Shown here one piece after another: positions 1 to 64,000 of a stretch of 64,000 bases of DNA; the first letter of the stretch is position 1, and each line of letters starts with the position of its first letter. The position numbers and the translations under genes are program-made. Under the pieces are notes generated by a model that had not been told where the DNA came from, did not search any database, and saw only the letters and a program-made list of their open reading frames with translations. This DNA comes from an uncultured Mucilaginibacter sp. (GTDB lineage: Bacteria > Bacteroidota > Bacteroidia > Sphingobacteriales > Sphingobacteriaceae): contig CAITEP010000004.1 in assembly GCA_903891475.1 (NCBI GenBank), positions 55,603 to 119,602 of the forward strand. The letters are read 5' to 3'.

Positions 1-1
1 A

Positions 2-544
2 GCACTGTGGGATTTTTACAACTTTCAACAACATGAATTAAGGGCAGTACATGCCGACCCGCATCCAGGTAATTTTATGATTACCCCCGATGGTAAATTA
101 GGTGTGATTGATTTTGGATGCATTAAAGAAATGCCTGCCGACTTTTATTATCCCTTCTTTTCATTAACCTCGACCAATTTATTTGAAAACCGGAATGAAA
201 CCTTAAAGGCGTTTAAGCAATTGGATATGATACATGAAAACGATACGCCTCAACAAATTGAGTTTTATTTTGGCATGTATAAACAAATGATTAGCCTGTT
301 TGCCAAGCCTTATATTAACAATAAGTTCGACTTTAGCGAGGCTTCTTTTTTTGAAGAATTATACGGCTTTGGTGAAAAAGTTGCCAAAATGCCTGAATTT
401 AAACAAGCACGTGGGGTAAAGCATTTTATTTACGTAAACAGAACTAATTTTGGCCTTTACAATATTTTGCATGAACTTAAAGCAGAGGTAAACACGCATA
501 CCTATAAGCCGCATGTTTTACAAGAGTTTGTTGAAGCAGACTAA
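2..544 (+). CDS. ABC1/AarF/UbiB-family atypical kinase, C-terminal part (5' truncated by window)
   Basis: Frame is open from base 2 (ALWDFYNFQQHELRAVHADPHPGNFMITPDGKLGVIDFGCIKEM); HADPHPGN and IDFG motifs typical of ABC1 kinases. Confidence 0.9.
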   Translation, partial: ALWDFYNFQQHELRAVHADPHPGNFMITPDGKLGVIDFGCIKEMPADFYYPFFSLTSTNLFENRNETLKAFKQLDMIHENDTPQQIEFYFGMYKQMISLFAKPYINNKFDFSEASFFEELYGFGEKVAKMPEFKQARGVKHFIYVNRTNFGLYNILHELKAEVNTHTYKPHVLQEFVEAD

Positions 545-583
545 ATTTTGGTAACTTGCCTGCGTTTCCTTACACTAAAAAGC

Positions 584-1513
584 ATGAAAAAAATATTCAT
601 CTGTTTTTTATTATTCCTTTTTGTCACTCCAAAACTTTTTGCGCAGCAAATTAGGCGTTTTAACCCTGATACCATTATGACTGTGGTAATTGATTCGGCA
701 GTAAACATTCATTCGCATAGATTAAATGCTCAGGATTTTATAGATGCTGTGGTTGCCGATACCAGTTTTTATAAGGCTTTTTACAACATGAAAAAATATG
801 CCTTTATAGCTGAAAACAGGATTTTTACCTATGATAAAAAGAACAAGGTTGATGGCAAAATTTACCGTAAACTAAAACATAGCAATGTAGCCGGCGCGCA
901 TAAAATTGAATACATAGCAAAACGCGACAGCGGTACGCTTTATAAATCAAATGGAAAGTATCAGCTTTACACCGTTGAGATGTTTGATTATATTTTTATG
1001 AATGCCTATAATTCCGATTTTGTGAAGGAACCATCTTTACCAGGCTCGGGAGGAAAGAATGAAAGCTATAAAGACAAATTAAAAACCTTGATTTTTGCAC
1101 CAGGAACCAGGGTAAAAGGCATACCTTTTATCAGCAGTAAAACTGAAATTTTCTCTCGAGATTTACGTGAATATTACTTTTATAAATTTTCGAGGGGAAC
1201 TTACCTTGATAGCATTCCCGTTTATATATTTAAAGTAGTCTGTAAGCCAAGCACTTCCGATGGAGATACGATGATTAAAGAAATGACCACCATTTTTGAT
1301 ATACGTAACTTTCAAATTTTGGGCCGGTATGTTGATATGAAGTATAGCAATATTTTTTTCAGCTTTAATGTGCAGATGAATATTGAACTTGCAAAGTTTA
1401 ATGATGAGTTATTACCTGTTAAAATTACTTATCAGGGCAACTGGGATGTGCCATTTCATAAAGTTGAACGAGCAAGTTTTTTAATTGTACACAAGGATTA
1501 TAAGAAGGAATAA
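584..1513 (+). CDS. Secreted hypothetical protein with N-terminal signal peptide
   Basis: Internal ATG at 584 gives MKKIFICFLLFLFVTPKLFAQQ signal peptide; no family recognised. Confidence 0.7.
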   Translation: MKKIFICFLLFLFVTPKLFAQQIRRFNPDTIMTVVIDSAVNIHSHRLNAQDFIDAVVADTSFYKAFYNMKKYAFIAENRIFTYDKKNKVDGKIYRKLKHSNVAGAHKIEYIAKRDSGTLYKSNGKYQLYTVEMFDYIFMNAYNSDFVKEPSLPGSGGKNESYKDKLKTLIFAPGTRVKGIPFISSKTEIFSRDLREYYFYKFSRGTYLDSIPVYIFKVVCKPSTSDGDTMIKEMTTIFDIRNFQILGRYVDMKYSNIFFSFNVQMNIELAKFNDELLPVKITYQGNWDVPFHKVERASFLIVHKDYKKE

Positions 1514-1559
1514 AAAAAGCTTTTAGTAATGGCTTGCGATCCATTACTAAAAGCTTTTT
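1514..1559. terminator. Bidirectional intrinsic terminator between convergent genes
   Basis: Perfect 19-bp stem AAAAAGCTTTTAGTAATGG / CCATTACTAAAAGCTTTTT with 8-nt loop. Confidence 0.85.
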
Positions 1560-1576
1560 CAAGATGAACTTAGTAC

Positions 1577-3277
1577 TTATTTCAATACTTCGCTTATAGT
1601 TTTACCTATATTACCATTAGGAGCCTGTATGTGTAGCAAAGCCGCGATGGTAGGTGCTATATCAGTCATATGTGTTTCACGGTTCAGTTGTCCGTGTTGA
1701 ATGCCCCAGCCCATAAATATTAATGGAATATGCGTATCATAAGGATTCCAAGTGCCGTGGGTTGTACCTGTTGGGCCACCATCTGCCGAACCATGGCCGG
1801 TGAAATAGCCTGGCTTTAAAATAATTTGTACTTCGCCACTATTGGCTATGTTATAGCCATTTACTATTCTTTTTCTTAATTCTTCGGGGATAGACGCAGT
1901 TTCGGCTTTTTTCATATCAACAGCAAAAGCAATCGCAGGTTGTGTTTGTAAATAAGCAATACAATCATTTTTAACATCGTCCATATTCAGATGTAAATAA
2001 TTTGTAATAGAATGGTTAAAATTTACCTGATAATCGTTTAGGCTCAACACTAAACCATCTATCTTATATTTATCCAACAAAAGCTTGTTCAAATCTTTCA
2101 AAACCGCACCATCATCCCAAACACCTGCCGGAATTTTATGGTCGTTTAAAAAAGCGGTATTATGAGCCGCACCATGGTCGGCACTTAAAAATATAGTGTA
2201 GTTTCCTTTACCTACTTTTGCGTCCAAATAAACTAAAAAGTTTGCCAACTCACGGTCAAGCCTTAGGTAAGTGTCTTCAATTTCAACAGCGTTCACTCCA
2301 AATTGGTGGCCAATATAATCAGGGGTTGATAAACTAACTGCTAAAAAATCGGTAACAGCATGTTGTCCTAAATTTTCTCCGTTAATAGCGGCAATAGCTA
2401 AATCAAGGGTAAGGGTATTGCCATAAGGGGTTGCCCTGATAATGCCCAGGTTACCTTTATATAATGCAGATGTTTTAACGGGCAAGGTAGGAGCATCGGT
2501 TCCTTTAAATTTGCCTTCATATCTACTGCTATCAGGCGTGCTTTGCAAATAGGTATTTATCGGATACAATGAATTCCAATCAAGCTTCAGATAGCTTTCG
2601 GCAAGTTTTTGGTCGTTAAAGTCTTTTATCCATTGCGGCAAATCGTTCATGTAATATGTGCTCGTAATCCAGTTCCCGGTTTTATCATCAAACCAATAAG
2701 CCGCATCGGCAGTATGCCCGGCTGGTAAAATCCCACCTCGGTCTTTTATGGCTATCCCAATTACTTTTGATCGGAAATTAGTAGCCAGTTTTAACTCATC
2801 GGTCACGGTGGTGGTTAATAAGTTACGTGGCGACATTTGTCCGGCTTTAGATGTGCTGCCGACCGTTTGAACGGTTGTGTCTTGTGTGCAATACATACTT
2901 TTACCAGTAGCTTGCACTATCCAATCGTTGCCTGCAATACCAGTTATAGCCGGTACCGACCCGGTATAAATACCAGTATGCCCGGCAGCTGTAACGGTTG
3001 GTATATAATCAATTTGGGTGTTTTCGCAGCTAAAACCTTCGTTCAAAAGGCGTTTAAAGCCATTTGTTTGGTAGCGGTTATAATAGCGGTAAAGATAATC
3101 CCAGCGCATTTGATCAACCACTAAACCTATCACAAGCTTAGGGCGTGGCAGCTCAGCAGATGGTGTTTGAATTTGAGCTGCAGCACCAGAAGCAACTGGT
3201 TTGTTTACTTTTGTTTGAGCCGATGCCCAAGCAAAAGTAATTGCTAATATTAACGTTAACAGGTTTTTAATGTTCAT
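1577..3277 (-). CDS. Alkaline phosphatase family protein (PafA-like; type I phosphodiesterase/nucleotide pyrophosphatase fold)
   Basis: Signal peptide; PKLVIGLVVDQMRWDYLYRYY, TVTAAGHTGIYTGSVP, FLSADHGAAHN, TGHGSADGGPTGTTHGT motifs. Confidence 0.9.
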   Translation of the reverse strand: MNIKNLLTLILAITFAWASAQTKVNKPVASGAAAQIQTPSAELPRPKLVIGLVVDQMRWDYLYRYYNRYQTNGFKRLLNEGFSCENTQIDYIPTVTAAGHTGIYTGSVPAITGIAGNDWIVQATGKSMYCTQDTTVQTVGSTSKAGQMSPRNLLTTTVTDELKLATNFRSKVIGIAIKDRGGILPAGHTADAAYWFDDKTGNWITSTYYMNDLPQWIKDFNDQKLAESYLKLDWNSLYPINTYLQSTPDSSRYEGKFKGTDAPTLPVKTSALYKGNLGIIRATPYGNTLTLDLAIAAINGENLGQHAVTDFLAVSLSTPDYIGHQFGVNAVEIEDTYLRLDRELANFLVYLDAKVGKGNYTIFLSADHGAAHNTAFLNDHKIPAGVWDDGAVLKDLNKLLLDKYKIDGLVLSLNDYQVNFNHSITNYLHLNMDDVKNDCIAYLQTQPAIAFAVDMKKAETASIPEELRKRIVNGYNIANSGEVQIILKPGYFTGHGSADGGPTGTTHGTWNPYDTHIPLIFMGWGIQHGQLNRETHMTDIAPTIAALLHIQAPNGNIGKTISEVLK

Positions 3278-3453
3278 CCTAAACTTTTTTTAAGTTCAGC
3301 AAATATCAGCAATGTAATTAAAATACAATGTGATTTTTAGGTTAATATTTCCTTAACAAAATATTAATCTTCCTCGTTTTGAACCATTGATAGGTAAAAT
3401 ATCAAATTCTAAATGAATAGGTAGTGCAGCAAATTAGGTATATCAGCAGACAA

Positions 3454-4590
3454 TTAAAACGCCTGCCCCAAGCCTATGTATAAACCACTTTGTCTTTTTT
3501 CGCCAGTAGGTTTTTCGCCTATACCGTAATCAACTCTAACGCTCAAGCCTTTCTCAATATCAAAGAAATAACGAATACCTCCACCAAGGTTTGGCTTTAA
3601 TTCGGGCAAAGTAAACGAATCATGAAAAACCTCGCCAGTACCAATAAATCCAACAATAGCCACTTTTTTTATGAAGCGATAGCGTAACTCAGCTTGCCCT
3701 GCCGCATAATTTCTATCCCGGTAACGACCACTATAATATCCCCGCATCAGCTCGCTGCTACCCATTTGAGGTAATAGGTAAAATGGTGACTGATTACCAA
3801 TTAGACTTTGCTCCAATATATCAATCCCCAATACTAACTTGTCGCCAAATGAAATAAACTGTGTGTACTCGGCATTGAATAAGCTACCTACATAGTTATT
3901 GCTACCCAAAACACCATGCATTAAATTTAAATAGCTAGTAAATGAGATGCCTTTGGTAGTATAAGTATTATTGTTTCGGTTATCAAAATTCAAACTAGGC
4001 CCTACGTATAAAACAGTTCCTCCGTTACGGTTTTCAATTGCAGGGTTGGTGTAAAATATACCAGTTGTATTATCATCACTAAAAGCATAGTTATATCCTC
4101 CGGCAACAAAGCCCACGTAAATATGGTTACCTAATGATTTTTCGGCACCAAAATTAATCCTGTATCTCTTTTCGCTAACATAATCCTGATTATTTAGATG
4201 TGTGTTATTACCTAAGCCGTAAAAATTAAATGGGAAATTTATAAACCCAATAGATGCCGAATAATGGGTTATGTTTTTAGGCGACCAATACGATGTACTT
4301 AGGTTTAACCTGTTTTGCCCTTTGGTTGTTAAGGTAGCATATCCAAAAATATTTGAAACCCTTGTGCTTCGGTCGGTGGTATCGGTATAAAAAGAATATA
4401 AACCTGCGCCGCCAACCTCTATTCCTGTTTCGGGTGCCGAACTTAGTACAGGAAGTATTACAAAACTGCCACGTTTACTGGTATCCTTACTAAAATACAT
4501 TCGGCGAACAAACTTTGGCAACAATTTCATTTGAGCGGATGCTTGTAAAGTATGAATCGCAAGAAATAAGATTAAGATTGTTTTTTTCAT
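3454..4590 (-). CDS. Outer-membrane beta-barrel protein, BamA/TamA (Omp85/surface-antigen) family
   Basis: Signal peptide, repeated aromatic/Gly beta-strand pattern, C-terminal SVRVDYGIGEKPTGEKRQSGLYIGLGQAF. Confidence 0.75.
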   Translation of the reverse strand: MKKTILILFLAIHTLQASAQMKLLPKFVRRMYFSKDTSKRGSFVILPVLSSAPETGIEVGGAGLYSFYTDTTDRSTRVSNIFGYATLTTKGQNRLNLSTSYWSPKNITHYSASIGFINFPFNFYGLGNNTHLNNQDYVSEKRYRINFGAEKSLGNHIYVGFVAGGYNYAFSDDNTTGIFYTNPAIENRNGGTVLYVGPSLNFDNRNNNTYTTKGISFTSYLNLMHGVLGSNNYVGSLFNAEYTQFISFGDKLVLGIDILEQSLIGNQSPFYLLPQMGSSELMRGYYSGRYRDRNYAAGQAELRYRFIKKVAIVGFIGTGEVFHDSFTLPELKPNLGGGIRYFFDIEKGLSVRVDYGIGEKPTGEKRQSGLYIGLGQAF

Positions 4591-4615
4591 TTTAGCAAAA
4601 GGTATAATTAGGCGT

Positions 4616-4646
4616 TTTGTGTGGCTCCTAAAAAAACATATTTTTG
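4616..4646 (+). promoter_or_regulatory. Putative Bacteroidota -33/-7 promoter for the 4677 gene
   Basis: TTTG (4616-4619), 19-bp spacer, TATTTTTG (4639-4646; TAnnTTTG consensus). Confidence 0.5.
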
Positions 4647-4676
4647 ATTTAATTAACCAACAAATAAATCAATAGT

Positions 4677-5105
4677 ATGGCAAAAGTATCAATTTACCTT
4701 AACTTTCAGGGCAATACCGAAGAGGCTTTTAATTTTTATAAATCGGTATTTAAAACTGAATTTATAGGATCTATTTTCCGAATGGGCGATCTACCACAAG
4801 AAGGCATGCCCCCACTTTCAGATGAGGATAAAAATAAAATAATGAATATTGGCCTGCCTATACTTGGTGGAACAGTAATTATGGCTACTGATATGTTGGA
4901 AAGCATGGGGCAGAAACTGTTTATAGGTAATAATACCACCATAAACCTTGAACCTGATACTAAGGAAGAAGCCGATAGGATTTACGGTTTATTATCACAA
5001 GATAGTAAGGAGTGCGTTGCGCCTCATGATGAGTTTTGGGGATATTGGGGTTGTTGCTTGGATAAGTTTGGCATCCGTTGGATGTTTAACGTTGCTAATA
5101 ATTAG
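4677..5105 (+). CDS. VOC family / PhnB-like glyoxalase-fold protein
   Basis: YLNFQGNTEEAFNFYKSVF, HDEFWGYWGCCLDKFGIRWMFN typical of PhnB-like VOC proteins. Confidence 0.85.
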   Translation: MAKVSIYLNFQGNTEEAFNFYKSVFKTEFIGSIFRMGDLPQEGMPPLSDEDKNKIMNIGLPILGGTVIMATDMLESMGQKLFIGNNTTINLEPDTKEEADRIYGLLSQDSKECVAPHDEFWGYWGCCLDKFGIRWMFNVANN

Positions 5106-5208
5106 TAGTTGAAGAAATATTTAATTAGATTCTTGTATCTCTAAATTAGAGGGCTGTCATATTCCATCAAAAAAGGCTAATTTTGCAGCAAAAATTAAAG
5201 CATATATA

Positions 5209-6189
5209 ATGAGTACTACAAAAGGGCCAATTTCTCAGTTCATCGAAAAAAATTATCTCCATTTTAACGCGGCGGCTTTAGTTGACGCGGCCAAAGGATA
5301 TGAAACCCATTTATTAGAAGGCGGTAAAATGATGGTTACCCTTGCAGGTGCCATGAGTACTGCCGAATTGGGCATTTCGTTAGCTGAGATGATTAGGCAG
5401 GATAAAATTGCCATTATCTCGTGTACTGGTGCCAACCTTGAAGAAGATATTATGAATTTGGTTGCCCACTCCCATTATAAAAGAGTACCAAATTACCGCG
5501 ATTTGAGTCCGCAGGATGAATGGGATTTGCTCGAAAACCATTATAATCGTGTAACTGATACTTGTATACCTGAGGAAGAGGCATTTAGGCGTTTGCAAAA
5601 GCACATCCATAAATTATGGAAAGATGCTGATAACGCGGGCGAACGGTATTTTCCGCATGAGTATATGTATAAAATGCTGCTAAGTGGCGATTTGAAACAG
5701 TATTATGAAATTGACCCCAAAAACTCATGGATGCTGGCCGCTGCCGAAAAGAACTTGCCTATAGTGGTTCCGGGTTGGGAAGACTCTACAATGGGAAATA
5801 TTTTTGCCTCCTACGTTATTAAAAACGAAATTAAGGCATCTACCATGAAAAGTGGCATTGAGTATATGGCATGGTTGGCAAACTGGTATATCGATAATTC
5901 TGAAGGTAAGGGGATAGGGTTCTTTCAAATTGGTGGTGGTATAGCCGGCGATTTTCCGATTTGCGTAGTGCCGATGCTTTATCAGGATATGGAAATGCCC
6001 GAAATACCATTTTGGAGTTATTTCTGCCAAATTTCTGATTCTACCACTTCATATGGCTCATACTCTGGTGCTGTGCCGAACGAAAAAATAACCTGGGGAA
6101 AATTGGATATACATACACCAAAATTTATTGTAGAGTCTGACGCCACCATAGTGGCGCCATTAATTTTTGCCTGGATTTTAGGGCAATAA
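5209..6189 (+). CDS. Deoxyhypusine synthase family protein (bacterial DHS-like)
   Basis: Gly-rich GGKMMVTLAGAMSTAELG, PIVVPGWEDSTMGN, SYSGAVPNEKITWGKLDIHTPKFIVESDATIVAPL; WGK catalytic-lysine motif at K298. Confidence 0.88.
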   Translation: MSTTKGPISQFIEKNYLHFNAAALVDAAKGYETHLLEGGKMMVTLAGAMSTAELGISLAEMIRQDKIAIISCTGANLEEDIMNLVAHSHYKRVPNYRDLSPQDEWDLLENHYNRVTDTCIPEEEAFRRLQKHIHKLWKDADNAGERYFPHEYMYKMLLSGDLKQYYEIDPKNSWMLAAAEKNLPIVVPGWEDSTMGNIFASYVIKNEIKASTMKSGIEYMAWLANWYIDNSEGKGIGFFQIGGGIAGDFPICVVPMLYQDMEMPEIPFWSYFCQISDSTTSYGSYSGAVPNEKITWGKLDIHTPKFIVESDATIVAPLIFAWILGQ

Positions 6190-6395
6190 AACTTAAAAAG
6201 GTTTGTTGAGTTTAACATAAGCTGCTAATTGCATAAGCTATTAAGTTAAATTTTGTTAAACCACTTATGGTTTTAGGCACCATTCATAATTATATTTAAT
6301 AAACCTTTAACTTTATGGCATGGTTTATTAATTTAGCAAGTATTAACAGGGTTTTAAAACAACCGCAATTTGCAATTGATAAATAACTGGCAAGT

Positions 6396-7274
6396 ATGGA
6401 AGAATTTGAAGCAAGCACATCAAGAAGAAAAACCAAGACAATTTATATTTCAACTGTTTTTGGCATCGCATTGGTTTTGCTGATGATTGGTTTGTTAGGC
6501 TTAATTTTAGTGGAGGCCAATAACCTATCACGCTATGTGAAGGAAAATATTGTTTTAAATATTTATGTTGATGAAGCTGCTCATGAAACGGATGTTTTGC
6601 AACTGCAAAAGCAGCTTGAACAAAACCCGATGGTTAAAAGCACCCAATATGTTACCAAAGAATTAGCGGCGCGTAACCTGCAAAAAGATTTAGGGGAGGA
6701 TTTTGTTAAATTTTTGGGTTATAACCCGCTTACACCATCATTAGATTTATACCTAAAGGCAGAGTTTGCCAATAACGAGGATATTGAACGTTTTAAAACT
6801 ACTTTATTAAAAAATCCGCTGGTTAAAGATATCAAGTACCAACAATCATTAGTTGACCAAATGAATAAAAATTTGGGTTATATAAGTTTAATAATCATCG
6901 TATTTGCTGGTATTTTCATTATTTTGTCTGTCGCGTTAATTAATAATACTATCAGGATAGTGATATACTCTCAGCGTTTTTTAATAAAATCAATGCAATT
7001 GGTAGGCGCGACAAAAGGTTTTATACGTAAGCCATTTTTACTCTATGGCATATGGCATGGGCTTTTAGGCGGATTGATAGCTATTTTTATTTTAGTAATA
7101 ACCCTTTCGTTTATTTACAAGCAAATTCCTGATTTGATTATTTTAAGAAACTATGCCGAATTTGGAGTAATTTTCTTGTTTATAATTGGTATCGGCGTAT
7201 TTATTTCGGGTTTTAGTACCTATTTAGCAGTAAACAAATTTCTAAGATTAAAAATTTACGACCTATACAGGTAA
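6396..7274 (+). CDS. ftsX: Cell division protein FtsX (permease-like)
   Basis: N-terminal TM, extracellular domain, then three TMs with SMQLVGATKGFIRKPFLLYG. Confidence 0.9.
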   Translation: MEEFEASTSRRKTKTIYISTVFGIALVLLMIGLLGLILVEANNLSRYVKENIVLNIYVDEAAHETDVLQLQKQLEQNPMVKSTQYVTKELAARNLQKDLGEDFVKFLGYNPLTPSLDLYLKAEFANNEDIERFKTTLLKNPLVKDIKYQQSLVDQMNKNLGYISLIIIVFAGIFIILSVALINNTIRIVIYSQRFLIKSMQLVGATKGFIRKPFLLYGIWHGLLGGLIAIFILVITLSFIYKQIPDLIILRNYAEFGVIFLFIIGIGVFISGFSTYLAVNKFLRLKIYDLYR

Positions 7275-7322
7275 CACTAACAAAAATAGATTAAAAATAA
7301 ATAGTTAAAATATTTAAATAAA

Positions 7323-7607
7323 ATGGCACAAAAACAAGTTTTTAAACCAGCTCAACCAATAAAGAGCACCATAGCAGCAAAACCTGTTTCAAAGGTAACC
7401 GAGCAAACACCGGCAACCTTTGTTTTTGATAAATCAAATTACAGGTTATGGTTCATTAGCATAGCCATTGTGATTATTGGCTTCATCTTAATGTCGGGCA
7501 ATACCGATATTTATAGCGATACAAAAATCGTAATTGCACCTATTGTGGTTATGGGCGGATTCGCAGTTGGTTTTTTTGCAATATTCAAAAAACCAGCCAA
7601 AGTTTAA
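7323..7607 (+). CDS. DUF3098 domain-containing small membrane protein
   Basis: Two-TM 94-aa protein between ftsX and uppP; DKSNYRLWFISIAIVIIGFILMSG motif. Confidence 0.8.
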   Translation: MAQKQVFKPAQPIKSTIAAKPVSKVTEQTPATFVFDKSNYRLWFISIAIVIIGFILMSGNTDIYSDTKIVIAPIVVMGGFAVGFFAIFKKPAKV

Positions 7608-7682
7608 AAGGTTTTTAATGAGCGTTTAGATAGTATTTAAAACTAGACCGCATATTTTATAAATAATTATAAATAGTTCTGC

Positions 7683-8486
7683 ATGAACATTATACATATC
7701 ATTATCCTTGCTATTATTGAAGGCCTTACCGAGTTTTTGCCTGTATCATCAACCGGGCACTTGGTGGTTACCAGTGCTATATTAGGCATAGGTAAAGACG
7801 ACTTTGTTAAGTTATTTGAAATTGTAATACAGCTTGGTGCTATTTTGGCTGTAGTGGTTATTTATTACAAACGCTTTTTTAAAAACCTTGATTTTTATTA
7901 TAAATTGATTATCGGGGTTATACCGGCTGTTATTTTTGGGTTATTGCTAAAAAAACGCATAGATGTTTTATTGGAAAGCCCACTTGCTGTTGCCATTGCT
8001 TTTGTAGTTGGTGGTATTATATTATTATTTGTTGACAATTGGTTTAACAAACCAACTATTGAAGAAGAAAAAGATATAAACTATTTAACAGCCCTAAAAA
8101 TTGGCTTTTTTCAATGCCTTGCTTTATTTCCCGGTGTTTCTCGTTCAGCTGCTTCCATTGTTGGTGGTATGTCGCAAAAGCTTAGTCGCACCGCCGCTGC
8201 TGAGTTTTCCTTCTTTTTAGCTGTACCAACCATGTTTGGAGCTACCTTAAAAGATTTATGGGATTTTCACAAGCACAGCAAACTTTCGCCCGACCAATTA
8301 CATAGTGATATTGTTAGCCTGATTATTGGCAGCGTAATCGCTTTTTTGGTGGCTTTACTAGCGGTAAAAGGTTTTATATCCTTTTTAGAGAAAAAGGGGT
8401 TTAAACTTTTTGGCATTTACCGAATAATTGCCGGAGTGGTTATCATTATCCTCTATTTTTCAACCAATATTTTGCATACTGCCTAG
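7683..8486 (+). CDS. uppP: Undecaprenyl-diphosphate phosphatase
   Basis: [15 protein letters not shown] and [15 protein letters not shown] signatures. Confidence 0.95.
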
Positions 8487-8519
8487 TGGTTTAGGGATTA
8501 CAAAAATTTTAAAGCGTTG

Positions 8520-9719
8520 TCAATATAAAAGCTGATCATATGGATAGCGCTCTGTATGCAGTTTCTTTACCTCATTATAAATAAGCGTTCTAAACTCTTC
8601 CAGATTTTCTCTTTTGGTAGCCGATATAAATACAGCCGGACTATTGTTTTTTGCCATCCAACTTTGTCTAAAATCATCTAAAGTTAAAGGTTCAGCTTCT
8701 TGCTCGGCAGATAGTTGCTCGCGGTAGCTATCGGGCATTTTAAATTCATCAATCTTGTTAAAAACAGTAATTACCTTTTTATTAAGTGCCCCCAGCTCTT
8801 TAAGGGTCTCGTTTACTACCCTAATTTGATCTTCAAAATTAGGATGCGAAATATCTACCACGTGAATCAAAATATCAGCCTCCCTAACCTCATCTAGGGT
8901 TGATTTAAAGCACTCTACCAAATGATGAGGTAGTTTGCGGATAAAGCCAACAGTATCTGAAAGCAGGAAGGGGACATTCTCGAAAACTACCTTTCTAACG
9001 GTAGTATCTAATGTTGCGAATAATTTATTTTCGGCAAATACTTCCGATTTGGATACCATGTTCATAATGGTCGACTTGCCTACGTTGGTATAACCCACCA
9101 ATGCCACCCTAATAAGTTGATGCCTGTTTTTACGCTGGGTTTCGTTTTGCTTATCAATATTTTTAAGCTTCTCTTTAAGCAGCGATATTTTATTCAAAAT
9201 CAAACGCCTATCTGTTTCAATTTGCGATTCACCTGGCCCACGCATACCTATACCACCCTTTTGCCGCTCCAAGTGCGTCCAAAGGCGGGTTAATCGGGGT
9301 AATAAATATTGAAGTTGCGCCAGCTCAACCTGCGATTTTGCCTGAGCCGTTTGTGCCCTACCCGCAAAAATATCAAGGATGAGGTTGTTGCGGTCGAGTA
9401 TTTTTACTTGTAGTTCATTCTCAATATTGCGTAATTGCGAAGGGGTGAGCTCATCGTCAAATACCACCATATCAATTTCTTCCTCAATAACAAAGGCCTT
9501 GATATCCTCCAATTTACCCGAACCAACAAATGTAGCCCTGTCAGGTCGTTGCAGCTTTTGGGTGAAACTTTTTACAGTTTCTCCACCCGCTGTAGCCACC
9601 AAAAACTCCAATTCTTCCAGGTATTCTTTTTCCTGCGCCTCGGTTTCGTGCGGTGTCATCACCCCAACCAATATGGCTTTTTCCTGCTTCACAGCAGTAT
9701 CGTAAAATTTTGGTTTCAT
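8520..9719 (-). CDS. hflX: GTPase HflX
   Basis: MRGPGESQIETDRR, GYTNVGKSTIMN, LSDTVGFIRKLPHHLVECFKSTL. Confidence 0.95.
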   Translation of the reverse strand: MKPKFYDTAVKQEKAILVGVMTPHETEAQEKEYLEELEFLVATAGGETVKSFTQKLQRPDRATFVGSGKLEDIKAFVIEEEIDMVVFDDELTPSQLRNIENELQVKILDRNNLILDIFAGRAQTAQAKSQVELAQLQYLLPRLTRLWTHLERQKGGIGMRGPGESQIETDRRLILNKISLLKEKLKNIDKQNETQRKNRHQLIRVALVGYTNVGKSTIMNMVSKSEVFAENKLFATLDTTVRKVVFENVPFLLSDTVGFIRKLPHHLVECFKSTLDEVREADILIHVVDISHPNFEDQIRVVNETLKELGALNKKVITVFNKIDEFKMPDSYREQLSAEQEAEPLTLDDFRQSWMAKNNSPAVFISATKRENLEEFRTLIYNEVKKLHTERYPYDQLLY

Positions 9720-9832
9720 TTATTAATGAATATAAGTATTGGTAACCAATATTGATGCCAATTTAATTAAATTGAAAGTAATAGCGGTAACATCGAAAGG
9801 AATAAATAATTTATTACAAGTATATCCTAGCC

Positions 9833-10564
9833 TTAATCCGATATTTTCTCGGCGATAATTGTAAACATGCCTCTCTCCAAATTGTTTAGAATTATTTTCA
9901 TCTTATTTAGCTCAAGGTAATTTAATACATCATTTAGTGTAACGCGTACTTTTAAATAGGAGCTTATTTTCTGCTTCCATATACCATTTTCATTGGTTTG
10001 AAGTATATCTGTAACTTGAATATAATTCTTGCCATATTCCAAAAAACATGTTAATATTTTATTGGCATCACTTCTTACAGGGATAAATCTATCATTTCCT
10101 ACTAGTTCTTTTGAATAATCACGAAATGATAAAATTAATTTTCCATTATTTAACAAGGAGGCACAACAATTGCAAAGTAGTTTTTCAATATCGGCTTTGT
10201 TGTTTAAATGTGTTAAGGTATCTCCGGCACAAACTATAAGTTCTTGTTGCTCTGAAATATGTTTTGTTAAATAGGTTAAATCATCCTCTACAATCTCAAT
10301 TTCGAGTTCTTTACTATTTTCAATGAGTTGATTTAATAATTGGACGTTAAAATCAATAGCCAAAACCTTAAAGCCCATTTTAGCGAGTGAAATACTTTGT
10401 ATGCCATGCCCGGCTCCTAAATCAATTGCTTGTTTATTCTGTTGAGGAGTTATTTGATTGGCGGAAAGAAACTGCTGGTATTCCTTTTGTTTTTCATCAA
10501 AATCTCCAATCATCCATGAATAAAAATCACCAAGGTGTTTGTCATAGTGTTCTTTTACCGACAT
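9833..10564 (-). CDS. Class I SAM-dependent methyltransferase
   Basis: AIDLGAGHGIQSISLAKMGFKVLAIDFN motif. Confidence 0.85.
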   Translation of the reverse strand: MSVKEHYDKHLGDFYSWMIGDFDEKQKEYQQFLSANQITPQQNKQAIDLGAGHGIQSISLAKMGFKVLAIDFNVQLLNQLIENSKELEIEIVEDDLTYLTKHISEQQELIVCAGDTLTHLNNKADIEKLLCNCCASLLNNGKLILSFRDYSKELVGNDRFIPVRSDANKILTCFLEYGKNYIQVTDILQTNENGIWKQKISSYLKVRVTLNDVLNYLELNKMKIILNNLERGMFTIIAEKISD

Positions 10565-10576
10565 ATTAGAAATTTA

Positions 10577-11905
10577 TTATACAAATCCTATCAATCTTTC
10601 TAATGCCATCCCGCGCGAACCTTTTATTAAAATTGTAGCGTTATTGATAGGGTTTACTTTTAAATATTCAATTGCGTCTTCAGTATCTTTGAAAAAATGC
10701 GTTTTTTTGATTTCAGAAGTTAGCTGGTAGCCTGCTTTATAAAATTCATTACCAATAAAAATAATCAAATTAGCTTTTGTTTGAAGGGCCTTATTTATTA
10801 TAAATTGATGCTCATTGGCAGCTTCTTCACCCATTTCAAACATATCGCCTAAGATGAGTACCTTTTGGTCTGCCTCTAATTTTGCAATGTTTTCTATGGC
10901 AACTTGCATACTGCTGGGGTTGGCATTATAATAATCGCAAATGACAGTATGGGTTTTTGTATGTATAATTTGAGAACGGTTATTTTTCGGTGAATAGCCT
11001 TCTATTCCCTTGTTTATCATATTATCTGATAAGCCAAATGTTATACCAATACTAATGGCAGCCAGAATATTATCAAGGTTATAAGCACCCGTTAATTGTG
11101 TTTTAACCTGATGCGTTTTACCAGTGGGTACATTTACCCATTCCACGCTTAAAAAAGGAGAGTTTTCAATTAACTTGCCATTTACAAGATTGCCGCTTTG
11201 GTTAAGGCCATAAAAAATGGTATTTTTTAAGTCTCTATCGGCTTGCATTTTCATCAGGTCTGCACTGTTGCTGTTTACAAATACAATACGCTCGGGGTCC
11301 TTGCTTAAAAAATCATATAGCTCACCTTTCCCTTTTTTAACGCCTTCAACTCCTCCAAAACCTTCTAAATGAGCTTTGCCAACATTGGTTATTAAACCAT
11401 GTGTTGGCATTGATATTTCTGATAAAAAGGCTATTTCTTTTTGATGGTTTGCCCCCATTTCAATAACTGCTATTTGGTGATTGCTGTTAATGCTCAAAAT
11501 GGTTAATGGTACACCAATATGGTTATTCAGGTTTCCTTGTGTAGCCAGCGTATTGAAATGCTGCGATAAAACAGCATAAATAAGTTCCTTTGTGGTTGTT
11601 TTACCATTAGAGCCAGTGAGCCCTATAACAGGTATGTTTAATTTTTCGCGATGAAAGCGTGCTAAATGCTGCAATGCGGTAAGCACATCCGGAACTAATA
11701 AATATTGGTTGTTTAACTTGTATTCAGGATTATCAATAATGGCAAACGCGGCTCCGTTTTCAATTGCTTGATGGGCAAATTGATTCGCGTCGAATTTTTC
11801 GCCTTTTAATGCAAAAAATAGGCAACCATTGCTTATTGTCCTAGTATCGGTACAAATAACAGAATGCTGTAGGTATATGCTGTAAAGTTGAGGTATGGTT
11901 GTCAT
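10577..11905 (-). CDS. murF: UDP-N-acetylmuramoyl-tripeptide--D-alanyl-D-alanine ligase
   Basis: GLTGSNGKTTTKELIYAVL, GNLNNHIGVPLT, YYNANPSSMQVAIENIA, LGDMFEMGEEA. Confidence 0.95.
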   Translation of the reverse strand: MTTIPQLYSIYLQHSVICTDTRTISNGCLFFALKGEKFDANQFAHQAIENGAAFAIIDNPEYKLNNQYLLVPDVLTALQHLARFHREKLNIPVIGLTGSNGKTTTKELIYAVLSQHFNTLATQGNLNNHIGVPLTILSINSNHQIAVIEMGANHQKEIAFLSEISMPTHGLITNVGKAHLEGFGGVEGVKKGKGELYDFLSKDPERIVFVNSNSADLMKMQADRDLKNTIFYGLNQSGNLVNGKLIENSPFLSVEWVNVPTGKTHQVKTQLTGAYNLDNILAAISIGITFGLSDNMINKGIEGYSPKNNRSQIIHTKTHTVICDYYNANPSSMQVAIENIAKLEADQKVLILGDMFEMGEEAANEHQFIINKALQTKANLIIFIGNEFYKAGYQLTSEIKKTHFFKDTEDAIEYLKVNPINNATILIKGSRGMALERLIGFV

Positions 11906-11950
11906 TATTAATAGGATTTTACCATTTTAATTATTTAACCTAACCTTCCA

Positions 11951-13426
11951 TTATTTTATACCTCTAAACAACCTGCTCCACCTTATTTTATTAATGAATG
12001 ATTCATTTTCATCAAAACTCATCCATATAAACAAAGCCTTTCCTACTATATGGTCTTCAGGAACAAATCCCCAATAACGGGAATCTTCCGAGTCATGACG
12101 GTTATCACCCATCATCCAATAATAGTTTAATTTAAAGGTATAGGTGTCAGATTTAACGCCATTTATATAAATATCCTTTCCTACTACTTTCACTTTATTG
12201 TTTTCATAAACCTCTATGCAACGCTCATAAATAGGGAATGTCATAGAGTCAAGCTTCACAGTCCAGCCGATTTTAGGGATAATAATTGGACCAAAATTAT
12301 CAACGTTCCAATTATATGCGGGTAGTTTTTTGCCTAGATTTACGTGTATAGGATATTTTAAAGGAAAAACCGGGTTCAAAGTATCTGATATTCCCTTTGG
12401 TTGAATAAGTTCAGAGAGTGATTTAATATTGGAATATCCCTTTAACACCTTTGCCGATTCCTTGGTCATGGTTGGGATGGACGGTCTTCCCGGGTCATAA
12501 AAGGAAATGTTTAAATCCTTAAGCACTTCCGGATTCATATCCACTCCCGATGTAATATAATTATATTCAATTTGCTCACCAGGAGGGTTTGGAGCTGCTT
12601 TTTTGTTTACATACACCTGAGCATCCGCTACACTTAGGGTGTCGCCGGGCGTGCCTTGGCAACGTTTTATATAGTTTTCACGTTTATCAACCGGCCGATA
12701 TAATGGCGAGTCGGCATCCATAGGGTAATTAAATACAACTACATCACCTTTTTTAATATCGCTTAAACCTGGTAAGCGGTAATAAGGCAGTTTTATTCCA
12801 TCCCAATACGCTTTGGTATTTATTAATGGCATGGTATGGTGCGCAAATGGGAACGCGATTGGTGTCATAGGTGTGCGTGGGCCATAATTAACTTTACTTA
12901 CAAACAGAAAATCACCAACTAATAACGAGCGCTCCATTGATGGAGTAGGTATTACATAAGCTTCTATAAAAAAAGTACGTATTAAGGTAGCGGCAACTAC
13001 AGCGAAGACAATGGCTTCCGCCCATTCCCTTCCGACTGATTTTTTAATAAAAATTTGATATTTATCTTTAAAATCAGGACTTAACGATTGCCCTAAATAG
13101 GTTGTTTCGTGCTCGAAACCCCATTTTGGCAAATAAATAAAAGGCAATAGTATTCCTGCAGCTTGTTGACGCATTGTAAACTTGCCGAAAGATTTTATAA
13201 AATCAATGGTTAGTCCAATCGCAATAAGCAAGCCCACGCCAGGTATAAGTATGAGTACGATCCACCATAATGGTCTACCGGTTAGTTTTAAAATTATAAA
13301 GTAGTTATATACAGGTATTATAGCTTTCCAACCCGGAACATTTGCTTTCTCAAATAATTTCCATAATCCAATATATGGTAAAACTATCAGTAATATGATT
13401 GCAAGAAAAAACTCAACTATATTCAT
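11951..13426 (-). CDS. lepB: Signal peptidase I (large Bacteroidota form with N-terminal membrane domain)
   Basis: AYVIPTPSMERSLLVGDFLFVSKVNYG, YIKRCQGTPGDTL, MMGDNRHDSEDSRYWGFVPEDHIVGKA. Confidence 0.93.
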   Translation of the reverse strand: MNIVEFFLAIILLIVLPYIGLWKLFEKANVPGWKAIIPVYNYFIILKLTGRPLWWIVLILIPGVGLLIAIGLTIDFIKSFGKFTMRQQAAGILLPFIYLPKWGFEHETTYLGQSLSPDFKDKYQIFIKKSVGREWAEAIVFAVVAATLIRTFFIEAYVIPTPSMERSLLVGDFLFVSKVNYGPRTPMTPIAFPFAHHTMPLINTKAYWDGIKLPYYRLPGLSDIKKGDVVVFNYPMDADSPLYRPVDKRENYIKRCQGTPGDTLSVADAQVYVNKKAAPNPPGEQIEYNYITSGVDMNPEVLKDLNISFYDPGRPSIPTMTKESAKVLKGYSNIKSLSELIQPKGISDTLNPVFPLKYPIHVNLGKKLPAYNWNVDNFGPIIIPKIGWTVKLDSMTFPIYERCIEVYENNKVKVVGKDIYINGVKSDTYTFKLNYYWMMGDNRHDSEDSRYWGFVPEDHIVGKALFIWMSFDENESFINKIRWSRLFRGIK

Positions 13427-13449
13427 TTCTAATTTATTTATAATCTTTA

Positions 13450-14202
13450 TTAAACACTAAAATTAAACATATCCTGCACAGCGTGAAAGCCTTTTTTTCC
13501 TTCAATCCATTCGGCAGCCATCACGGCTCCTAACGCGAAACCATTACGGTTATGCGCTGTATGCTTAAACTCTATCATATCAACTTCCGAATCGTAAATT
13601 ACGGTATGCGTGCCGGGCACGCTGTCAATTCTAAAAGATTCAATCAAAAGCTGATTGTTTTTTATTTGTTCAGTAGCACCATCCTGTCCATTATCGGTCA
13701 GAATGTTAACCCATTCATTTTTTGAGTCCAGATTCTCTAAAATTCCTTCGGCAATGGTAATGGCAGTACCGCTTGGCGAATCCAATTTTTGGGTATGATG
13801 AATTTCTTCCACCTGCACCTCATAATAAGGGTAATTGTTCATTAATTTGGCCAACACCTTGTTTACATGGAAAAATAAATTCACTCCAATGCTAAAGTTA
13901 GATGCATAAACCATTGAATGGTTACCAGCTTCGCAATCCTCTTTTACATGTTTCAAACTTTCGTACCAGCCAGTAGCTCCTACAACTACCGGTACATCAG
14001 CCTTAAAACATTCGTAAATATTATTTAAAACAGTACCAGGGGTACTAAATTCAATAGCCACATCGGCTTTTTGCAGGTTTTCGGGCGTTAAATCGCTTAA
14101 ATTATCGTAATCAATTTTCAGTACAATTTCATGCTTGCGGTCGGTGGCTATTTTTTCAATAATCCGCCCCATCTTACCATATCCTAAAAGTGCAATTTTC
14201 AT
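13450..14202 (-). CDS. dapB: 4-hydroxy-tetrahydrodipicolinate reductase
   Basis: MKIALLGYGKMGRIIEKIA, VEEIHHTQKLDSPSGTAITIAE. Confidence 0.95.
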   Translation of the reverse strand: MKIALLGYGKMGRIIEKIATDRKHEIVLKIDYDNLSDLTPENLQKADVAIEFSTPGTVLNNIYECFKADVPVVVGATGWYESLKHVKEDCEAGNHSMVYASNFSIGVNLFFHVNKVLAKLMNNYPYYEVQVEEIHHTQKLDSPSGTAITIAEGILENLDSKNEWVNILTDNGQDGATEQIKNNQLLIESFRIDSVPGTHTVIYDSEVDMIEFKHTAHNRNGFALGAVMAAEWIEGKKGFHAVQDMFNFSV

Positions 14203-14241
14203 TTAACTCTTTAATTACCGGGTTATTTTTTACAAAAATAA

Positions 14242-14925
14242 TTATTTGAGCGTAAAGGTAATTTTTAAACCCGGAATATAAGGGCTATTATTGCTAAAAG
14301 CATAAACCTGACGGTTAATAAGCGAAGGTGCAACCTTCATTGAAAGGTTATCATCAACAGTATAGGCATTGATAAACTTTGCTGAAACATAAGCTTCGAT
14401 ACAATTTATACCCCAGGCACCAAAAGTAAGTAGGATGGTTACGTCGCGGTTTCGGCGATAGTAATCTTTTACATCATAAATTGCTTGACTCTGTACGTTG
14501 GTATAATAATTGTATTCGTTATAATAGCTTTGACCTTTAGTTGGTATTATACCCCGCTGCCTATATATGGATAGCTGCAAAAATTCATTATACAATTGTT
14601 GGTTGGTCACCAAGAAATAGCCAAGTGTGCCCAAACCTGCATAAATTACCGGAACCTTCCAATACTGGCGGTTATATATTTGCCCCCAACCCGGTATCAT
14701 TAATGAGCGCATAACCGCCTTATGTGGGCTATGCGTACTATCGGGAGAATAAACCCTTTCTTTTTTAGGTTTTTTTATAGGTTTGGAGGCAGTAGTATCC
14801 TTGCTTTTATGAATGATAGAATCGCTTAATTGCATTACATTGTTTTTTAGCGTATCTTTAGTTTGAGCCGAGGCTACAAAACTATACATACTAATAAGCC
14901 AAAGCAGGATGAAATATTTATGCAT
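14242..14925 (-). CDS. DUF5683 domain-containing protein
   Basis: Signal peptide; RSLMIPGWGQIYNRQYWKVPVIYAG; located between parB and dapB. Confidence 0.85.
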   Translation of the reverse strand: MHKYFILLWLISMYSFVASAQTKDTLKNNVMQLSDSIIHKSKDTTASKPIKKPKKERVYSPDSTHSPHKAVMRSLMIPGWGQIYNRQYWKVPVIYAGLGTLGYFLVTNQQLYNEFLQLSIYRQRGIIPTKGQSYYNEYNYYTNVQSQAIYDVKDYYRRNRDVTILLTFGAWGINCIEAYVSAKFINAYTVDDNLSMKVAPSLINRQVYAFSNNSPYIPGLKITFTLK

Positions 14926-14963
14926 TTTTAATTTGACCGCCCTTTAAAACACTAAATAAGTTA

Positions 14964-15863
14964 TTAATCAAGCATTTCAAGGATACGACTTAAATCATCT
15001 TCTGATAGGAATGGGATTTCAATAGTTCCTTTTCCTTCACTTCCATATTTAAGCCTCACGCGGGTGCTAAATTTTGAAGCCAGTTGATCCTGTATCCTTT
15101 GAATTTGAAATGGCATAGGTTCAGGTTGTTTCCCTTCCTTTTTTGCCGGACTATTTTGCATGTCCCTTACCATTTCTTCTGTTTTACGAACGGATAATCC
15201 TTGTTGAATAATATGTTGGTGTATAAATATTTGTTTAGTAGGGTCTTCAATGGTTATCAGAGTCTTCGCGTGACCCATCGTGATGGCTCCATCCCGTATA
15301 GATGCTTGGATGGCAGGTGGCAACCGTAACAAGCGTAGGTAATTAGTAACGGTCGACCTGTTTTTACTTACGCGCTCGCCCAATTCTTCTTGTTTTAAAT
15401 TGCACTCATCAATCATTCGTTGAAAACTTAATGCTACTTCAATAGCATTCAGGTTTTCACGTTGGATGTTTTCTATCAAGGCCATTTCCAGCATTTGCTG
15501 ATCGTTTGCTAAACGAATATAGGCCGGAATTTGAACTAAACCCGCAAGTTTGGAAGCTCTTAAACGCCGCTCGCCCGATATCAACTGATACGAATTGGCA
15601 TTTAACCTGCGTACGGTGATCGGCTGAATAAGACCTTGAAGTTTTATAGAATCGGCCAATTCTGAAAGAGCTTGTGAATCAAACTCGGTACGCGGTTGAA
15701 AAGGATTTACCTCTATCTCGCTAATTTTTATTTCATTTACTGAACCTAAACTGTTGGTTGATGGAACTTCGCTTACGTTACTTCTATGGGTATGGGTGTT
15801 ATCTGAATCATTCAAAAGCGCACTCAAGCCCCTTCCCAGAGCTTTTTTCTTTTCTATACTCAT
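14964..15863 (-). CDS. parB: Chromosome partitioning protein ParB
   Basis: ALGRGLSALL, NPFQPRTEFD, LISGERRLRASKLAG, ENIQRENLNAIE, HTH SKNRSTVTNYLRLL. Confidence 0.95.
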   Translation of the reverse strand: MSIEKKKALGRGLSALLNDSDNTHTHRSNVSEVPSTNSLGSVNEIKISEIEVNPFQPRTEFDSQALSELADSIKLQGLIQPITVRRLNANSYQLISGERRLRASKLAGLVQIPAYIRLANDQQMLEMALIENIQRENLNAIEVALSFQRMIDECNLKQEELGERVSKNRSTVTNYLRLLRLPPAIQASIRDGAITMGHAKTLITIEDPTKQIFIHQHIIQQGLSVRKTEEMVRDMQNSPAKKEGKQPEPMPFQIQRIQDQLASKFSTRVRLKYGSEGKGTIEIPFLSEDDLSRILEMLD

Positions 15864-15869
15864 TCCTTT

Positions 15870-16673
15870 TTATACAATTTCGTTCGTTATGACAGCCTCG
15901 CTGCCCACCAATCCATTTTTACGGACAATTTCATTAGCCAAATTAAGGTAGTTAATAGCACCCTTACTAGTGGCATCGTGCATAATTACCGAGACACCAA
16001 AGCTTGGCGCTTCGCTTAAACGGGTATTACGTTGGATGATGGTTTCAAAAACCATTTCTTCAAAATGTGTTCTCACTTCTTCAACTACTTGGTTTGATAG
16101 GCGTAGTCTGATGTCATACATGGTTAATAAAATTCCTTCAACCTGTAATTGGGTATTTAACCTGGTTTGAACAATTTTTATGGTGTTTAATAATTTGCCC
16201 AAACCTTCCAAGGCAAAATATTCGCATTGTACCGGAATAATTACCGAATCAGCCGCGGTAAGCGCGTTGATGGTGATAAGGCCTAATGATGGTGAGCAAT
16301 CAATGATGATAAAATCATACTTTGATTTTAAGCCCGACAATACCGCTTTCATTTTATACTCACGGTCGTCCATATTAATCATCTCAATTTCTGCACCTAC
16401 CAAATCAATATGGGCAGGTAATAAATCAAGATTAGGTGTATCTGTTTTTTGAATGGCACTTTCAACCTCGCATTCATTCACTATACACTCATATATGCTG
16501 TTTTTTATGTTTCGCGGATCGAACCCTATGCCCGATGTAGCGTTAGCTTGCGGGTCGGCATCAACCAATAAGGTCTTGAATTCGAGCACGGCCAAGCTTG
16601 CAGCTAAATTTATCGCTGTTGTAGTTTTCCCAACACCACCTTTTTGATTGGCTATAGCAATTATTTTACTCAT
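15870..16673 (-). CDS. parA: Chromosome partitioning ATPase ParA
   Basis: Start re-assigned to MSKIIAIANQKGGVGKTT (internal ATG at 16673); deviant Walker A, DADPQANATSGIG. Confidence 0.95.
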   Translation of the reverse strand: MSKIIAIANQKGGVGKTTTAINLAASLAVLEFKTLLVDADPQANATSGIGFDPRNIKNSIYECIVNECEVESAIQKTDTPNLDLLPAHIDLVGAEIEMINMDDREYKMKAVLSGLKSKYDFIIIDCSPSLGLITINALTAADSVIIPVQCEYFALEGLGKLLNTIKIVQTRLNTQLQVEGILLTMYDIRLRLSNQVVEEVRTHFEEMVFETIIQRNTRLSEAPSFGVSVIMHDATSKGAINYLNLANEIVRKNGLVGSEAVITNEIV

Positions 16674-16971
16674 AGTATATTTTCTGAATAATTTAAGGGT
16701 TTGTAAAATTAGGCTTTTTACAAAAATAATTCTGTGTACAAAAAAGCCGATTGCAAATATAAGTATTAAAGTGGTTAGCAAATCCACAGAAATAGGCTAT
16801 TTACAAACAATTATGGAAATTGATTGTGGGATAATGTATACCTATTTGTTTGTTTTTTGTAATAGATAAGGAGAACAAACAATTTTCATGATTATTGGCT
16901 AATTTGCAGCTGTTTATTAAAAAGCAGATTAAAGCAAGGTCATATCCTTCATTATATCGAACAAAACAACC

Positions 16972-17493
16972 ATGATCACCATTATATCTTCAACAAACCG
17001 GCCGGGTAGCGTCTCTCTAAAATTAGCAAAATACTATCAAAGCCAACTGGCTATTAAGGGTATTGAAGCTAATTTATTGTCATTAATTGATTTGCCGCCC
17101 ACTATTATTGTGAGTGATTTATATGGCAAACGAAGTGCTGAATTTGAACCCATACAGCAATTAGTAACCAATACCCAAAAGTTTATTTTTGTGGTGCCCG
17201 AATATAATGGGAGCTTTCCGGGAGTTTTAAAAACCTTTATAGATGCTTGTTCATTTCCAGATAGTTTTGCTGATAAAAAGGCCGCCTTGGTAGGGCTAGC
17301 AACAGGCAAATATGGCAATATACGAGGGATTGACCACCTCACAGGCGTTTGCAACTATGTAAACCTACATGTTTTACCCATGAAAATCCATATCCCCTAC
17401 ATAAAACAGGAATTAGACGAAAACGACCATCTGTTTAAAGAAGATACCGTTAAGTTTGTGAACGAGCAGATTGAGAAGTTTATTAAGTTTTGA
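16972..17493 (+). CDS. NADPH-dependent FMN reductase family protein
   Basis: MITIISSTNRPGSVSLKLA, FVVPEYNGSFPGVLKTFIDA flavodoxin-like motifs. Confidence 0.87.
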   Translation: MITIISSTNRPGSVSLKLAKYYQSQLAIKGIEANLLSLIDLPPTIIVSDLYGKRSAEFEPIQQLVTNTQKFIFVVPEYNGSFPGVLKTFIDACSFPDSFADKKAALVGLATGKYGNIRGIDHLTGVCNYVNLHVLPMKIHIPYIKQELDENDHLFKEDTVKFVNEQIEKFIKF

Positions 17494-17500
17494 TTTTAAC

Positions 17501-18871
17501 CTAAGTCAATCCCCCTACAACTTCTTCCACACTCACCTTTTCCTGCGTACCGCTTTCCATATTTTTAAGGGTAAGCAAACCGCTTTCAATTTCTTCGCTG
17601 CCTATAATGATGGTGTAGGGTATGTTTTTACTATTGGCATAGTCTAACTGTTTTTTGAGCTTAGCGCCAGCTGGGTATAGTTCTGTGTTTATCCCCTTAT
17701 CTCTTAATTGCCGCATTAAGGGTAAGCCAAAAAATTCGCCCTCTTTATCAAAACAACAAATTAACAGGCGTGTGGTTTGGTTGCTGTTTGCCGGGAATAG
17801 CCCCAATTCTTCCATCACATCATAAATGCGGTCGGCTCCGAATGAGATGCCAACGCCTGTTAACCCCTTTAAGCCGAACATCCCTGTAAGGTCATCGTAG
17901 CGTCCGCCGCCACCAATGCTACCCATGGCTACTTCGTTTGTTTTTACTTCAAAAATGGCACCTGTATAGTAGTTAAGACCCCTTGCCAGAGTAATATCAA
18001 GCTCTAGTTTAGCGGTTTTTAGCGGACAAACGGCGAGGTATTTGAATACGGTTGCTATTTCATCACATCCTTCCAGACCTATTGTTGAGTTTGAAAGTGC
18101 CAAGCGTAAACTTTCTAACTTTTGGGTATTTGTACCCTCTAAAAGTATCACCGGTTTAATTTTTTCGATATCAGCTTCGGTAAAACCTTTCTCTAGTAAT
18201 TCCTTCACTACACCTTCAAAACCAATTTTGTCCAGCTTATCAATGGCTACAGTAAGGTCAATAATCTGGTCGACTTTATTGATGATGGCGGCTATGCCCG
18301 ATAATATCTTGCGGTTGTTTATTTTTATAGTGAAATCTTTTAAGCCCAATTTGCTCAAGGCCTCATCATAAATGAGCACAAACTCCGCTTCATTTAGTAA
18401 GGAGGAGGAGCCCACAACATCAGCATCGCATTGGTAAAACTCTCGGTAACGCCCCTTTTGTGGCCTGTCGGCACGCCAAACTGGCTGAACCTGAAAGCGT
18501 TTAAATGGCAAGGTGATGTCGTTTTGGTGTTGCACTACATAGCGGGCAAAGGGTACCGTTAAATCATAGCGTAGCGCTTTTTCTGAAATAATTGGGGTTA
18601 ATTTCTTCGAATTAATAACTTCCAGCTTTTTGCTTTCAACTTCTTCCCAAAAATCGCCACTGTTTAATATTTTAAAAATCAGCTTATCGCCCTCCTCGCC
18701 GTACTTACCGGTGAGGGTGCTTAGATTTTCCATGGTGGGCGTTTCAATTTGCTGATACCCGTACTTGCGGAATACCGATTTTATGGTATCAAAAATAAAA
18801 TTGCGTTTCACCATTTCGGTGGGCGAAAAATCGCGGGTACCTTTAGGTACGGATGGTTTGATAGCTGCCAT
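17501..18871 (-). CDS. hisS: Histidine--tRNA ligase
   Basis: PKGTRDFSP, LRYDLTVPFARYV, RYREFYQCDADVVG, LARGLNYYTGAIFEV, GVGISFGADRI; second Met chosen as start. Confidence 0.95.
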   Translation of the reverse strand: MAAIKPSVPKGTRDFSPTEMVKRNFIFDTIKSVFRKYGYQQIETPTMENLSTLTGKYGEEGDKLIFKILNSGDFWEEVESKKLEVINSKKLTPIISEKALRYDLTVPFARYVVQHQNDITLPFKRFQVQPVWRADRPQKGRYREFYQCDADVVGSSSLLNEAEFVLIYDEALSKLGLKDFTIKINNRKILSGIAAIINKVDQIIDLTVAIDKLDKIGFEGVVKELLEKGFTEADIEKIKPVILLEGTNTQKLESLRLALSNSTIGLEGCDEIATVFKYLAVCPLKTAKLELDITLARGLNYYTGAIFEVKTNEVAMGSIGGGGRYDDLTGMFGLKGLTGVGISFGADRIYDVMEELGLFPANSNQTTRLLICCFDKEGEFFGLPLMRQLRDKGINTELYPAGAKLKKQLDYANSKNIPYTIIIGSEEIESGLLTLKNMESGTQEKVSVEEVVGGLT

Positions 18872-19004
18872 AGCGGGCAAAGTTAACAGGATTTAAGGAT
18901 TATTTTAAAAGCTTGCGTGGCAAAATTCAGCGCATGCTTTTTAGTAGCAAACTAGTGACCAAGGTTATACAAATTATCAGTATAAATATTTTATTTTTGA
19001 TTTA

Positions 19005-19520
19005 ATGAAAATCATTACCCAAACACCACGAATCCTGATACGCGAATTTCATACGAGTGAGGAACACTTATTGGTAAATTTATATGAGGACAACCGGGTT
19101 ACCGTATTTGTGCCTAAGCGTACGGTTGCGGAAACTAAAAAACAGTTCGCCTACGCTTTGATTGCCTATTATGAGTCGCCGGGGCTAGGTAGATGGGGGA
19201 TTTTTGACCCTAAAGATGGTGCCTTTATGGGGGTTTGCATATTAAAGCCAGCCGACTCGGACCCAACCCGTATAGAGCTGGGTTATGTTTTTGCCCCTGC
19301 CTATTGGGGTAAAGGTTTGGCTACCGAATTGGCTATAGCACTGGTAAAATATGGTTTTGAGGAACAAGGCCTTACCGAAATTTGCGCCTGTACCGATGCC
19401 GAAAATACTGCCTCTCAAAATGTTTTGTTAAAAGCCGGATTAAAACGAGATGGCAATATTTTTTGGCATGGAAGCGACTTATATTTCTTTAGGATTGAGA
19501 AAAAATCAATACCTAATTAA
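19005..19520 (+). CDS. GNAT family N-acetyltransferase
   Basis: IELGYVFAPAYWGKGLATELAIALVKYGFE, NTASQNVLLKAGLKRDG. Confidence 0.9.
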   Translation: MKIITQTPRILIREFHTSEEHLLVNLYEDNRVTVFVPKRTVAETKKQFAYALIAYYESPGLGRWGIFDPKDGAFMGVCILKPADSDPTRIELGYVFAPAYWGKGLATELAIALVKYGFEEQGLTEICACTDAENTASQNVLLKAGLKRDGNIFWHGSDLYFFRIEKKSIPN

Positions 19521-19522
19521 TG

Positions 19523-19963
19523 CTATTTACCTAAATGGTTTTTAATAATCTCTTTGCAGCCCTCTTCAATCATTTTAAAAACGGGTTCAAAAAGTCCATT
19601 ATCGTGGTAGGGGTCGGGTACAATGTTATCACCTAAAAGGAGTTTTACTTTTTGCACATCTTCTGTATTGCGGGCTTTGGCCAATACATCCGACAGGTTG
19701 TTTTCATCCATCACATAAATGATATCAAAATTATCAAAGTCGCTGGTTTTGAATTGCCTGCAAATTTGTTTACTGATATCAATACCGTGCTGACGCGCAG
19801 TACGAACCGAGCGATAGTCGGGTCCTTCGCCCACATGCCAATTACCTGTGCCAGCAGAATCTACTTGCCAGTTGAGTCCGTTTTTATCAGCCAAATGCTG
19901 CATCAGCCCTTCCGCCAAAGGCGATCGGCAAATGTTACCGAGGCATACCATGAGAATTTTCAT
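19523..19963 (-). CDS. Low-molecular-weight protein-tyrosine-phosphatase
   Basis: MVCLGNICRSPLAEG P-loop (CX5R) and VPDPYHDN general-acid motif. Confidence 0.95.
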   Translation of the reverse strand: MKILMVCLGNICRSPLAEGLMQHLADKNGLNWQVDSAGTGNWHVGEGPDYRSVRTARQHGIDISKQICRQFKTSDFDNFDIIYVMDENNLSDVLAKARNTEDVQKVKLLLGDNIVPDPYHDNGLFEPVFKMIEEGCKEIIKNHLGK

Positions 19964-19969
19964 TTTTTT

Positions 19970-20167
19970 AGTAGCTAGTATCTAGTAGTTAGTATCAAGT
20001 ATTTAGTCGCTAGGATTATGTACTTAGACATTTGGTAGTAGTTTAAATCATCATAATTAGCAATCCGAAATTAAATTGTCTGAACAAGGATTTACAGGAT
20101 TCTAGAATTATCAGAATTAAAGTCTCTCCAAAAAATCTTGATACTAACTACTAGCTACTTGATACTC
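19970..20167. repeat. Intergenic inverted-repeat element (TAGCTAGTATCAAG family)
   Basis: 17-bp perfect inverted repeat TAGTAGTTAGTATCAAG (19983-19999) / CTTGATACTAACTACTA (20137-20153). Confidence 0.75.
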
Positions 20168-20169
20168 CA

Positions 20170-20964
20170 TCAACCAAATATTTCATTCAAAATACCTGCC
20201 AGCCTAACGCCTGCTTTTAGTAATTGCTGATTTAGGGTGCTGATATTGTTGAAGTTGTATTTATAATTCAAGGTGTCGCCGGCTTTTACTTCGGTATAAA
20301 TTTTTTCGGCAATTTGGTTGCTTTCAAACAGCCATTGGCTTATAGGGGCACTTTGCCATTCGCCGCGTTGAGCAGCCGTGGTATGGTTTATAGATGCCGC
20401 ATATTCGGTATAACTTAATTGTTGAAATTCAATTAATTGCGAATCCCAAACGGAATGCATATTGGTTGGGTTGCTAAACCAGTTTACTTTAAAATCGTTT
20501 CCGCCTTTATCATCGGCATGGGCAACATGCATTGGTTGATGCACATCTTCCACAATGTGTATCAATAGCTTTAAATACAGTGCTTTGTTATCGGCATTTA
20601 GGTCTTTCTTTTTTAGTTCGGCAATTAAAAAATTTAGCTTGGTATAAGCATCCACATTGGTGTCTTTCTCAAGAAAAACCTGCATTTCGGTGTAGGTATA
20701 CGCTCTGTCAAAATCAATATAATGCCATGGAGACAGGTAATTATAGGTAGGGTCCGATTTGATAAAATCGGCATAGGTACTGGCAATGGCTACACTCTCG
20801 AAGCCTAAAATACCACTAACGGCCTTTTTTGCCTTCGGACTAAGATAGCTTTCCGCAATTTGACCCGCTATGCGATGACCCTCCGCTCCCCAAGCTGCTG
20901 CTTGTATAGGAAAATAAATAATGGCAATGGCCAATAATAATTTTTGAACAATAACTTTTTTCAT
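20170..20964 (-). CDS. S1/P1 nuclease family protein, secreted
   Basis: WGAEGHRIAGQIAESYL, HYIDFDRAYTY, HIVEDVHQPMHVAHADDKGGNDFKVNW, NMHSVWDSQLIE zinc-ligand motifs; start at internal MKKVIVQ. Confidence 0.92.
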   Translation of the reverse strand: MKKVIVQKLLLAIAIIYFPIQAAAWGAEGHRIAGQIAESYLSPKAKKAVSGILGFESVAIASTYADFIKSDPTYNYLSPWHYIDFDRAYTYTEMQVFLEKDTNVDAYTKLNFLIAELKKKDLNADNKALYLKLLIHIVEDVHQPMHVAHADDKGGNDFKVNWFSNPTNMHSVWDSQLIEFQQLSYTEYAASINHTTAAQRGEWQSAPISQWLFESNQIAEKIYTEVKAGDTLNYKYNFNNISTLNQQLLKAGVRLAGILNEIFG

Positions 20965-20966
20965 GG

Positions 20967-21479
20967 CTAAATGGGTTTTGGATGGCAAGTGTTTTTCTTT
21001 ATTAAACGTGCATTTATTGGTATAACACTAGTGGTAATGGCAAAAATGGCATGCGTGCTATCCTGCTTTTTAAGCTTTATAAATTCCTCGTAATCGCCAT
21101 AGCGTAAACAACCCTTATTGCTTTTAATGGTCCAGTTTTTATTGCAAAAAAGACCTTTAAGGTGCAGGGTATCATTTTGTTGAACATAAGTGCCTTTTAT
21201 ATATTCAGTCCATTTGCCAGCTTGCATACAGGTATCAGGGCCTATGTTTACCTTGCTATTGGTATGAATGTCGAAATAAAAAGAATCGCAAGTAAATTTT
21301 AAATGGTAGAGAGAGTAAGTAAGCAAGCGATTTTGAGCCGGGATAGAATCTTGCTGCCACTCGCCTTGTATAAAACTCACCCCCTGGGTTTGCAAATTGG
21401 GGTTTAACTTGCAACTGGCAATAGCCAGCAGCAGTAAAAAATAGATGGGAACAATGCGGAAACTTAAAGGTTTTTGCAT
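20967..21479 (-). CDS. Hypothetical lipoprotein
   Basis: Signal peptide with lipobox LLLAIASC; immediately upstream of the S1/P1 nuclease. Confidence 0.65.
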   Translation of the reverse strand: MQKPLSFRIVPIYFLLLLAIASCKLNPNLQTQGVSFIQGEWQQDSIPAQNRLLTYSLYHLKFTCDSFYFDIHTNSKVNIGPDTCMQAGKWTEYIKGTYVQQNDTLHLKGLFCNKNWTIKSNKGCLRYGDYEEFIKLKKQDSTHAIFAITTSVIPINARLIKKNTCHPKPI

Positions 21480-21489
21480 AATATTAAAT

Positions 21490-21522
21490 ACCCTATCAGC
21501 CTGTATTGCAAGCTGATAGGGT
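21490..21522 (-). terminator. Putative hairpin terminator downstream of fumC
   Basis: 11-bp stem ACCCTATCAGC / GCTGATAGGGT; weak T-tract on minus strand. Confidence 0.5.
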
Positions 21523-21533
21523 GGTGTTGAGTT

Positions 21534-22931
21534 TTATTTTAAACTGCCAATCATATCCTCAGGGCGCACCCATTGGTCGAACTGCTCGTTTGTAAGCAGA
21601 CCTAATTCGGTAGCGGCTTCCCTTAATGATTTGTTTTCTTTCAGGGCTTTTTTTGCAATTTTAGCCGCGTTCTCGTAGCCAATATGCGGATTAAGCGCGG
21701 TTACCAGCATCAAGGAATTTTCAAGATGCTTTTTAATACCCGCGTAATTTGGCTCAATGCCGGCAGCGCAATGATCATTAAACGATACGCAAGCATCGCC
21801 AATTAACCTGGCCGACTGCAAAAAGTTGGCCGCCATCAATGGTTTAAACACATTAAGTTCGTAATGCCCGTTGGAGCCACCAATAGAAATGGCTACATCG
21901 TTCCCCATTACCTGCGCCGCAACCATGGTAACGGCCTCATTTTGGGTAGGGTTTACCTTGCCCGGCATAATGGAGGAACCCGGCTCGTTATCAGGAATAT
22001 GTATTTCACCAATACCTGAGCGTGGCCCGGAAGCCAACATACGGATATCATTCGCAATTTTCATGAGCGATACCGCTATTTGTTTCAACGCGCCATGGGT
22101 TTCAACAATGGCATCGTGTGCGGCTAAGGCCTCAAATTTATTCTCAGCGGTACGGAAAGGCAGATTAGTGAATTTGGCTATATAATCGGCCACCAATACG
22201 TCATAGCCTTTTGGGGTGTTGATGCCAGTACCAACCGCAGTACCGCCAAGGGCAAGTTCTGATAGATGGTCGAGTGTGTTGCGCAGAGCCTTTAAACCGT
22301 GGTTAAGTTGCGATACATAACCTGAAAACTCCTGACCTAACGTCAATGGGGTAGCATCCATCAAGTGGGTTCGGCCAATTTTTACCACGCTTTTAAACGC
22401 TTCCGATTTTGCTTGCAGCGTATCTCTCAGCTTTTCAATGCCCGGGATGGTTACATCCGTTACCATTTTGTAGGCGGCAATATGCATGGCGGTGGGGTAG
22501 GTATCGTTTGATGATTGCGATTTGTTAACATCATCATTTGGGTGTATAAATGTTTTGCCCTCGCCCAGTTTGTTGCCTTGCAACACATGCGCACGGTTGG
22601 CAATTACCTCGTTCACGTTCATGTTTGATTGCGTGCCCGAGCCAGTTTGCCATATCACCAGTGGAAACTCGGCAGCCAGGGCTCCGCTTAAAATCTCATC
22701 GCATACCTGTGCAATCTGGTCGCGTTTTTCGGCAGGGAGAACACCTAAATCGGTATTGGTATAGGCGGCAGCTTTTTTTAGGTAAGCAAAAGCCGCTATT
22801 ATTTCCTTTGGCATAGAGGCCTCTGGCCCAATTTTAAAGTTATTACGCGACCGTTCGGTTTGCGCGCCCCAGTATTTATCGGCAGGTACCTGTACCTCGC
22901 CCATGGTATCATGTTCTATCCTAAAACTCAT
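21534..22931 (-). CDS. fumC: Fumarate hydratase class II
   Basis: [34 protein letters not shown] signature. Confidence 0.96.
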
Positions 22932-23081
22932 GGTTCAAATATTTTTAACGTGGTAAAGTTAGGGTTTTATGCTTAGTAAGGAAAAGCTTAAAAGTAATCT
23001 TTTTATGATAAAAATTTTTTGATGATAAGAAGAATTGGATTTTGATAAATATATGGAATGTTTCAAAGGAGATTAAAAAAT

Positions 23082-23461
23082 CGGCGAAGGGTAGCCCGGC
23101 AAGCCGGGCAAAATTGTATTGTTGTTGCGTGTCTACAAAGGTTTTATCCCTACGGGATAGGAAGCGTAGTTTATATTTTTATTTTGAAAAAGGGGTTCTG
23201 TCCGTATAAAATAGTATGTGAGGATGAAATTTTTTGTCCAATATGATCTTATCTTTACAGGAAAGGACTTCTGCTTGATATATATGTTAGCGAATGAATA
23301 TAAAAAATTTATATCACAAATTGATTAAAAAGCTATAATGCCAATTATTGAGAAAATATTTGTTTTTGATGATATTATCCAGCATGATTGACCCAGCGGG
23401 TCAAAACCTTTGTAGAAAATAAAATAGGATTGGTTTTTGCCCCGATAGGGGCTACCCTTTA
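23082..23461. repeat. REP/BIME-like module 1
   Basis: GTAG(23091-23094)+hairpin CCCGGC-AA-GCCGGG at left; hairpin CCCC-GATA-GGGG + CTAC (23452-23455) inverted at right; internal 14-bp inverted pair TCTACAAAGGTTTT (23132-23145)/AAAACCTTTGTAGA (23403-23416). Confidence 0.85.
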
Positions 23462-23520
23462 GCATTTAAGCAAAACTCCCAAAATTTAATTTTTAAAGCC
23501 TTTCTTGTAGGCATAAAAAT

Positions 23521-23909
23521 CGGCGAAGGGTAGCCCGGCAAGCCGGGCAAAATTCCATTGTTGGTGTTTTTCTACAAATGTTTTATCCCTACGGGATAGG
23601 AAGCGTAGTTTATATTTTTATTTTGTCACAAGGATTTTTTCCTTACCGCCCAGGATGAGCGGATAATATTTTATATATATACAAGTGTTTTCCACATAAG
23701 GAATAGCGCAGATGGTTGGTATTGGTCTTGCTTTTAAGAATATGACCTCGAAAATCTATCTAACGAATTGATTATAAAGGTATAATTTATTGAGTTTAGC
23801 GAATATTTGTTTTTGTGAAAATATCCGACATGATTGACCCAGCGGGTCAAAACCTTTGTAGAAAATAAAACAGGATTGGTTTCGTGCCCCAATAGGGGCT
23901 ACCCTTTAG
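23521..23909. repeat. REP/BIME-like module 2 (divergent core)
   Basis: Same left and right ends as module 1 (GTAG 23530-23533; CTAC 23899-23902) but unrelated-looking central ~170 bp. Confidence 0.85.
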
Positions 23910-23967
23910 CATTTAAGCAAAACTCCCCAAATTTAATTTTTAAAGTCTTTCTTGCTGGCATAAAAAT

Positions 23968-24347
23968 CGGCGAAGGGTAGCCCGGCAAGCCGGGCAAAAT
24001 TGTATTGTTGTTGTGTGTCTACAAAGGTTTTATCCCTACGGGATAGGAAGCGTAGTTTATATTTTTATTTTGCAAAAGGAGTTCTGTCCTTATAAAATAG
24101 TATGTGAGGATGAAATTTTTTGTGCAATATGATCTTATTCTTACGGGAAAGGACTTCTGTTCGATATATATTATTGAAGGAATATAAAAAATCCATCTAA
24201 CAAATTGATTAAAAAGCTATAATGCCAATTATTAAGAAAATATTTGTTTTTGATTATATTATCCGACTTTATTGACCCAGCGGGTCAAAACCTTTGTAGA
24301 AAAAATAACAGAATTGGTTTTTTGCCCCTTTGGGGGCTACCCTTTAG
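23968..24347. repeat. REP/BIME-like module 3
   Basis: Same architecture (GTAG 23977-23980; CTAC 24337-24340); core closely matches module 1; right end abuts the transposase stop codon. Confidence 0.85.
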
Positions 24348-24811
24348 CCGTCAACCAAATCCTGAAAAATGTATTTATCTTCAAATTCAACCCCATAATC
24401 TTTTAATATCTCGAGATATTCTTCCTTGAATGATTTTTTTAAATGATGTTTTTGTTGGTTTAGGATATAATTTACCACCGCGTTTATTTGCGATTTGCTA
24501 TTGCTAAATGCACCATAGCCCTCTTGCCATTGAAATTTCCTTTTTGTAAAACCCTCCTTATTTATAAATTCTGAACTATCACCTTTAACCAAACGCATCA
24601 ATTCAGCTATTGATTGTTTAGGGTTTAAACCAATAAAAAGATGCATATGGTCCGGCATGTTGTTTATAGCCAATAACTTATGACCGTTTTTCTGTATTAT
24701 GCCAGTGATATACTTTTGAAGTCTATCCTGCCATAATTGCTCAATAACAGCCTGACGATACTTTACGGCGAATACAAAATGAACGTACAATTGGTTATAG
24801 GTATTTGACAT
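24344..24811 (-). mobile_element. IS200-like / REP-associated tyrosine transposase (Y1 HUH, TnpA_REP-type)
   Basis: 155 aa; YVHFVFAVKYR, NNMPDHMHLFIGL (HxH/HUH), GYGAFSNSKSQINAVVNYILNQQKHH (catalytic Tyr helix); adjacent GTAG-hairpin repeats. Confidence 0.85.
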
Positions 24812-24980
24812 AGGTTGAATCTATATTCAAAAATAATTAAAATTAATAAGGAAGAAAGCCAAATTTACCCAACTCCCAATTATCCCCTCAAATCTCCTGA
24901 AAATTTAAAGGATGAATCTTTATAACCAACCAGCCTAGTAAATTGATTATACGCGAATTTAAACGGTATTAAAAAGTAGA

Positions 24981-25043
24981 AAGTAGCTAGTATCAAGTCA
25001 CTAGTACCTTGTACCTAGGAGTTAGTAGCGGGTTACTAGTAAA
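24981..25043. repeat. Dispersed TAGCTAGTATCAAG-family repeat, left copy
   Basis: AAGTAGCTAGTATC (24981-24994) is the reverse complement of GATACTAGCTACTT at 25745-25758. Confidence 0.65.
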
Positions 25044-25081
25044 AACAACCATAACCTAGTTCTTGTTCACTGTATATGAGT

Positions 25082-25606
25082 TTATTGTTTCATTGGCAGC
25101 TTTATCAGGCGTGCTACCTTGTCAATATCGGTTAGCATAATAATATAGTACGTATTATCATTGCTCTGTTTGGTTTGAATGGCCAATTTGAGGTAGCCTT
25201 TCAATAGGATGGTTTTTTCTGTTCCGGCTATTAAGGTATCAACCTGACCAAAACCCATGTTGATAAAGCTGTTTTTAATTTGCTGGCATTCGCTTTCCTT
25301 GTCGGTTATATAGCCGGAGGTGCACACACTGTCGGCCACTATTTGATATAAATAGGTGGAGTTTTGATTATTCACGTTGTATTTATACAAATCAATAATG
25401 GCACCTTCATTGAGCGTACCTGTGCTGTTACCCCCGTATGAATAAGCATCGGTTGAAAAGTACGCCCTTGCGCTATGAATATTTAGCTTGGTAATGCTTA
25501 ACAGTCTAGTCGCGAAATTGGTTTCATCAACTGCTTGGGCAATACTTTTATCGGTTATTAGTGAAATCAGTAAAATAAATACCGGCGTAAACAAAGCTCT
25601 TTTCAT
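25082..25606 (-). CDS. Secreted hypothetical protein
   Basis: Signal peptide MKRALFTPVFILLISLITDKSIAQA; no recognised domain. Confidence 0.6.
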   Translation of the reverse strand: MKRALFTPVFILLISLITDKSIAQAVDETNFATRLLSITKLNIHSARAYFSTDAYSYGGNSTGTLNEGAIIDLYKYNVNNQNSTYLYQIVADSVCTSGYITDKESECQQIKNSFINMGFGQVDTLIAGTEKTILLKGYLKLAIQTKQSNDNTYYIIMLTDIDKVARLIKLPMKQ

Positions 25607-25734
25607 GTTGCAATTTAAATAATTGAACGGAAAAAAAGTAAAATGGTAATATATTCTTTTTGATAAGCATAGGAGAAAAAATGTCTGAATCAGGATTTTA
25701 GAATTATCAGAATTTTAATACCTGCTACAAAAGT

Positions 25735-25797
25735 CTTGATACTCGATACTAGCTACTTGATACTAAAAAAGCAAATCCGAAATCCGAAATCAATTCA
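25735..25797. repeat. Dispersed repeat, right copy, followed by AATCCGAAATCCGAAATC motif
   Basis: CTTGATACTCGATACTAGCTACTTGATACT; inverted relative to 24981 copy. Confidence 0.65.
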
Positions 25798-26749
25798 ATA
25801 ATACTGCGCCATGCTCATCAACTTCCAACACAGATGGCTTACCTAAAATTAAGCTGCAATTGTTGGGTATATGCCCTGCCGGGAAATCAAAACAAACGGG
25901 GTAGTCGTATTCCTTAGCAAGGTCTATAATCATTTCGGGTATGGTTTGTCCGAAGGGGATGTCATTATCTTTTATTTCCGAAAAGCCCCCAACAATTAAG
26001 CCAGCTAAATTTGAAAGCTTTCCGGCACGTTTTAAGGAATGTAACATTCGGTCGACTGCATACAAGTACTCGCCAACATCTTCTATAAAAAGCAGCTTGT
26101 CGGTATAATCCAAATCAGATATGGAACCTGCCGCTGCAATTAATAAGGACAGGTTACCACCTACCAATATGCCACTGCCCTTACCAAACCTATTAAGTGA
26201 TTGCGGGTGTACCTTGTGGGTTAACGAGCCTTCAAACAAGGCCTGTTTTAAGGTTGTTAATGAATGTGCCGAGGCATCGGGTATATTGATAGGCATTTGG
26301 CCATGTATGGTAGCCAAGCCTAAATTAGTAAACAGGTGGGTATGCAAAAGCGTAATATCGCTAAAGCCAATGAGCCATTTAGGGTTTTGCTCCAGCGGAC
26401 TAAAATCAACCTTGTCAATCATCCTGATAGTGCCATAACCTCCACGTGCGGCAATAATTGCATTGATAGAGGTATCATTTATAAACTGTTGTAAATCAGC
26501 TGCGCGCTGGTCGTCATCCCCTGCAAATTGATGAAAACTAAGCCCTAAAGTATCCCCCAAAACTACTTCCAACCCCCATGATTGTAATAGTTCAACCGCA
26601 TGTTTCATAGGCTGTGGCAGTTTCTTTGCCGGACAGGTGATGGCTATTTTATCACCTTTTTGGAGCAGAGGCGGGGTGCTTAGCGCATAAGGCCGCAAGT
26701 TAGCATCTCTATTGCTACCATGGGTGGGTGTAGAATTGGAACTATTCAT
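25790..26749 (-). CDS. LD-carboxypeptidase (peptidase S66 family)
   Basis: LLQKGDKIAITCPAKKLP, AARGGYGTIRMIDKVDF, WLIGFSDITLLHTHL, LLFIEDVGEYLYAVDRML. Confidence 0.93.
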   Translation of the reverse strand: MNSSNSTPTHGSNRDANLRPYALSTPPLLQKGDKIAITCPAKKLPQPMKHAVELLQSWGLEVVLGDTLGLSFHQFAGDDDQRAADLQQFINDTSINAIIAARGGYGTIRMIDKVDFSPLEQNPKWLIGFSDITLLHTHLFTNLGLATIHGQMPINIPDASAHSLTTLKQALFEGSLTHKVHPQSLNRFGKGSGILVGGNLSLLIAAAGSISDLDYTDKLLFIEDVGEYLYAVDRMLHSLKRAGKLSNLAGLIVGGFSEIKDNDIPFGQTIPEMIIDLAKEYDYPVCFDFPAGHIPNNCSLILGKPSVLEVDEHGAVLLN

Positions 26750-26889
26750 AAATCAATAGTAAGCAAAATTTGTAACAACGAAACTTTGCAGTTGGTCAGC
26801 TAATAACGTTAGTGCTTCCTAACGCTATGTCTCAACAGTATTTTGTTATAATTTGTATGAACTAACTATTTTATCTTGTAAATAAAGGG

Positions 26890-27732
26890 CTAGCCAAATA
26901 CTTCCGTATCCCCATCATACAAGGCCCAAACCATATACGGGTGCGTATCGGCGTGGTAAACTTCGCCTTGGGCGGTTAGACCAATAATTCCTGCAAAACC
27001 GTCAAAAGGTTTTAGTTCGGCAAAGGTTTTTTGGGTGGCTTGCTCCAGCGTCATGCCATCGGTTACTCGGGTTACAATGCTGCTGGCTACCGCTGCGCTT
27101 ACAATATCTTCGCCTACGCCCGTGCACGATATGCCTGCATGCGCATTGGAATAATTACCCGCTGTAGTAGCCGAGTCGCTCACCCTGCCCGGAATTTCAA
27201 AACCCTTGCCACCTGTGGATGTTGCGGCTGCCAAATTACCTTCGGCATCCAAAGCCACACAACCAACAGTTCCTAACCTGATGGCGTTATTTAGTTTTTC
27301 CTCATATTCCTGTCTACGTTGAGGTGTTTCGGGGTTATAATAATCAAAGCCATTTTCTCGGGCAAAATCGCGGGCTCCTTGTCCGCTCAGTACCCGATCA
27401 TCATAATTCATCAGCTTTTCGGCAATACAAATAGGATTCTTTACCTCCTCTACATTAATTACCCCCGAAAACTTCAGACTTTTGCCATCCATCAAACTGG
27501 CACTCAGGCGTATTTTGCCATCACTTTGTATTTGAGAGCCTGTGCCGGCATTAAACAAATCGCAATCCTCCAGCAGGGCAACGGTATATACCACGGTTTG
27601 CAAAGCGGTGTGATTTTGCAAATAGTCGTACCCTTGCTTCACTATCCTACCCAAAGCATCCTGCTTGGCCTTCTTAACTTCTAGGTTAGTAAGCGATTCG
27701 CTAAAAAAACCTCCGTGGATGATTAATTTCAT
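26890..27732 (-). CDS. Isoaspartyl peptidase / plant-type L-asparaginase (Ntn hydrolase)
   Basis: MKLIIHGGFF start at internal Met; LGTVGCVALDAEGNLAAATSTGG with predicted catalytic Thr; PGRVSDSATTAGNYS. Confidence 0.9.
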   Translation of the reverse strand: MKLIIHGGFFSESLTNLEVKKAKQDALGRIVKQGYDYLQNHTALQTVVYTVALLEDCDLFNAGTGSQIQSDGKIRLSASLMDGKSLKFSGVINVEEVKNPICIAEKLMNYDDRVLSGQGARDFARENGFDYYNPETPQRRQEYEEKLNNAIRLGTVGCVALDAEGNLAAATSTGGKGFEIPGRVSDSATTAGNYSNAHAGISCTGVGEDIVSAAVASSIVTRVTDGMTLEQATQKTFAELKPFDGFAGIIGLTAQGEVYHADTHPYMVWALYDGDTEVFG

Positions 27733-27740
27733 ATCTTTTT

Positions 27741-27948
27741 TTGGTTGCAAGTTGTGGGTTACAAGTTGTAGGTTTTTTGTTGAACGTTGTAGGTTTTATT
27801 GTGAACAGTTGAAAAACTTTTATTAATTTAATTGTACAGTCATAAAATAACCCTGTTATAAAACTTAAAACCTACAATAACCATTCAACTTACAACACAC
27901 AACCTTCAACTATTTTACAACACACAACTTACAACCCACAACCCAACT
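27741..27948. repeat. Intergenic long imperfect inverted repeat rich in GTTGTRGGTT / AACYYACAAC
   Basis: TTGCAAGTTGTGGGTTACAAGTTGTAGGTTTT at left and AACCTACAATAACCATTCAACTTACAAC...CAACTTACAACCCACAACCCAAC at right. Confidence 0.65.
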
Positions 27949-28858
27949 AGCTTTTATCATCAGGCACCACAAAAACGCCTTCTTCGGGCTTGGTGATTTT
28001 TTTGATGCTTAGTTGATTGGCCGATAAATCATACTTATCAAATATCGACATCACGCTTACCCGCATATTTTTTATGGATACCGGAGAGCCCATTTCTACA
28101 TCGTAAATATTTGTTTCGCCCATTTTACGGCCATTTACCAATATGGTAAGTCCGGAGCCTATGGCTTCCATTTTAGTGCCCTCGGTAATCAGTAAACCCG
28201 CGTCTTCACCCAAGCCTATACCCAACATACCCGGGTTACTTGCTACGGCGTATAATAATCGACCTATACGGCCACGTTGTACAAAGTGGGTATCAATAAT
28301 TACGGAGTCAATAAAGCCTAGTCCGGCGGTCATTTGCACCTCGCCTTTTATCAATGCCTTATTGCTTTGGCCTCGGTATATCATATTAGTGGAGGCAGCC
28401 GCTGCTCCGGCAGATGTTCCGGCAACCACCAGTTTTTCCTTTTGGTAGCGGCTTTTAAGTATTTGCAAAAATTCCGTCCCACCAAAAATGGAGCTAAGTC
28501 GTAATTGGTCGCCACCGCTAAACATCACCACATCTGCGGCGCGTATGCGTTCCAAGTTTTCAGCTTTGGCGGCATCTTCCCGGCTTTTTATATCCAGGAT
28601 ATTTACTTGCTCAACATTTAACTGATTAAAAGCATTGATATACTCCACCGCCACCATCTCCGGAATTTGCGATGCGGTGGTGATGACCTCTACCTTCGAG
28701 TTGGTTTGATGTTCCGATTCGGTAATGATTCGTTTTAGGATGCCTTGTTCAAAAAACTTAAGGTAATTGGGTCTTACTATGTCTTCGTGCGAGCTTAGAT
28801 TGGAGCCCATGTCAACGGCTCCTCCTATAATTATCAGTTTACCTTTCGGGACAATCAT
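27947..28858 (-). CDS. cphB: Cyanophycinase
   Basis: MIVPKGKLIIIGGA start at internal Met; FSGGDQLRL, VVAGTSAGAAAAS (Ser nucleophile), IDTHFVQRGRIGRL, GLGEDAGLLI. Confidence 0.93.
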   Translation of the reverse strand: MIVPKGKLIIIGGAVDMGSNLSSHEDIVRPNYLKFFEQGILKRIITESEHQTNSKVEVITTASQIPEMVAVEYINAFNQLNVEQVNILDIKSREDAAKAENLERIRAADVVMFSGGDQLRLSSIFGGTEFLQILKSRYQKEKLVVAGTSAGAAAASTNMIYRGQSNKALIKGEVQMTAGLGFIDSVIIDTHFVQRGRIGRLLYAVASNPGMLGIGLGEDAGLLITEGTKMEAIGSGLTILVNGRKMGETNIYDVEMGSPVSIKNMRVSVMSIFDKYDLSANQLSIKKITKPEEGVFVVPDDKS

Positions 28859-29100
28859 GCTTTTTTGTTTAATGAATCTGTTTCGTGAAAAATATGTTTT
28901 GGCATTAAAACAATGCTCCTTTATTTCAGATTTTAATGTTTTTTGTCCAAAAATTCTTACCAACATACAAATTAAAATAAAAACTGGCACAATGGCAGGG
29001 CTAAAAAAATAATAATGCCTTTTTTTAGCCGAAAAGTTTTATTACAGCTTTAAGTTTTTTAGTTTTAGACCAAAATAGGTCATAAAACAGGAACATATCC

Positions 29101-31731
29101 ATGAAGATTGAAAATATACAAGTATTACGCGGACCAAATATTTGGAGCATAAGCCGTAAAAAGTTAATACAAATGCGGCTTGACCTGCAGGATATGGAGC
29201 AACGCCCAACCAATACCATTGATGGTTTTTATGAGCGGCTCGAAAATTTAATGCCTAGCCTATACTCGCACCGTTGTTCGCCGGGGGTACCAGGTGGTTT
29301 TTTTCAGCGGGTAAAAGCAGGTACCTGGATGGGGCATGTTATTGAACATATAGCACTCGAGATACAAACATTGGCGGGTATGGAAACCGGCTTTGGCCGA
29401 ACCCGCGAAACAAAAACACCGGGGGTTTACAACGTAGTTTTTACCTATCTGGAAGAAAAGGTAGGCGTTTACGCTGCCGAAGCCTCGGTACGTATTGCGG
29501 AAGCTTTGATAAAAGGTGAAGATTATTTTTTGGAGCACGATATACAACAAATGCGCGAAATTAGGGAAAACACCCGCCTGGGCCCCAGTACCGGCTCCAT
29601 CGTAGGTGAGGCCATTGCTCGTGATATTCCTTGGATCAGGCTCAACAACCAATCGTTGGTGCAATTGGGGTATGGCAAAAATCAGGTACGTTTTCGCGCT
29701 ACCATGACCGAAAAAACCAGCAGCATAGCAGTTGATTTGGCTAGCAATAAAGACGAAACTAAACGATTGTTGCAAGAACAAGCCATTCCGGTAGCAAAAG
29801 GCATCACCATATCATCCGCTGATGGTGTGAACGAGGCTATCAAAAAAGTAGGTTTTCCATTAGTATTTAAACCCCTTGATGGCAACCACGGCAGGGGCAT
29901 ATCAACCAATATCACTACTTATGAAGATGCGGTGGCAGCCTATGAGCATGCGGCTAAAATATCGCGTAGGGTAATTGTTGAAAAGTTTATTACCGGGTTC
30001 GATTTTAGGGTTTTGGTGATTGACAATAAAATGGTAGCCGCCGCCCTGCGCGATCCTGCTCATGTTATTGGCAACGGTGTTTCTACCATTAATGATTTGA
30101 TTATTACCGAAAACGAAGACCCGCGCCGTGGCTATGGGCATGAAAATGTGCTGACTTTGATTTCAATCGACCGTGATACCCACGAGATGTTGAATAAAAT
30201 AGGCTATACTTTAGATACCATCCCGGCAAAAGGCGAAAAGGTATTTTTAAAATCAACCGCCAACCTGAGTACGGGTGGCACTTCAGTTGATGTAACCGAC
30301 CAGGTACACCCCCAAAACGTATTTATTTGCGAACGTATATCGCGCATTATAGGTTTGGATATTTGCGGGATTGATATCATGGCACAAAACCTTACCGAGC
30401 CCCTTACCGAAAACGGAGGCGTGGTGTTAGAAGTAAACGCGGCACCAGGGTTCAGAATGCACATTGCGCCTAGCGAAGGTTTGGCACGTAACGTGGCGGG
30501 TAATGTGATTGATATGTTGTATCCTCCGGGCAAATCGGCCAGGATACCTATTATTGCCGTTACCGGCACCAATGGCAAAACCACTACCACACGCCTAATC
30601 GCGCATATCGCGAAAAACAACGGACACAGGGTTGGCTTTACCACCTCCGATGGTATTTATATACAAAATACCATGATGATAAAAGGCGATACCACCGGTC
30701 CTGTAAGCGCGGAGTTTATTTTGAAAGATCCGACCGTTGATTTTGCAGTGCTGGAAACCGCGCGTGGCGGTATATTGCGCTCGGGCTTGGGCTTCGCTTT
30801 TTGCGATATTGGCGTGGTAACCAATATTCAGGAAGACCACCTCGGCTTGGCCGATATCCATACCCTGGACGACCTTACCCGCGTAAAAAACGTGGTAATT
30901 GATTCGGTTAAAAAAGATGGCTGGGCTGTATTAAATGCCGATAACCAATACTGTGTGCGCATTGGTAAAAACGCGCATTGCAAAGTGGCCTACTTTAGCA
31001 GGGACGAGAACAATGCCGTTGTAAAATCGCATTGCCGCAAAGGTGGCATCGCTTGTATATACGAAAACGGTTACATCACTATACAAAAAGGCGATTGGAA
31101 AATACGAGTACAGCGTACTACCTTAATCCCAATTACGTTTGGTGGCACGGTTCCGTTTATGATTGAGAACGTGTTGGCGGCTACTTTGGCCACCTTCCTC
31201 CATAATTTTAAAACGGAGGATATCAAAATATCGTTAGAGACCTTTATACCATCATCGGCACAAACACCGGGCAGGATGAACATCTTTAATTTTAAAGATT
31301 TCCGCTTTATGATTGATTTTGCGCATAACCCGGCTGGCTTTATAGGCATCAAGGAGTTTTTAAGGCATATTGATTCGCCTTTAAAAATTGGCATCATTGC
31401 GGGTACCGGCGACCGTAGAGATGAAGACATTAAAGAACTGGGCAAACTATCAGCCGAGATGTTTGATTATATCATTATCCGTCAGGAGAAATTCCTAAGA
31501 GGGCGTACCGCCGAAAATATTATTTCCTTATTGAGGGAAGGCATTGACTCGGTGGATGCTAAGAAACCGGTTGAAATTGTAAATAAAGAGGTAGATGCCA
31601 TTAAACACTCAATGAGCTTGGCGCGCCCCGGCACCTTTATAGTGGCCTTGAGCGATGTAATTGATAACGCCATTGAAACCGTACAAAACTACCAGGAGCA
31701 AGAGCGCAACGGTACCTTTACGGTTTCATAG
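29101..31731 (+). CDS. cphA: Cyanophycin synthetase
   Basis: 876 aa; ATP-grasp KPLDGNHGRGIS and EVNAAPGFRMH; Mur-ligase VTGTNGKTTTTRLIAHI; CphA N-terminal PNIWSISRKKLIQMRLDL. Confidence 0.95.
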   Translation: MKIENIQVLRGPNIWSISRKKLIQMRLDLQDMEQRPTNTIDGFYERLENLMPSLYSHRCSPGVPGGFFQRVKAGTWMGHVIEHIALEIQTLAGMETGFGRTRETKTPGVYNVVFTYLEEKVGVYAAEASVRIAEALIKGEDYFLEHDIQQMREIRENTRLGPSTGSIVGEAIARDIPWIRLNNQSLVQLGYGKNQVRFRATMTEKTSSIAVDLASNKDETKRLLQEQAIPVAKGITISSADGVNEAIKKVGFPLVFKPLDGNHGRGISTNITTYEDAVAAYEHAAKISRRVIVEKFITGFDFRVLVIDNKMVAAALRDPAHVIGNGVSTINDLIITENEDPRRGYGHENVLTLISIDRDTHEMLNKIGYTLDTIPAKGEKVFLKSTANLSTGGTSVDVTDQVHPQNVFICERISRIIGLDICGIDIMAQNLTEPLTENGGVVLEVNAAPGFRMHIAPSEGLARNVAGNVIDMLYPPGKSARIPIIAVTGTNGKTTTTRLIAHIAKNNGHRVGFTTSDGIYIQNTMMIKGDTTGPVSAEFILKDPTVDFAVLETARGGILRSGLGFAFCDIGVVTNIQEDHLGLADIHTLDDLTRVKNVVIDSVKKDGWAVLNADNQYCVRIGKNAHCKVAYFSRDENNAVVKSHCRKGGIACIYENGYITIQKGDWKIRVQRTTLIPITFGGTVPFMIENVLAATLATFLHNFKTEDIKISLETFIPSSAQTPGRMNIFNFKDFRFMIDFAHNPAGFIGIKEFLRHIDSPLKIGIIAGTGDRRDEDIKELGKLSAEMFDYIIIRQEKFLRGRTAENIISLLREGIDSVDAKKPVEIVNKEVDAIKHSMSLARPGTFIVALSDVIDNAIETVQNYQEQERNGTFTVS

Positions 31732-31738
31732 GTTGATT

Positions 31739-31836
31739 GTTAAATTGTTGGGCTGTTGATTGCTATATTGTTAGATGGTTAAATTGTTGGGCTGTTGATT
31801 GTTTTATTGTTGGATGGTTAAATTGTTGGGTTTGAT
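31739..31836. repeat. Tandem repeat, 39-bp period, ~2.5 copies
   Basis: GTTAAATTGTTGGG... starts at 31739, 31778 and 31817. Confidence 0.85.
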
Positions 31837-31863
31837 GACTCATTTATATTAAATTTATTTGAT

Positions 31864-32574
31864 ATGACAGTTGCAGAAATTATGACCGAGCTAGAAGCCA
31901 TGGGCAGCGATGGCATAAAAAAAATATTGCTCAAGCACGGCGTAAAAGAACCTTTTTTTGGGGTAAAGGTGGAGCAATTAAAAACGATCCAAAAAAAGAT
32001 AAAGAAGGATTACCAACTGGCTAAAGATTTATATGCCACCGGTAATGCCGATGCCATGTACTTGGCTGGTCTAATAGCCGACGATGAGCAAATGACTACC
32101 GCCGAACTAAACATATGGGCGGAGCAGGCCGAATCAAGCAATATCAGCGAATATACCGTGCCCTGGGTTACAGCCGGTAATTCAAAAGGTTTTGAATTGG
32201 CGCTGCAATGGATTGATGATGAGCGAGAGCATGTGGCGGCTGCGGGCTGGTCGGCGTTAAGCAATATTGTTTCGTTATGGCCCGATCATGTTTTGGACAT
32301 GGAAGTGCTTAAAAAATTACTCAAACGTGTGACTGCTGAAATTCATACCTCCAAAAATAGGGTTCGTGCTACCATGAATGTGTTTATCATTTCGGTTGGT
32401 ACTTACGTTCATGACCTTTACGACTTGGCCATAGCAACTGCCAATCAAATAGGTGTAATTACGGTAATTAAAGAGGGCACTGCCTGCAAAACACCTGACG
32501 CGGTGGAATATATCAATAAGGCAAAAGCAAGGGCTAAGGGTCTGGTAGCTAAAAAGAAAATGGTTAAATGCTGA
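31864..32574 (+). CDS. DNA alkylation repair protein (AlkD-like HEAT-repeat glycosylase family)
   Basis: KEPFFGVKVEQLKTIQKKIKKDYQLAKDLYATGNADAMYLAGLIAD, YTVPWVT. Confidence 0.85.
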   Translation: MTVAEIMTELEAMGSDGIKKILLKHGVKEPFFGVKVEQLKTIQKKIKKDYQLAKDLYATGNADAMYLAGLIADDEQMTTAELNIWAEQAESSNISEYTVPWVTAGNSKGFELALQWIDDEREHVAAAGWSALSNIVSLWPDHVLDMEVLKKLLKRVTAEIHTSKNRVRATMNVFIISVGTYVHDLYDLAIATANQIGVITVIKEGTACKTPDAVEYINKAKARAKGLVAKKKMVKC

Positions 32575-32601
32575 TTTAGGATTTAGTAAATACGAATCTA
32601 A

Positions 32602-32648
32602 AAAGACCCCGCCGTTTTTAGAATTTTTCTGCGGATGGCGGGGTCTTT
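32602..32648 (+). terminator. Intrinsic terminator-like hairpin
   Basis: 12-bp stem AAAGACCCCGCC / GGCGGGGTCTTT downstream of the AlkD-like gene. Confidence 0.7.
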
Positions 32649-32924
32649 AGGCTGAGATTATACCTACCCTATTCTTTAAGGCTTCCAAAGTAATATCCAA
32701 TTCCTTTTTTTGTTAATATTTTGTTTTCTGCTTTTTTGGCTTTTTCCATTAACTCTTGGTGGTGGCTTTGCAGCCAAGCCAGTTGATTGACTCCATTCGA
32801 GTATTTGTACAACAAATTAAACGTCATTGATAAAATGATGTAGGTTATATCATTTCACCTCAATAATTATTATAAGGTATAAAAAACTTGATATTTTGTT
32901 GTGAGCTTAATTTTAGTATCCCCC

Positions 32925-34583
32925 CTACTTCAACCCATACACCACCACCTGATTGCTAAATGTTGGCAAGTAAACATGTCCGTTGGCTATAGTTGGCGAC
33001 GAGAATTTGGCATAAGTACCCCCATAATCACCAGTTGTTTTGGTGTTGTTCCAAAGCTCTCTGGTAATATCATTCGCATCAAAAGCTCGCAATATACCCG
33101 GACTAACCGCATGCTCTGCATCCCCTGTTGAAGCATACGCGGCCCATACTATCCCTGTACCTGCTGTAGTTCCGTTTGATGAAACCGAAATTACCGCACC
33201 GCTTTGGCCTTGTGGCCCACTTGCTGATGAAATTCGTTCATTGCTGATATTGAATGTATTGCTACCCCTATCAAAAGGGAAAGCATGCAATTGGTCGTTC
33301 TCCGGCCAAACATAGGCAAATTCCGAAGTGGCTCCTTTGTAATAAGCCGCCTGACAATGGTTGTTCGAGTTGGAGCTCAAGGTAATTATTTGCTTTATCT
33401 GGTTGGAACCAACAGTGTAACCACCCATATTGTCTTTGTTAAGTACATAAATATTACCGTCCTTACAACCAGTAAAAAATGTACTTGAATTTGGTATCAG
33501 GAAAGAGCCCATACAGCCGTAGTCAAGGTCATTATCTTCCAGATATTGAAAATTATAAGGTGTATAGTAAGAAGCTACCGTTAAAGTACCATTACTCGGC
33601 ACCAATTTCATGGCACTTTCACCACGGTTTATGGGGTTGGTTGGGTCGTTATTCACGCCTACCGTTCCGTTACCGGTTACTACGTATAGGTTGCCATTCG
33701 CATCGGCAGCAATACCCATGCCACTTTCCCAAATGCCCCCGTCTCCACCGTTTGGCGTGGTATTGTAAACTATTTGCTGTGTCAATGAACTTGCATTATA
33801 ACCTAATACCCAACCGTGATACGGCCCCCAATCGCAATGCGAGGAAAATGTAATATAAACTACACCGTTTACCAAGGTTAAGGCACCGCGTTGGTTATTT
33901 TTTTGCGGATCAAAATTTACAATATTGTTGCTGCTTCCGTCACCATTGCCTTTCATACTGGCCGTAATTAATACCGGACTTCCGGTTTTTTCGCTGCCAT
34001 TTACAATGCTTACCGCGTGCAGGTATTGATAAAACTTTCCATTGCTTAAACTGCGTGCTACAAAATACATGGTTTGTGATGCCGAATCAATTACTGGCGT
34101 ACCTACAATTCCAATATTGCCACTAAAATCCTGATAGCCTCCGCCACAAGCACCCGTCATATCCGTATTTTTTGGTGGACGCATGCCTGTAGCAGTGTAA
34201 TTAACCTTCCAAAACAAAAAGCCGCTATCGCCATCATAAGCATAAACAGTATTATTTACCGTTGCTATAAAAACCGCATTGTGTACCCCATTACCTATGG
34301 TTAAGCCACTGCATACCAATGGTTGCGCATAAACCTGATCATCAACAGATAAAGTAAACAACTTACCGAAGGATGTAGTATTAACATTGCTGGTTGTCAA
34401 TGCCGTTTCCTGATTATTTAAGCCGGCCCTAAAGTTGTTATTATGCTGAGTAAGCACGTTAATATGCTGGGTATTGATAGTTGGTTTATCTTCCGCTGGT
34501 GCCTGGTTTGTATCTTTCTTTTTGCAGGAATAAGCAAACAACAATAAAAGCGCTAAGAGCCTCACAGATTTTTTTAGTATCAT
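32925..34583 (-). CDS. Lipoprotein with PQQ-like/BamB-type beta-propeller repeats
   Basis: Lipobox LLLFAYSCKKK; repeated VYAYDGDSGFLFWKVNY / GNIYVLNKDNMGGY / LRAFDANDITRELWNN motifs. Confidence 0.78.
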   Translation of the reverse strand: MILKKSVRLLALLLLFAYSCKKKDTNQAPAEDKPTINTQHINVLTQHNNNFRAGLNNQETALTTSNVNTTSFGKLFTLSVDDQVYAQPLVCSGLTIGNGVHNAVFIATVNNTVYAYDGDSGFLFWKVNYTATGMRPPKNTDMTGACGGGYQDFSGNIGIVGTPVIDSASQTMYFVARSLSNGKFYQYLHAVSIVNGSEKTGSPVLITASMKGNGDGSSNNIVNFDPQKNNQRGALTLVNGVVYITFSSHCDWGPYHGWVLGYNASSLTQQIVYNTTPNGGDGGIWESGMGIAADANGNLYVVTGNGTVGVNNDPTNPINRGESAMKLVPSNGTLTVASYYTPYNFQYLEDNDLDYGCMGSFLIPNSSTFFTGCKDGNIYVLNKDNMGGYTVGSNQIKQIITLSSNSNNHCQAAYYKGATSEFAYVWPENDQLHAFPFDRGSNTFNISNERISSASGPQGQSGAVISVSSNGTTAGTGIVWAAYASTGDAEHAVSPGILRAFDANDITRELWNNTKTTGDYGGTYAKFSSPTIANGHVYLPTFSNQVVVYGLK

Positions 34584-34788
34584 AAAATCAGTATAATAAT
34601 TGGATTTGCAAGGTACTTAATTTTGTTGATTTGATATTGCAGCTTGTTTTTTGATTTTAATATCCATCCTACTTTAAAGAATGGGATAGAATAATAAAGT
34701 TTTTTTTGAATAAAGGCGATGTGATGCAGTCTTAAAGATCAGAACAATTCTTATTTTAGGCAATAAATTAAAAAATTTGCAAAAAAAA

Positions 34789-34807
34789 ACCCGCCAGTTA
34801 GGCGGGT
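34789..34807 (-). terminator. Rho-independent terminator (minus strand)
   Basis: ACCCGCC-AGTTA-GGCGGGT, followed by a T run on the minus strand; downstream of 34876-35481. Confidence 0.75.
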
Positions 34808-34875
34808 CGTTAGTTTTCTTTTTACAATTTGATTACTAAAATGTCCATGTTTATTAGATTTAAAGAATAACGTGA

Positions 34876-35481
34876 TTAATTGCTTATTGTTTTATTTTTA
34901 TTTGGTGAAGGAACTATTTTACAAGAATTACCACTTAAAAAACAGCCCTTTACAATTTTTGAGGGATGATGATACTTCATAATTCTAACTCTTGAAAAAC
35001 CTGTTAATGAATGCTTAGCCAATACTTGAATACTAATGTATGAATTATTATGCAATAAATTAGCAAGATTATCAGAAGAAAAAAATTGCGCTGCATAATC
35101 ACACCTAGATTGAAGTGTTTTATCGCCTTTACGGATATTTTGCAAAATATGTTTGAAATTTAATTTATTTAAAACCCATTGGTCACATCCAATTAGATCA
35201 ATATCCTTATAACGAACGTCTGTGCCATTTACATTAGGGACACTTTCACAAATAAAAGCATTTACCTTGAGGTCATAAATTTTAAAAAAAAGAGATTTAT
35301 TAATTATTTTGAATAGATATACATGCAAATCCTTGCCATTTATTTCTACATATTGAGATGCAATTTTATCACTTATTACAATTCTAGGCTTGAGTAAAAA
35401 AAGGATAAATAAAAAAATTGAAGATGCTATTACACCAGAAATGATTCCTTGTATTATATTGTTAGCTAAAAGTGTTGACAA
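34876..35481 (-). CDS. Hypothetical membrane-anchored protein
   Basis: N-terminal TM IIQGIISGVIASSIFLFILFLLKP; no domain recognised. Confidence 0.6.
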   Translation of the reverse strand: MSTLLANNIIQGIISGVIASSIFLFILFLLKPRIVISDKIASQYVEINGKDLHVYLFKIINKSLFFKIYDLKVNAFICESVPNVNGTDVRYKDIDLIGCDQWVLNKLNFKHILQNIRKGDKTLQSRCDYAAQFFSSDNLANLLHNNSYISIQVLAKHSLTGFSRVRIMKYHHPSKIVKGCFLSGNSCKIVPSPNKNKTISN

Positions 35482-35742
35482 ATTTAAAGTGTTTCTTTTA
35501 CAATATTACTTAATAAACAATAAAAAACAAATCTAATATTAAAATAAACATAATTTTGACAGTTTTTATTATGCTTTTCTATAAACTCTTGAATAGTGTC
35601 TAATTCGACCAGTCAATTTGGGTAACACTTTTTAGATTAACAAAAATAACAATTCGTTTAAAAAGCTTTATTTGCATATCACCAATAAGGCTTAGGCGAC
35701 CATATCAACCTCTGTCAATATAGCCGCCATCATTCAAACTCA

Positions 35743-35961
35743 CTAAAACAATTCCACCTGTTGTTTTGGCATTCTTGATTGTTTTAGTATAATACGATAC
35801 AGCGTACTGTTGGAGAGGAAAAATCGCTCGGCCAGTTTTTCAATAATCAGTGCTTCGCGCATGCCGGTAGCCCATAGGCTCGCGTACTCTTTGTAAATGT
35901 TTTCGTTGCGTTTGCTTAAGTTATCTAACTTAATGATTTCTTTTTTTGCTTTTGTGCTCAT
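35743..35961 (-). CDS. Small putative HTH protein (phage-associated)
   Basis: 72 aa; EKLAERFFLSNSTLYRIILKQ resembles a helix-turn-helix; co-directional with the tail genes. Confidence 0.5.
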   Translation of the reverse strand: MSTKAKKEIIKLDNLSKRNENIYKEYASLWATGMREALIIEKLAERFFLSNSTLYRIILKQSRMPKQQVELF

Positions 35962-35989
35962 TTTTTTATGTAATTAATGGTGAATAATT

Positions 35990-36583
35990 TTATTGTTTAA
36001 TATTCGGGTTGGCTATGTCCCCTTCCTGTATGGTTGGCACGGTTAAGCCGGGTATTTGTGCCGGAGGTGCTATTATAACCGGACCAGCCGGAGGTGTATG
36101 CGTATGAGTTGTAAAGGCAGTGATTAATTGATTTACTTGATTTTGCAAATCGGCAATTGCCTTGGTTAGTGGTTTTACCAAAGGGATTCCGTTATTATTT
36201 CCTTTGTTTAGAATGATGGAGTCGGCATTTAATTTGATCGTTCCGTCATTACCAACCTCCAATAATAAATTGTTGGGCGTTTGTAATTCAATACTATCTA
36301 TCAAGGTGCAACTCAATATTACCGCATCCGCTTTTACCTGATTTACGTTGCTTACCAATACATAAGCATTCACTGCCGGGTAAAGGATAATGCCCATTTG
36401 GTTGAGATTACCATCACAAACTATTGGCTTTATTTTTACATCGTTCAAAACTTCGTTATTGGCCACCAATTGAACCTGACAAGTAGCCCTGTCTTTATCA
36501 ACAGCTAAAACAACACCCCGGCCAATAGCCATATCGCCTGTTTTTACAATCTTTTTTAAGGCTGCTTTTATTTCTTCACTCAT
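35990..36583 (-). CDS. Phage/contractile-tail baseplate assembly (spike, gpV/Gp45-like) protein
   Basis: OB-fold-like N-terminus GRGVVLAVDKDRATCQVQL, acidic/Asn beta region, HTHTPPAGP motif near C-terminus. Confidence 0.6.
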   Translation of the reverse strand: MSEEIKAALKKIVKTGDMAIGRGVVLAVDKDRATCQVQLVANNEVLNDVKIKPIVCDGNLNQMGIILYPAVNAYVLVSNVNQVKADAVILSCTLIDSIELQTPNNLLLEVGNDGTIKLNADSIILNKGNNNGIPLVKPLTKAIADLQNQVNQLITAFTTHTHTPPAGPVIIAPPAQIPGLTVPTIQEGDIANPNIKQ

Positions 36584-37578
36584 GCCAAAGCCCTTTCCAA
36601 CTGCACTTTACGCCTAAAACCATCAATACCAAAGGTGGTTTCAATAGCTTCAATCAAATATGCGCCATCATGCTCAGGGTATAGCGCATCATGCAGCACG
36701 GCTACATAGCCCGGTTCAACAAAGGGCACACCAAATTGGGTAAATGTACCGCGATAGCCATCATACCATAATCGGCCAATTTCATTACCTGCAATAATTT
36801 GCAGGTTGTTTTGATCCATATTGTAATAGTTTAAGGTATGCACCTCGCCATTGGTATCGCCTAATACAATTTCAATTTTTTTGCCATTATCAAGGTTAGA
36901 GGTAGCTATAAGTTTTATTGGGGCGTCTTTTTTTAGCTTATATACCAAATCGTTTTTAATAATATTTTTGGCAAAATCATAATATACTTCTTCCAATCCC
37001 GATTTATTGCTTTTTGTTGTTTTTCCGGCAAACTCCCCTTTTAAAACACCAGCACTATCAAAGTAAAATCGTACTTTAAAACTTTTTAGCTCCTCAAATA
37101 TTTGCGCTGCTGTTTTATTTGCGCACTGATAATTATTTACATTTAAACCCACAATGTCGCGCGCTCCATCATAAATATATTTTACAATATCATCCAGCGC
37201 TGCATTTTTCCAACTATGGGTAAAAGTGTTCTTTTTTAAATTCCACATCTCGTCTTGGCATTTAATTTCAACCGGAACACCTGAGCCTAGCTCTGTGATA
37301 TAACCTGTAAATTCTGTTTTTAAACCCGATTGAATGATGTCGTTATGGTTTTGCTCGTACCCAAGGTCAATCACAATTTTTGAACCCCTTACCAGTATGC
37401 TGTTCAAATCGGTTTTCCGGTTGTTTTGAAACAGCTTAAGGTTACGAGGCAGCGTAATGGTTGCCGTATTGGTAAGGGTATCCCTGCTCTTTTTTATCTC
37501 GAGCTTTGATATTTGTTTGAGGTTGTAAACACCACCACTTTGCTGCGTAATGGTGATGTTTGAAATGAGTTTTAGCAT
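36580..37578 (-). CDS. Phage late-control D / baseplate hub-like protein
   Basis: SKLEIKKSRDTLTNTATITLPRNLK, FTGYITELGSGVPVEIKCQDEMWNLKK, RFYFDSAGVLKGEFAG; 4-bp overlap with the next gene. Confidence 0.6.
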   Translation of the reverse strand: MLKLISNITITQQSGGVYNLKQISKLEIKKSRDTLTNTATITLPRNLKLFQNNRKTDLNSILVRGSKIVIDLGYEQNHNDIIQSGLKTEFTGYITELGSGVPVEIKCQDEMWNLKKNTFTHSWKNAALDDIVKYIYDGARDIVGLNVNNYQCANKTAAQIFEELKSFKVRFYFDSAGVLKGEFAGKTTKSNKSGLEEVYYDFAKNIIKNDLVYKLKKDAPIKLIATSNLDNGKKIEIVLGDTNGEVHTLNYYNMDQNNLQIIAGNEIGRLWYDGYRGTFTQFGVPFVEPGYVAVLHDALYPEHDGAYLIEAIETTFGIDGFRRKVQLERALA

Positions 37579-37622
37579 ATTCCTATTGTTTAATTGGTTA
37601 TTAAAACCTGTTAAATGGGCGT

Positions 37623-38294
37623 TTAAGCAGCATTTGCCTGCCTTACTTTATCCACAATTACCGTTGGATCGAACACAATCGAATAATTGCCGTTGTTGTT
37701 GGCACCGTGGTAGCCAATTTCGGTAAGGCGGTACTCATGATGCAAACCAATCCCCATTTTTTGTAACTCGAGCAGGCAATTGTTTAGGGTGGTGGATAGC
37801 TCAAGAGCCTTCACTTCCGTGTCGCTGGTGGTAAACTGCGAGTATTTCTCTTTCAACTGAGCCAGATAGGTAGCGCTTATTACAAACTGGTTGTTTGCCA
37901 TTTCGAGATAATGCAGACTAATTGGGGCAAAGCTTGGTGTAGCCTCATAGCTGTTTTGTTTAGGGGCCTTATGGAGCTGTTTGGTAAATGCCTGTGCAAT
38001 ACCGATAATTTTCATCCATACATCAGGGAACTCAATTAAGTCGATAGCTTTTATTTTGGCCATTTTAACACCTCCGATTGATAAATCGTTTTGCATGATG
38101 ATGGCATCAAAAGCATAAGCTTCGGGGTCGGCCAATAAATCGGAAATGGCTTTTTTGTCGAGTTTTAAGCCAGCCGTTTTTTCAAAAGGAGCCAATTCCT
38201 TTAATAGGTTGTTGTAGGCTTTTAATCCGCGTTTGGCATGGCTCAATTCCGCATCGTAACCGTTTTTGTCGAATTTTACTAGTTGTTGTTTCAT
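37623..38294 (-). CDS. Hypothetical protein, first gene of the tail-like cluster
   Basis: Co-directional with hub/spike genes; no domain recognised. Confidence 0.5.
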   Translation of the reverse strand: MKQQLVKFDKNGYDAELSHAKRGLKAYNNLLKELAPFEKTAGLKLDKKAISDLLADPEAYAFDAIIMQNDLSIGGVKMAKIKAIDLIEFPDVWMKIIGIAQAFTKQLHKAPKQNSYEATPSFAPISLHYLEMANNQFVISATYLAQLKEKYSQFTTSDTEVKALELSTTLNNCLLELQKMGIGLHHEYRLTEIGYHGANNNGNYSIVFDPTVIVDKVRQANAA

Positions 38295-38470
38295 TTTGTT
38301 ATTTGTTAAATTTTAAATTGTTATTTATAATGTATTTTTTATTTGAAGATATGAGCTGGCTAAAAACTGTATTTGGCGTATTTAAATCCTGTTTTGCTAT
38401 AATTTCATGCTTATTTGTTATCCTTAATAATTTTTAATTATCTTTGGTCTGAAATATTTCTGCAATAATA

Positions 38471-38517
38471 ATACATTTAAAATGACATTACAAAATAAAA
38501 ATACATTTTTAATGACA
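38471..38517 (+). promoter_or_regulatory. Direct repeats at the XRE gene start; candidate operator
   Basis: ATACATTTAAAATGACA (38471) and ATACATTTTTAATGACA (38501), 30 bp apart, each overlapping a possible ATG. Confidence 0.45.
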
Positions 38518-39174
38518 AATAGTGGCGCTGGTTTACAGACTAAGAAATTAAGAACCTACTGCAACCTAACCCAAGAGGAATTTGCTGGCTTGGTAAAATC
38601 GAAAAGAAACAGCATAGCCATGATAGAATCGGGCCGAAATAAGCCTACTTTTGAGCTAATTGCGGAAATGTGCGCGGTATTTAATATAAGTGCCGATTAT
38701 TTTTTAACGGAAGAGGATCCGGCCAATTATGCGAGTTATATAAGGCTATCGACCGGATGGGGAAACAAAGAAACTGACATTTTAAATGACGGTGCCGGCA
38801 ATAACGAGCATTTGGCAACTAGCGAGGATAGCCCGGAGCCTTTGAAAAAAAGCCGGAAAGAAGATAACATCAAACTATTTTGGAAGTTGGTTTTACAACA
38901 CGATCCGGCTTTGGATGATAGCTATGAGGAGTTTCGCAACTTGGAGGGGCTGGTGGTATATTTTGAGCAATACATGAATACCGCTGCCGAAAAAATAAAT
39001 GAGGTGTATGCCGGCTTACAAAATACAGCCTATAATGAAATTAAAAATAAAGAGGTGTACGAGGGTTTTATTAAGAACCTGCAATTTTTGAAGCAAAATC
39101 GCAAGCAATTAACTCAAATTAGCGAAGCGATTGAAAAACTAGCCGCAACGGATTTAATGAAACAGGCTGATTAA
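38482..39174 (+). CDS. XRE-family helix-turn-helix transcriptional regulator (alternative start 38512)
   Basis: LRTYCNLTQEEFAGLVKSKRNSIAMIESGRNKPTFELIAEMCAVFNISADYFL. Confidence 0.9.
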   Translation: MTLQNKNTFLMTNSGAGLQTKKLRTYCNLTQEEFAGLVKSKRNSIAMIESGRNKPTFELIAEMCAVFNISADYFLTEEDPANYASYIRLSTGWGNKETDILNDGAGNNEHLATSEDSPEPLKKSRKEDNIKLFWKLVLQHDPALDDSYEEFRNLEGLVVYFEQYMNTAAEKINEVYAGLQNTAYNEIKNKEVYEGFIKNLQFLKQNRKQLTQISEAIEKLAATDLMKQAD

Positions 39175-39185
39175 ATAAAGATTAA

Positions 39186-41258
39186 TTATCCCGCAAGTTC
39201 CGCTACTTCAATCCAGTTGCCATCATCCTTAATAATGCCTATTAATTCATCCAAGGCATTGGCCGAGTTGATGTTTTTTTTGACGGCCTCTTTACCACGG
39301 TATAAGGTTACCTTATCGGTACCCGAACCTACATAGCCATAATCGGCATCGGCCATTTCGCCGGGGCCGTTTACAATGCAGCCCATTACCGCTATTTTTA
39401 ATCCTTTTAAATGACTGGTGCGGCTACGAATCATTTGGGTAGTCACCATCAAATCAAAAAGGGTACGTCCGCAACTAGGGCAGGATATATATTCCGTTTT
39501 GGATATCCTCGACCGTGTGGCCTGCAAAATACCAAACGAAGTAGATGCAATTGTTTTACTATCCACTTCCGGCGCATCTATCCAAATACCATCCCCAAAA
39601 CCATCCACCAATAAGGCACCCAAATCGGTAGCGGCGTATAGTTGTAAAAGGGAGGTGTGGTCGGGTTCCGAGCCAAAAGCATAGCTCCTCTTCACAATTA
39701 CCGGAACATCCAAGCCTAATTCATTCAGTTTAAAAAAGAAGGCTCGTTGCTCGGCCATGGCATGCAGGGCCTCGGTTTCTAATACCAACACAAAGGTTTG
39801 GTTGAAAGGGATATTGCCAAAGGCTTCGCTATCTAAGTCTGCCAGTTTTACTTTTACCAGGTTAAGACTAGTGTCGCGGTTTTCGGCAGAAACATATTCA
39901 ACCAAACTATAAACAGGGTGACAATTGGTTTTATCCTTCAGCTTTAGCCAAGTGCTATAGTCATAAAGTTGTTTTAAATTCCCCGGGAAATTGAAGGAAG
40001 GCAGTTGATTAGCCAGGTAAACAAAATCGACCGATTGCTCGCCCATGGTGTATTTATCCAAAATGGGCGAATAGATATAGCCCGCATCATTCAATACAGC
40101 CGGGTCTTTCAGGTTTTTTGCGGATAGATCAATCACAATACGCGGCACCATGCTGCCACCAATAAAGGCATTGGCTTCGTAAGTTTCACGCCGTTGGTAG
40201 GTGGATGGAGCTCCTACATTAGCCAGCGGACTAGAAGCCCCCTCTAATCCGATAGCTATCGGATCTCCTCCGCTGGTAAGTGGAGAGACTTTTAAACTAC
40301 TTTCGGACTTCCCGTCCCGATAGCTATCGGGATTCAGACTTTCGGACGCTCTCAATACATACCTGTTCACCAAAGCAATCGCTACAGGCGCTTCTGCTTC
40401 GGGTTCTTCGGTTAATGATACACGTACCGTATCGCCCAAACCATCTTCTAAAAGTGTGCCTATACCAACAGCCGATTTGATACGCCCATCCTCTCCATCA
40501 CCTGCTTCGGTAACACCTAAGTGCAGCGGGTAATTCATGCCTTCGGCTACCATGGTCTCCACCAATAGGCGATAGGCTTGCACCATTACCTGCGGGTTGC
40601 TCGATTTCATGGAGATGACCAAATTATAATAGCCCAGCGTTTCGCAAATGCGCATAAACTCCATTGCCGATTCAACCATGCCTTGCGGTGTATCGCCATA
40701 ACGGCTCATGATACGATCGGACAAGGAGCCATGATTGGTACCAATACGCATGGCGGTGCCGTACTCTTTGCAGATGTTTACCAGCGGGGCAAACTTTTTA
40801 TAAATACGCTCCAGTTCGGCACTGTATTCGGCATCGGTATAATCAATTTGGTCGAATTTCTTTTTATCGGCATAGTTGCCGGGGTTTACCCTTACTTTTT
40901 CAACAATGCGCGCGGCCACTTCGGCGGCATTGGGGGTAAAATGAATATCGGCTACTAAGGGCACATGGTAACCACGCGCGCGGAGTTGTTTTTTTATTTC
41001 GGCCAGGTTTTGTGCTTCTTTGATGCTGGGAGCCGTAATGCGCACATACTCGCAACCGGCGTTTACCATGCGGATAGTTTGCTCAACCGTACCGAGGGTA
41101 TCCATGGTATCGGTGGTGGTCATACTTTGTATGCGGATGGGGTTATTGCCGCCAAGAGGCACATCGCCAATAGCCACCTCACGGGTAATAAAGCGCGAAT
41201 ATTCAAATAGTGAATTACAATAACGGCCCGGAAGGCTTTTTATACTGGTATGCTCCAT
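39186..41258 (-). CDS. ispG: 4-hydroxy-3-methylbut-2-enyl-diphosphate synthase (large form)
   Basis: VAIGDVPLGGNNPIRIQSMTTTDT, YISCPSCGRTLFDL, MGCIVNGPGEMADADYGYVG; start at internal MEHTSIKSLPGRYC. Confidence 0.95.
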   Translation of the reverse strand: MEHTSIKSLPGRYCNSLFEYSRFITREVAIGDVPLGGNNPIRIQSMTTTDTMDTLGTVEQTIRMVNAGCEYVRITAPSIKEAQNLAEIKKQLRARGYHVPLVADIHFTPNAAEVAARIVEKVRVNPGNYADKKKFDQIDYTDAEYSAELERIYKKFAPLVNICKEYGTAMRIGTNHGSLSDRIMSRYGDTPQGMVESAMEFMRICETLGYYNLVISMKSSNPQVMVQAYRLLVETMVAEGMNYPLHLGVTEAGDGEDGRIKSAVGIGTLLEDGLGDTVRVSLTEEPEAEAPVAIALVNRYVLRASESLNPDSYRDGKSESSLKVSPLTSGGDPIAIGLEGASSPLANVGAPSTYQRRETYEANAFIGGSMVPRIVIDLSAKNLKDPAVLNDAGYIYSPILDKYTMGEQSVDFVYLANQLPSFNFPGNLKQLYDYSTWLKLKDKTNCHPVYSLVEYVSAENRDTSLNLVKVKLADLDSEAFGNIPFNQTFVLVLETEALHAMAEQRAFFFKLNELGLDVPVIVKRSYAFGSEPDHTSLLQLYAATDLGALLVDGFGDGIWIDAPEVDSKTIASTSFGILQATRSRISKTEYISCPSCGRTLFDLMVTTQMIRSRTSHLKGLKIAVMGCIVNGPGEMADADYGYVGSGTDKVTLYRGKEAVKKNINSANALDELIGIIKDDGNWIEVAELAG
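40247..40347. repeat. Palindromic repeat element inside the ispG reading frame
   Basis: Two perfect 18-bp palindromes ATCCGATAGCTATCGGAT (40247-40264) and TCCCGATAGCTATCGGGA (40315-40332); direct repeats ACTTTCGGAC at 40299 and 40338. Confidence 0.85.
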
Positions 41259-41398
41259 CAGGTTAACACATTGTTTAACCGCAAATTTAGGGATTATGTT
41301 GTGGATTGAAGCCAATAATGTTTTACTTAAATAAATTTGACAATAAATTTGGGGAAGAGGATTTTTACTTATTTTAGAAGCTCTTAATCACAAGTATC

Positions 41399-42256
41399 AT
41401 GAAAAGGATTTTACTGTTCCTATTACCCATAACTTTATTGTTTGCATGCCATAGCGACCATAAAAAGGAAAATACCGATACCTTAAACAAACCAAATGCT
41501 GCTAAAACCCACGTTTTAAGCAAAGAAACTTTGGCTTTGATTGATGAGTTTAAACCAATTATACAAGGGGTATGGGTAAAATCTGATTATTTGGAAAAAA
41601 TTAAACAAACTAAATCGCCATTAGCGGCCGATAATTTAGCTTATGGTATGACTGCATTATATATAAGAACTGATTCAATAAAAATTGACAGCTTAATTGT
41701 ACCAGATATTGCCGATAATCATGATGGAAGTTATTGGACATTATATTTTAGAAAGGGAAAGAAAAAGAATTCAGTGTTATTAGGTCCTGGTGAATTAACA
41801 TACAACATCAAACATAAAGATACATGCCTATTTATAAGTTATTATGATAAAGAATTAAAAAAGAACATAAATACTAAATACATAAGAACTTACAAATTTA
41901 CCCCAAGTAATGACTTTGGAAATGGTATAGACTATTACATTAATAAAATATTAATTGCAGGACAATACAATCTATACGATGATAATGGCTTAATTTCAAA
42001 AGTAGAATTTAAGGATGATGGAAAATTAAGTGGTTTCTTTAATTTTAAGACCTATAAAATTAACATTGACATGCATTCGGAAACGCAAGCAACTTTGGAT
42101 GAAATTTTTTTTCAGGGAGAAAATAAAGTTCACGGTTCATTTGCATTCAAATTTAATGCGGATACTTTAAATTTATATACCACTAAGGAAAATGCCGATT
42201 CCGTAAGTTCGTCAATTGATAAGCTTAAATATAAACTGGTTAGGGAAAAGCCTTAA
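41399..42256 (+). CDS. Hypothetical lipoprotein
   Basis: Lipobox LLPITLLFAC; no domain recognised. Confidence 0.65.
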   Translation: MKRILLFLLPITLLFACHSDHKKENTDTLNKPNAAKTHVLSKETLALIDEFKPIIQGVWVKSDYLEKIKQTKSPLAADNLAYGMTALYIRTDSIKIDSLIVPDIADNHDGSYWTLYFRKGKKKNSVLLGPGELTYNIKHKDTCLFISYYDKELKKNINTKYIRTYKFTPSNDFGNGIDYYINKILIAGQYNLYDDNGLISKVEFKDDGKLSGFFNFKTYKINIDMHSETQATLDEIFFQGENKVHGSFAFKFNADTLNLYTTKENADSVSSSIDKLKYKLVREKP

Positions 42257-42401
42257 CAAACACATACAACTATAGCCAAGTACATGACATTGTCTTTGTC
42301 TTCACAGACAATTACATTATTTTACTAAGCAAACACATTGTTGTTTATGCGTACACAAACAGCGGAGGTATATTAGCTATTTAAGTCCTCGCATTTACTC
42401 A

Positions 42402-43529
42402 TCAATCCTTTTTGCTCAATGCCAAATCGTTCATAAAAGCATCAATAAGTTGGTTGTTGATGCCCGGCATGCAGATGATATGCGCCCAATTGTTTTCGGA
42501 GGCCAGTTGCCATTTTTTTACAATTTCGGTACTTGGCTTCGGGAAGCTAATGGTAAGGGTGGATGGGTTTTTCCAAGCCAATGGCTCCAGTTTTTTTATT
42601 TTTTCAAAGGCGTAGGCGGCTACCGCCAAACAATCTTCGGTACGTTTTTTAAGGCCGGCAATCCCCAATTTGGTTATGGTGTACCACAAAAACAAAGGGG
42701 TATGCCCATTGCGCGAGCCGGAAATGGTGGTATCCAACGAGCCTATATAATCAATGGAGCGGGCAATGCGGTCGCGGTGGCTTTTTTTGGCAATCACCAA
42801 TCCGCAAGGTATGGGCGCGCCTAAAAACTTATGTCCGCTAATGGCGATACTATCCGCACCATCGGCAAAATCAAAAGAGGGGCGGGGATCTACAAAAGCG
42901 GCATAACTGCCTGATAGCGCGCCATCCACATGGATGTAATGGTGCTGTATGGCCAGGTGCTTAAATATGGTTTTCATTTTGCCAACATCGTCGCGAGCCT
43001 CAGTCATGGTGGTGCCTATATTGGCTAAAATTATCACCGGCATTTGTCGGTTAATGCTGATGGTTTTCTCCAAATCCTCATAATCAATCTCACCATTGTC
43101 TTGCGCACGGATGGCAATATTAGGCATGTTGAGCAGGTGCAAGTTTTTTTGCACACTGTAATGCGTAGCTTCCGAATAGTAAACGATGGCTTTGGGGTAC
43201 AATTCGCGAGCCAGATACAGGCCATACAAGTTTCCTTCCGAGCCACCATTGGTTACATAGCCCCACCAATTATCCTCCTCGGCCCTAAACAAGTTCGAAA
43301 AAAAGGCAACCACCTCCTTCTCCAATTCGCGCGAGCCTACATTATAGGTAGAGGGAATAAAAGGGTCGCCTACGTTGTTTAGCGGATATTGTAAAAAAGG
43401 CAGCAGCTCGGTAAACTCAATATTTTTCGCAGCCGGGTAGCCCATGGTCATGGCCGAAGTTGCCCTGATTTTTTCCAATAAATTATGTAATATCTCGGTT
43501 GGGTTGGTGGTTATTAATTCGGTTTCCAT
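42402..43529 (-). CDS. PLP-dependent group II decarboxylase, histidine-decarboxylase-like
   Basis: YVTNGGSEGNLYGLYLARELYP, HVDGALSG, SISGHKFLGAPIPCGLVI (PLP-Lys). Confidence 0.85.
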   Translation of the reverse strand: METELITTNPTEILHNLLEKIRATSAMTMGYPAAKNIEFTELLPFLQYPLNNVGDPFIPSTYNVGSRELEKEVVAFFSNLFRAEEDNWWGYVTNGGSEGNLYGLYLARELYPKAIVYYSEATHYSVQKNLHLLNMPNIAIRAQDNGEIDYEDLEKTISINRQMPVIILANIGTTMTEARDDVGKMKTIFKHLAIQHHYIHVDGALSGSYAAFVDPRPSFDFADGADSIAISGHKFLGAPIPCGLVIAKKSHRDRIARSIDYIGSLDTTISGSRNGHTPLFLWYTITKLGIAGLKKRTEDCLAVAAYAFEKIKKLEPLAWKNPSTLTISFPKPSTEIVKKWQLASENNWAHIICMPGINNQLIDAFMNDLALSKKD

Positions 43530-43770
43530 GGCGTTACAATGTTTTTGAATGGTTGGTGCTAATATGGTTTATCAAAAAAAATTTAAACATGGCAATGCCT
43601 GACATGCTTGTTTACAGGGGCCTTCCCTATAAAGCATATTAGGTGAATGCTTATTAAATAAAATTGGGTTTACTGGTTATTATTGATTTATGCTATAAAG
43701 GTACGGCATATTATTTGGCAAAAAAAACTATTTTAGCCCTACTATTATACGCCTCAAAATCTCCCATAAA

Positions 43771-44775
43771 ATGAAAGCTGCCATTTTGGTAAAACCCGGT
43801 GACCTTAGGTTTGATGACATTGCCCAACCTTTGCCCTTAGCTGGCGAGGTGCGGATTAAATTAAAAGCTACAGGTATATGTGGTTCGGATGTACACTTTT
43901 TTAAAGGCGACCGCCCCTTGGCAAAACCTACCATTATTGGGCACGAAGGACTTGGTATGATTGATATGCTTGGCGAAGGTGCAAGGAGCTTGCAATTGGG
44001 CCAAAGGGTGGTGATTGAGCCCAATATACCCTGCTTTGCCTGTAGCCAATGTTTACAGGGCAGGGGTAATATTTGTAGTAATAAGCGGGTTATTGGCCTT
44101 ACCGAAAATGGCTGTTTTGCCGAATATATTTGTGTGCCCGCGGCATTTTGCCACCCCGTACCCGATACAGTAAGCGATGCCGACGCGGTTACCGTAGAAC
44201 CATTGGCAGTAGCCTACCATGCGCTTTTTAAAACCCATGCCAAACCCGGAGACACCATTGCCGTTGTAGGGCTTGGTGCCATTGGCTTGCTACTTACCCA
44301 ATTAGCAATAGCCTTGGGCTACAGGGTAATAGTTACCGAATTAATGGAAAATAAACGCCAAATGGCCATTGATATGGGTGCCATGGCAACCGATGCAAAC
44401 AGCAAAGCGGATGGCATAGCTTCCTATTGGTTGCGGATGGGGGTAATGGCAGTTTTTGAATGTTCAGGAGTGGCGGAAGTTGCCAGTTTAGTAACCGATT
44501 GCGCGCCCAGATGTTCGCAGATTGTATTGCTTGGTTTGTCGGAAAAATTGGCAAGCTTTCAACCCCTCAAACTGGCGCGCGAAGGGATTGACCTCATTGG
44601 ATCTATCATTTACCAACATCCATTTGATTTTAAGCGGGTATTATATCTTGTTGAAAAAGGCGTTATCCACCCCGGAAAAATCATCTCCCAAAATATGGCA
44701 TTTGAAAACATCCGGCAAGCTTTTGAATTAGCCTTGCAGGGCAGTCATAGTAAAATCGTTATCCAAATATCCTAA
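43771..44775 (+). CDS. Zinc-dependent alcohol/polyol dehydrogenase (MDR family)
   Basis: GICGSDVHFFKGD, GHEGLGMI, CFACSQCLQGRGNIC structural Zn site, VVGLGAIGLL. Confidence 0.92.
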   Translation: MKAAILVKPGDLRFDDIAQPLPLAGEVRIKLKATGICGSDVHFFKGDRPLAKPTIIGHEGLGMIDMLGEGARSLQLGQRVVIEPNIPCFACSQCLQGRGNICSNKRVIGLTENGCFAEYICVPAAFCHPVPDTVSDADAVTVEPLAVAYHALFKTHAKPGDTIAVVGLGAIGLLLTQLAIALGYRVIVTELMENKRQMAIDMGAMATDANSKADGIASYWLRMGVMAVFECSGVAEVASLVTDCAPRCSQIVLLGLSEKLASFQPLKLAREGIDLIGSIIYQHPFDFKRVLYLVEKGVIHPGKIISQNMAFENIRQAFELALQGSHSKIVIQIS

Positions 44776-44801
44776 AACATACCTCTTAATTTTACCATTT
44801 T

Positions 44802-46118
44802 ATGCCAACAGATAACCAGCAAAGCCATATAAAACAACTGATAAATGAGGCCCCCCTATCAGGCTATCAAGTGCTGGTAGTGCTTATTTGTTTTGTGTTG
44901 AATTTTAACGATGGCATTGATGTGTTGCTGGTATCGTTTACCGCGCCCTCTATCGCGCATAGTTTAGGGCTTAGCCAAACCCAATTGGGCTATATTTTTA
45001 GTGCAGGCTTGGCGGGCATGACGGCCGGATGCTTCCTATTAGCACCATTGGCCGATAGGATAGGCAGGCGACCAGTATTCATCATCTCCCTATTTACCAT
45101 CACAACAGGCATGTTGTTGGTTTATTTTTCCGACGGTTTTGGCGAGTTATTGCTGTTGCGTTGCCTTACCGGCTTTGGTATTGGAGGCATACTACCCAAT
45201 TTAGCAACCATAGCCGCCGAGTTTTCGAACCAAAAAACACGCGATTTTAATGTGGGCATTGTGCAAGGTGGCTGGCCATTGGGTGCTATTTTAACAGGAT
45301 TTGTTACCTCTAAAATATTACCCGCCTATGGTTGGAAGTTTACCTATTTGGTATCGGGCTCTTTTTCCTTGCTGATGTTGTTGGTTGTGGTAGCTTTCTT
45401 GCCCGAGTCGCCCATGTTTTTGTTGGAGCGGCGACCTAAAAAAGCCCTGAGCAAACTCAATGCCATCCTACAAAAAATTGGACAGCCAATATTAAGCGCC
45501 TTGCCTATACCTGTTCAAAACATAAAAAAAGTAAGTGTTGCACAACTGTTCACCAAAAGCTTACGAACCACCACCTTATTACTTTGGCTGGGGATTTTTC
45601 TGGGCTTTTTAACCTTGTATACTGTTTTAAGCTGGGTGCCCAATTTGGCTAAAGAATCGGGGATGCCAATGGTACTGTCTATTTATTTAGGTACTACCTT
45701 AAACCTTGGCGCTTTTACAGGTGTTTTTGTTATGGGCCTAAGCATTGGCAAGTTTGGCATAAAAAGGGTAATGGCAGTTTTCATGACTTTGGCCTTCACC
45801 TTTATGATGGTGTTTGGTACTACCAACCTGTTTTATATGTGGAAGTTTGCTTTGATATTTTTAATAGGCTTTTTTGTACAAGGCGGCTTCAATACCTTTT
45901 ATCCGGCAAGTAGCCGCATTTACCCTGAATCTATTCGCGCTACCGGAATAGGTTGGGCTATGGGCATCGGCAGGTTTGGAGCCATTATTGGACCAACCCT
46001 GTTCGGCATGTTTCATGACATGGGCTTTAGCATTGCCTTGCGTTTCGCTATTTTCTCGGTTCCTTTGCTTTTAGCAGCTGTTTTGGTTAATAAAATACCT
46101 TCTAAAAACATTGGGTAA
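44802..46118 (+). CDS. MFS transporter (aromatic acid:H+ symporter-like)
   Basis: 12-TM pattern; DGIDVLLVSFTAPSIAHSLGLSQTQLGYIFSAGLAGMTAGCFLLAPLADRIGRRPV. Confidence 0.9.
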   Translation: MPTDNQQSHIKQLINEAPLSGYQVLVVLICFVLNFNDGIDVLLVSFTAPSIAHSLGLSQTQLGYIFSAGLAGMTAGCFLLAPLADRIGRRPVFIISLFTITTGMLLVYFSDGFGELLLLRCLTGFGIGGILPNLATIAAEFSNQKTRDFNVGIVQGGWPLGAILTGFVTSKILPAYGWKFTYLVSGSFSLLMLLVVVAFLPESPMFLLERRPKKALSKLNAILQKIGQPILSALPIPVQNIKKVSVAQLFTKSLRTTTLLLWLGIFLGFLTLYTVLSWVPNLAKESGMPMVLSIYLGTTLNLGAFTGVFVMGLSIGKFGIKRVMAVFMTLAFTFMMVFGTTNLFYMWKFALIFLIGFFVQGGFNTFYPASSRIYPESIRATGIGWAMGIGRFGAIIGPTLFGMFHDMGFSIALRFAIFSVPLLLAAVLVNKIPSKNIG

Positions 46119-46179
46119 GGCCAAGCCCTTTTTCTATTTTTAATATGGTCTTTTACCTATGCCATCAATATTTACTAAC

Positions 46180-47148
46180 TCAATGCCAATTTTTCATCCA
46201 TTCTTTTCTTTGCGGCTCGTCAAAAAAAGTCCAGGCTACTATGCGGCTAGTTTTTTGGCCGTGTTGCATATGGATGGTTTTTACCTCTACCGCTTTTAAA
46301 GCTTTTAAAGCTTTGTATATGATAGGCAAGGTGTCTTTTTTTGATACCAAGGTACTAAACCATAAACATTGCTGAGCCACCAGCGCGCTTTGCTCCACCA
46401 TTTTACGGATAAAGCCTGCCTCACCGCCATAGCACCATAATTCGTTATTGCGCCCGCCAAAATTGAGACTAGCGGCTTGTTTATCTTTCCCCAATTTATT
46501 CCATTTGGCTGCGGCCGAGTTTTGTACCTCTTGCAACGAGGAGTGGAAGGGTGGGTTGCACATGGTTAATTCAAAGCCTTCGCCCTGCTTTACGATTCCC
46601 TTAAAAATATTGGCCTTATTGGTTTGGAGCCTGAAAATAATGTTATCCGCAAAGCCTTTATTCATGGCCACCATTTCTTTAGCCGAATTCAATGCGATGG
46701 CATCAATATCAGTCCCTACAAATTGCCAGCCATAAACACTGTTACCTATCAGCGGGTACACACAATTGGCGCCCATGCCTATATCCAATACCCTGATGTT
46801 TTTTCCTTTCGGGATTTTTCCGTCATTGCTCTCGGCCAGTAAATCGGCGGCATAATGCAAATAATCGGCACGCCCGGGTACTGGCGGGCATAAATAGCCT
46901 TCCGGAATATCCCAATGCCTTACCCCATAATGAAATTTTAGCAAAGCTTTGTTTAATGCCCTAACGGCCAGTGGGTTGGTAAAATTAATGGTCTCTGCCT
47001 CAAATTGGTTGACCGATACAAAGCGCTTTAACTCCGGACTAACCTTACAAAGCTGTTTAAAATTATACCCTGCCCTATGGCTATTGCGCGGGTGCAGGTT
47101 TTCTTTTTCAATAACTATGGGTTTATCGTTGGAAGCTTTTTCGGTCAT
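46180..47148 (-). CDS. rlmF: 23S rRNA (adenine(1618)-N(6))-methyltransferase
   Basis: LHPRNSHRAGYNF, YLCPPVPGRADYLHY, DIGMGANCVYPLIG, CNPPFHSS. Confidence 0.9.
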   Translation of the reverse strand: MTEKASNDKPIVIEKENLHPRNSHRAGYNFKQLCKVSPELKRFVSVNQFEAETINFTNPLAVRALNKALLKFHYGVRHWDIPEGYLCPPVPGRADYLHYAADLLAESNDGKIPKGKNIRVLDIGMGANCVYPLIGNSVYGWQFVGTDIDAIALNSAKEMVAMNKGFADNIIFRLQTNKANIFKGIVKQGEGFELTMCNPPFHSSLQEVQNSAAAKWNKLGKDKQAASLNFGGRNNELWCYGGEAGFIRKMVEQSALVAQQCLWFSTLVSKKDTLPIIYKALKALKAVEVKTIHMQHGQKTSRIVAWTFFDEPQRKEWMKNWH

Positions 47149-47453
47149 GTTACGCATTTTTACAAAGGTGGGTATAATTGATTGAAATTTTGGAGGGAAG
47201 GTTTTTATAATGGCTTATTGTTCATTTATACTTGAATTTTAAAGATAGCGCATCATTTTAGTTTTATTTTTTTAAATGCTATATATTTGAAATATGATGG
47301 AAGGTTGCAGGCCTGAAAAATTATTTTGAATATTGAACATTCTTGCTTTTTTTAAATAGTTAATTTAAGGATTGTCATTGATTTGAATTTAAAATAGCTG
47401 ATGAAAAAATAGAATGAATCAATTAAATTAAGAGAAATATAAAACTAAACCAC

Positions 47454-47918
47454 ATGGCTTTGCCCTTTACAAACAAATACACCCATACACTACAAGGAAA
47501 AATTAGTCCGGAAGTTTATCCTCAAGTTTTGGAATATATAAGTGCTTTTATTGAAAAAAAGTCGGTAGAAGACATCATAATTGAAGGGAATACACTAAAC
47601 TTTAAAATTGGATTTTCTGATTGGAAGTGGAAGAATATGTCAACAATTCAAAAAGGCACTTTTGAATTAATAAGGGAGGATGGAGAAGTAAAAATAACTT
47701 ACGAAATTTTTATGAATCGTTTATTCATTAGTACTTCCATAATTGCATTGTTCTTTGGTATTATTTCCCTCAATGTATGGGTAGGCTTAGGTGGGTTTCT
47801 ATGGATATTTGGCATTAATTTGGCAATTACAATTGTCCAGCATCATCGAATTTTTGATAAATTAACATCAGAAATTAATGATTTTATCTACCAAAATAAT
47901 TTTACCGATACAAAGTAA
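47454..47918 (+). CDS. Hypothetical membrane protein
   Basis: 154 aa with two predicted TM helices. Confidence 0.6.
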   Translation: MALPFTNKYTHTLQGKISPEVYPQVLEYISAFIEKKSVEDIIIEGNTLNFKIGFSDWKWKNMSTIQKGTFELIREDGEVKITYEIFMNRLFISTSIIALFFGIISLNVWVGLGGFLWIFGINLAITIVQHHRIFDKLTSEINDFIYQNNFTDTK

Positions 47919-48253
47919 GGACACAATTAATTCAAGAAAAATTCAAAGTGTTTAGTTTTAATAAAACCCTCAAGTCAAATAATGACAAATAGTCTACAAA
48001 ATTACTCGTGTTTTTTTATTTATTTGAACATTTTTAGACAATTAAAACTATCATTGTCATATTTTTATTTTTTTTTGAAAATGGTTTAAACCTTTTTCAG
48101 GTTTTATTGTCTAAGCGATGTCATTAAGGTAGCATGATTTAGGCATATCAATTTTAATTAGGATATTTAGGCAATTGCTACTATCAAATTGCCCGTAAAA
48201 ATTGATACATACTACATTTTAGGTCATATAACTATATACAACATAAATAAAAA

Positions 48254-49663
48254 ATGCTTAAAAAAACCAATATCGCTTGTCGGTTTTTATTATTTCTTTT
48301 AGCACTATTCTTAGGTAATACTTGGTCAATATCTGCACAAAACGTTAATTTAAACAGCATTCCGCCAGCCGGCAATATACCAGATAGTTTAAAAAGCGCG
48401 CTTTTGCAACCCATCAACACCATCGATTCTGCCAAAAATTCCCCTTACCAATATTTTACGCTCCAGCAGTGTGTAGCTTATGCATTGCAACATCAACCAT
48501 TATTAAATGAGGCACTATTAAATACCGATATTACCAAAGCAAATAATGCTATCGCTACGTCGGGTTGGTTGCCGCAGGTGAATGTCTCCGGCTCATTAAC
48601 CCATTATAATCAGCTATCCACTTATAGCACAGCCAGAACGGCAAATTCCTTTGTACCGGGTTTAGCGGTAACGCAAGCTATTTTTAGTCCGTCATTGTTA
48701 TACGCTTACCGCAGTTCGCCCATCTATCTGCAACAAGCCAAGTTAGTGACCGATAGTACCAAAATATTTCTGGTATCGCAGGTGAGTAAATTGTTTTATA
48801 ACGTATTGCTGAATTTGGAGCAGATTAATGTGCTAAAAGAAGATACCGCCCGACTGGCAAAAAACCTACGCGATGCCTATCACCAATATGTTGGTGGTAT
48901 TGTAGACGAGACCGATTATGAAGAGGCGCAAATCACCCTAAATAATTCCATCGCCCAATTGCATCAGGCAACCCAAAACATTTTGCCACAGTATGCCGGA
49001 CTAAAAAGAATTATGGGCCTCCCACCCGAAAAGCAGTTTAACGTGAAGTTTGATACCTTGCAACTGATGCAGGCAATCCATATTGACACCAATCAGCAAC
49101 TGCAATTTGAAAACCGCATTGAATTTCAACAAAGTAAAATTGCCAAGCAATTGCAGGAGCAACAGGTAAAATATTACCAGCGTTCTTTTATCCCGACAGT
49201 GTCTGCATTTTATAACTATAATTTGGCCTACCAAAATAATGTTTTCCCGCAATTATTTTCAACCTCGTACCCTAGCAGTTATTTTGGTTTGACTTTGAAT
49301 GTGCCTGTTTTTACAGGATTTTCGAGGGTGCGGAATTTACAAAAGGCAAGATTAGAGGAGCAGGTGATAGACTATAAAATAACCGATTTGAAATCTATTA
49401 TCAATACCGATTACAACTCGGCCTTGGCAAATTACAAGAGCAACCTTTTCAGCTTAAAACTGTTGCAAAAAAACGTCGGCTTGGCTAAGCGTACTTATTT
49501 TGTAGTAACCTTACAATACAAACAAGGAGTGGTACCTTATTTGAATGTAATAACAGCCGAATCGAACCTGATAAACGCGCAAATAAATTATTTAAACACC
49601 TTGTTCCAGGTATTATCAAGTAAAATTGATTTGCAAAGGGCTATGGGCAGTATCACCTATTAA
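48254..49663 (+). CDS. TolC family outer-membrane efflux protein
   Basis: Signal peptide; YFTLQQCVAYALQHQPLLNEALLN, SSYFGLTLNVPVFTGFSR, GVVPYLNVITAESNLINAQINYLN. Confidence 0.92.
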   Translation: MLKKTNIACRFLLFLLALFLGNTWSISAQNVNLNSIPPAGNIPDSLKSALLQPINTIDSAKNSPYQYFTLQQCVAYALQHQPLLNEALLNTDITKANNAIATSGWLPQVNVSGSLTHYNQLSTYSTARTANSFVPGLAVTQAIFSPSLLYAYRSSPIYLQQAKLVTDSTKIFLVSQVSKLFYNVLLNLEQINVLKEDTARLAKNLRDAYHQYVGGIVDETDYEEAQITLNNSIAQLHQATQNILPQYAGLKRIMGLPPEKQFNVKFDTLQLMQAIHIDTNQQLQFENRIEFQQSKIAKQLQEQQVKYYQRSFIPTVSAFYNYNLAYQNNVFPQLFSTSYPSSYFGLTLNVPVFTGFSRVRNLQKARLEEQVIDYKITDLKSIINTDYNSALANYKSNLFSLKLLQKNVGLAKRTYFVVTLQYKQGVVPYLNVITAESNLINAQINYLNTLFQVLSSKIDLQRAMGSITY

Positions 49664-49687
49664 CGATATTATATAAGCATACTTAAA

Positions 49688-50860
49688 ATGAATAAAGTAT
49701 TTTACAGTTTTATAATAATGAGTTGCCTGCTAATGGCGGCCTGTAAAAAGAAATTACCACCGGTAAACCCTGAAGTTCCGGTGAATATTATCAAGGCTAA
49801 AGCCGAACTGGTGCTTTATTTTGATAATTATCCGGCTACCACTACCGCGTTAAATCAGGTGAATTTATTGCCACAATTGCAAGGAGCCATCACTGGTATA
49901 TATTTTAAGGAAGGTGGACACGTAAACAAGGGCCAAAAATTATACGAAATTGATGAGCGTATTTATCAGGCAAATTATGATGCCGCCTTGGCCAATTTAA
50001 AGGTGCAACAAGGCAACCTGCAACAAGCTCAGCAAGACGCCGACCGTTACGAATACCTGAATAAAAACAATGCGGTTGCCAAACAAACCTACGACCATGC
50101 CATCATCGCCCTGCAAAACGCCAAGAATCAGGTAGCCTCGGCCGATCAGGCTGTTAAATCGGCAAAAACAAGTCTAAATTATACCGCTATTTACGCGCCG
50201 TTTAGTGGCACCATAGGTTTAAGTCAGGTTAAATTGGGTAATGTAGTATCGGCAGGTACTACGGTTTTAAACACCATCTCGACAGACGACCCGATGGCGG
50301 TTGATTTTATCATCAACGAAAAACAATTGCCACGCTTTGAAAAACTGTTTAATCAAAAAAATGCCCCTACCGATTCTCTGTTTACCCTGCAATTACCCGA
50401 TAATACCATGTATCCTTTCACAGGTAAAATTTCAGTCATTGATAGGGCGGTAGACCCGCAAACAGGTTCCATCACCGTAAGGTTGGTGTTCCCAAATCCA
50501 AAATTCTATTTAAGGCCGGGGATGAGCTGTGTAGTGAAGGTGCATAACCAGGATACCAAACCTCAACTGGTTTTACCTAATAAAGCCGTAATTGAGCAAA
50601 TGGGTGAGTTTTTTGTTTTTGTGGCGAAAGATACCGTAGTGAAGGATACCGTACCTGCAACAGGCAAAATAAGCGATAAAAAAGAGCTTTTAGCAGTCCA
50701 AAAAAAGGTTCAAACCGGACAAACCATAGGCCCGAAGGTGATTATAAAAAATGGGCTTAACCCCGGCGAGCGCGTAATAGTAGATGGTGTACAATCATTA
50801 CACAATGGCACTGTAATAACTACCGCCATAAAAATACCTCCGGCAGGTAAAGGCCGCTAA
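49688..50860 (+). CDS. RND efflux periplasmic adaptor (membrane fusion) subunit
   Basis: Lipobox MSCLLMAAC; GAITGIYFKEGGHVNKGQKLYEID, YAPFSGTIGLSQVKLGNVVSAG. Confidence 0.94.
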   Translation: MNKVFYSFIIMSCLLMAACKKKLPPVNPEVPVNIIKAKAELVLYFDNYPATTTALNQVNLLPQLQGAITGIYFKEGGHVNKGQKLYEIDERIYQANYDAALANLKVQQGNLQQAQQDADRYEYLNKNNAVAKQTYDHAIIALQNAKNQVASADQAVKSAKTSLNYTAIYAPFSGTIGLSQVKLGNVVSAGTTVLNTISTDDPMAVDFIINEKQLPRFEKLFNQKNAPTDSLFTLQLPDNTMYPFTGKISVIDRAVDPQTGSITVRLVFPNPKFYLRPGMSCVVKVHNQDTKPQLVLPNKAVIEQMGEFFVFVAKDTVVKDTVPATGKISDKKELLAVQKKVQTGQTIGPKVIIKNGLNPGERVIVDGVQSLHNGTVITTAIKIPPAGKGR

Positions 50861-50911
50861 TAGCAATAGTAAATTACCATTAATTGCCCTAGTAATAATG
50901 AACGTTAATTT

Positions 50912-53900
50912 ATGATAGCCAATACCTTTATAAAAAGGCCAATTATGGCCATTGTTATCTCCATTGTATTGGTCATTACCGGCACTGTTTGTATTTTGGT
51001 TTTACCCATCGACCAATATCCAGATATAACTCCGCCTGTGGTGCAGGTAAACGGACAATTTACCGGAGCTGATGCCCAAACGGTTGAACAAACTGTCGCG
51101 ACCCCTATTGAGCAACAGGTAAACGGTACACCCGGCATGGAATATATGCAGAGCAATAGTACCAACAACGGGCTCATGCAGTTAAATGTTACCTTTAATA
51201 TTGGCACAAATATTGACATTGCCGCGCTCGACGTGCAAAACAGGGTAAGCATTGCCACGCCCCTATTGCCGGCCGTGGTAAGCAGATTAGGGCTAACCGT
51301 AAGGGCGGTAAACCCAAGTATGCTCATGATGGTGGCCATATATGCGCCCAAAGGCTCGCATAACATTACTTTTTTAGATAATTACACCAATATTTTTATT
51401 CAGGATGCTTTATTAAGGGTGCCCGGTGTAGGTAGCATTAACCGTTTTACTGATAATTTTAGTATGCGGATATGGATGAATCCCGATAAAATGGCGGCCT
51501 ATAGTTTAACCCCCAGCGATGTAATTGCTGCCCTGAATGCGCAAAATGTGCAGGTAGCGGCTGGTACGGCGGGTGTTCCGCCACAATCATCTTCCCAAAC
51601 TTATGAGCTGGGTATTTTGGTAAATGGCAGGTTGAGCAAGGTATCTGATTTTCAAAAAATAATTTTAAAAACAAACCCTGCCACCGGGGCATTGGTTTAT
51701 TTAAAAGATGTTGCAAGGGTTGAATTGGGTAAGTTTACTTTCTCCAGCAATTCGTTTGTTGATGGTAAAAGGGCATCTTATTTGCAAATTTATCAGGCAC
51801 CAGGCAGTAACGCGCTCGAGACAGCCAAAGGTGTTTATGCCGAACTGGCCAAACTACAACAAACCTTCCCTTCGGATGTAGCATATAGTGTGCCCTTCGA
51901 GTCGGTTACGGTGGTGAAGGTATCCATGCAGGATGTGGTGTTTACCTTGTTAGAAACGCTCGCGCTGGTGGCAATTGTGGTATTTGTGTTTTTACAAAAC
52001 TGGCGGTCCACTTTAATTCCTATACTGGCTATTCCTGTTTCCATATTTGGCACTTTTTGCTTTTTTATTCCGCTGGGCTTTACCATCAATACCCTAACCA
52101 TGTTTGGCTTTGTATTGGCAATTGGCATAGTAGTAGATGATGCCATTATTGTGGTTGAGGCCGTGCAACATTACATCGACCATAATAAAATGTCGGCCAA
52201 GGAGGCAACCTATCAGGCCATGAAGGATATTTCGGCCCCGGTAATCGCCATCGCGCTTATATTGGCCGCCGTGTTTGTTCCGGTTGGTTTTATCCCCGGT
52301 ATCGTAGGCAGGTTGTACCAACAATTTGCCATCACCATTGCCATATCGGTAATTATCTCGGCATTTATCGCCCTCTCCTTAACACCCGCGCTTTGTACCC
52401 TATTGCTAAAACCTACCGATGTTAGTAAAGAACAAAAAGGCTTTAACAAGGTATTTTATGTATTCAACAAATGGTTCCAAAAAATAACCGATAAATATAC
52501 TTGGGGCGTTGATAAAAGTATAAAAGGTGCTAAATTAATTATCGTGCTATTGGTATGTATTTGTGTAGGTACGGTCTTTCTCTTCCAACATAAGCCTACA
52601 GGTTTTATCCCATCAGAAGATGATGGCAATTTGTACGTTACCTTTCAGCTGCCACCTGCTTCCTCCACCGCGCAATCGGTTGATGTGATGAAAAAACTGA
52701 TGAAAGTGGTGGAAAAAACACCTGGTATCGCGCATTATGCCGCGCTTTCTGGACTGAACGTGGTTACCAATGCAAGCAACTCCAACAATGGTACCATTTA
52801 TTGCCAGCTTGAACCTTGGGAAAAAAGAAGCGTAGCCGAGCAGCAAGTGCCGGGCATCATCACCGTATTGCAAAAACGGATAGAAGACGCGGGTATAAAA
52901 AACGCGAATGTGGAGGTAATACCACCATCGCCATTGCCCGGCGTAGGCTCAACGGTAGGGTTCAGCATCCAATTGGAGCAACGGAGTACCAACGATAATT
53001 TGCAAGATTTTGAAAACGTGGTAAACCGCTTTATTACCGAAGCCAATAAAAACAAGGCCATTAGTAAAGCCTTTACCTTTTATACCGCGCATACACCAAA
53101 TTATAGCTTAACGGTTGACCGTGAAAAATGCGAAAAATTGGGCGTGAACATCAACGATGTGTTTACCACTATACAGGCTTATATGGGTAGTTTGTATATT
53201 AACGACTTTACTACTTATAACCGTACCTTCCATGTGGTGGTACAGGCTGATACCGCCTTCCGGACGGTGATTAGCAATATGGATAAATATTATGTGCGTA
53301 ACCAGGCCAACCAAATGGTGCCGTTGGGTACGCTCATTAGTTATAAACCTACCGAGGCCGCGCCATTGATATCACATTTTAACATTTTCCGCACGGCCGA
53401 AATTGATGGCTCCTCCGCCGAAGGCTACAGCAGCAGCGAAACAATAGCTGCCTTGAGAGAGGTAGCCGCTAAGGTATTGCCCGAGGGTTATACCTATGAA
53501 TTTTCGGGTATGAGTAATGAGGAACTGAAGGCAGGGTCAGCCACCATCTATATCTTCCTGTTCTCTATCACCTTTGTGTTTTTGTTTTTGGCGGCCCTGT
53601 ACGAGAGCTGGTCGGTTCCGTTTTCGGTATTATTGGCTGTGCCAGTTGGTGCCTTTGGTGCCATCATCGCGCTGATTTGCGCACCCGCATTAACCGATAA
53701 TGTTTACGCGCAAATAGGTTTGATTACCTTAATTGGATTGGCTGCTAAAAATGCGATCCTGATTGTAGAGTTTGCCAAAGTTAGGGTGGATAGGGGCGAA
53801 GACCTCCTGAAATCAACTCTGGACGCGGTAAGGCTACGTCTGCGACCAATCATTATGACTTCCCTTGCCTTCATATTGGGTGTTTTGCCCTTGGTTTTGG

Positions 53901-54172
53901 CAACAGGGGCCGGGGCGGTTGCAAGGCGTACCATAGGCTTAACCGTTTTGGGTGGGATGCTTGCCGCATCCTCGCTGGCTATATTTATTGTTCCGGTTTT
54001 ATTTGTGGTGATTACCAAGCTTTCCTACGGGAAAAAGAAATTGGCCTACCTGCTCTCACACCATAACGAGCTAATGGAAAAAGCCAGAAAAGTGGAAGCC
54101 GAAAATATTGATGCCGAGCTGGAATTTGAAATACAAAAATCGCGTGAACTCAATAACATGAATGAAGCATGA
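50912..54172 (+). CDS. RND multidrug efflux permease (HAE1 family), copy 1
   Basis: MIANTFIKRPIMAIVISIVLVITG, GIVVDDAIIVVEAVQH, GLAAKNAILIVEFAKVRVDRGED. Confidence 0.96.
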   Translation: MIANTFIKRPIMAIVISIVLVITGTVCILVLPIDQYPDITPPVVQVNGQFTGADAQTVEQTVATPIEQQVNGTPGMEYMQSNSTNNGLMQLNVTFNIGTNIDIAALDVQNRVSIATPLLPAVVSRLGLTVRAVNPSMLMMVAIYAPKGSHNITFLDNYTNIFIQDALLRVPGVGSINRFTDNFSMRIWMNPDKMAAYSLTPSDVIAALNAQNVQVAAGTAGVPPQSSSQTYELGILVNGRLSKVSDFQKIILKTNPATGALVYLKDVARVELGKFTFSSNSFVDGKRASYLQIYQAPGSNALETAKGVYAELAKLQQTFPSDVAYSVPFESVTVVKVSMQDVVFTLLETLALVAIVVFVFLQNWRSTLIPILAIPVSIFGTFCFFIPLGFTINTLTMFGFVLAIGIVVDDAIIVVEAVQHYIDHNKMSAKEATYQAMKDISAPVIAIALILAAVFVPVGFIPGIVGRLYQQFAITIAISVIISAFIALSLTPALCTLLLKPTDVSKEQKGFNKVFYVFNKWFQKITDKYTWGVDKSIKGAKLIIVLLVCICVGTVFLFQHKPTGFIPSEDDGNLYVTFQLPPASSTAQSVDVMKKLMKVVEKTPGIAHYAALSGLNVVTNASNSNNGTIYCQLEPWEKRSVAEQQVPGIITVLQKRIEDAGIKNANVEVIPPSPLPGVGSTVGFSIQLEQRSTNDNLQDFENVVNRFITEANKNKAISKAFTFYTAHTPNYSLTVDREKCEKLGVNINDVFTTIQAYMGSLYINDFTTYNRTFHVVVQADTAFRTVISNMDKYYVRNQANQMVPLGTLISYKPTEAAPLISHFNIFRTAEIDGSSAEGYSSSETIAALREVAAKVLPEGYTYEFSGMSNEELKAGSATIYIFLFSITFVFLFLAALYESWSVPFSVLLAVPVGAFGAIIALICAPALTDNVYAQIGLITLIGLAAKNAILIVEFAKVRVDRGEDLLKSTLDAVRLRLRPIIMTSLAFILGVLPLVLATGAGAVARRTIGLTVLGGMLAASSLAIFIVPVLFVVITKLSYGKKKLAYLLSHHNELMEKARKVEAENIDAELEFEIQKSRELNNMNEA

Positions 54173-57100
54173 TTGCCAATACTTTTATAAAAAGACCGGT
54201 AACTGCCATAGTCATATCATTGATATTGGTGATTTCGGGTGTAATCTCGCTCATAAACCTCGCGGTTGACCAATACCCTAATATCTCTCCGCCCAGTGTA
54301 TCGGTAAACGGAGGCTATACCGGTGCCGATGCCGAAACAGTGGAGCAAACCGTGGCCATTCCCATTGAGGAGCAGGTAAACGGCACCCCCGGCATGGAAT
54401 ACATGCAAAGCACCAGTACCAACAGCGGGGGCATGGGTATTAATATTACCTTTAATGTAGGCACCAATGTGCATATTGCCGCGCTGAATGTGCAAAACAG
54501 GGTGGGTATAGCTTCGCCATTGTTGCCATCGGCGGTAAGCAAACTGGGTTTAACGGTACGTGCACGTAACCCCGACCAGTTGATGCTCATCGCCATTTAT
54601 TCGCCACACAAAACGCATAACATTACTTTTTTAGATAATTATACCAATATATTTATTCAGGATGCCATTTTGCGGGTGCCGGGGGTGGGCGATGTAAGCT
54701 CGCGGACTGATAATTTTAGCATGCGCATCTGGATGAATCCCGATAAAATGGCCTCCTATGGCTTAACACCTGCCAATATACAAACCGCCTTAACACAGCA
54801 AAATGTATATGTAGCGGCAGGCTCGGTAGGATCGCCACCGCAAAACCCATCACAAGCGCAGGAAATTGGCATTTTGGTAAATGGCATGTTGAGCAAGGCG
54901 AGCGATTATGAAAAAATCATCGTAAAATCCGACCCATTAACAGGCCATATGGTTTATTTGAAGGATGTGGCAAGGGTTGAACTGGGTAAATTTACTTTCT
55001 CCAGCAATTCATTTGTGGATGGTAAACGTTGCTCCACCATACAGGTATTCCAGTCGCCGGGTAGCAATGCCCTGCAAACAGCCGAAAATGTGTATAAAGA
55101 GCTGGCACATTTAAAAAAATCATTCCCCAACGATGTTGACTATATCATCCCCTACGAATCCATCACCATCATCAAAACCTCTATAAAAGAAGTTGTAGGT
55201 ACGCTTTTAATCGCGCTTGGTTTGGTAGCTCTGGTAGTACTGTTGTTTCTGCAAAACTGGCGTTCGGCCTTGATACCAATTTTGGCTATTCCGGTTTCCA
55301 TATTAGGTACTTTTTGCTTTTTTATTCCGCTGGGCTTTACGATAAATACCCTTACCATGTTTGGCTTTGTGTTGGCGATTGGGATAGTGGTAGATGATGC
55401 CATTATTGTGGTAGAAGCTGTACAACATTTTATTGATGAGCAAGGCATGACACCCAAGGAAGCCACCTATCATGCAATGAAAGAAATTTCGGCGCCGGTT
55501 ATTGCAATCGCCCTCATATTGGCGTCGGTATTTGTTCCCGTAAGTTTTGTGCCGGGCATAGTTGGGCGCCTGTACCAGCAATTTGCCATTACCATCGCCA
55601 TTTCGGTAATCATATCGGCTTTTGTGGCTTTATCACTAACCCCGGCCTTATGTACGCTTTTATTGAGACCAAGTAAGAAAAGCGATACCAAACCAAATTT
55701 AACAACAAGGTTTTTTAATTCGTTTAACCGCTTTTTCGATAGGCTTACCGTTAGTTATTCAAACAGTGTTACCAAATGCATTAAATATGCAAAGTTGGTT
55801 GTGGTGCTGCTGGTATGTATTTGCGCGGGTACTTATTACCTGTTTAAAATTAAGCCATCGGGCTTTGTACCGCCCGAGGATGGGGGGCGGCTTTTTGTTA
55901 CCTTCCAGTTGGCGGATGCTTCTTCCACCGTACAATCAGTAGGGGTAATGAACAAGCTGATGAAGATTGTGGGCTCCACCCCCGGCATATTGCACTATAC
56001 GGCCATTTCGGGTTTTAATATTTTAAACGGGGGAGCCAATTCAAACACCGGCTCCATGTTTTGCATGCTCACCCCTTGGGACGACCGCACAACCCCGACC
56101 ACCAAAATGCCCGGCATTATGATGGAGCTAAAAAAGCGGATAGCCCTGGCAGGTATTAAAAATGCCAATGTGGTAGTGATACAGCCACCACCCATACGGG
56201 GTATTGGTTTGGCCGCGGGTTTTAGCATGCAAATTGAACAAGGCAGCTCCACCGACGATATCCATCAGTTTGAAAAAGTGATTCGTAAATTTGTGGCGGC
56301 GGCGCAAAAGGTACCTTCTACCTCTTCCGCTTTCTGTTATTTTTCGGCACATACTCCAAGTTATGATTTAACCGTGGATAGGGTTAAATGCCAGAAACTG
56401 GGTGTTAATATCACCTCTGTTTTTGCCACCATGCAAGCTTATATGGGTAGCTTGTTTGTAAATAATTTTACACTGTACAACCGTACCTTCCACGTGGTGA
56501 TTCAGGCCGATACGGGTTATCGTTCCCTAATATCAAACATGGATAAATATTATGTGCAAAACCAGGAAGGTAAAATGCTGCCGCTTGGGGCGCTCATCTC
56601 TTACAAGCCTACCATTGCGGCTCCGCTTATATCGCATTTTAATATTTTCCGCTCGGCCGAGGTGGCTGGCTCCATTCCCGAAGGGTATAGTAGCGGACAA
56701 AGCATCAGCGACCTTAAAGAACTCGCCAAAAAGGTATTGCCACCGGGATATACCTACGATTTTTCGGGTTTAAGTTACGAGGAAATAAAGGCAGGCTCGC
56801 TGACCATTTACATTTTCCTGTTCTGCATCATCTTTGTATTCCTGTTTTTAGCGGCATTGTACGAGAGCTGGTCGGTTCCCTTTTCGGTGATGCTTACCGT
56901 GCCTGTGAGTGCATTTGGTGCCATTGTTGCCCTTTGGTGCGCGCCCTGGCTCACCAATAACGTGTATACCCAAATAGGCCTGATTACCTTAATCGGTCTG
57001 TCGGCCAAAAACGCCATCCTGATTGTAGAGTTTGCCAAAGTGCGGGTAGACCGTGGCGAACCCCTGCTCAAATCAACCATTGAGGCGGTAAAGCTGCGCC

Positions 57101-57426
57101 TGCGCCCCATTATCATGACTTCTATGGCCTTCATATTAGGCGTTATCCCCTTGGTACTGGCATCCGGCGCGGGTGGTGCCTCGCGCAATACCATAGGCGT
57201 TACCGTATTGGGTGGCATGATTGCCTCCAGCTCCATATCTATTTTCATAGTACCGGTGCTGTTTGTGTTGTTTACCAAATTCTCGTACGGAGCCAAACAA
57301 CTGGACTGGCTGCAAAGTCACCATGAAGAGCTAATGGAAAAAGCCAAAAAGGTAGAACAACAAAACATTGACAAAGAACTTGAATACGATATCGCTTTAG
57401 AAGCGGAGCGGAATAGGGAGGGGTAA
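54169..57426 (+). CDS. RND multidrug efflux permease (HAE1 family), copy 2
   Basis: Paralogous to copy 1 across its length; starts in ATGA overlap with copy 1. Confidence 0.96.
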   Translation: MIANTFIKRPVTAIVISLILVISGVISLINLAVDQYPNISPPSVSVNGGYTGADAETVEQTVAIPIEEQVNGTPGMEYMQSTSTNSGGMGINITFNVGTNVHIAALNVQNRVGIASPLLPSAVSKLGLTVRARNPDQLMLIAIYSPHKTHNITFLDNYTNIFIQDAILRVPGVGDVSSRTDNFSMRIWMNPDKMASYGLTPANIQTALTQQNVYVAAGSVGSPPQNPSQAQEIGILVNGMLSKASDYEKIIVKSDPLTGHMVYLKDVARVELGKFTFSSNSFVDGKRCSTIQVFQSPGSNALQTAENVYKELAHLKKSFPNDVDYIIPYESITIIKTSIKEVVGTLLIALGLVALVVLLFLQNWRSALIPILAIPVSILGTFCFFIPLGFTINTLTMFGFVLAIGIVVDDAIIVVEAVQHFIDEQGMTPKEATYHAMKEISAPVIAIALILASVFVPVSFVPGIVGRLYQQFAITIAISVIISAFVALSLTPALCTLLLRPSKKSDTKPNLTTRFFNSFNRFFDRLTVSYSNSVTKCIKYAKLVVVLLVCICAGTYYLFKIKPSGFVPPEDGGRLFVTFQLADASSTVQSVGVMNKLMKIVGSTPGILHYTAISGFNILNGGANSNTGSMFCMLTPWDDRTTPTTKMPGIMMELKKRIALAGIKNANVVVIQPPPIRGIGLAAGFSMQIEQGSSTDDIHQFEKVIRKFVAAAQKVPSTSSAFCYFSAHTPSYDLTVDRVKCQKLGVNITSVFATMQAYMGSLFVNNFTLYNRTFHVVIQADTGYRSLISNMDKYYVQNQEGKMLPLGALISYKPTIAAPLISHFNIFRSAEVAGSIPEGYSSGQSISDLKELAKKVLPPGYTYDFSGLSYEEIKAGSLTIYIFLFCIIFVFLFLAALYESWSVPFSVMLTVPVSAFGAIVALWCAPWLTNNVYTQIGLITLIGLSAKNAILIVEFAKVRVDRGEPLLKSTIEAVKLRLRPIIMTSMAFILGVIPLVLASGAGGASRNTIGVTVLGGMIASSSISIFIVPVLFVLFTKFSYGAKQLDWLQSHHEELMEKAKKVEQQNIDKELEYDIALEAERNREG

Positions 57427-57609
57427 ATGCAGTTGCAAACTATAGGCATAGTTGTTTGTAGAAGGATTCTATGGACAACAGGGATATTAAATTGCATGAG
57501 CTTAAACATTTAGATCAAACTGAAGTAGCAATCATTAAATAAAAATCCGAATTGCTTCCGCAAAGTGCTACATTGTGGTTTTAGGTAAAGTATTGCTACA
57601 TTAGGTAAA

Positions 57610-57705
57610 CTATTCGGAAACCATAAGAGAGCCTCTTGCGGTAGCATGGGGACGCATAAGTGCCCATCCGCCCAGCAATACAAATGCCAATGAAAAAAAT
57701 TTCAT
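57610..57705 (-). CDS. Possible 31-aa small secreted/truncated ORF MKFFSLAFVLLGGWALMRPHATARGSLMVSE
   Basis: Complete ATG-to-TAG frame with signal-peptide-like N-terminus; below ORF-caller length cut-off. Confidence 0.25.
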   Translation of the reverse strand: MKFFSLAFVLLGGWALMRPHATARGSLMVSE

Positions 57706-57753
57706 GCAAAAATAATTTAAGATGGTTTTTGTACTATTGTGTGACGAAGGGTA

Positions 57754-58524
57754 TTAGTTTTTACGCAGGTATATTTTACCAAATTCAGAAGAGAGTTTAA
57801 ATTCAAGCCCACCTCCATTAAGTTTACCTACAACCTCATTTCCCGAATCAGTCTCTTCATTGTTGTCCTCATGTTTTTCGAACGCTATTTTCAATTCGGG
57901 AGCGGCAAAAATATCCCCATGAGTAGTGCTAAGTTTTAAATTAGCCTTAGTTGAAGCGGGAATACTTATGTCAACAGTAGAGTAGACTGAAGCAATGGAA
58001 ATTGGACCCTTAATATGGTCGCTAAAAATTGCATCTATAGAGCCAAAAAGCGCATTAATAGTTGCCGGACCCGAAATATTTTCAAGCTTAATCTTATTGT
58101 AATCTGTTGAAATCTCAATTTCATTTTCCATGTTTTTAAAAATAATTTCACCTGAATTAGCCATTTTATGACAGGTAAGTGAAACAATCACATTTTTAGG
58201 AACTAAAATTTTAATTGCAAGATCAGAAGAACCAATTTGGTCTACTTCCGTTGTAGTGCCCCTTTGTTCCACACTAATACCTAATCCGGTATTGTCAGTA
58301 TAACCTCCACCGCCAATAGCCCTCAGCCCTTGGGCTCGAGGATCAATTTCTGTCTCTTTTTTTGTTGTACTGAAAACAATTTTGTTCCCATTATATCCCT
58401 CAACAGTAACTGCAGTAAGGTTTAAGACCATTTTACCAGCACTTTGATTTATTTTGTATTCCTGTGCTATTGCGCTTGAAATAAAGGCAATATTAAATAT
58501 TGGTATGATTAGATACTTTTTCAT
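57754..58524 (-). CDS. DUF4097-like / adhesin-head-like secreted protein
   Basis: Start MKKYLIIPIFNIAFISSAIAQEYK; beta-repeat sequence GEIIFKNMENEIEISTDYNKIKLENISGPATINALFGSI. Confidence 0.7.
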   Translation of the reverse strand: MKKYLIIPIFNIAFISSAIAQEYKINQSAGKMVLNLTAVTVEGYNGNKIVFSTTKKETEIDPRAQGLRAIGGGGYTDNTGLGISVEQRGTTTEVDQIGSSDLAIKILVPKNVIVSLTCHKMANSGEIIFKNMENEIEISTDYNKIKLENISGPATINALFGSIDAIFSDHIKGPISIASVYSTVDISIPASTKANLKLSTTHGDIFAAPELKIAFEKHEDNNEETDSGNEVVGKLNGGGLEFKLSSEFGKIYLRKN

Positions 58525-58704
58525 TTTCTTTTGATTTTTAATTGTGAGCATTTGATTATTGGGGTCAAGCTGCTATCCGTCATGCATGAACCGGATGACA
58601 TCTATCACCTATTTATTTTTATTATTCTTTTTCATGGTTGTTAAATCTCTTTTAAAAAGACTGTTTTTGTGCTTATTATTCAACATTTTATTAAGATAGC
58701 ACCA

Positions 58705-59517
58705 TCACGACCTTAACTGCATAATTCCCGAATAGGCACAATCTTTTACTGGCTTTTGTATTTTTTCATCGTTTATTAGCTTATCTAATTCTGTTAAAAT
58801 CTCGGCTTCTCGCATCCTTGTTAGTAAGTTGATCAATGCTATTTGAACTACAGGATCCTGTTGCTTTTTTAAAGAAGTGACTAGTTTTTTCCGGACATAA
58901 CTTTCTTTGTAAAATCGAGCCAAAGCATCTAAGGCTGCCAACCGTACATTTGCATTTGGATCGTTGTTCAAGGTTGAAACCAAAGCATCAACAATGTCGT
59001 TGTTTTTGTTTTCTAGTTTATCAGCTTCATAGGTAAAATTTATTCGCCTAGCTGGCGACTCCATATTGTTTAAGCCAGCAAAAATTACAGCTTTCTCCGA
59101 GCGCAAGGTTTTCGCTTTTAACTTAGCCATTATAACATGCCTTTGCTGATTTAAGTCTTGGTCAATTACATCCATACTTTCTGGTTCTACTTTTTTAGTT
59201 ACCTCGGGTACTTTGGCAATTGGCGTTATACTATCCAGACTTTTTTTAACAGGATTTATTGCAGGTATATTTATTTTTACGCTATTATCCTTATGATGGG
59301 ATGTTTGCAAAAGCCAAACTGTGATACCACAAGTAAATAAGAGTATGGCTGCTGCAGCCCAATTCATTGCTTTAAATGAAATAATTATACCTTTCGATTT
59401 AACTTCGGGCTTTACCCGCATGTTTTTCAATATCTTGTCTAATACAACAGGCGAAGGTGTTGCTTTGTCGAATTCTTCCTGATTATTTCGAATAAACTGT
59501 TCTAAATTATTTTTCAC
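58705..59517 (-). CDS. Putative membrane-anchored anti-sigma-like protein with extracytoplasmic HEAT repeats
   Basis: N-terminal LEQFIRNNQEEFDKATPSPVVLDKILKNM, single TM WAAAAILLFTCGITVWLL, HEAT repeats NNDPNANVRLAALDALARF; overlaps sigma gene by 11 bp. Confidence 0.7.
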   Translation of the reverse strand: MKNNLEQFIRNNQEEFDKATPSPVVLDKILKNMRVKPEVKSKGIIISFKAMNWAAAAILLFTCGITVWLLQTSHHKDNSVKINIPAINPVKKSLDSITPIAKVPEVTKKVEPESMDVIDQDLNQQRHVIMAKLKAKTLRSEKAVIFAGLNNMESPARRINFTYEADKLENKNNDIVDALVSTLNNDPNANVRLAALDALARFYKESYVRKKLVTSLKKQQDPVVQIALINLLTRMREAEILTELDKLINDEKIQKPVKDCAYSGIMQLRS

Positions 59518-60049
59518 GATATGCTCCCTCCTTTAGAATATTCAATATTTTATGTTTAGCACGATGGTACTGCGTTCTTACTGTTGTATGTTCAATACCC
59601 AAAATTTGGGCAATTTCTGCTTGGGGTATATTTTCAATCACATATAAGTTAAAAACAGTGCGGTAGGCATCGGGCAATTCCGCTATAGCTTCACTTATGG
59701 TATCCATAGTATATTCAAATGTTTCTTCATCAATGCAATCGTCTTCCACTACCCCGTAATTGGAGTCCAATTCAATAAACTTCAATTTCCTTTTCCTTAA
59801 AAGGTCAATTGATTTATTGATGGCAATTCTTTTAACCCAAGGTCTAAATCCGGTATTTTCTTTTAAACCCAAAATTCCTTGGAAAGCGGCTACAAAACTC
59901 TCCTGTAAAATATCCTCTGCTTCATCAGTATATTTCACTAGCCGCAATATTGTATTATATACCGCTGTTGCGTGTGCATTGTAAAGCCCGGTGTACGATT
60001 TCTGATCGCCACTCTTGCACATAGCAACCAAATCTTCCTGTTTAATCAT
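59507..60049 (-). CDS. ECF RNA polymerase sigma factor
   Basis: DEAEDILQESFVAAFQ (sigma2), IPQAEIAQILGIEHTTVRTQYHRAKHKI (sigma4). Confidence 0.93.
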   Translation of the reverse strand: MIKQEDLVAMCKSGDQKSYTGLYNAHATAVYNTILRLVKYTDEAEDILQESFVAAFQGILGLKENTGFRPWVKRIAINKSIDLLRKRKLKFIELDSNYGVVEDDCIDEETFEYTMDTISEAIAELPDAYRTVFNLYVIENIPQAEIAQILGIEHTTVRTQYHRAKHKILNILKEGAYREK

Positions 60050-60412
60050 TAATGGAATTACAAAACGGTATGAAATACTTCTATTGTTATACTCTCTAAT
60101 CGTAAGATCTTGAATAATGTTACAAGTATTTTATAAAAATTTATAAAAAAATGTTTTTTATCCTTAGACGCTTTAAACTTCAAGCAACTATTAAAGAAGA
60201 TTATGCCTTTATGAGTAAATTTCACTAAAAAAGAAGCACCACTCAACTTAATCAACCCTTCTCCCAATTTATACTTTTGGAATTGAATTTCTAGGTGTTA
60301 GAATATTGGGAGGACTGGCTTTTATGTGTCAAAAAAAGGCCTTTAAAAATTGGAATAAGTATTACCGATTGTTTGCCAAAAAAATGATAAAAAGTAGCCA
60401 TTTTTTGGTGCA

Positions 60413-60521
60413 AAATTATAGTTTCACCACAATTTGACATGGTTCAATTATAGTTTCATCGGTTTAAATTATACTTTCTTATAATTTAATTATAATTTGT
60501 AGAGCCTAAATTATAATTTGG
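60413..60521. repeat. Iteron-like direct repeat array, consensus NAATTATANTTTNN
   Basis: Copies at 60413, 60445, 60466, 60487, 60508; the last four exactly 21 bp apart. Confidence 0.8.
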
Positions 60522-60550
60522 GAGTGGGAAATTTTTAAAAATAGGCCATA

Positions 60551-60577
60551 AAAAAAGCGGCTTTTTCAAAACCGCTT
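60551..60577 (-). terminator. Rho-independent terminator downstream of tRNA-Arg
   Basis: AAGCGG/CCGCTT stem followed by T run on the minus strand. Confidence 0.7.
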
Positions 60578-60601
60578 CCTTTTAATTATCTTAATTTTTT
60601 G

Positions 60602-60673
60602 TGGTCCCGACGAGAATCGAACTCATATCTAGAGTTTAGGAAACTCCTATTCTATCCGTTGAACTACGGGACC
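60602..60673 (-). tRNA. tRNA-Arg(CCT)
   Basis: Minus strand GGTCCCG...GTTC/GAAT D-stem, GGAGT-TTCCTAA-ACTCT anticodon arm, ATGAG-TTCGATT-CTCGT T-arm, CGGGACC. Confidence 0.93.
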
Positions 60674-60814
60674 CTGTACCTTACGGCTCAGTTATTGTAT
60701 GAGCCATGCCGATATTTATAATTTTTGCAAAGGTGCAAATTTGGATTGAGTTGGTCAAGTATTGTGCAAGCAAGTTTGGTACCTGGTTTTACTCTGCCAA
60801 TAACTGGCCGCTAA

Positions 60815-62887
60815 TTACCTGATTACCGAACCATTATGCATCCCGTCCCCTGCCGAAACAAAGCCAAGCTTACCCTCGCTGTTCTCGGCCATCAAAATCA
60901 TCCCTTGCGATTGTATGCCCTTTATCTCCCTAGGCTCCAGGTTTACCAAAATGCTTACCCGCTGCCCTATAATGGCCTCAGGTTCAAAGTATTCCGCAAT
61001 GCCCGATACTACGGTACGCTCATCAATGCCCGTATCAATGGTTAGTTTAAGCAGCTTTTTGGTCTTGGGCACACGTTCGGCGGTCAAAATGGTGCCGGTG
61101 CGTATATCCATGGTAGCAAAGGCCTCGTAATTGATGTTTTCCTTTGCGGGAACTGCTGTAACCGCTTTTTGGCTTGTCATGGCCGCTTTTTTGTCGAACA
61201 GCTTTTGCATTTGGTAGTCGATGGCATCATCCTCTACTTTCTCAAACAATAAGGTAGCCGGGTTTAAGGTATGTTCGTTTTCAAAGGCAATAGCCTCATC
61301 ATACCCAAAAGCGTTGAGTGGCAGGTTCAACATATCGGCAATTTTGCCAACTGTATTTGGCAAAAACGGCTGCATAGCCGACGCTAAATGGCCGATGATA
61401 ATCAAACAGTTATGCAAGGCTAGTCTGGCACCCTCCGGGTCGGTTTTGATGGTTTTCCAGGGCTCTTTTTCGGTTAAATAACGATTGCCTAAGCGGGCTA
61501 TATCCATAGCGGCTTGCAGGGCCTGCCTAAACTTAAAGCTTTCCAAGCTGGTTTCAACCTCCGCGCTAAAACGTGCAAGCTCGGTAGCTAAAAATTCATC
61601 CTGTAACGTAATCTTTTCGCCATTGCTTGCTACTTTACCATCGTAAAACTTGTGCATCAAAATCAAAACACGGTTTACGTAATTCCCCAAAATGGCTACC
61701 AATTCATTATTTACACGTGCCTGGTAATCTTTCCATGTAAACTCGCTGTCGCTGGTTTCGGGGAGTATTGACGTTATTACATAGCGCAACTCGTCCTGCT
61801 TGCCCGGAAACTCTTGCAAATATTCGTTTAACCAAACCGCATGATTGCGCGAAGTGGATAGCTTATCGCCTTCCAGATTCAAAAATTCGTTGGCCGGTAC
61901 ATTCTGTGGCAGAATGTATTCGCCATGCGCATGTAGTATGGAGGGGAAAATAATACAATGGAATACAATATTATCCTTGCCTATAAAATGCAACAAACAG
62001 GAATTATCCTCTTCATTTTCCTGCTTTTTCCAATAAAGCTTCCAGTCCTTATTATGATCAATGGCCCATTGTTTAGTGGCTGATATATAGCCAATTGGCG
62101 CATCCATCCACACATATAGCTTTTTGCCCTTTGCTTCTTCCAATGGTACATCAATGCCCCAGTCAAGGTCGCGGGTCATGGAGCGTGGCTGCAGACCAGA
62201 TTTTAACCATGATTTGCATTGCCCCATCACATTTACCTTCCAATCGTTTTCCTTCTCGGCCAACCATTGCTCCAGCCAAGGCTGGTACTTATCCAATGGT
62301 AAATACCAATGTTTGGTAGGTTTTAAAACAGGCGTTTTACCGCTTAAGGTGGAGATCGGGTTTATTAAATCGGTCGGGTTTAATGAGGTACCGCAATTTT
62401 CGCATTGGTCGCCATAGGCTTTTTCATTGCTGCAATTGGGGCAGGTACCCATAATATACCTATCGGCCAAAAACTGCTGATAATCCTCATCATAGTATTG
62501 TTCCGAATAGTTTTCAATAAACTCATCCTTCTCGTAAAGGTTCAAAAAAAACTCCTGCGACAAATCATGGTGTATGGCTGCCGAGGTACGGTGATACATG
62601 TCAAAATCAATCCCAAGCTCCTTAAAGCTGGTTTTTATTTGCTCGTGGTATTTATCAATAATGGCTTGTGGCGTTGTTCCTTCTTTTTTGGCCTTAATGG
62701 TAATAGCGGCGCCATGCTCGTCTGACCCGCAGATATGTATCACATCCTTCTTTTTAAGGCGCAGGTGACGAACAAAAATATCGGCAGGAATATAGGCTCC
62801 GGCCAAATGCCCGATGTGCAGCGGACCATTGGCATAGGGCAATGCCGATGTAACAGTAAACCTTTTATATTGATTAAAATTTTTCAT
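60815..62887 (-). CDS. metG: Methionine--tRNA ligase with C-terminal tRNA-binding domain
   Basis: TSALPYANGPLHIGHLAGAYIPADIFVR, GDKLSTSRNHAVW, C-terminal MDIRTGTILTAERVPKTKKLLKL. Confidence 0.96.
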   Translation of the reverse strand: MKNFNQYKRFTVTSALPYANGPLHIGHLAGAYIPADIFVRHLRLKKKDVIHICGSDEHGAAITIKAKKEGTTPQAIIDKYHEQIKTSFKELGIDFDMYHRTSAAIHHDLSQEFFLNLYEKDEFIENYSEQYYDEDYQQFLADRYIMGTCPNCSNEKAYGDQCENCGTSLNPTDLINPISTLSGKTPVLKPTKHWYLPLDKYQPWLEQWLAEKENDWKVNVMGQCKSWLKSGLQPRSMTRDLDWGIDVPLEEAKGKKLYVWMDAPIGYISATKQWAIDHNKDWKLYWKKQENEEDNSCLLHFIGKDNIVFHCIIFPSILHAHGEYILPQNVPANEFLNLEGDKLSTSRNHAVWLNEYLQEFPGKQDELRYVITSILPETSDSEFTWKDYQARVNNELVAILGNYVNRVLILMHKFYDGKVASNGEKITLQDEFLATELARFSAEVETSLESFKFRQALQAAMDIARLGNRYLTEKEPWKTIKTDPEGARLALHNCLIIIGHLASAMQPFLPNTVGKIADMLNLPLNAFGYDEAIAFENEHTLNPATLLFEKVEDDAIDYQMQKLFDKKAAMTSQKAVTAVPAKENINYEAFATMDIRTGTILTAERVPKTKKLLKLTIDTGIDERTVVSGIAEYFEPEAIIGQRVSILVNLEPREIKGIQSQGMILMAENSEGKLGFVSAGDGMHNGSVIR

Positions 62888-63053
62888 GTTGCTGCAAAGA
62901 TAGGGTTTCTGTTGAGAAGTGGGGATTCGGTATGTAGGAAAGCGCTCCTAAACAGCAAACCGGATGATTAAGCATCTGAGCCTACAGCAACCGACTCAGA
63001 ATTTAAGAAATAATAGCATTACAACTCTTTTACTAAAAAAGTGCTTAAAAAAA

Positions 63054-63124
63054 GCTAGCTACTTGATGCCGGCCACTAGCTACTTACCAAAATCCGAAAT
63101 CAAAATTCCGAAATCCGAAATCAA
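63054..63124. repeat. Dispersed repeat: CTAGCTACTTGATG... plus AATCCGAAATC tandem motif
   Basis: Shares CTAGCTACTT and AATCCGAAATC(C) motifs with 25735-25797. Confidence 0.6.
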
Positions 63125-63148
63125 AAAAATATCTTTGTCACTCCAATT

Positions 63149-63222
63149 CGGGATGTAGCGTAGCCAGGTATCGCGCCAGCATGGGGTGCTGGAGGTCGGA
63201 AGTTCGAATCTTCTCATCCCGA
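63149..63222 (+). tRNA. tRNA-Pro(GGG)
   Basis: CGGGATG acceptor, CCAGC-ATGGGGT-GCTGG anticodon arm, GAAG-TTCGAAT-CTTC T-arm, CATCCCG. Confidence 0.93.
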
Positions 63223-63830
63223 CTTGATTATCAAGGCCTTGTGAGTTTAATTCATGAAGCCTTTTTCTTGAGGTACAACATGGGTACAACACCTTGGCTA
63301 AGTTTTAATGGGTTTTCATCTGTTGAAAAATAATAGCGCAAAGTTATTTTAAGCTATAATTGTTACCATGACGGGAAGAACGGCCAGCCAAAGCGCACCA
63401 AATGACTCTCCAGCAACAAATCGGTAGGCATGGTATTAATGTCCCTGGCGATAAATCTGCTGACTATCGCAATGCTAATGAACACACCATCCCATATTTA
63501 CCGCTTAAGCAACAAACAGCGCGAGCCGGGTAAAATGTCAAGGCCGGGCAAGCCACTAAAAAATAAAACACAACTGCCCGTTTATATAGCCTTTACTTTT
63601 TATCCCGGCGGTGGGCTATCTTCGCGGATGAGGTGAATATGGAATTAATTTTATGACTTAAGGATATAGGGAAAGGCGGGGTGTGTTTTGTGTGCTGACG
63701 AACTTCCGTCCTGCTTGGGTGCAACAAGGTAAATTTTACAACAACTTAAATAAGAATTAGCCGAATTAACTTTCTATCAACAAAATAACATATAATAGCA
63801 TAAATTTATGCCTTGTAATTTTAAATCTGT

Positions 63831-64000
63831 ATGCGTAGAATAATTTTAATTTGCTTTTGTATTTTTCTTTTAAGTTGCAACAATATTTCGACAAAAGACA
63901 GCAGTAAGCCACCTATAACGGCTTTACCTCAAACGGACACTAATTCGACAAACAATAAACCACTGGCAGTGGCTTTAAAAATGACAGCCACAAATTTGAC
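63831..64000 (+). CDS. Putative lipoprotein, 3' truncated by window
   Basis: MRRIILICFCIFLLSCNNISTKDSS lipobox; open to window end. Confidence 0.6.
   Translation, partial: MRRIILICFCIFLLSCNNISTKDSSKPPITALPQTDTNSTNNKPLAVALKMTATNL

Follow-up and report, generated by a model that had tools for sequence, protein, structure and literature searches.

Where REP sequences come from, and why the transposases that go with them are retained, is an open question that has been studied almost only in the RAYTs of gammaproteobacteria. In the soil bacterium Mucilaginibacter, a small single-stranded-DNA transposase gene (tnpA) adjoins an array of hairpin repeats, dispersed copies of which occur at other places in the genome. 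It lies in a stretch of 64,000 nucleotides, here called the window. We consider it probable that the gene and the repeats form a transposase and cognate hairpin-repeat system, REP/RAYT (REPIN)-like in its working and run by a non-RAYT Y1 transposase of subclass 1.2. Another class of transposase that has dispersed repeats of its own, across a large phylum, is an independent case; it offers candidate proteins and substrates, and among its loci are whole elements with the gene and one intermediate with part of it deleted.

The array occupies the space between a gene that we take to encode a class II fumarate hydratase-like protein and tnpA (Table 1), with a period of 439-447 bp. Much of what the first-pass annotation of this DNA had described is indeed there: a tandem array of three copies, at intervals of 439 and 447 bp, with an HUH/Y1 open reading frame adjoining. 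The GC hairpin and the inverted CCCC-type hairpin claimed for each copy are found three times each, as GTAGCCCGGCAAGCCGGGC hairpins at 23091, 23530 and 23977 and as inverted GTAGCCCC(N)GGGGC hairpins ending at 23455, 23902 and 24340. Two further hairpins per copy, ATCCC-TAC-GGGAT and GACCC-NNN-GGGTC, are likewise present, and compensatory changes affect both hairpins across copies. It is the proposed register, modules of about 380 bp parted by a spacer of about 58 bp, that has to be given up. The dispersed copies of the repeat are inverted pairs whose GTAG tags face each other across this “spacer”. This shifts the register: what was taken for a spacer forms the middle of the unit, and the “internal” hairpins mark its outer ends. 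It is the wrong register that made the modules look so long and gave them two extra internal hairpins.

Table 1. Features of the array and its neighbours, in window coordinates.
Feature	Position	Strand	Details
tnpA, HUH/Y1 transposase, subclass-1.2 type, 155 aa	24344..24811	-	D54-H55-M-H57; W95-Q96; Y115-ILNQ119-QKHH
R-type half-unit, 3' end of tnpA	24274..24344	-	GGGTAG-hairpin A (GCCCC/GGGGC)-spacer-CTACAAAGGTTTT-hairpin B (GACCC/GGGTC); 71.4 bits
L-type half-unit	23973..24044	+	GGGTAG-hairpin A (CCCGGC/GCCGGG)-spacer-CTACAAAGGTTTT-hairpin B (ATCCC/GGGAT); 82.7 bits
R-type half-unit	23836..23906	-	inverted pair 23836-24044 with 23973-24044; equals the genome-dispersed unit
L-type half-unit	23526..23597	+	81.2 bits
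R-type half-unit	23390..23459	-	70.3 bits; inverted pair 23390-23597 with 23526-23597
L-type half-unit, unpaired, far array end	23087..23158	+	81.6 bits
AT-rich stretch between half-units	23159..23389	.	recurs at 23598-23835 and 24045-24273; local tandem array only
Downstream neighbour, presumably class II fumarate hydratase-like gene	21534..22931	-	gene order kept in the relative's locus L046

Read in the corrected register, the array consists of six half-units of 70-72 nt, three L-type on the plus strand and three R-type on the minus strand, each built in the order GGGTAG-hairpin A-about 25 nt-CTACAAAGGTTT-hairpin B. Hairpin B is ATCCC/GGGAT in the L-type and GACCC/GGGTC in the R-type. The canonical REP tag, GGGTAG at the 5' foot of hairpin A, is present in all half-units of the window family; a second and more widely shared tag is CTAC 7-9 nt before the outer hairpin, which on the other strand is GTAG 7-9 nt after it. 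The stretch of about 230 nt between hairpins 2 and 3 is a component of the local array and is absent from the dispersed unit. The stop codon of tnpA lies inside the first bases of the adjoining R half-unit (TAAAGGGTAG), and the gene has no upstream (5') half-unit. No tnpB was seen beside it, and Rfam returned chance-level matches only (CC0196, 18 bits vs 35).

Outside the array the repeat takes a shorter form. The genome-wide search suggested by the first-pass annotation has a divided outcome, as the exact 19-mer of the first hairpin occurs only at the three array places in the 3.96-Mb genome and a looser motif search finds the hairpin family elsewhere. The genome copies, together with a covariance model (R1), define the dispersed unit as an inverted pair of 193-210 bp in which the GTAG tags face inwards and hairpin B is outermost. 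Outside the window lie 10 pairs and one unpaired half-unit (21 strong half-units), and all 12 pairs, the two array pairs included, face inwards and combine one L-type with one R-type half-unit; half-unit matches in the genome number 32. REPs in E. coli number hundreds. The copy number here is low by comparison, which counts against the model of a system. At the ten sites examined there is no overlap with open reading frames of 100 aa or more; all checked copies are intergenic, and 5 of the 8 sites with both neighbours resolved lie between convergent genes. Hairpins form in both half-unit types. Double changes keep the pairing of hairpin B in 11 of 23 copies at two base pairs and that of hairpin A in 8 of 23 copies at one, a covariation score reached by none of 500 shuffles.

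The transposase (Pfam Y1_Tnp, 107 bits) is not a RAYT by family score and tree. It scores 37.1 bits with the NCBIfam RAYT model (NF047646), below the cut-off of 80, and 88 bits with the IS200 model (NF033573), above the cut-off of 55; E. coli RayT reaches 179 bits with the RAYT model, the IS200 model not being listed for it. RAYTs (branch supports 99/98, E. coli RayT included), IS200s (subclass 1.1; 99/97, without the window protein) and the clade of the window protein, termed 1.2A (95/91), each fall on one side of a branch in the tree, and a well supported branch parts the window protein from the RAYTs. As to the branching order among the three, the tree and its one-clade tests are compatible with 1.2A lying nearer the RAYTs or nearer the other 1.2 groups plus IS200. 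Where the earlier reading had put the protein with the RAYTs, it stands on a separate branch.

TnpA-Y1 proteins of subclass 1.2 have about 150 aa with a C-terminal extension and the motifs HuH DH[IV]H, WQ and Y...Q..HH (Quentin 2018, PMC6006769). They occur in Cyanobacteria and Bacteroidetes as few diverged copies, 1.7 per genome at 36% identity against 4.8 at 99% for IS200, and the same study describes them as free of REPs and, as a rule, of IS200-type ends (PMC6006769). The motifs DHMH/DHIH, WQ and YILNQQKHH are present here, the window protein having DHMH, with about 30 residues after the Y motif, which is Y..NQ..HH and not the RAYT-like Y..NP. It matches subclass 1.2 in motifs, length, C-terminal extension, Bacteroidetes host and few diverged copies per genome, an assignment made from motifs and taxonomy. 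Unlike in the published account, hairpin repeats flank most of the loci considered here, which corrects the statement that subclass 1.2 has no associated repeats. Same-clade transposases also appear on contigs labelled as Methylococcaceae and Nitrotoga MAGs (L115, L118), either misbinned or transferred, and three genomes (G086, G083, G066) have Y1_Tnp matches in open frames some 1200 residues long, which may be fusions to large proteins.

Two more TnpAs, 47-50% identical to the window protein, are encoded in the same genome. One of the genes (C11, L039) is surrounded by about 30 short hairpins of the GTTCC/GGAAC kind with GTGGGTAG after them, and variants of these occur on other contigs. Next to the other gene (C37, L040) lies a tandem array, and the units of that array make up a further dispersed family (L026, L030, L031, L035, L036). 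Diverged TnpAs within one genome have unrelated repeats.

The association extends well beyond this genus. At 66 named Bacteroidota loci, searched with no prior motif, two 7-mers are the most enriched near the gene: CCTACGG, with 42 near and 2 far, and GTAGAAA, with 40 near and 7 far. Among the 256 tetranucleotides, GTAG is the commonest at a distance of 4-14 nt 3' of hairpins beside 1.2A genes; it occupies this position at 85 of 110 1.2A loci near the gene, against 4 of 104 far control flanks, and its distance to the hairpin is 7-9 nt in 172 of 195 occurrences. Sphingobacteriales, Flavobacteriales, Chitinophagales, Cytophagales and Bacteroidales all have the signature, which was found beside none of the IS200 (8), RAYT (9) and other 1.2 genes (26) compared. 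Of the 110 loci in the wider 1.2A clade, only 23 have GTAG/GTGG at 0-2 nt from the 5' foot of a hairpin. The published repeat search demanded GTAG at exactly that position (PMC6006769) and would therefore miss the arrangement of most 1.2A loci; our own search, limited to the open-licence literature, returned no description of 1.2A-associated repeats. Inverted 5' and 3' flanks are present at 51 of 110 1.2A loci vs 0 of 104 far flanks, at 18 of 26 other 1.2 loci, and at 6 of 9 RAYT and 0 of 8 IS200 loci; the far flanks of 1.2A and other 1.2 loci together give 0 of 128. The other 1.2 groups have different palindromes, for example ATAGCGATGGGTTTGAAACCCATCGCTAT. Two 1.2-like groups (L188, L217, L212, L190-L196) bear palindromes of their own on both sides of the gene, of the GGCTTTAGCC/GGCTGAAGCC type and the ATAGCGATGGGTTTGAAACCCATCGCTAT type, without GTAG.

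How the short pairs relate to the gene is suggested by loci of the window subclade, in most of which the 3' half-unit begins 2-20 nt after tnpA. About 12 distinct loci have half-units both within about 120 nt 5' and within 25 nt 3' of tnpA, in inverted orientation, and such complete tnpA-bearing elements measure about 640-650 bp. At L042 a full element adjoins a 388-bp copy in which tnpA is internally deleted between the same half-units; this copy reads as an intermediate towards the short form, and the series of 640, 388 and about 200 bp reads as the passage from an autonomous element to a REPIN. Recent multi-copy tnpA elements were sought in two genomes (G139, G004), where the copies are diverged. 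At a further locus (L045 2234-2954, the same as L147) five half-units in one orientation, about 162 bp apart, lie upstream of tnpA as tandem singles and not as pairs.

These complete elements, the internally deleted copy beside one of them and a protein over the IS200 cut-off are what speaks for an ordinary insertion sequence of the IS200/IS605 type, with a mobile tnpA, hairpins as its left and right ends and dispersed pairs as its MITEs. The likeness to IS608 and ISDra2 is real, extending to the Y1 transposase family, the catalytic residues and the hairpins with tetranucleotide tags. IS200 elements, however, are high-copy, near-identical and often accompanied by tnpB, and the tested IS200 loci are without inverted flanks, none of which applies here. 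The TnpAs of this genome include no near-identical copies, which fits the copy pattern of subclass 1.2 and not that of IS200 (PMC6006769), most tnpA loci are syntenic between species, and the window gene has no visible tnpB. The first-pass annotation had itself named this alternative, with the hairpins as simple LE and RE ends; it fails because the lineage is distinct and the ends are inverted pairs, as at no IS200 locus examined, and we regard the reading as unlikely.

In 11 of 15 close pairs the tnpA genes have flanking genes in common on one side or both, and the dN/dS of 0.03-0.06 indicates strong purifying selection; the data support the view that tnpA behaves like a domesticated single-locus gene. 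The window locus is syntenic with a locus of the nearest relative (L046 3001-3737 in G158), which has one module vs three and a transposase whose HUH motif reads PEHMH, not PDHMH, and which is frameshifted close to its end. The relative's genome contains 12 half-unit matches. Seven pair sites were queried there: the flanks are recognisable for six, none of the six has a family-1 pair, and one bears a different repeat family; at another site the relative has one pair and this genome two. A clean empty site was not found among the seven, and the orthologous intergenic regions differ by other indels too. From these differences it follows that the repeats turn over, and tnpA is mostly syntenic and conserved while they do so.

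Could the repeats instead be host intergenic elements, bidirectional terminators or mRNA-stabilising hairpins that control expression, among which a transposase has merely lodged? The intergenic position of all checked copies, the frequent convergence of the neighbouring genes and the hairpins formed by both half-unit types would suit such a role. Repeat presence, however, goes with the transposase: among 41 genomes of the genus, a phylogenetically non-independent sample, half-units are found in 24 of the 25 that have TnpA and in 3 of the 16 that do not (Fisher p = 4e-7). Counting against the model, those three genomes without a detected TnpA have six (G027), one (G008) and one (G023) half-units, and one genome with TnpA (G033) has 0 by the covariance model. 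Repeat identity, too, tracks the TnpA lineage and not the host genome (Mantel 0.54, with 0 of 499 permutations as high), a correlation in phylogenetically non-independent data to which shared descent of the flanks contributes. A half-unit that begins at the tnpA stop codon with fixed spacing at many loci, and a GTAG at a fixed 7-9 nt for which terminators have no place, argue in the same direction, and we judge a host role without the transposase to be improbable.

Least probable is a true RAYT system (Quentin class 2 or the Bertels groups) in Bacteroidota, to which GTAG at the hairpin foot, inverted pairs, a tandem array beside the gene and one locus per family would point, and which is contradicted by the family scores (RAYT 37 vs 80, IS200 88 vs 55), the separate clades (99/98 and 95/91) and the Y..NQ..HH motif.

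The likeness to the REPtrons, BIMEs and REPINs of gammaproteobacteria nevertheless goes further, to intergenic dispersal and a repeat of its own for each transposase. Of the domesticated or semi-active RAYT-BIME system first envisaged, a BIME-like, GTAG-tagged dispersed family beside a domesticated-like Y1 gene stands, and the RAYT does not. Differences lie in the Y1 class, in the two hairpins and second tag per half-unit, in a widespread signature that places GTAG 7-9 nt 3' of the outer hairpin and not at the 5' foot, in the complete tnpA-containing elements with inverted ends and in the low copy number. The RAYTs of subclass 2.6 (group 5) share the Bacteroidetes host and the repeats beside the gene; they differ in having a class 2 protein (NH.H, Y..NP) and atypical structures without GTAG (PMC6006769).

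For the preferred reading, a cognate system run by a subclass 1.2 transposase, the proposed mode of action is modelled on IS608/ISDra2 and E. coli RayT (PMC8266576), and on that footing we infer that TnpA mobilises the half-unit pairs. The element is the inverted pair itself, which in relatives encloses tnpA (about 640 bp, autonomous-type) and which in the dispersed units has lost tnpA and keeps 193-210 bp (REPIN/MITE-type). A TnpA dimer, as in IS608 and E. coli RayT, may bind folded single-stranded half-units on an exposed strand, the lagging-strand template; the HUH/Tyr115 centre would cut at positions set by the GTAG/CTAC tags and then rejoin the ends. Strand transfer would move or copy the short pairs in trans, the gene staying put. 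Because its 5' half-unit is missing, the window tnpA probably stays where it is and works in trans, and the locus is probably a fixed and partly dismantled source. Pairing of GTAG as guide with CTAC as cut site within a half-unit was considered as a rule for cutting and set aside; it fits the window clade, fails in clades without GTAG at the foot of hairpin A and is a guess only.

More tentatively, we speculate that a class neighbouring IS200 spawned REP-like systems across Bacteroidota separately from the RAYTs, that GTAG 7-9 nt 3' of the hairpin is the cleavage or guide motif, and that the 640-bp, 388-bp and about 200-bp forms catch the autonomous-to-REPIN step that is missing for RAYTs; this wider scenario may well be wrong.

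Repeats of other kinds, and mixtures of families, also occur. At about 1460-1500 of L016 a family-1 pair and a family-3 hairpin (CAATCCTTCGGATTG) lie directly against each other, and a family-3-like repeat of the relative (L284, orthologous to L022) occupies a place where this genome has a family-1 pair. At L011 1528-1850 several copies of a further palindromic repeat, GTCTGTGTCTTCACAGACATT / TTGTTTGTGAGGACACAAACAACGG, lie beside a single half-unit, with similar words in L030. In the window itself, CTAGTA/GATACT-like words flank the next gene (24976-25045 and 25740-25770), and similar words follow the same gene in L046.
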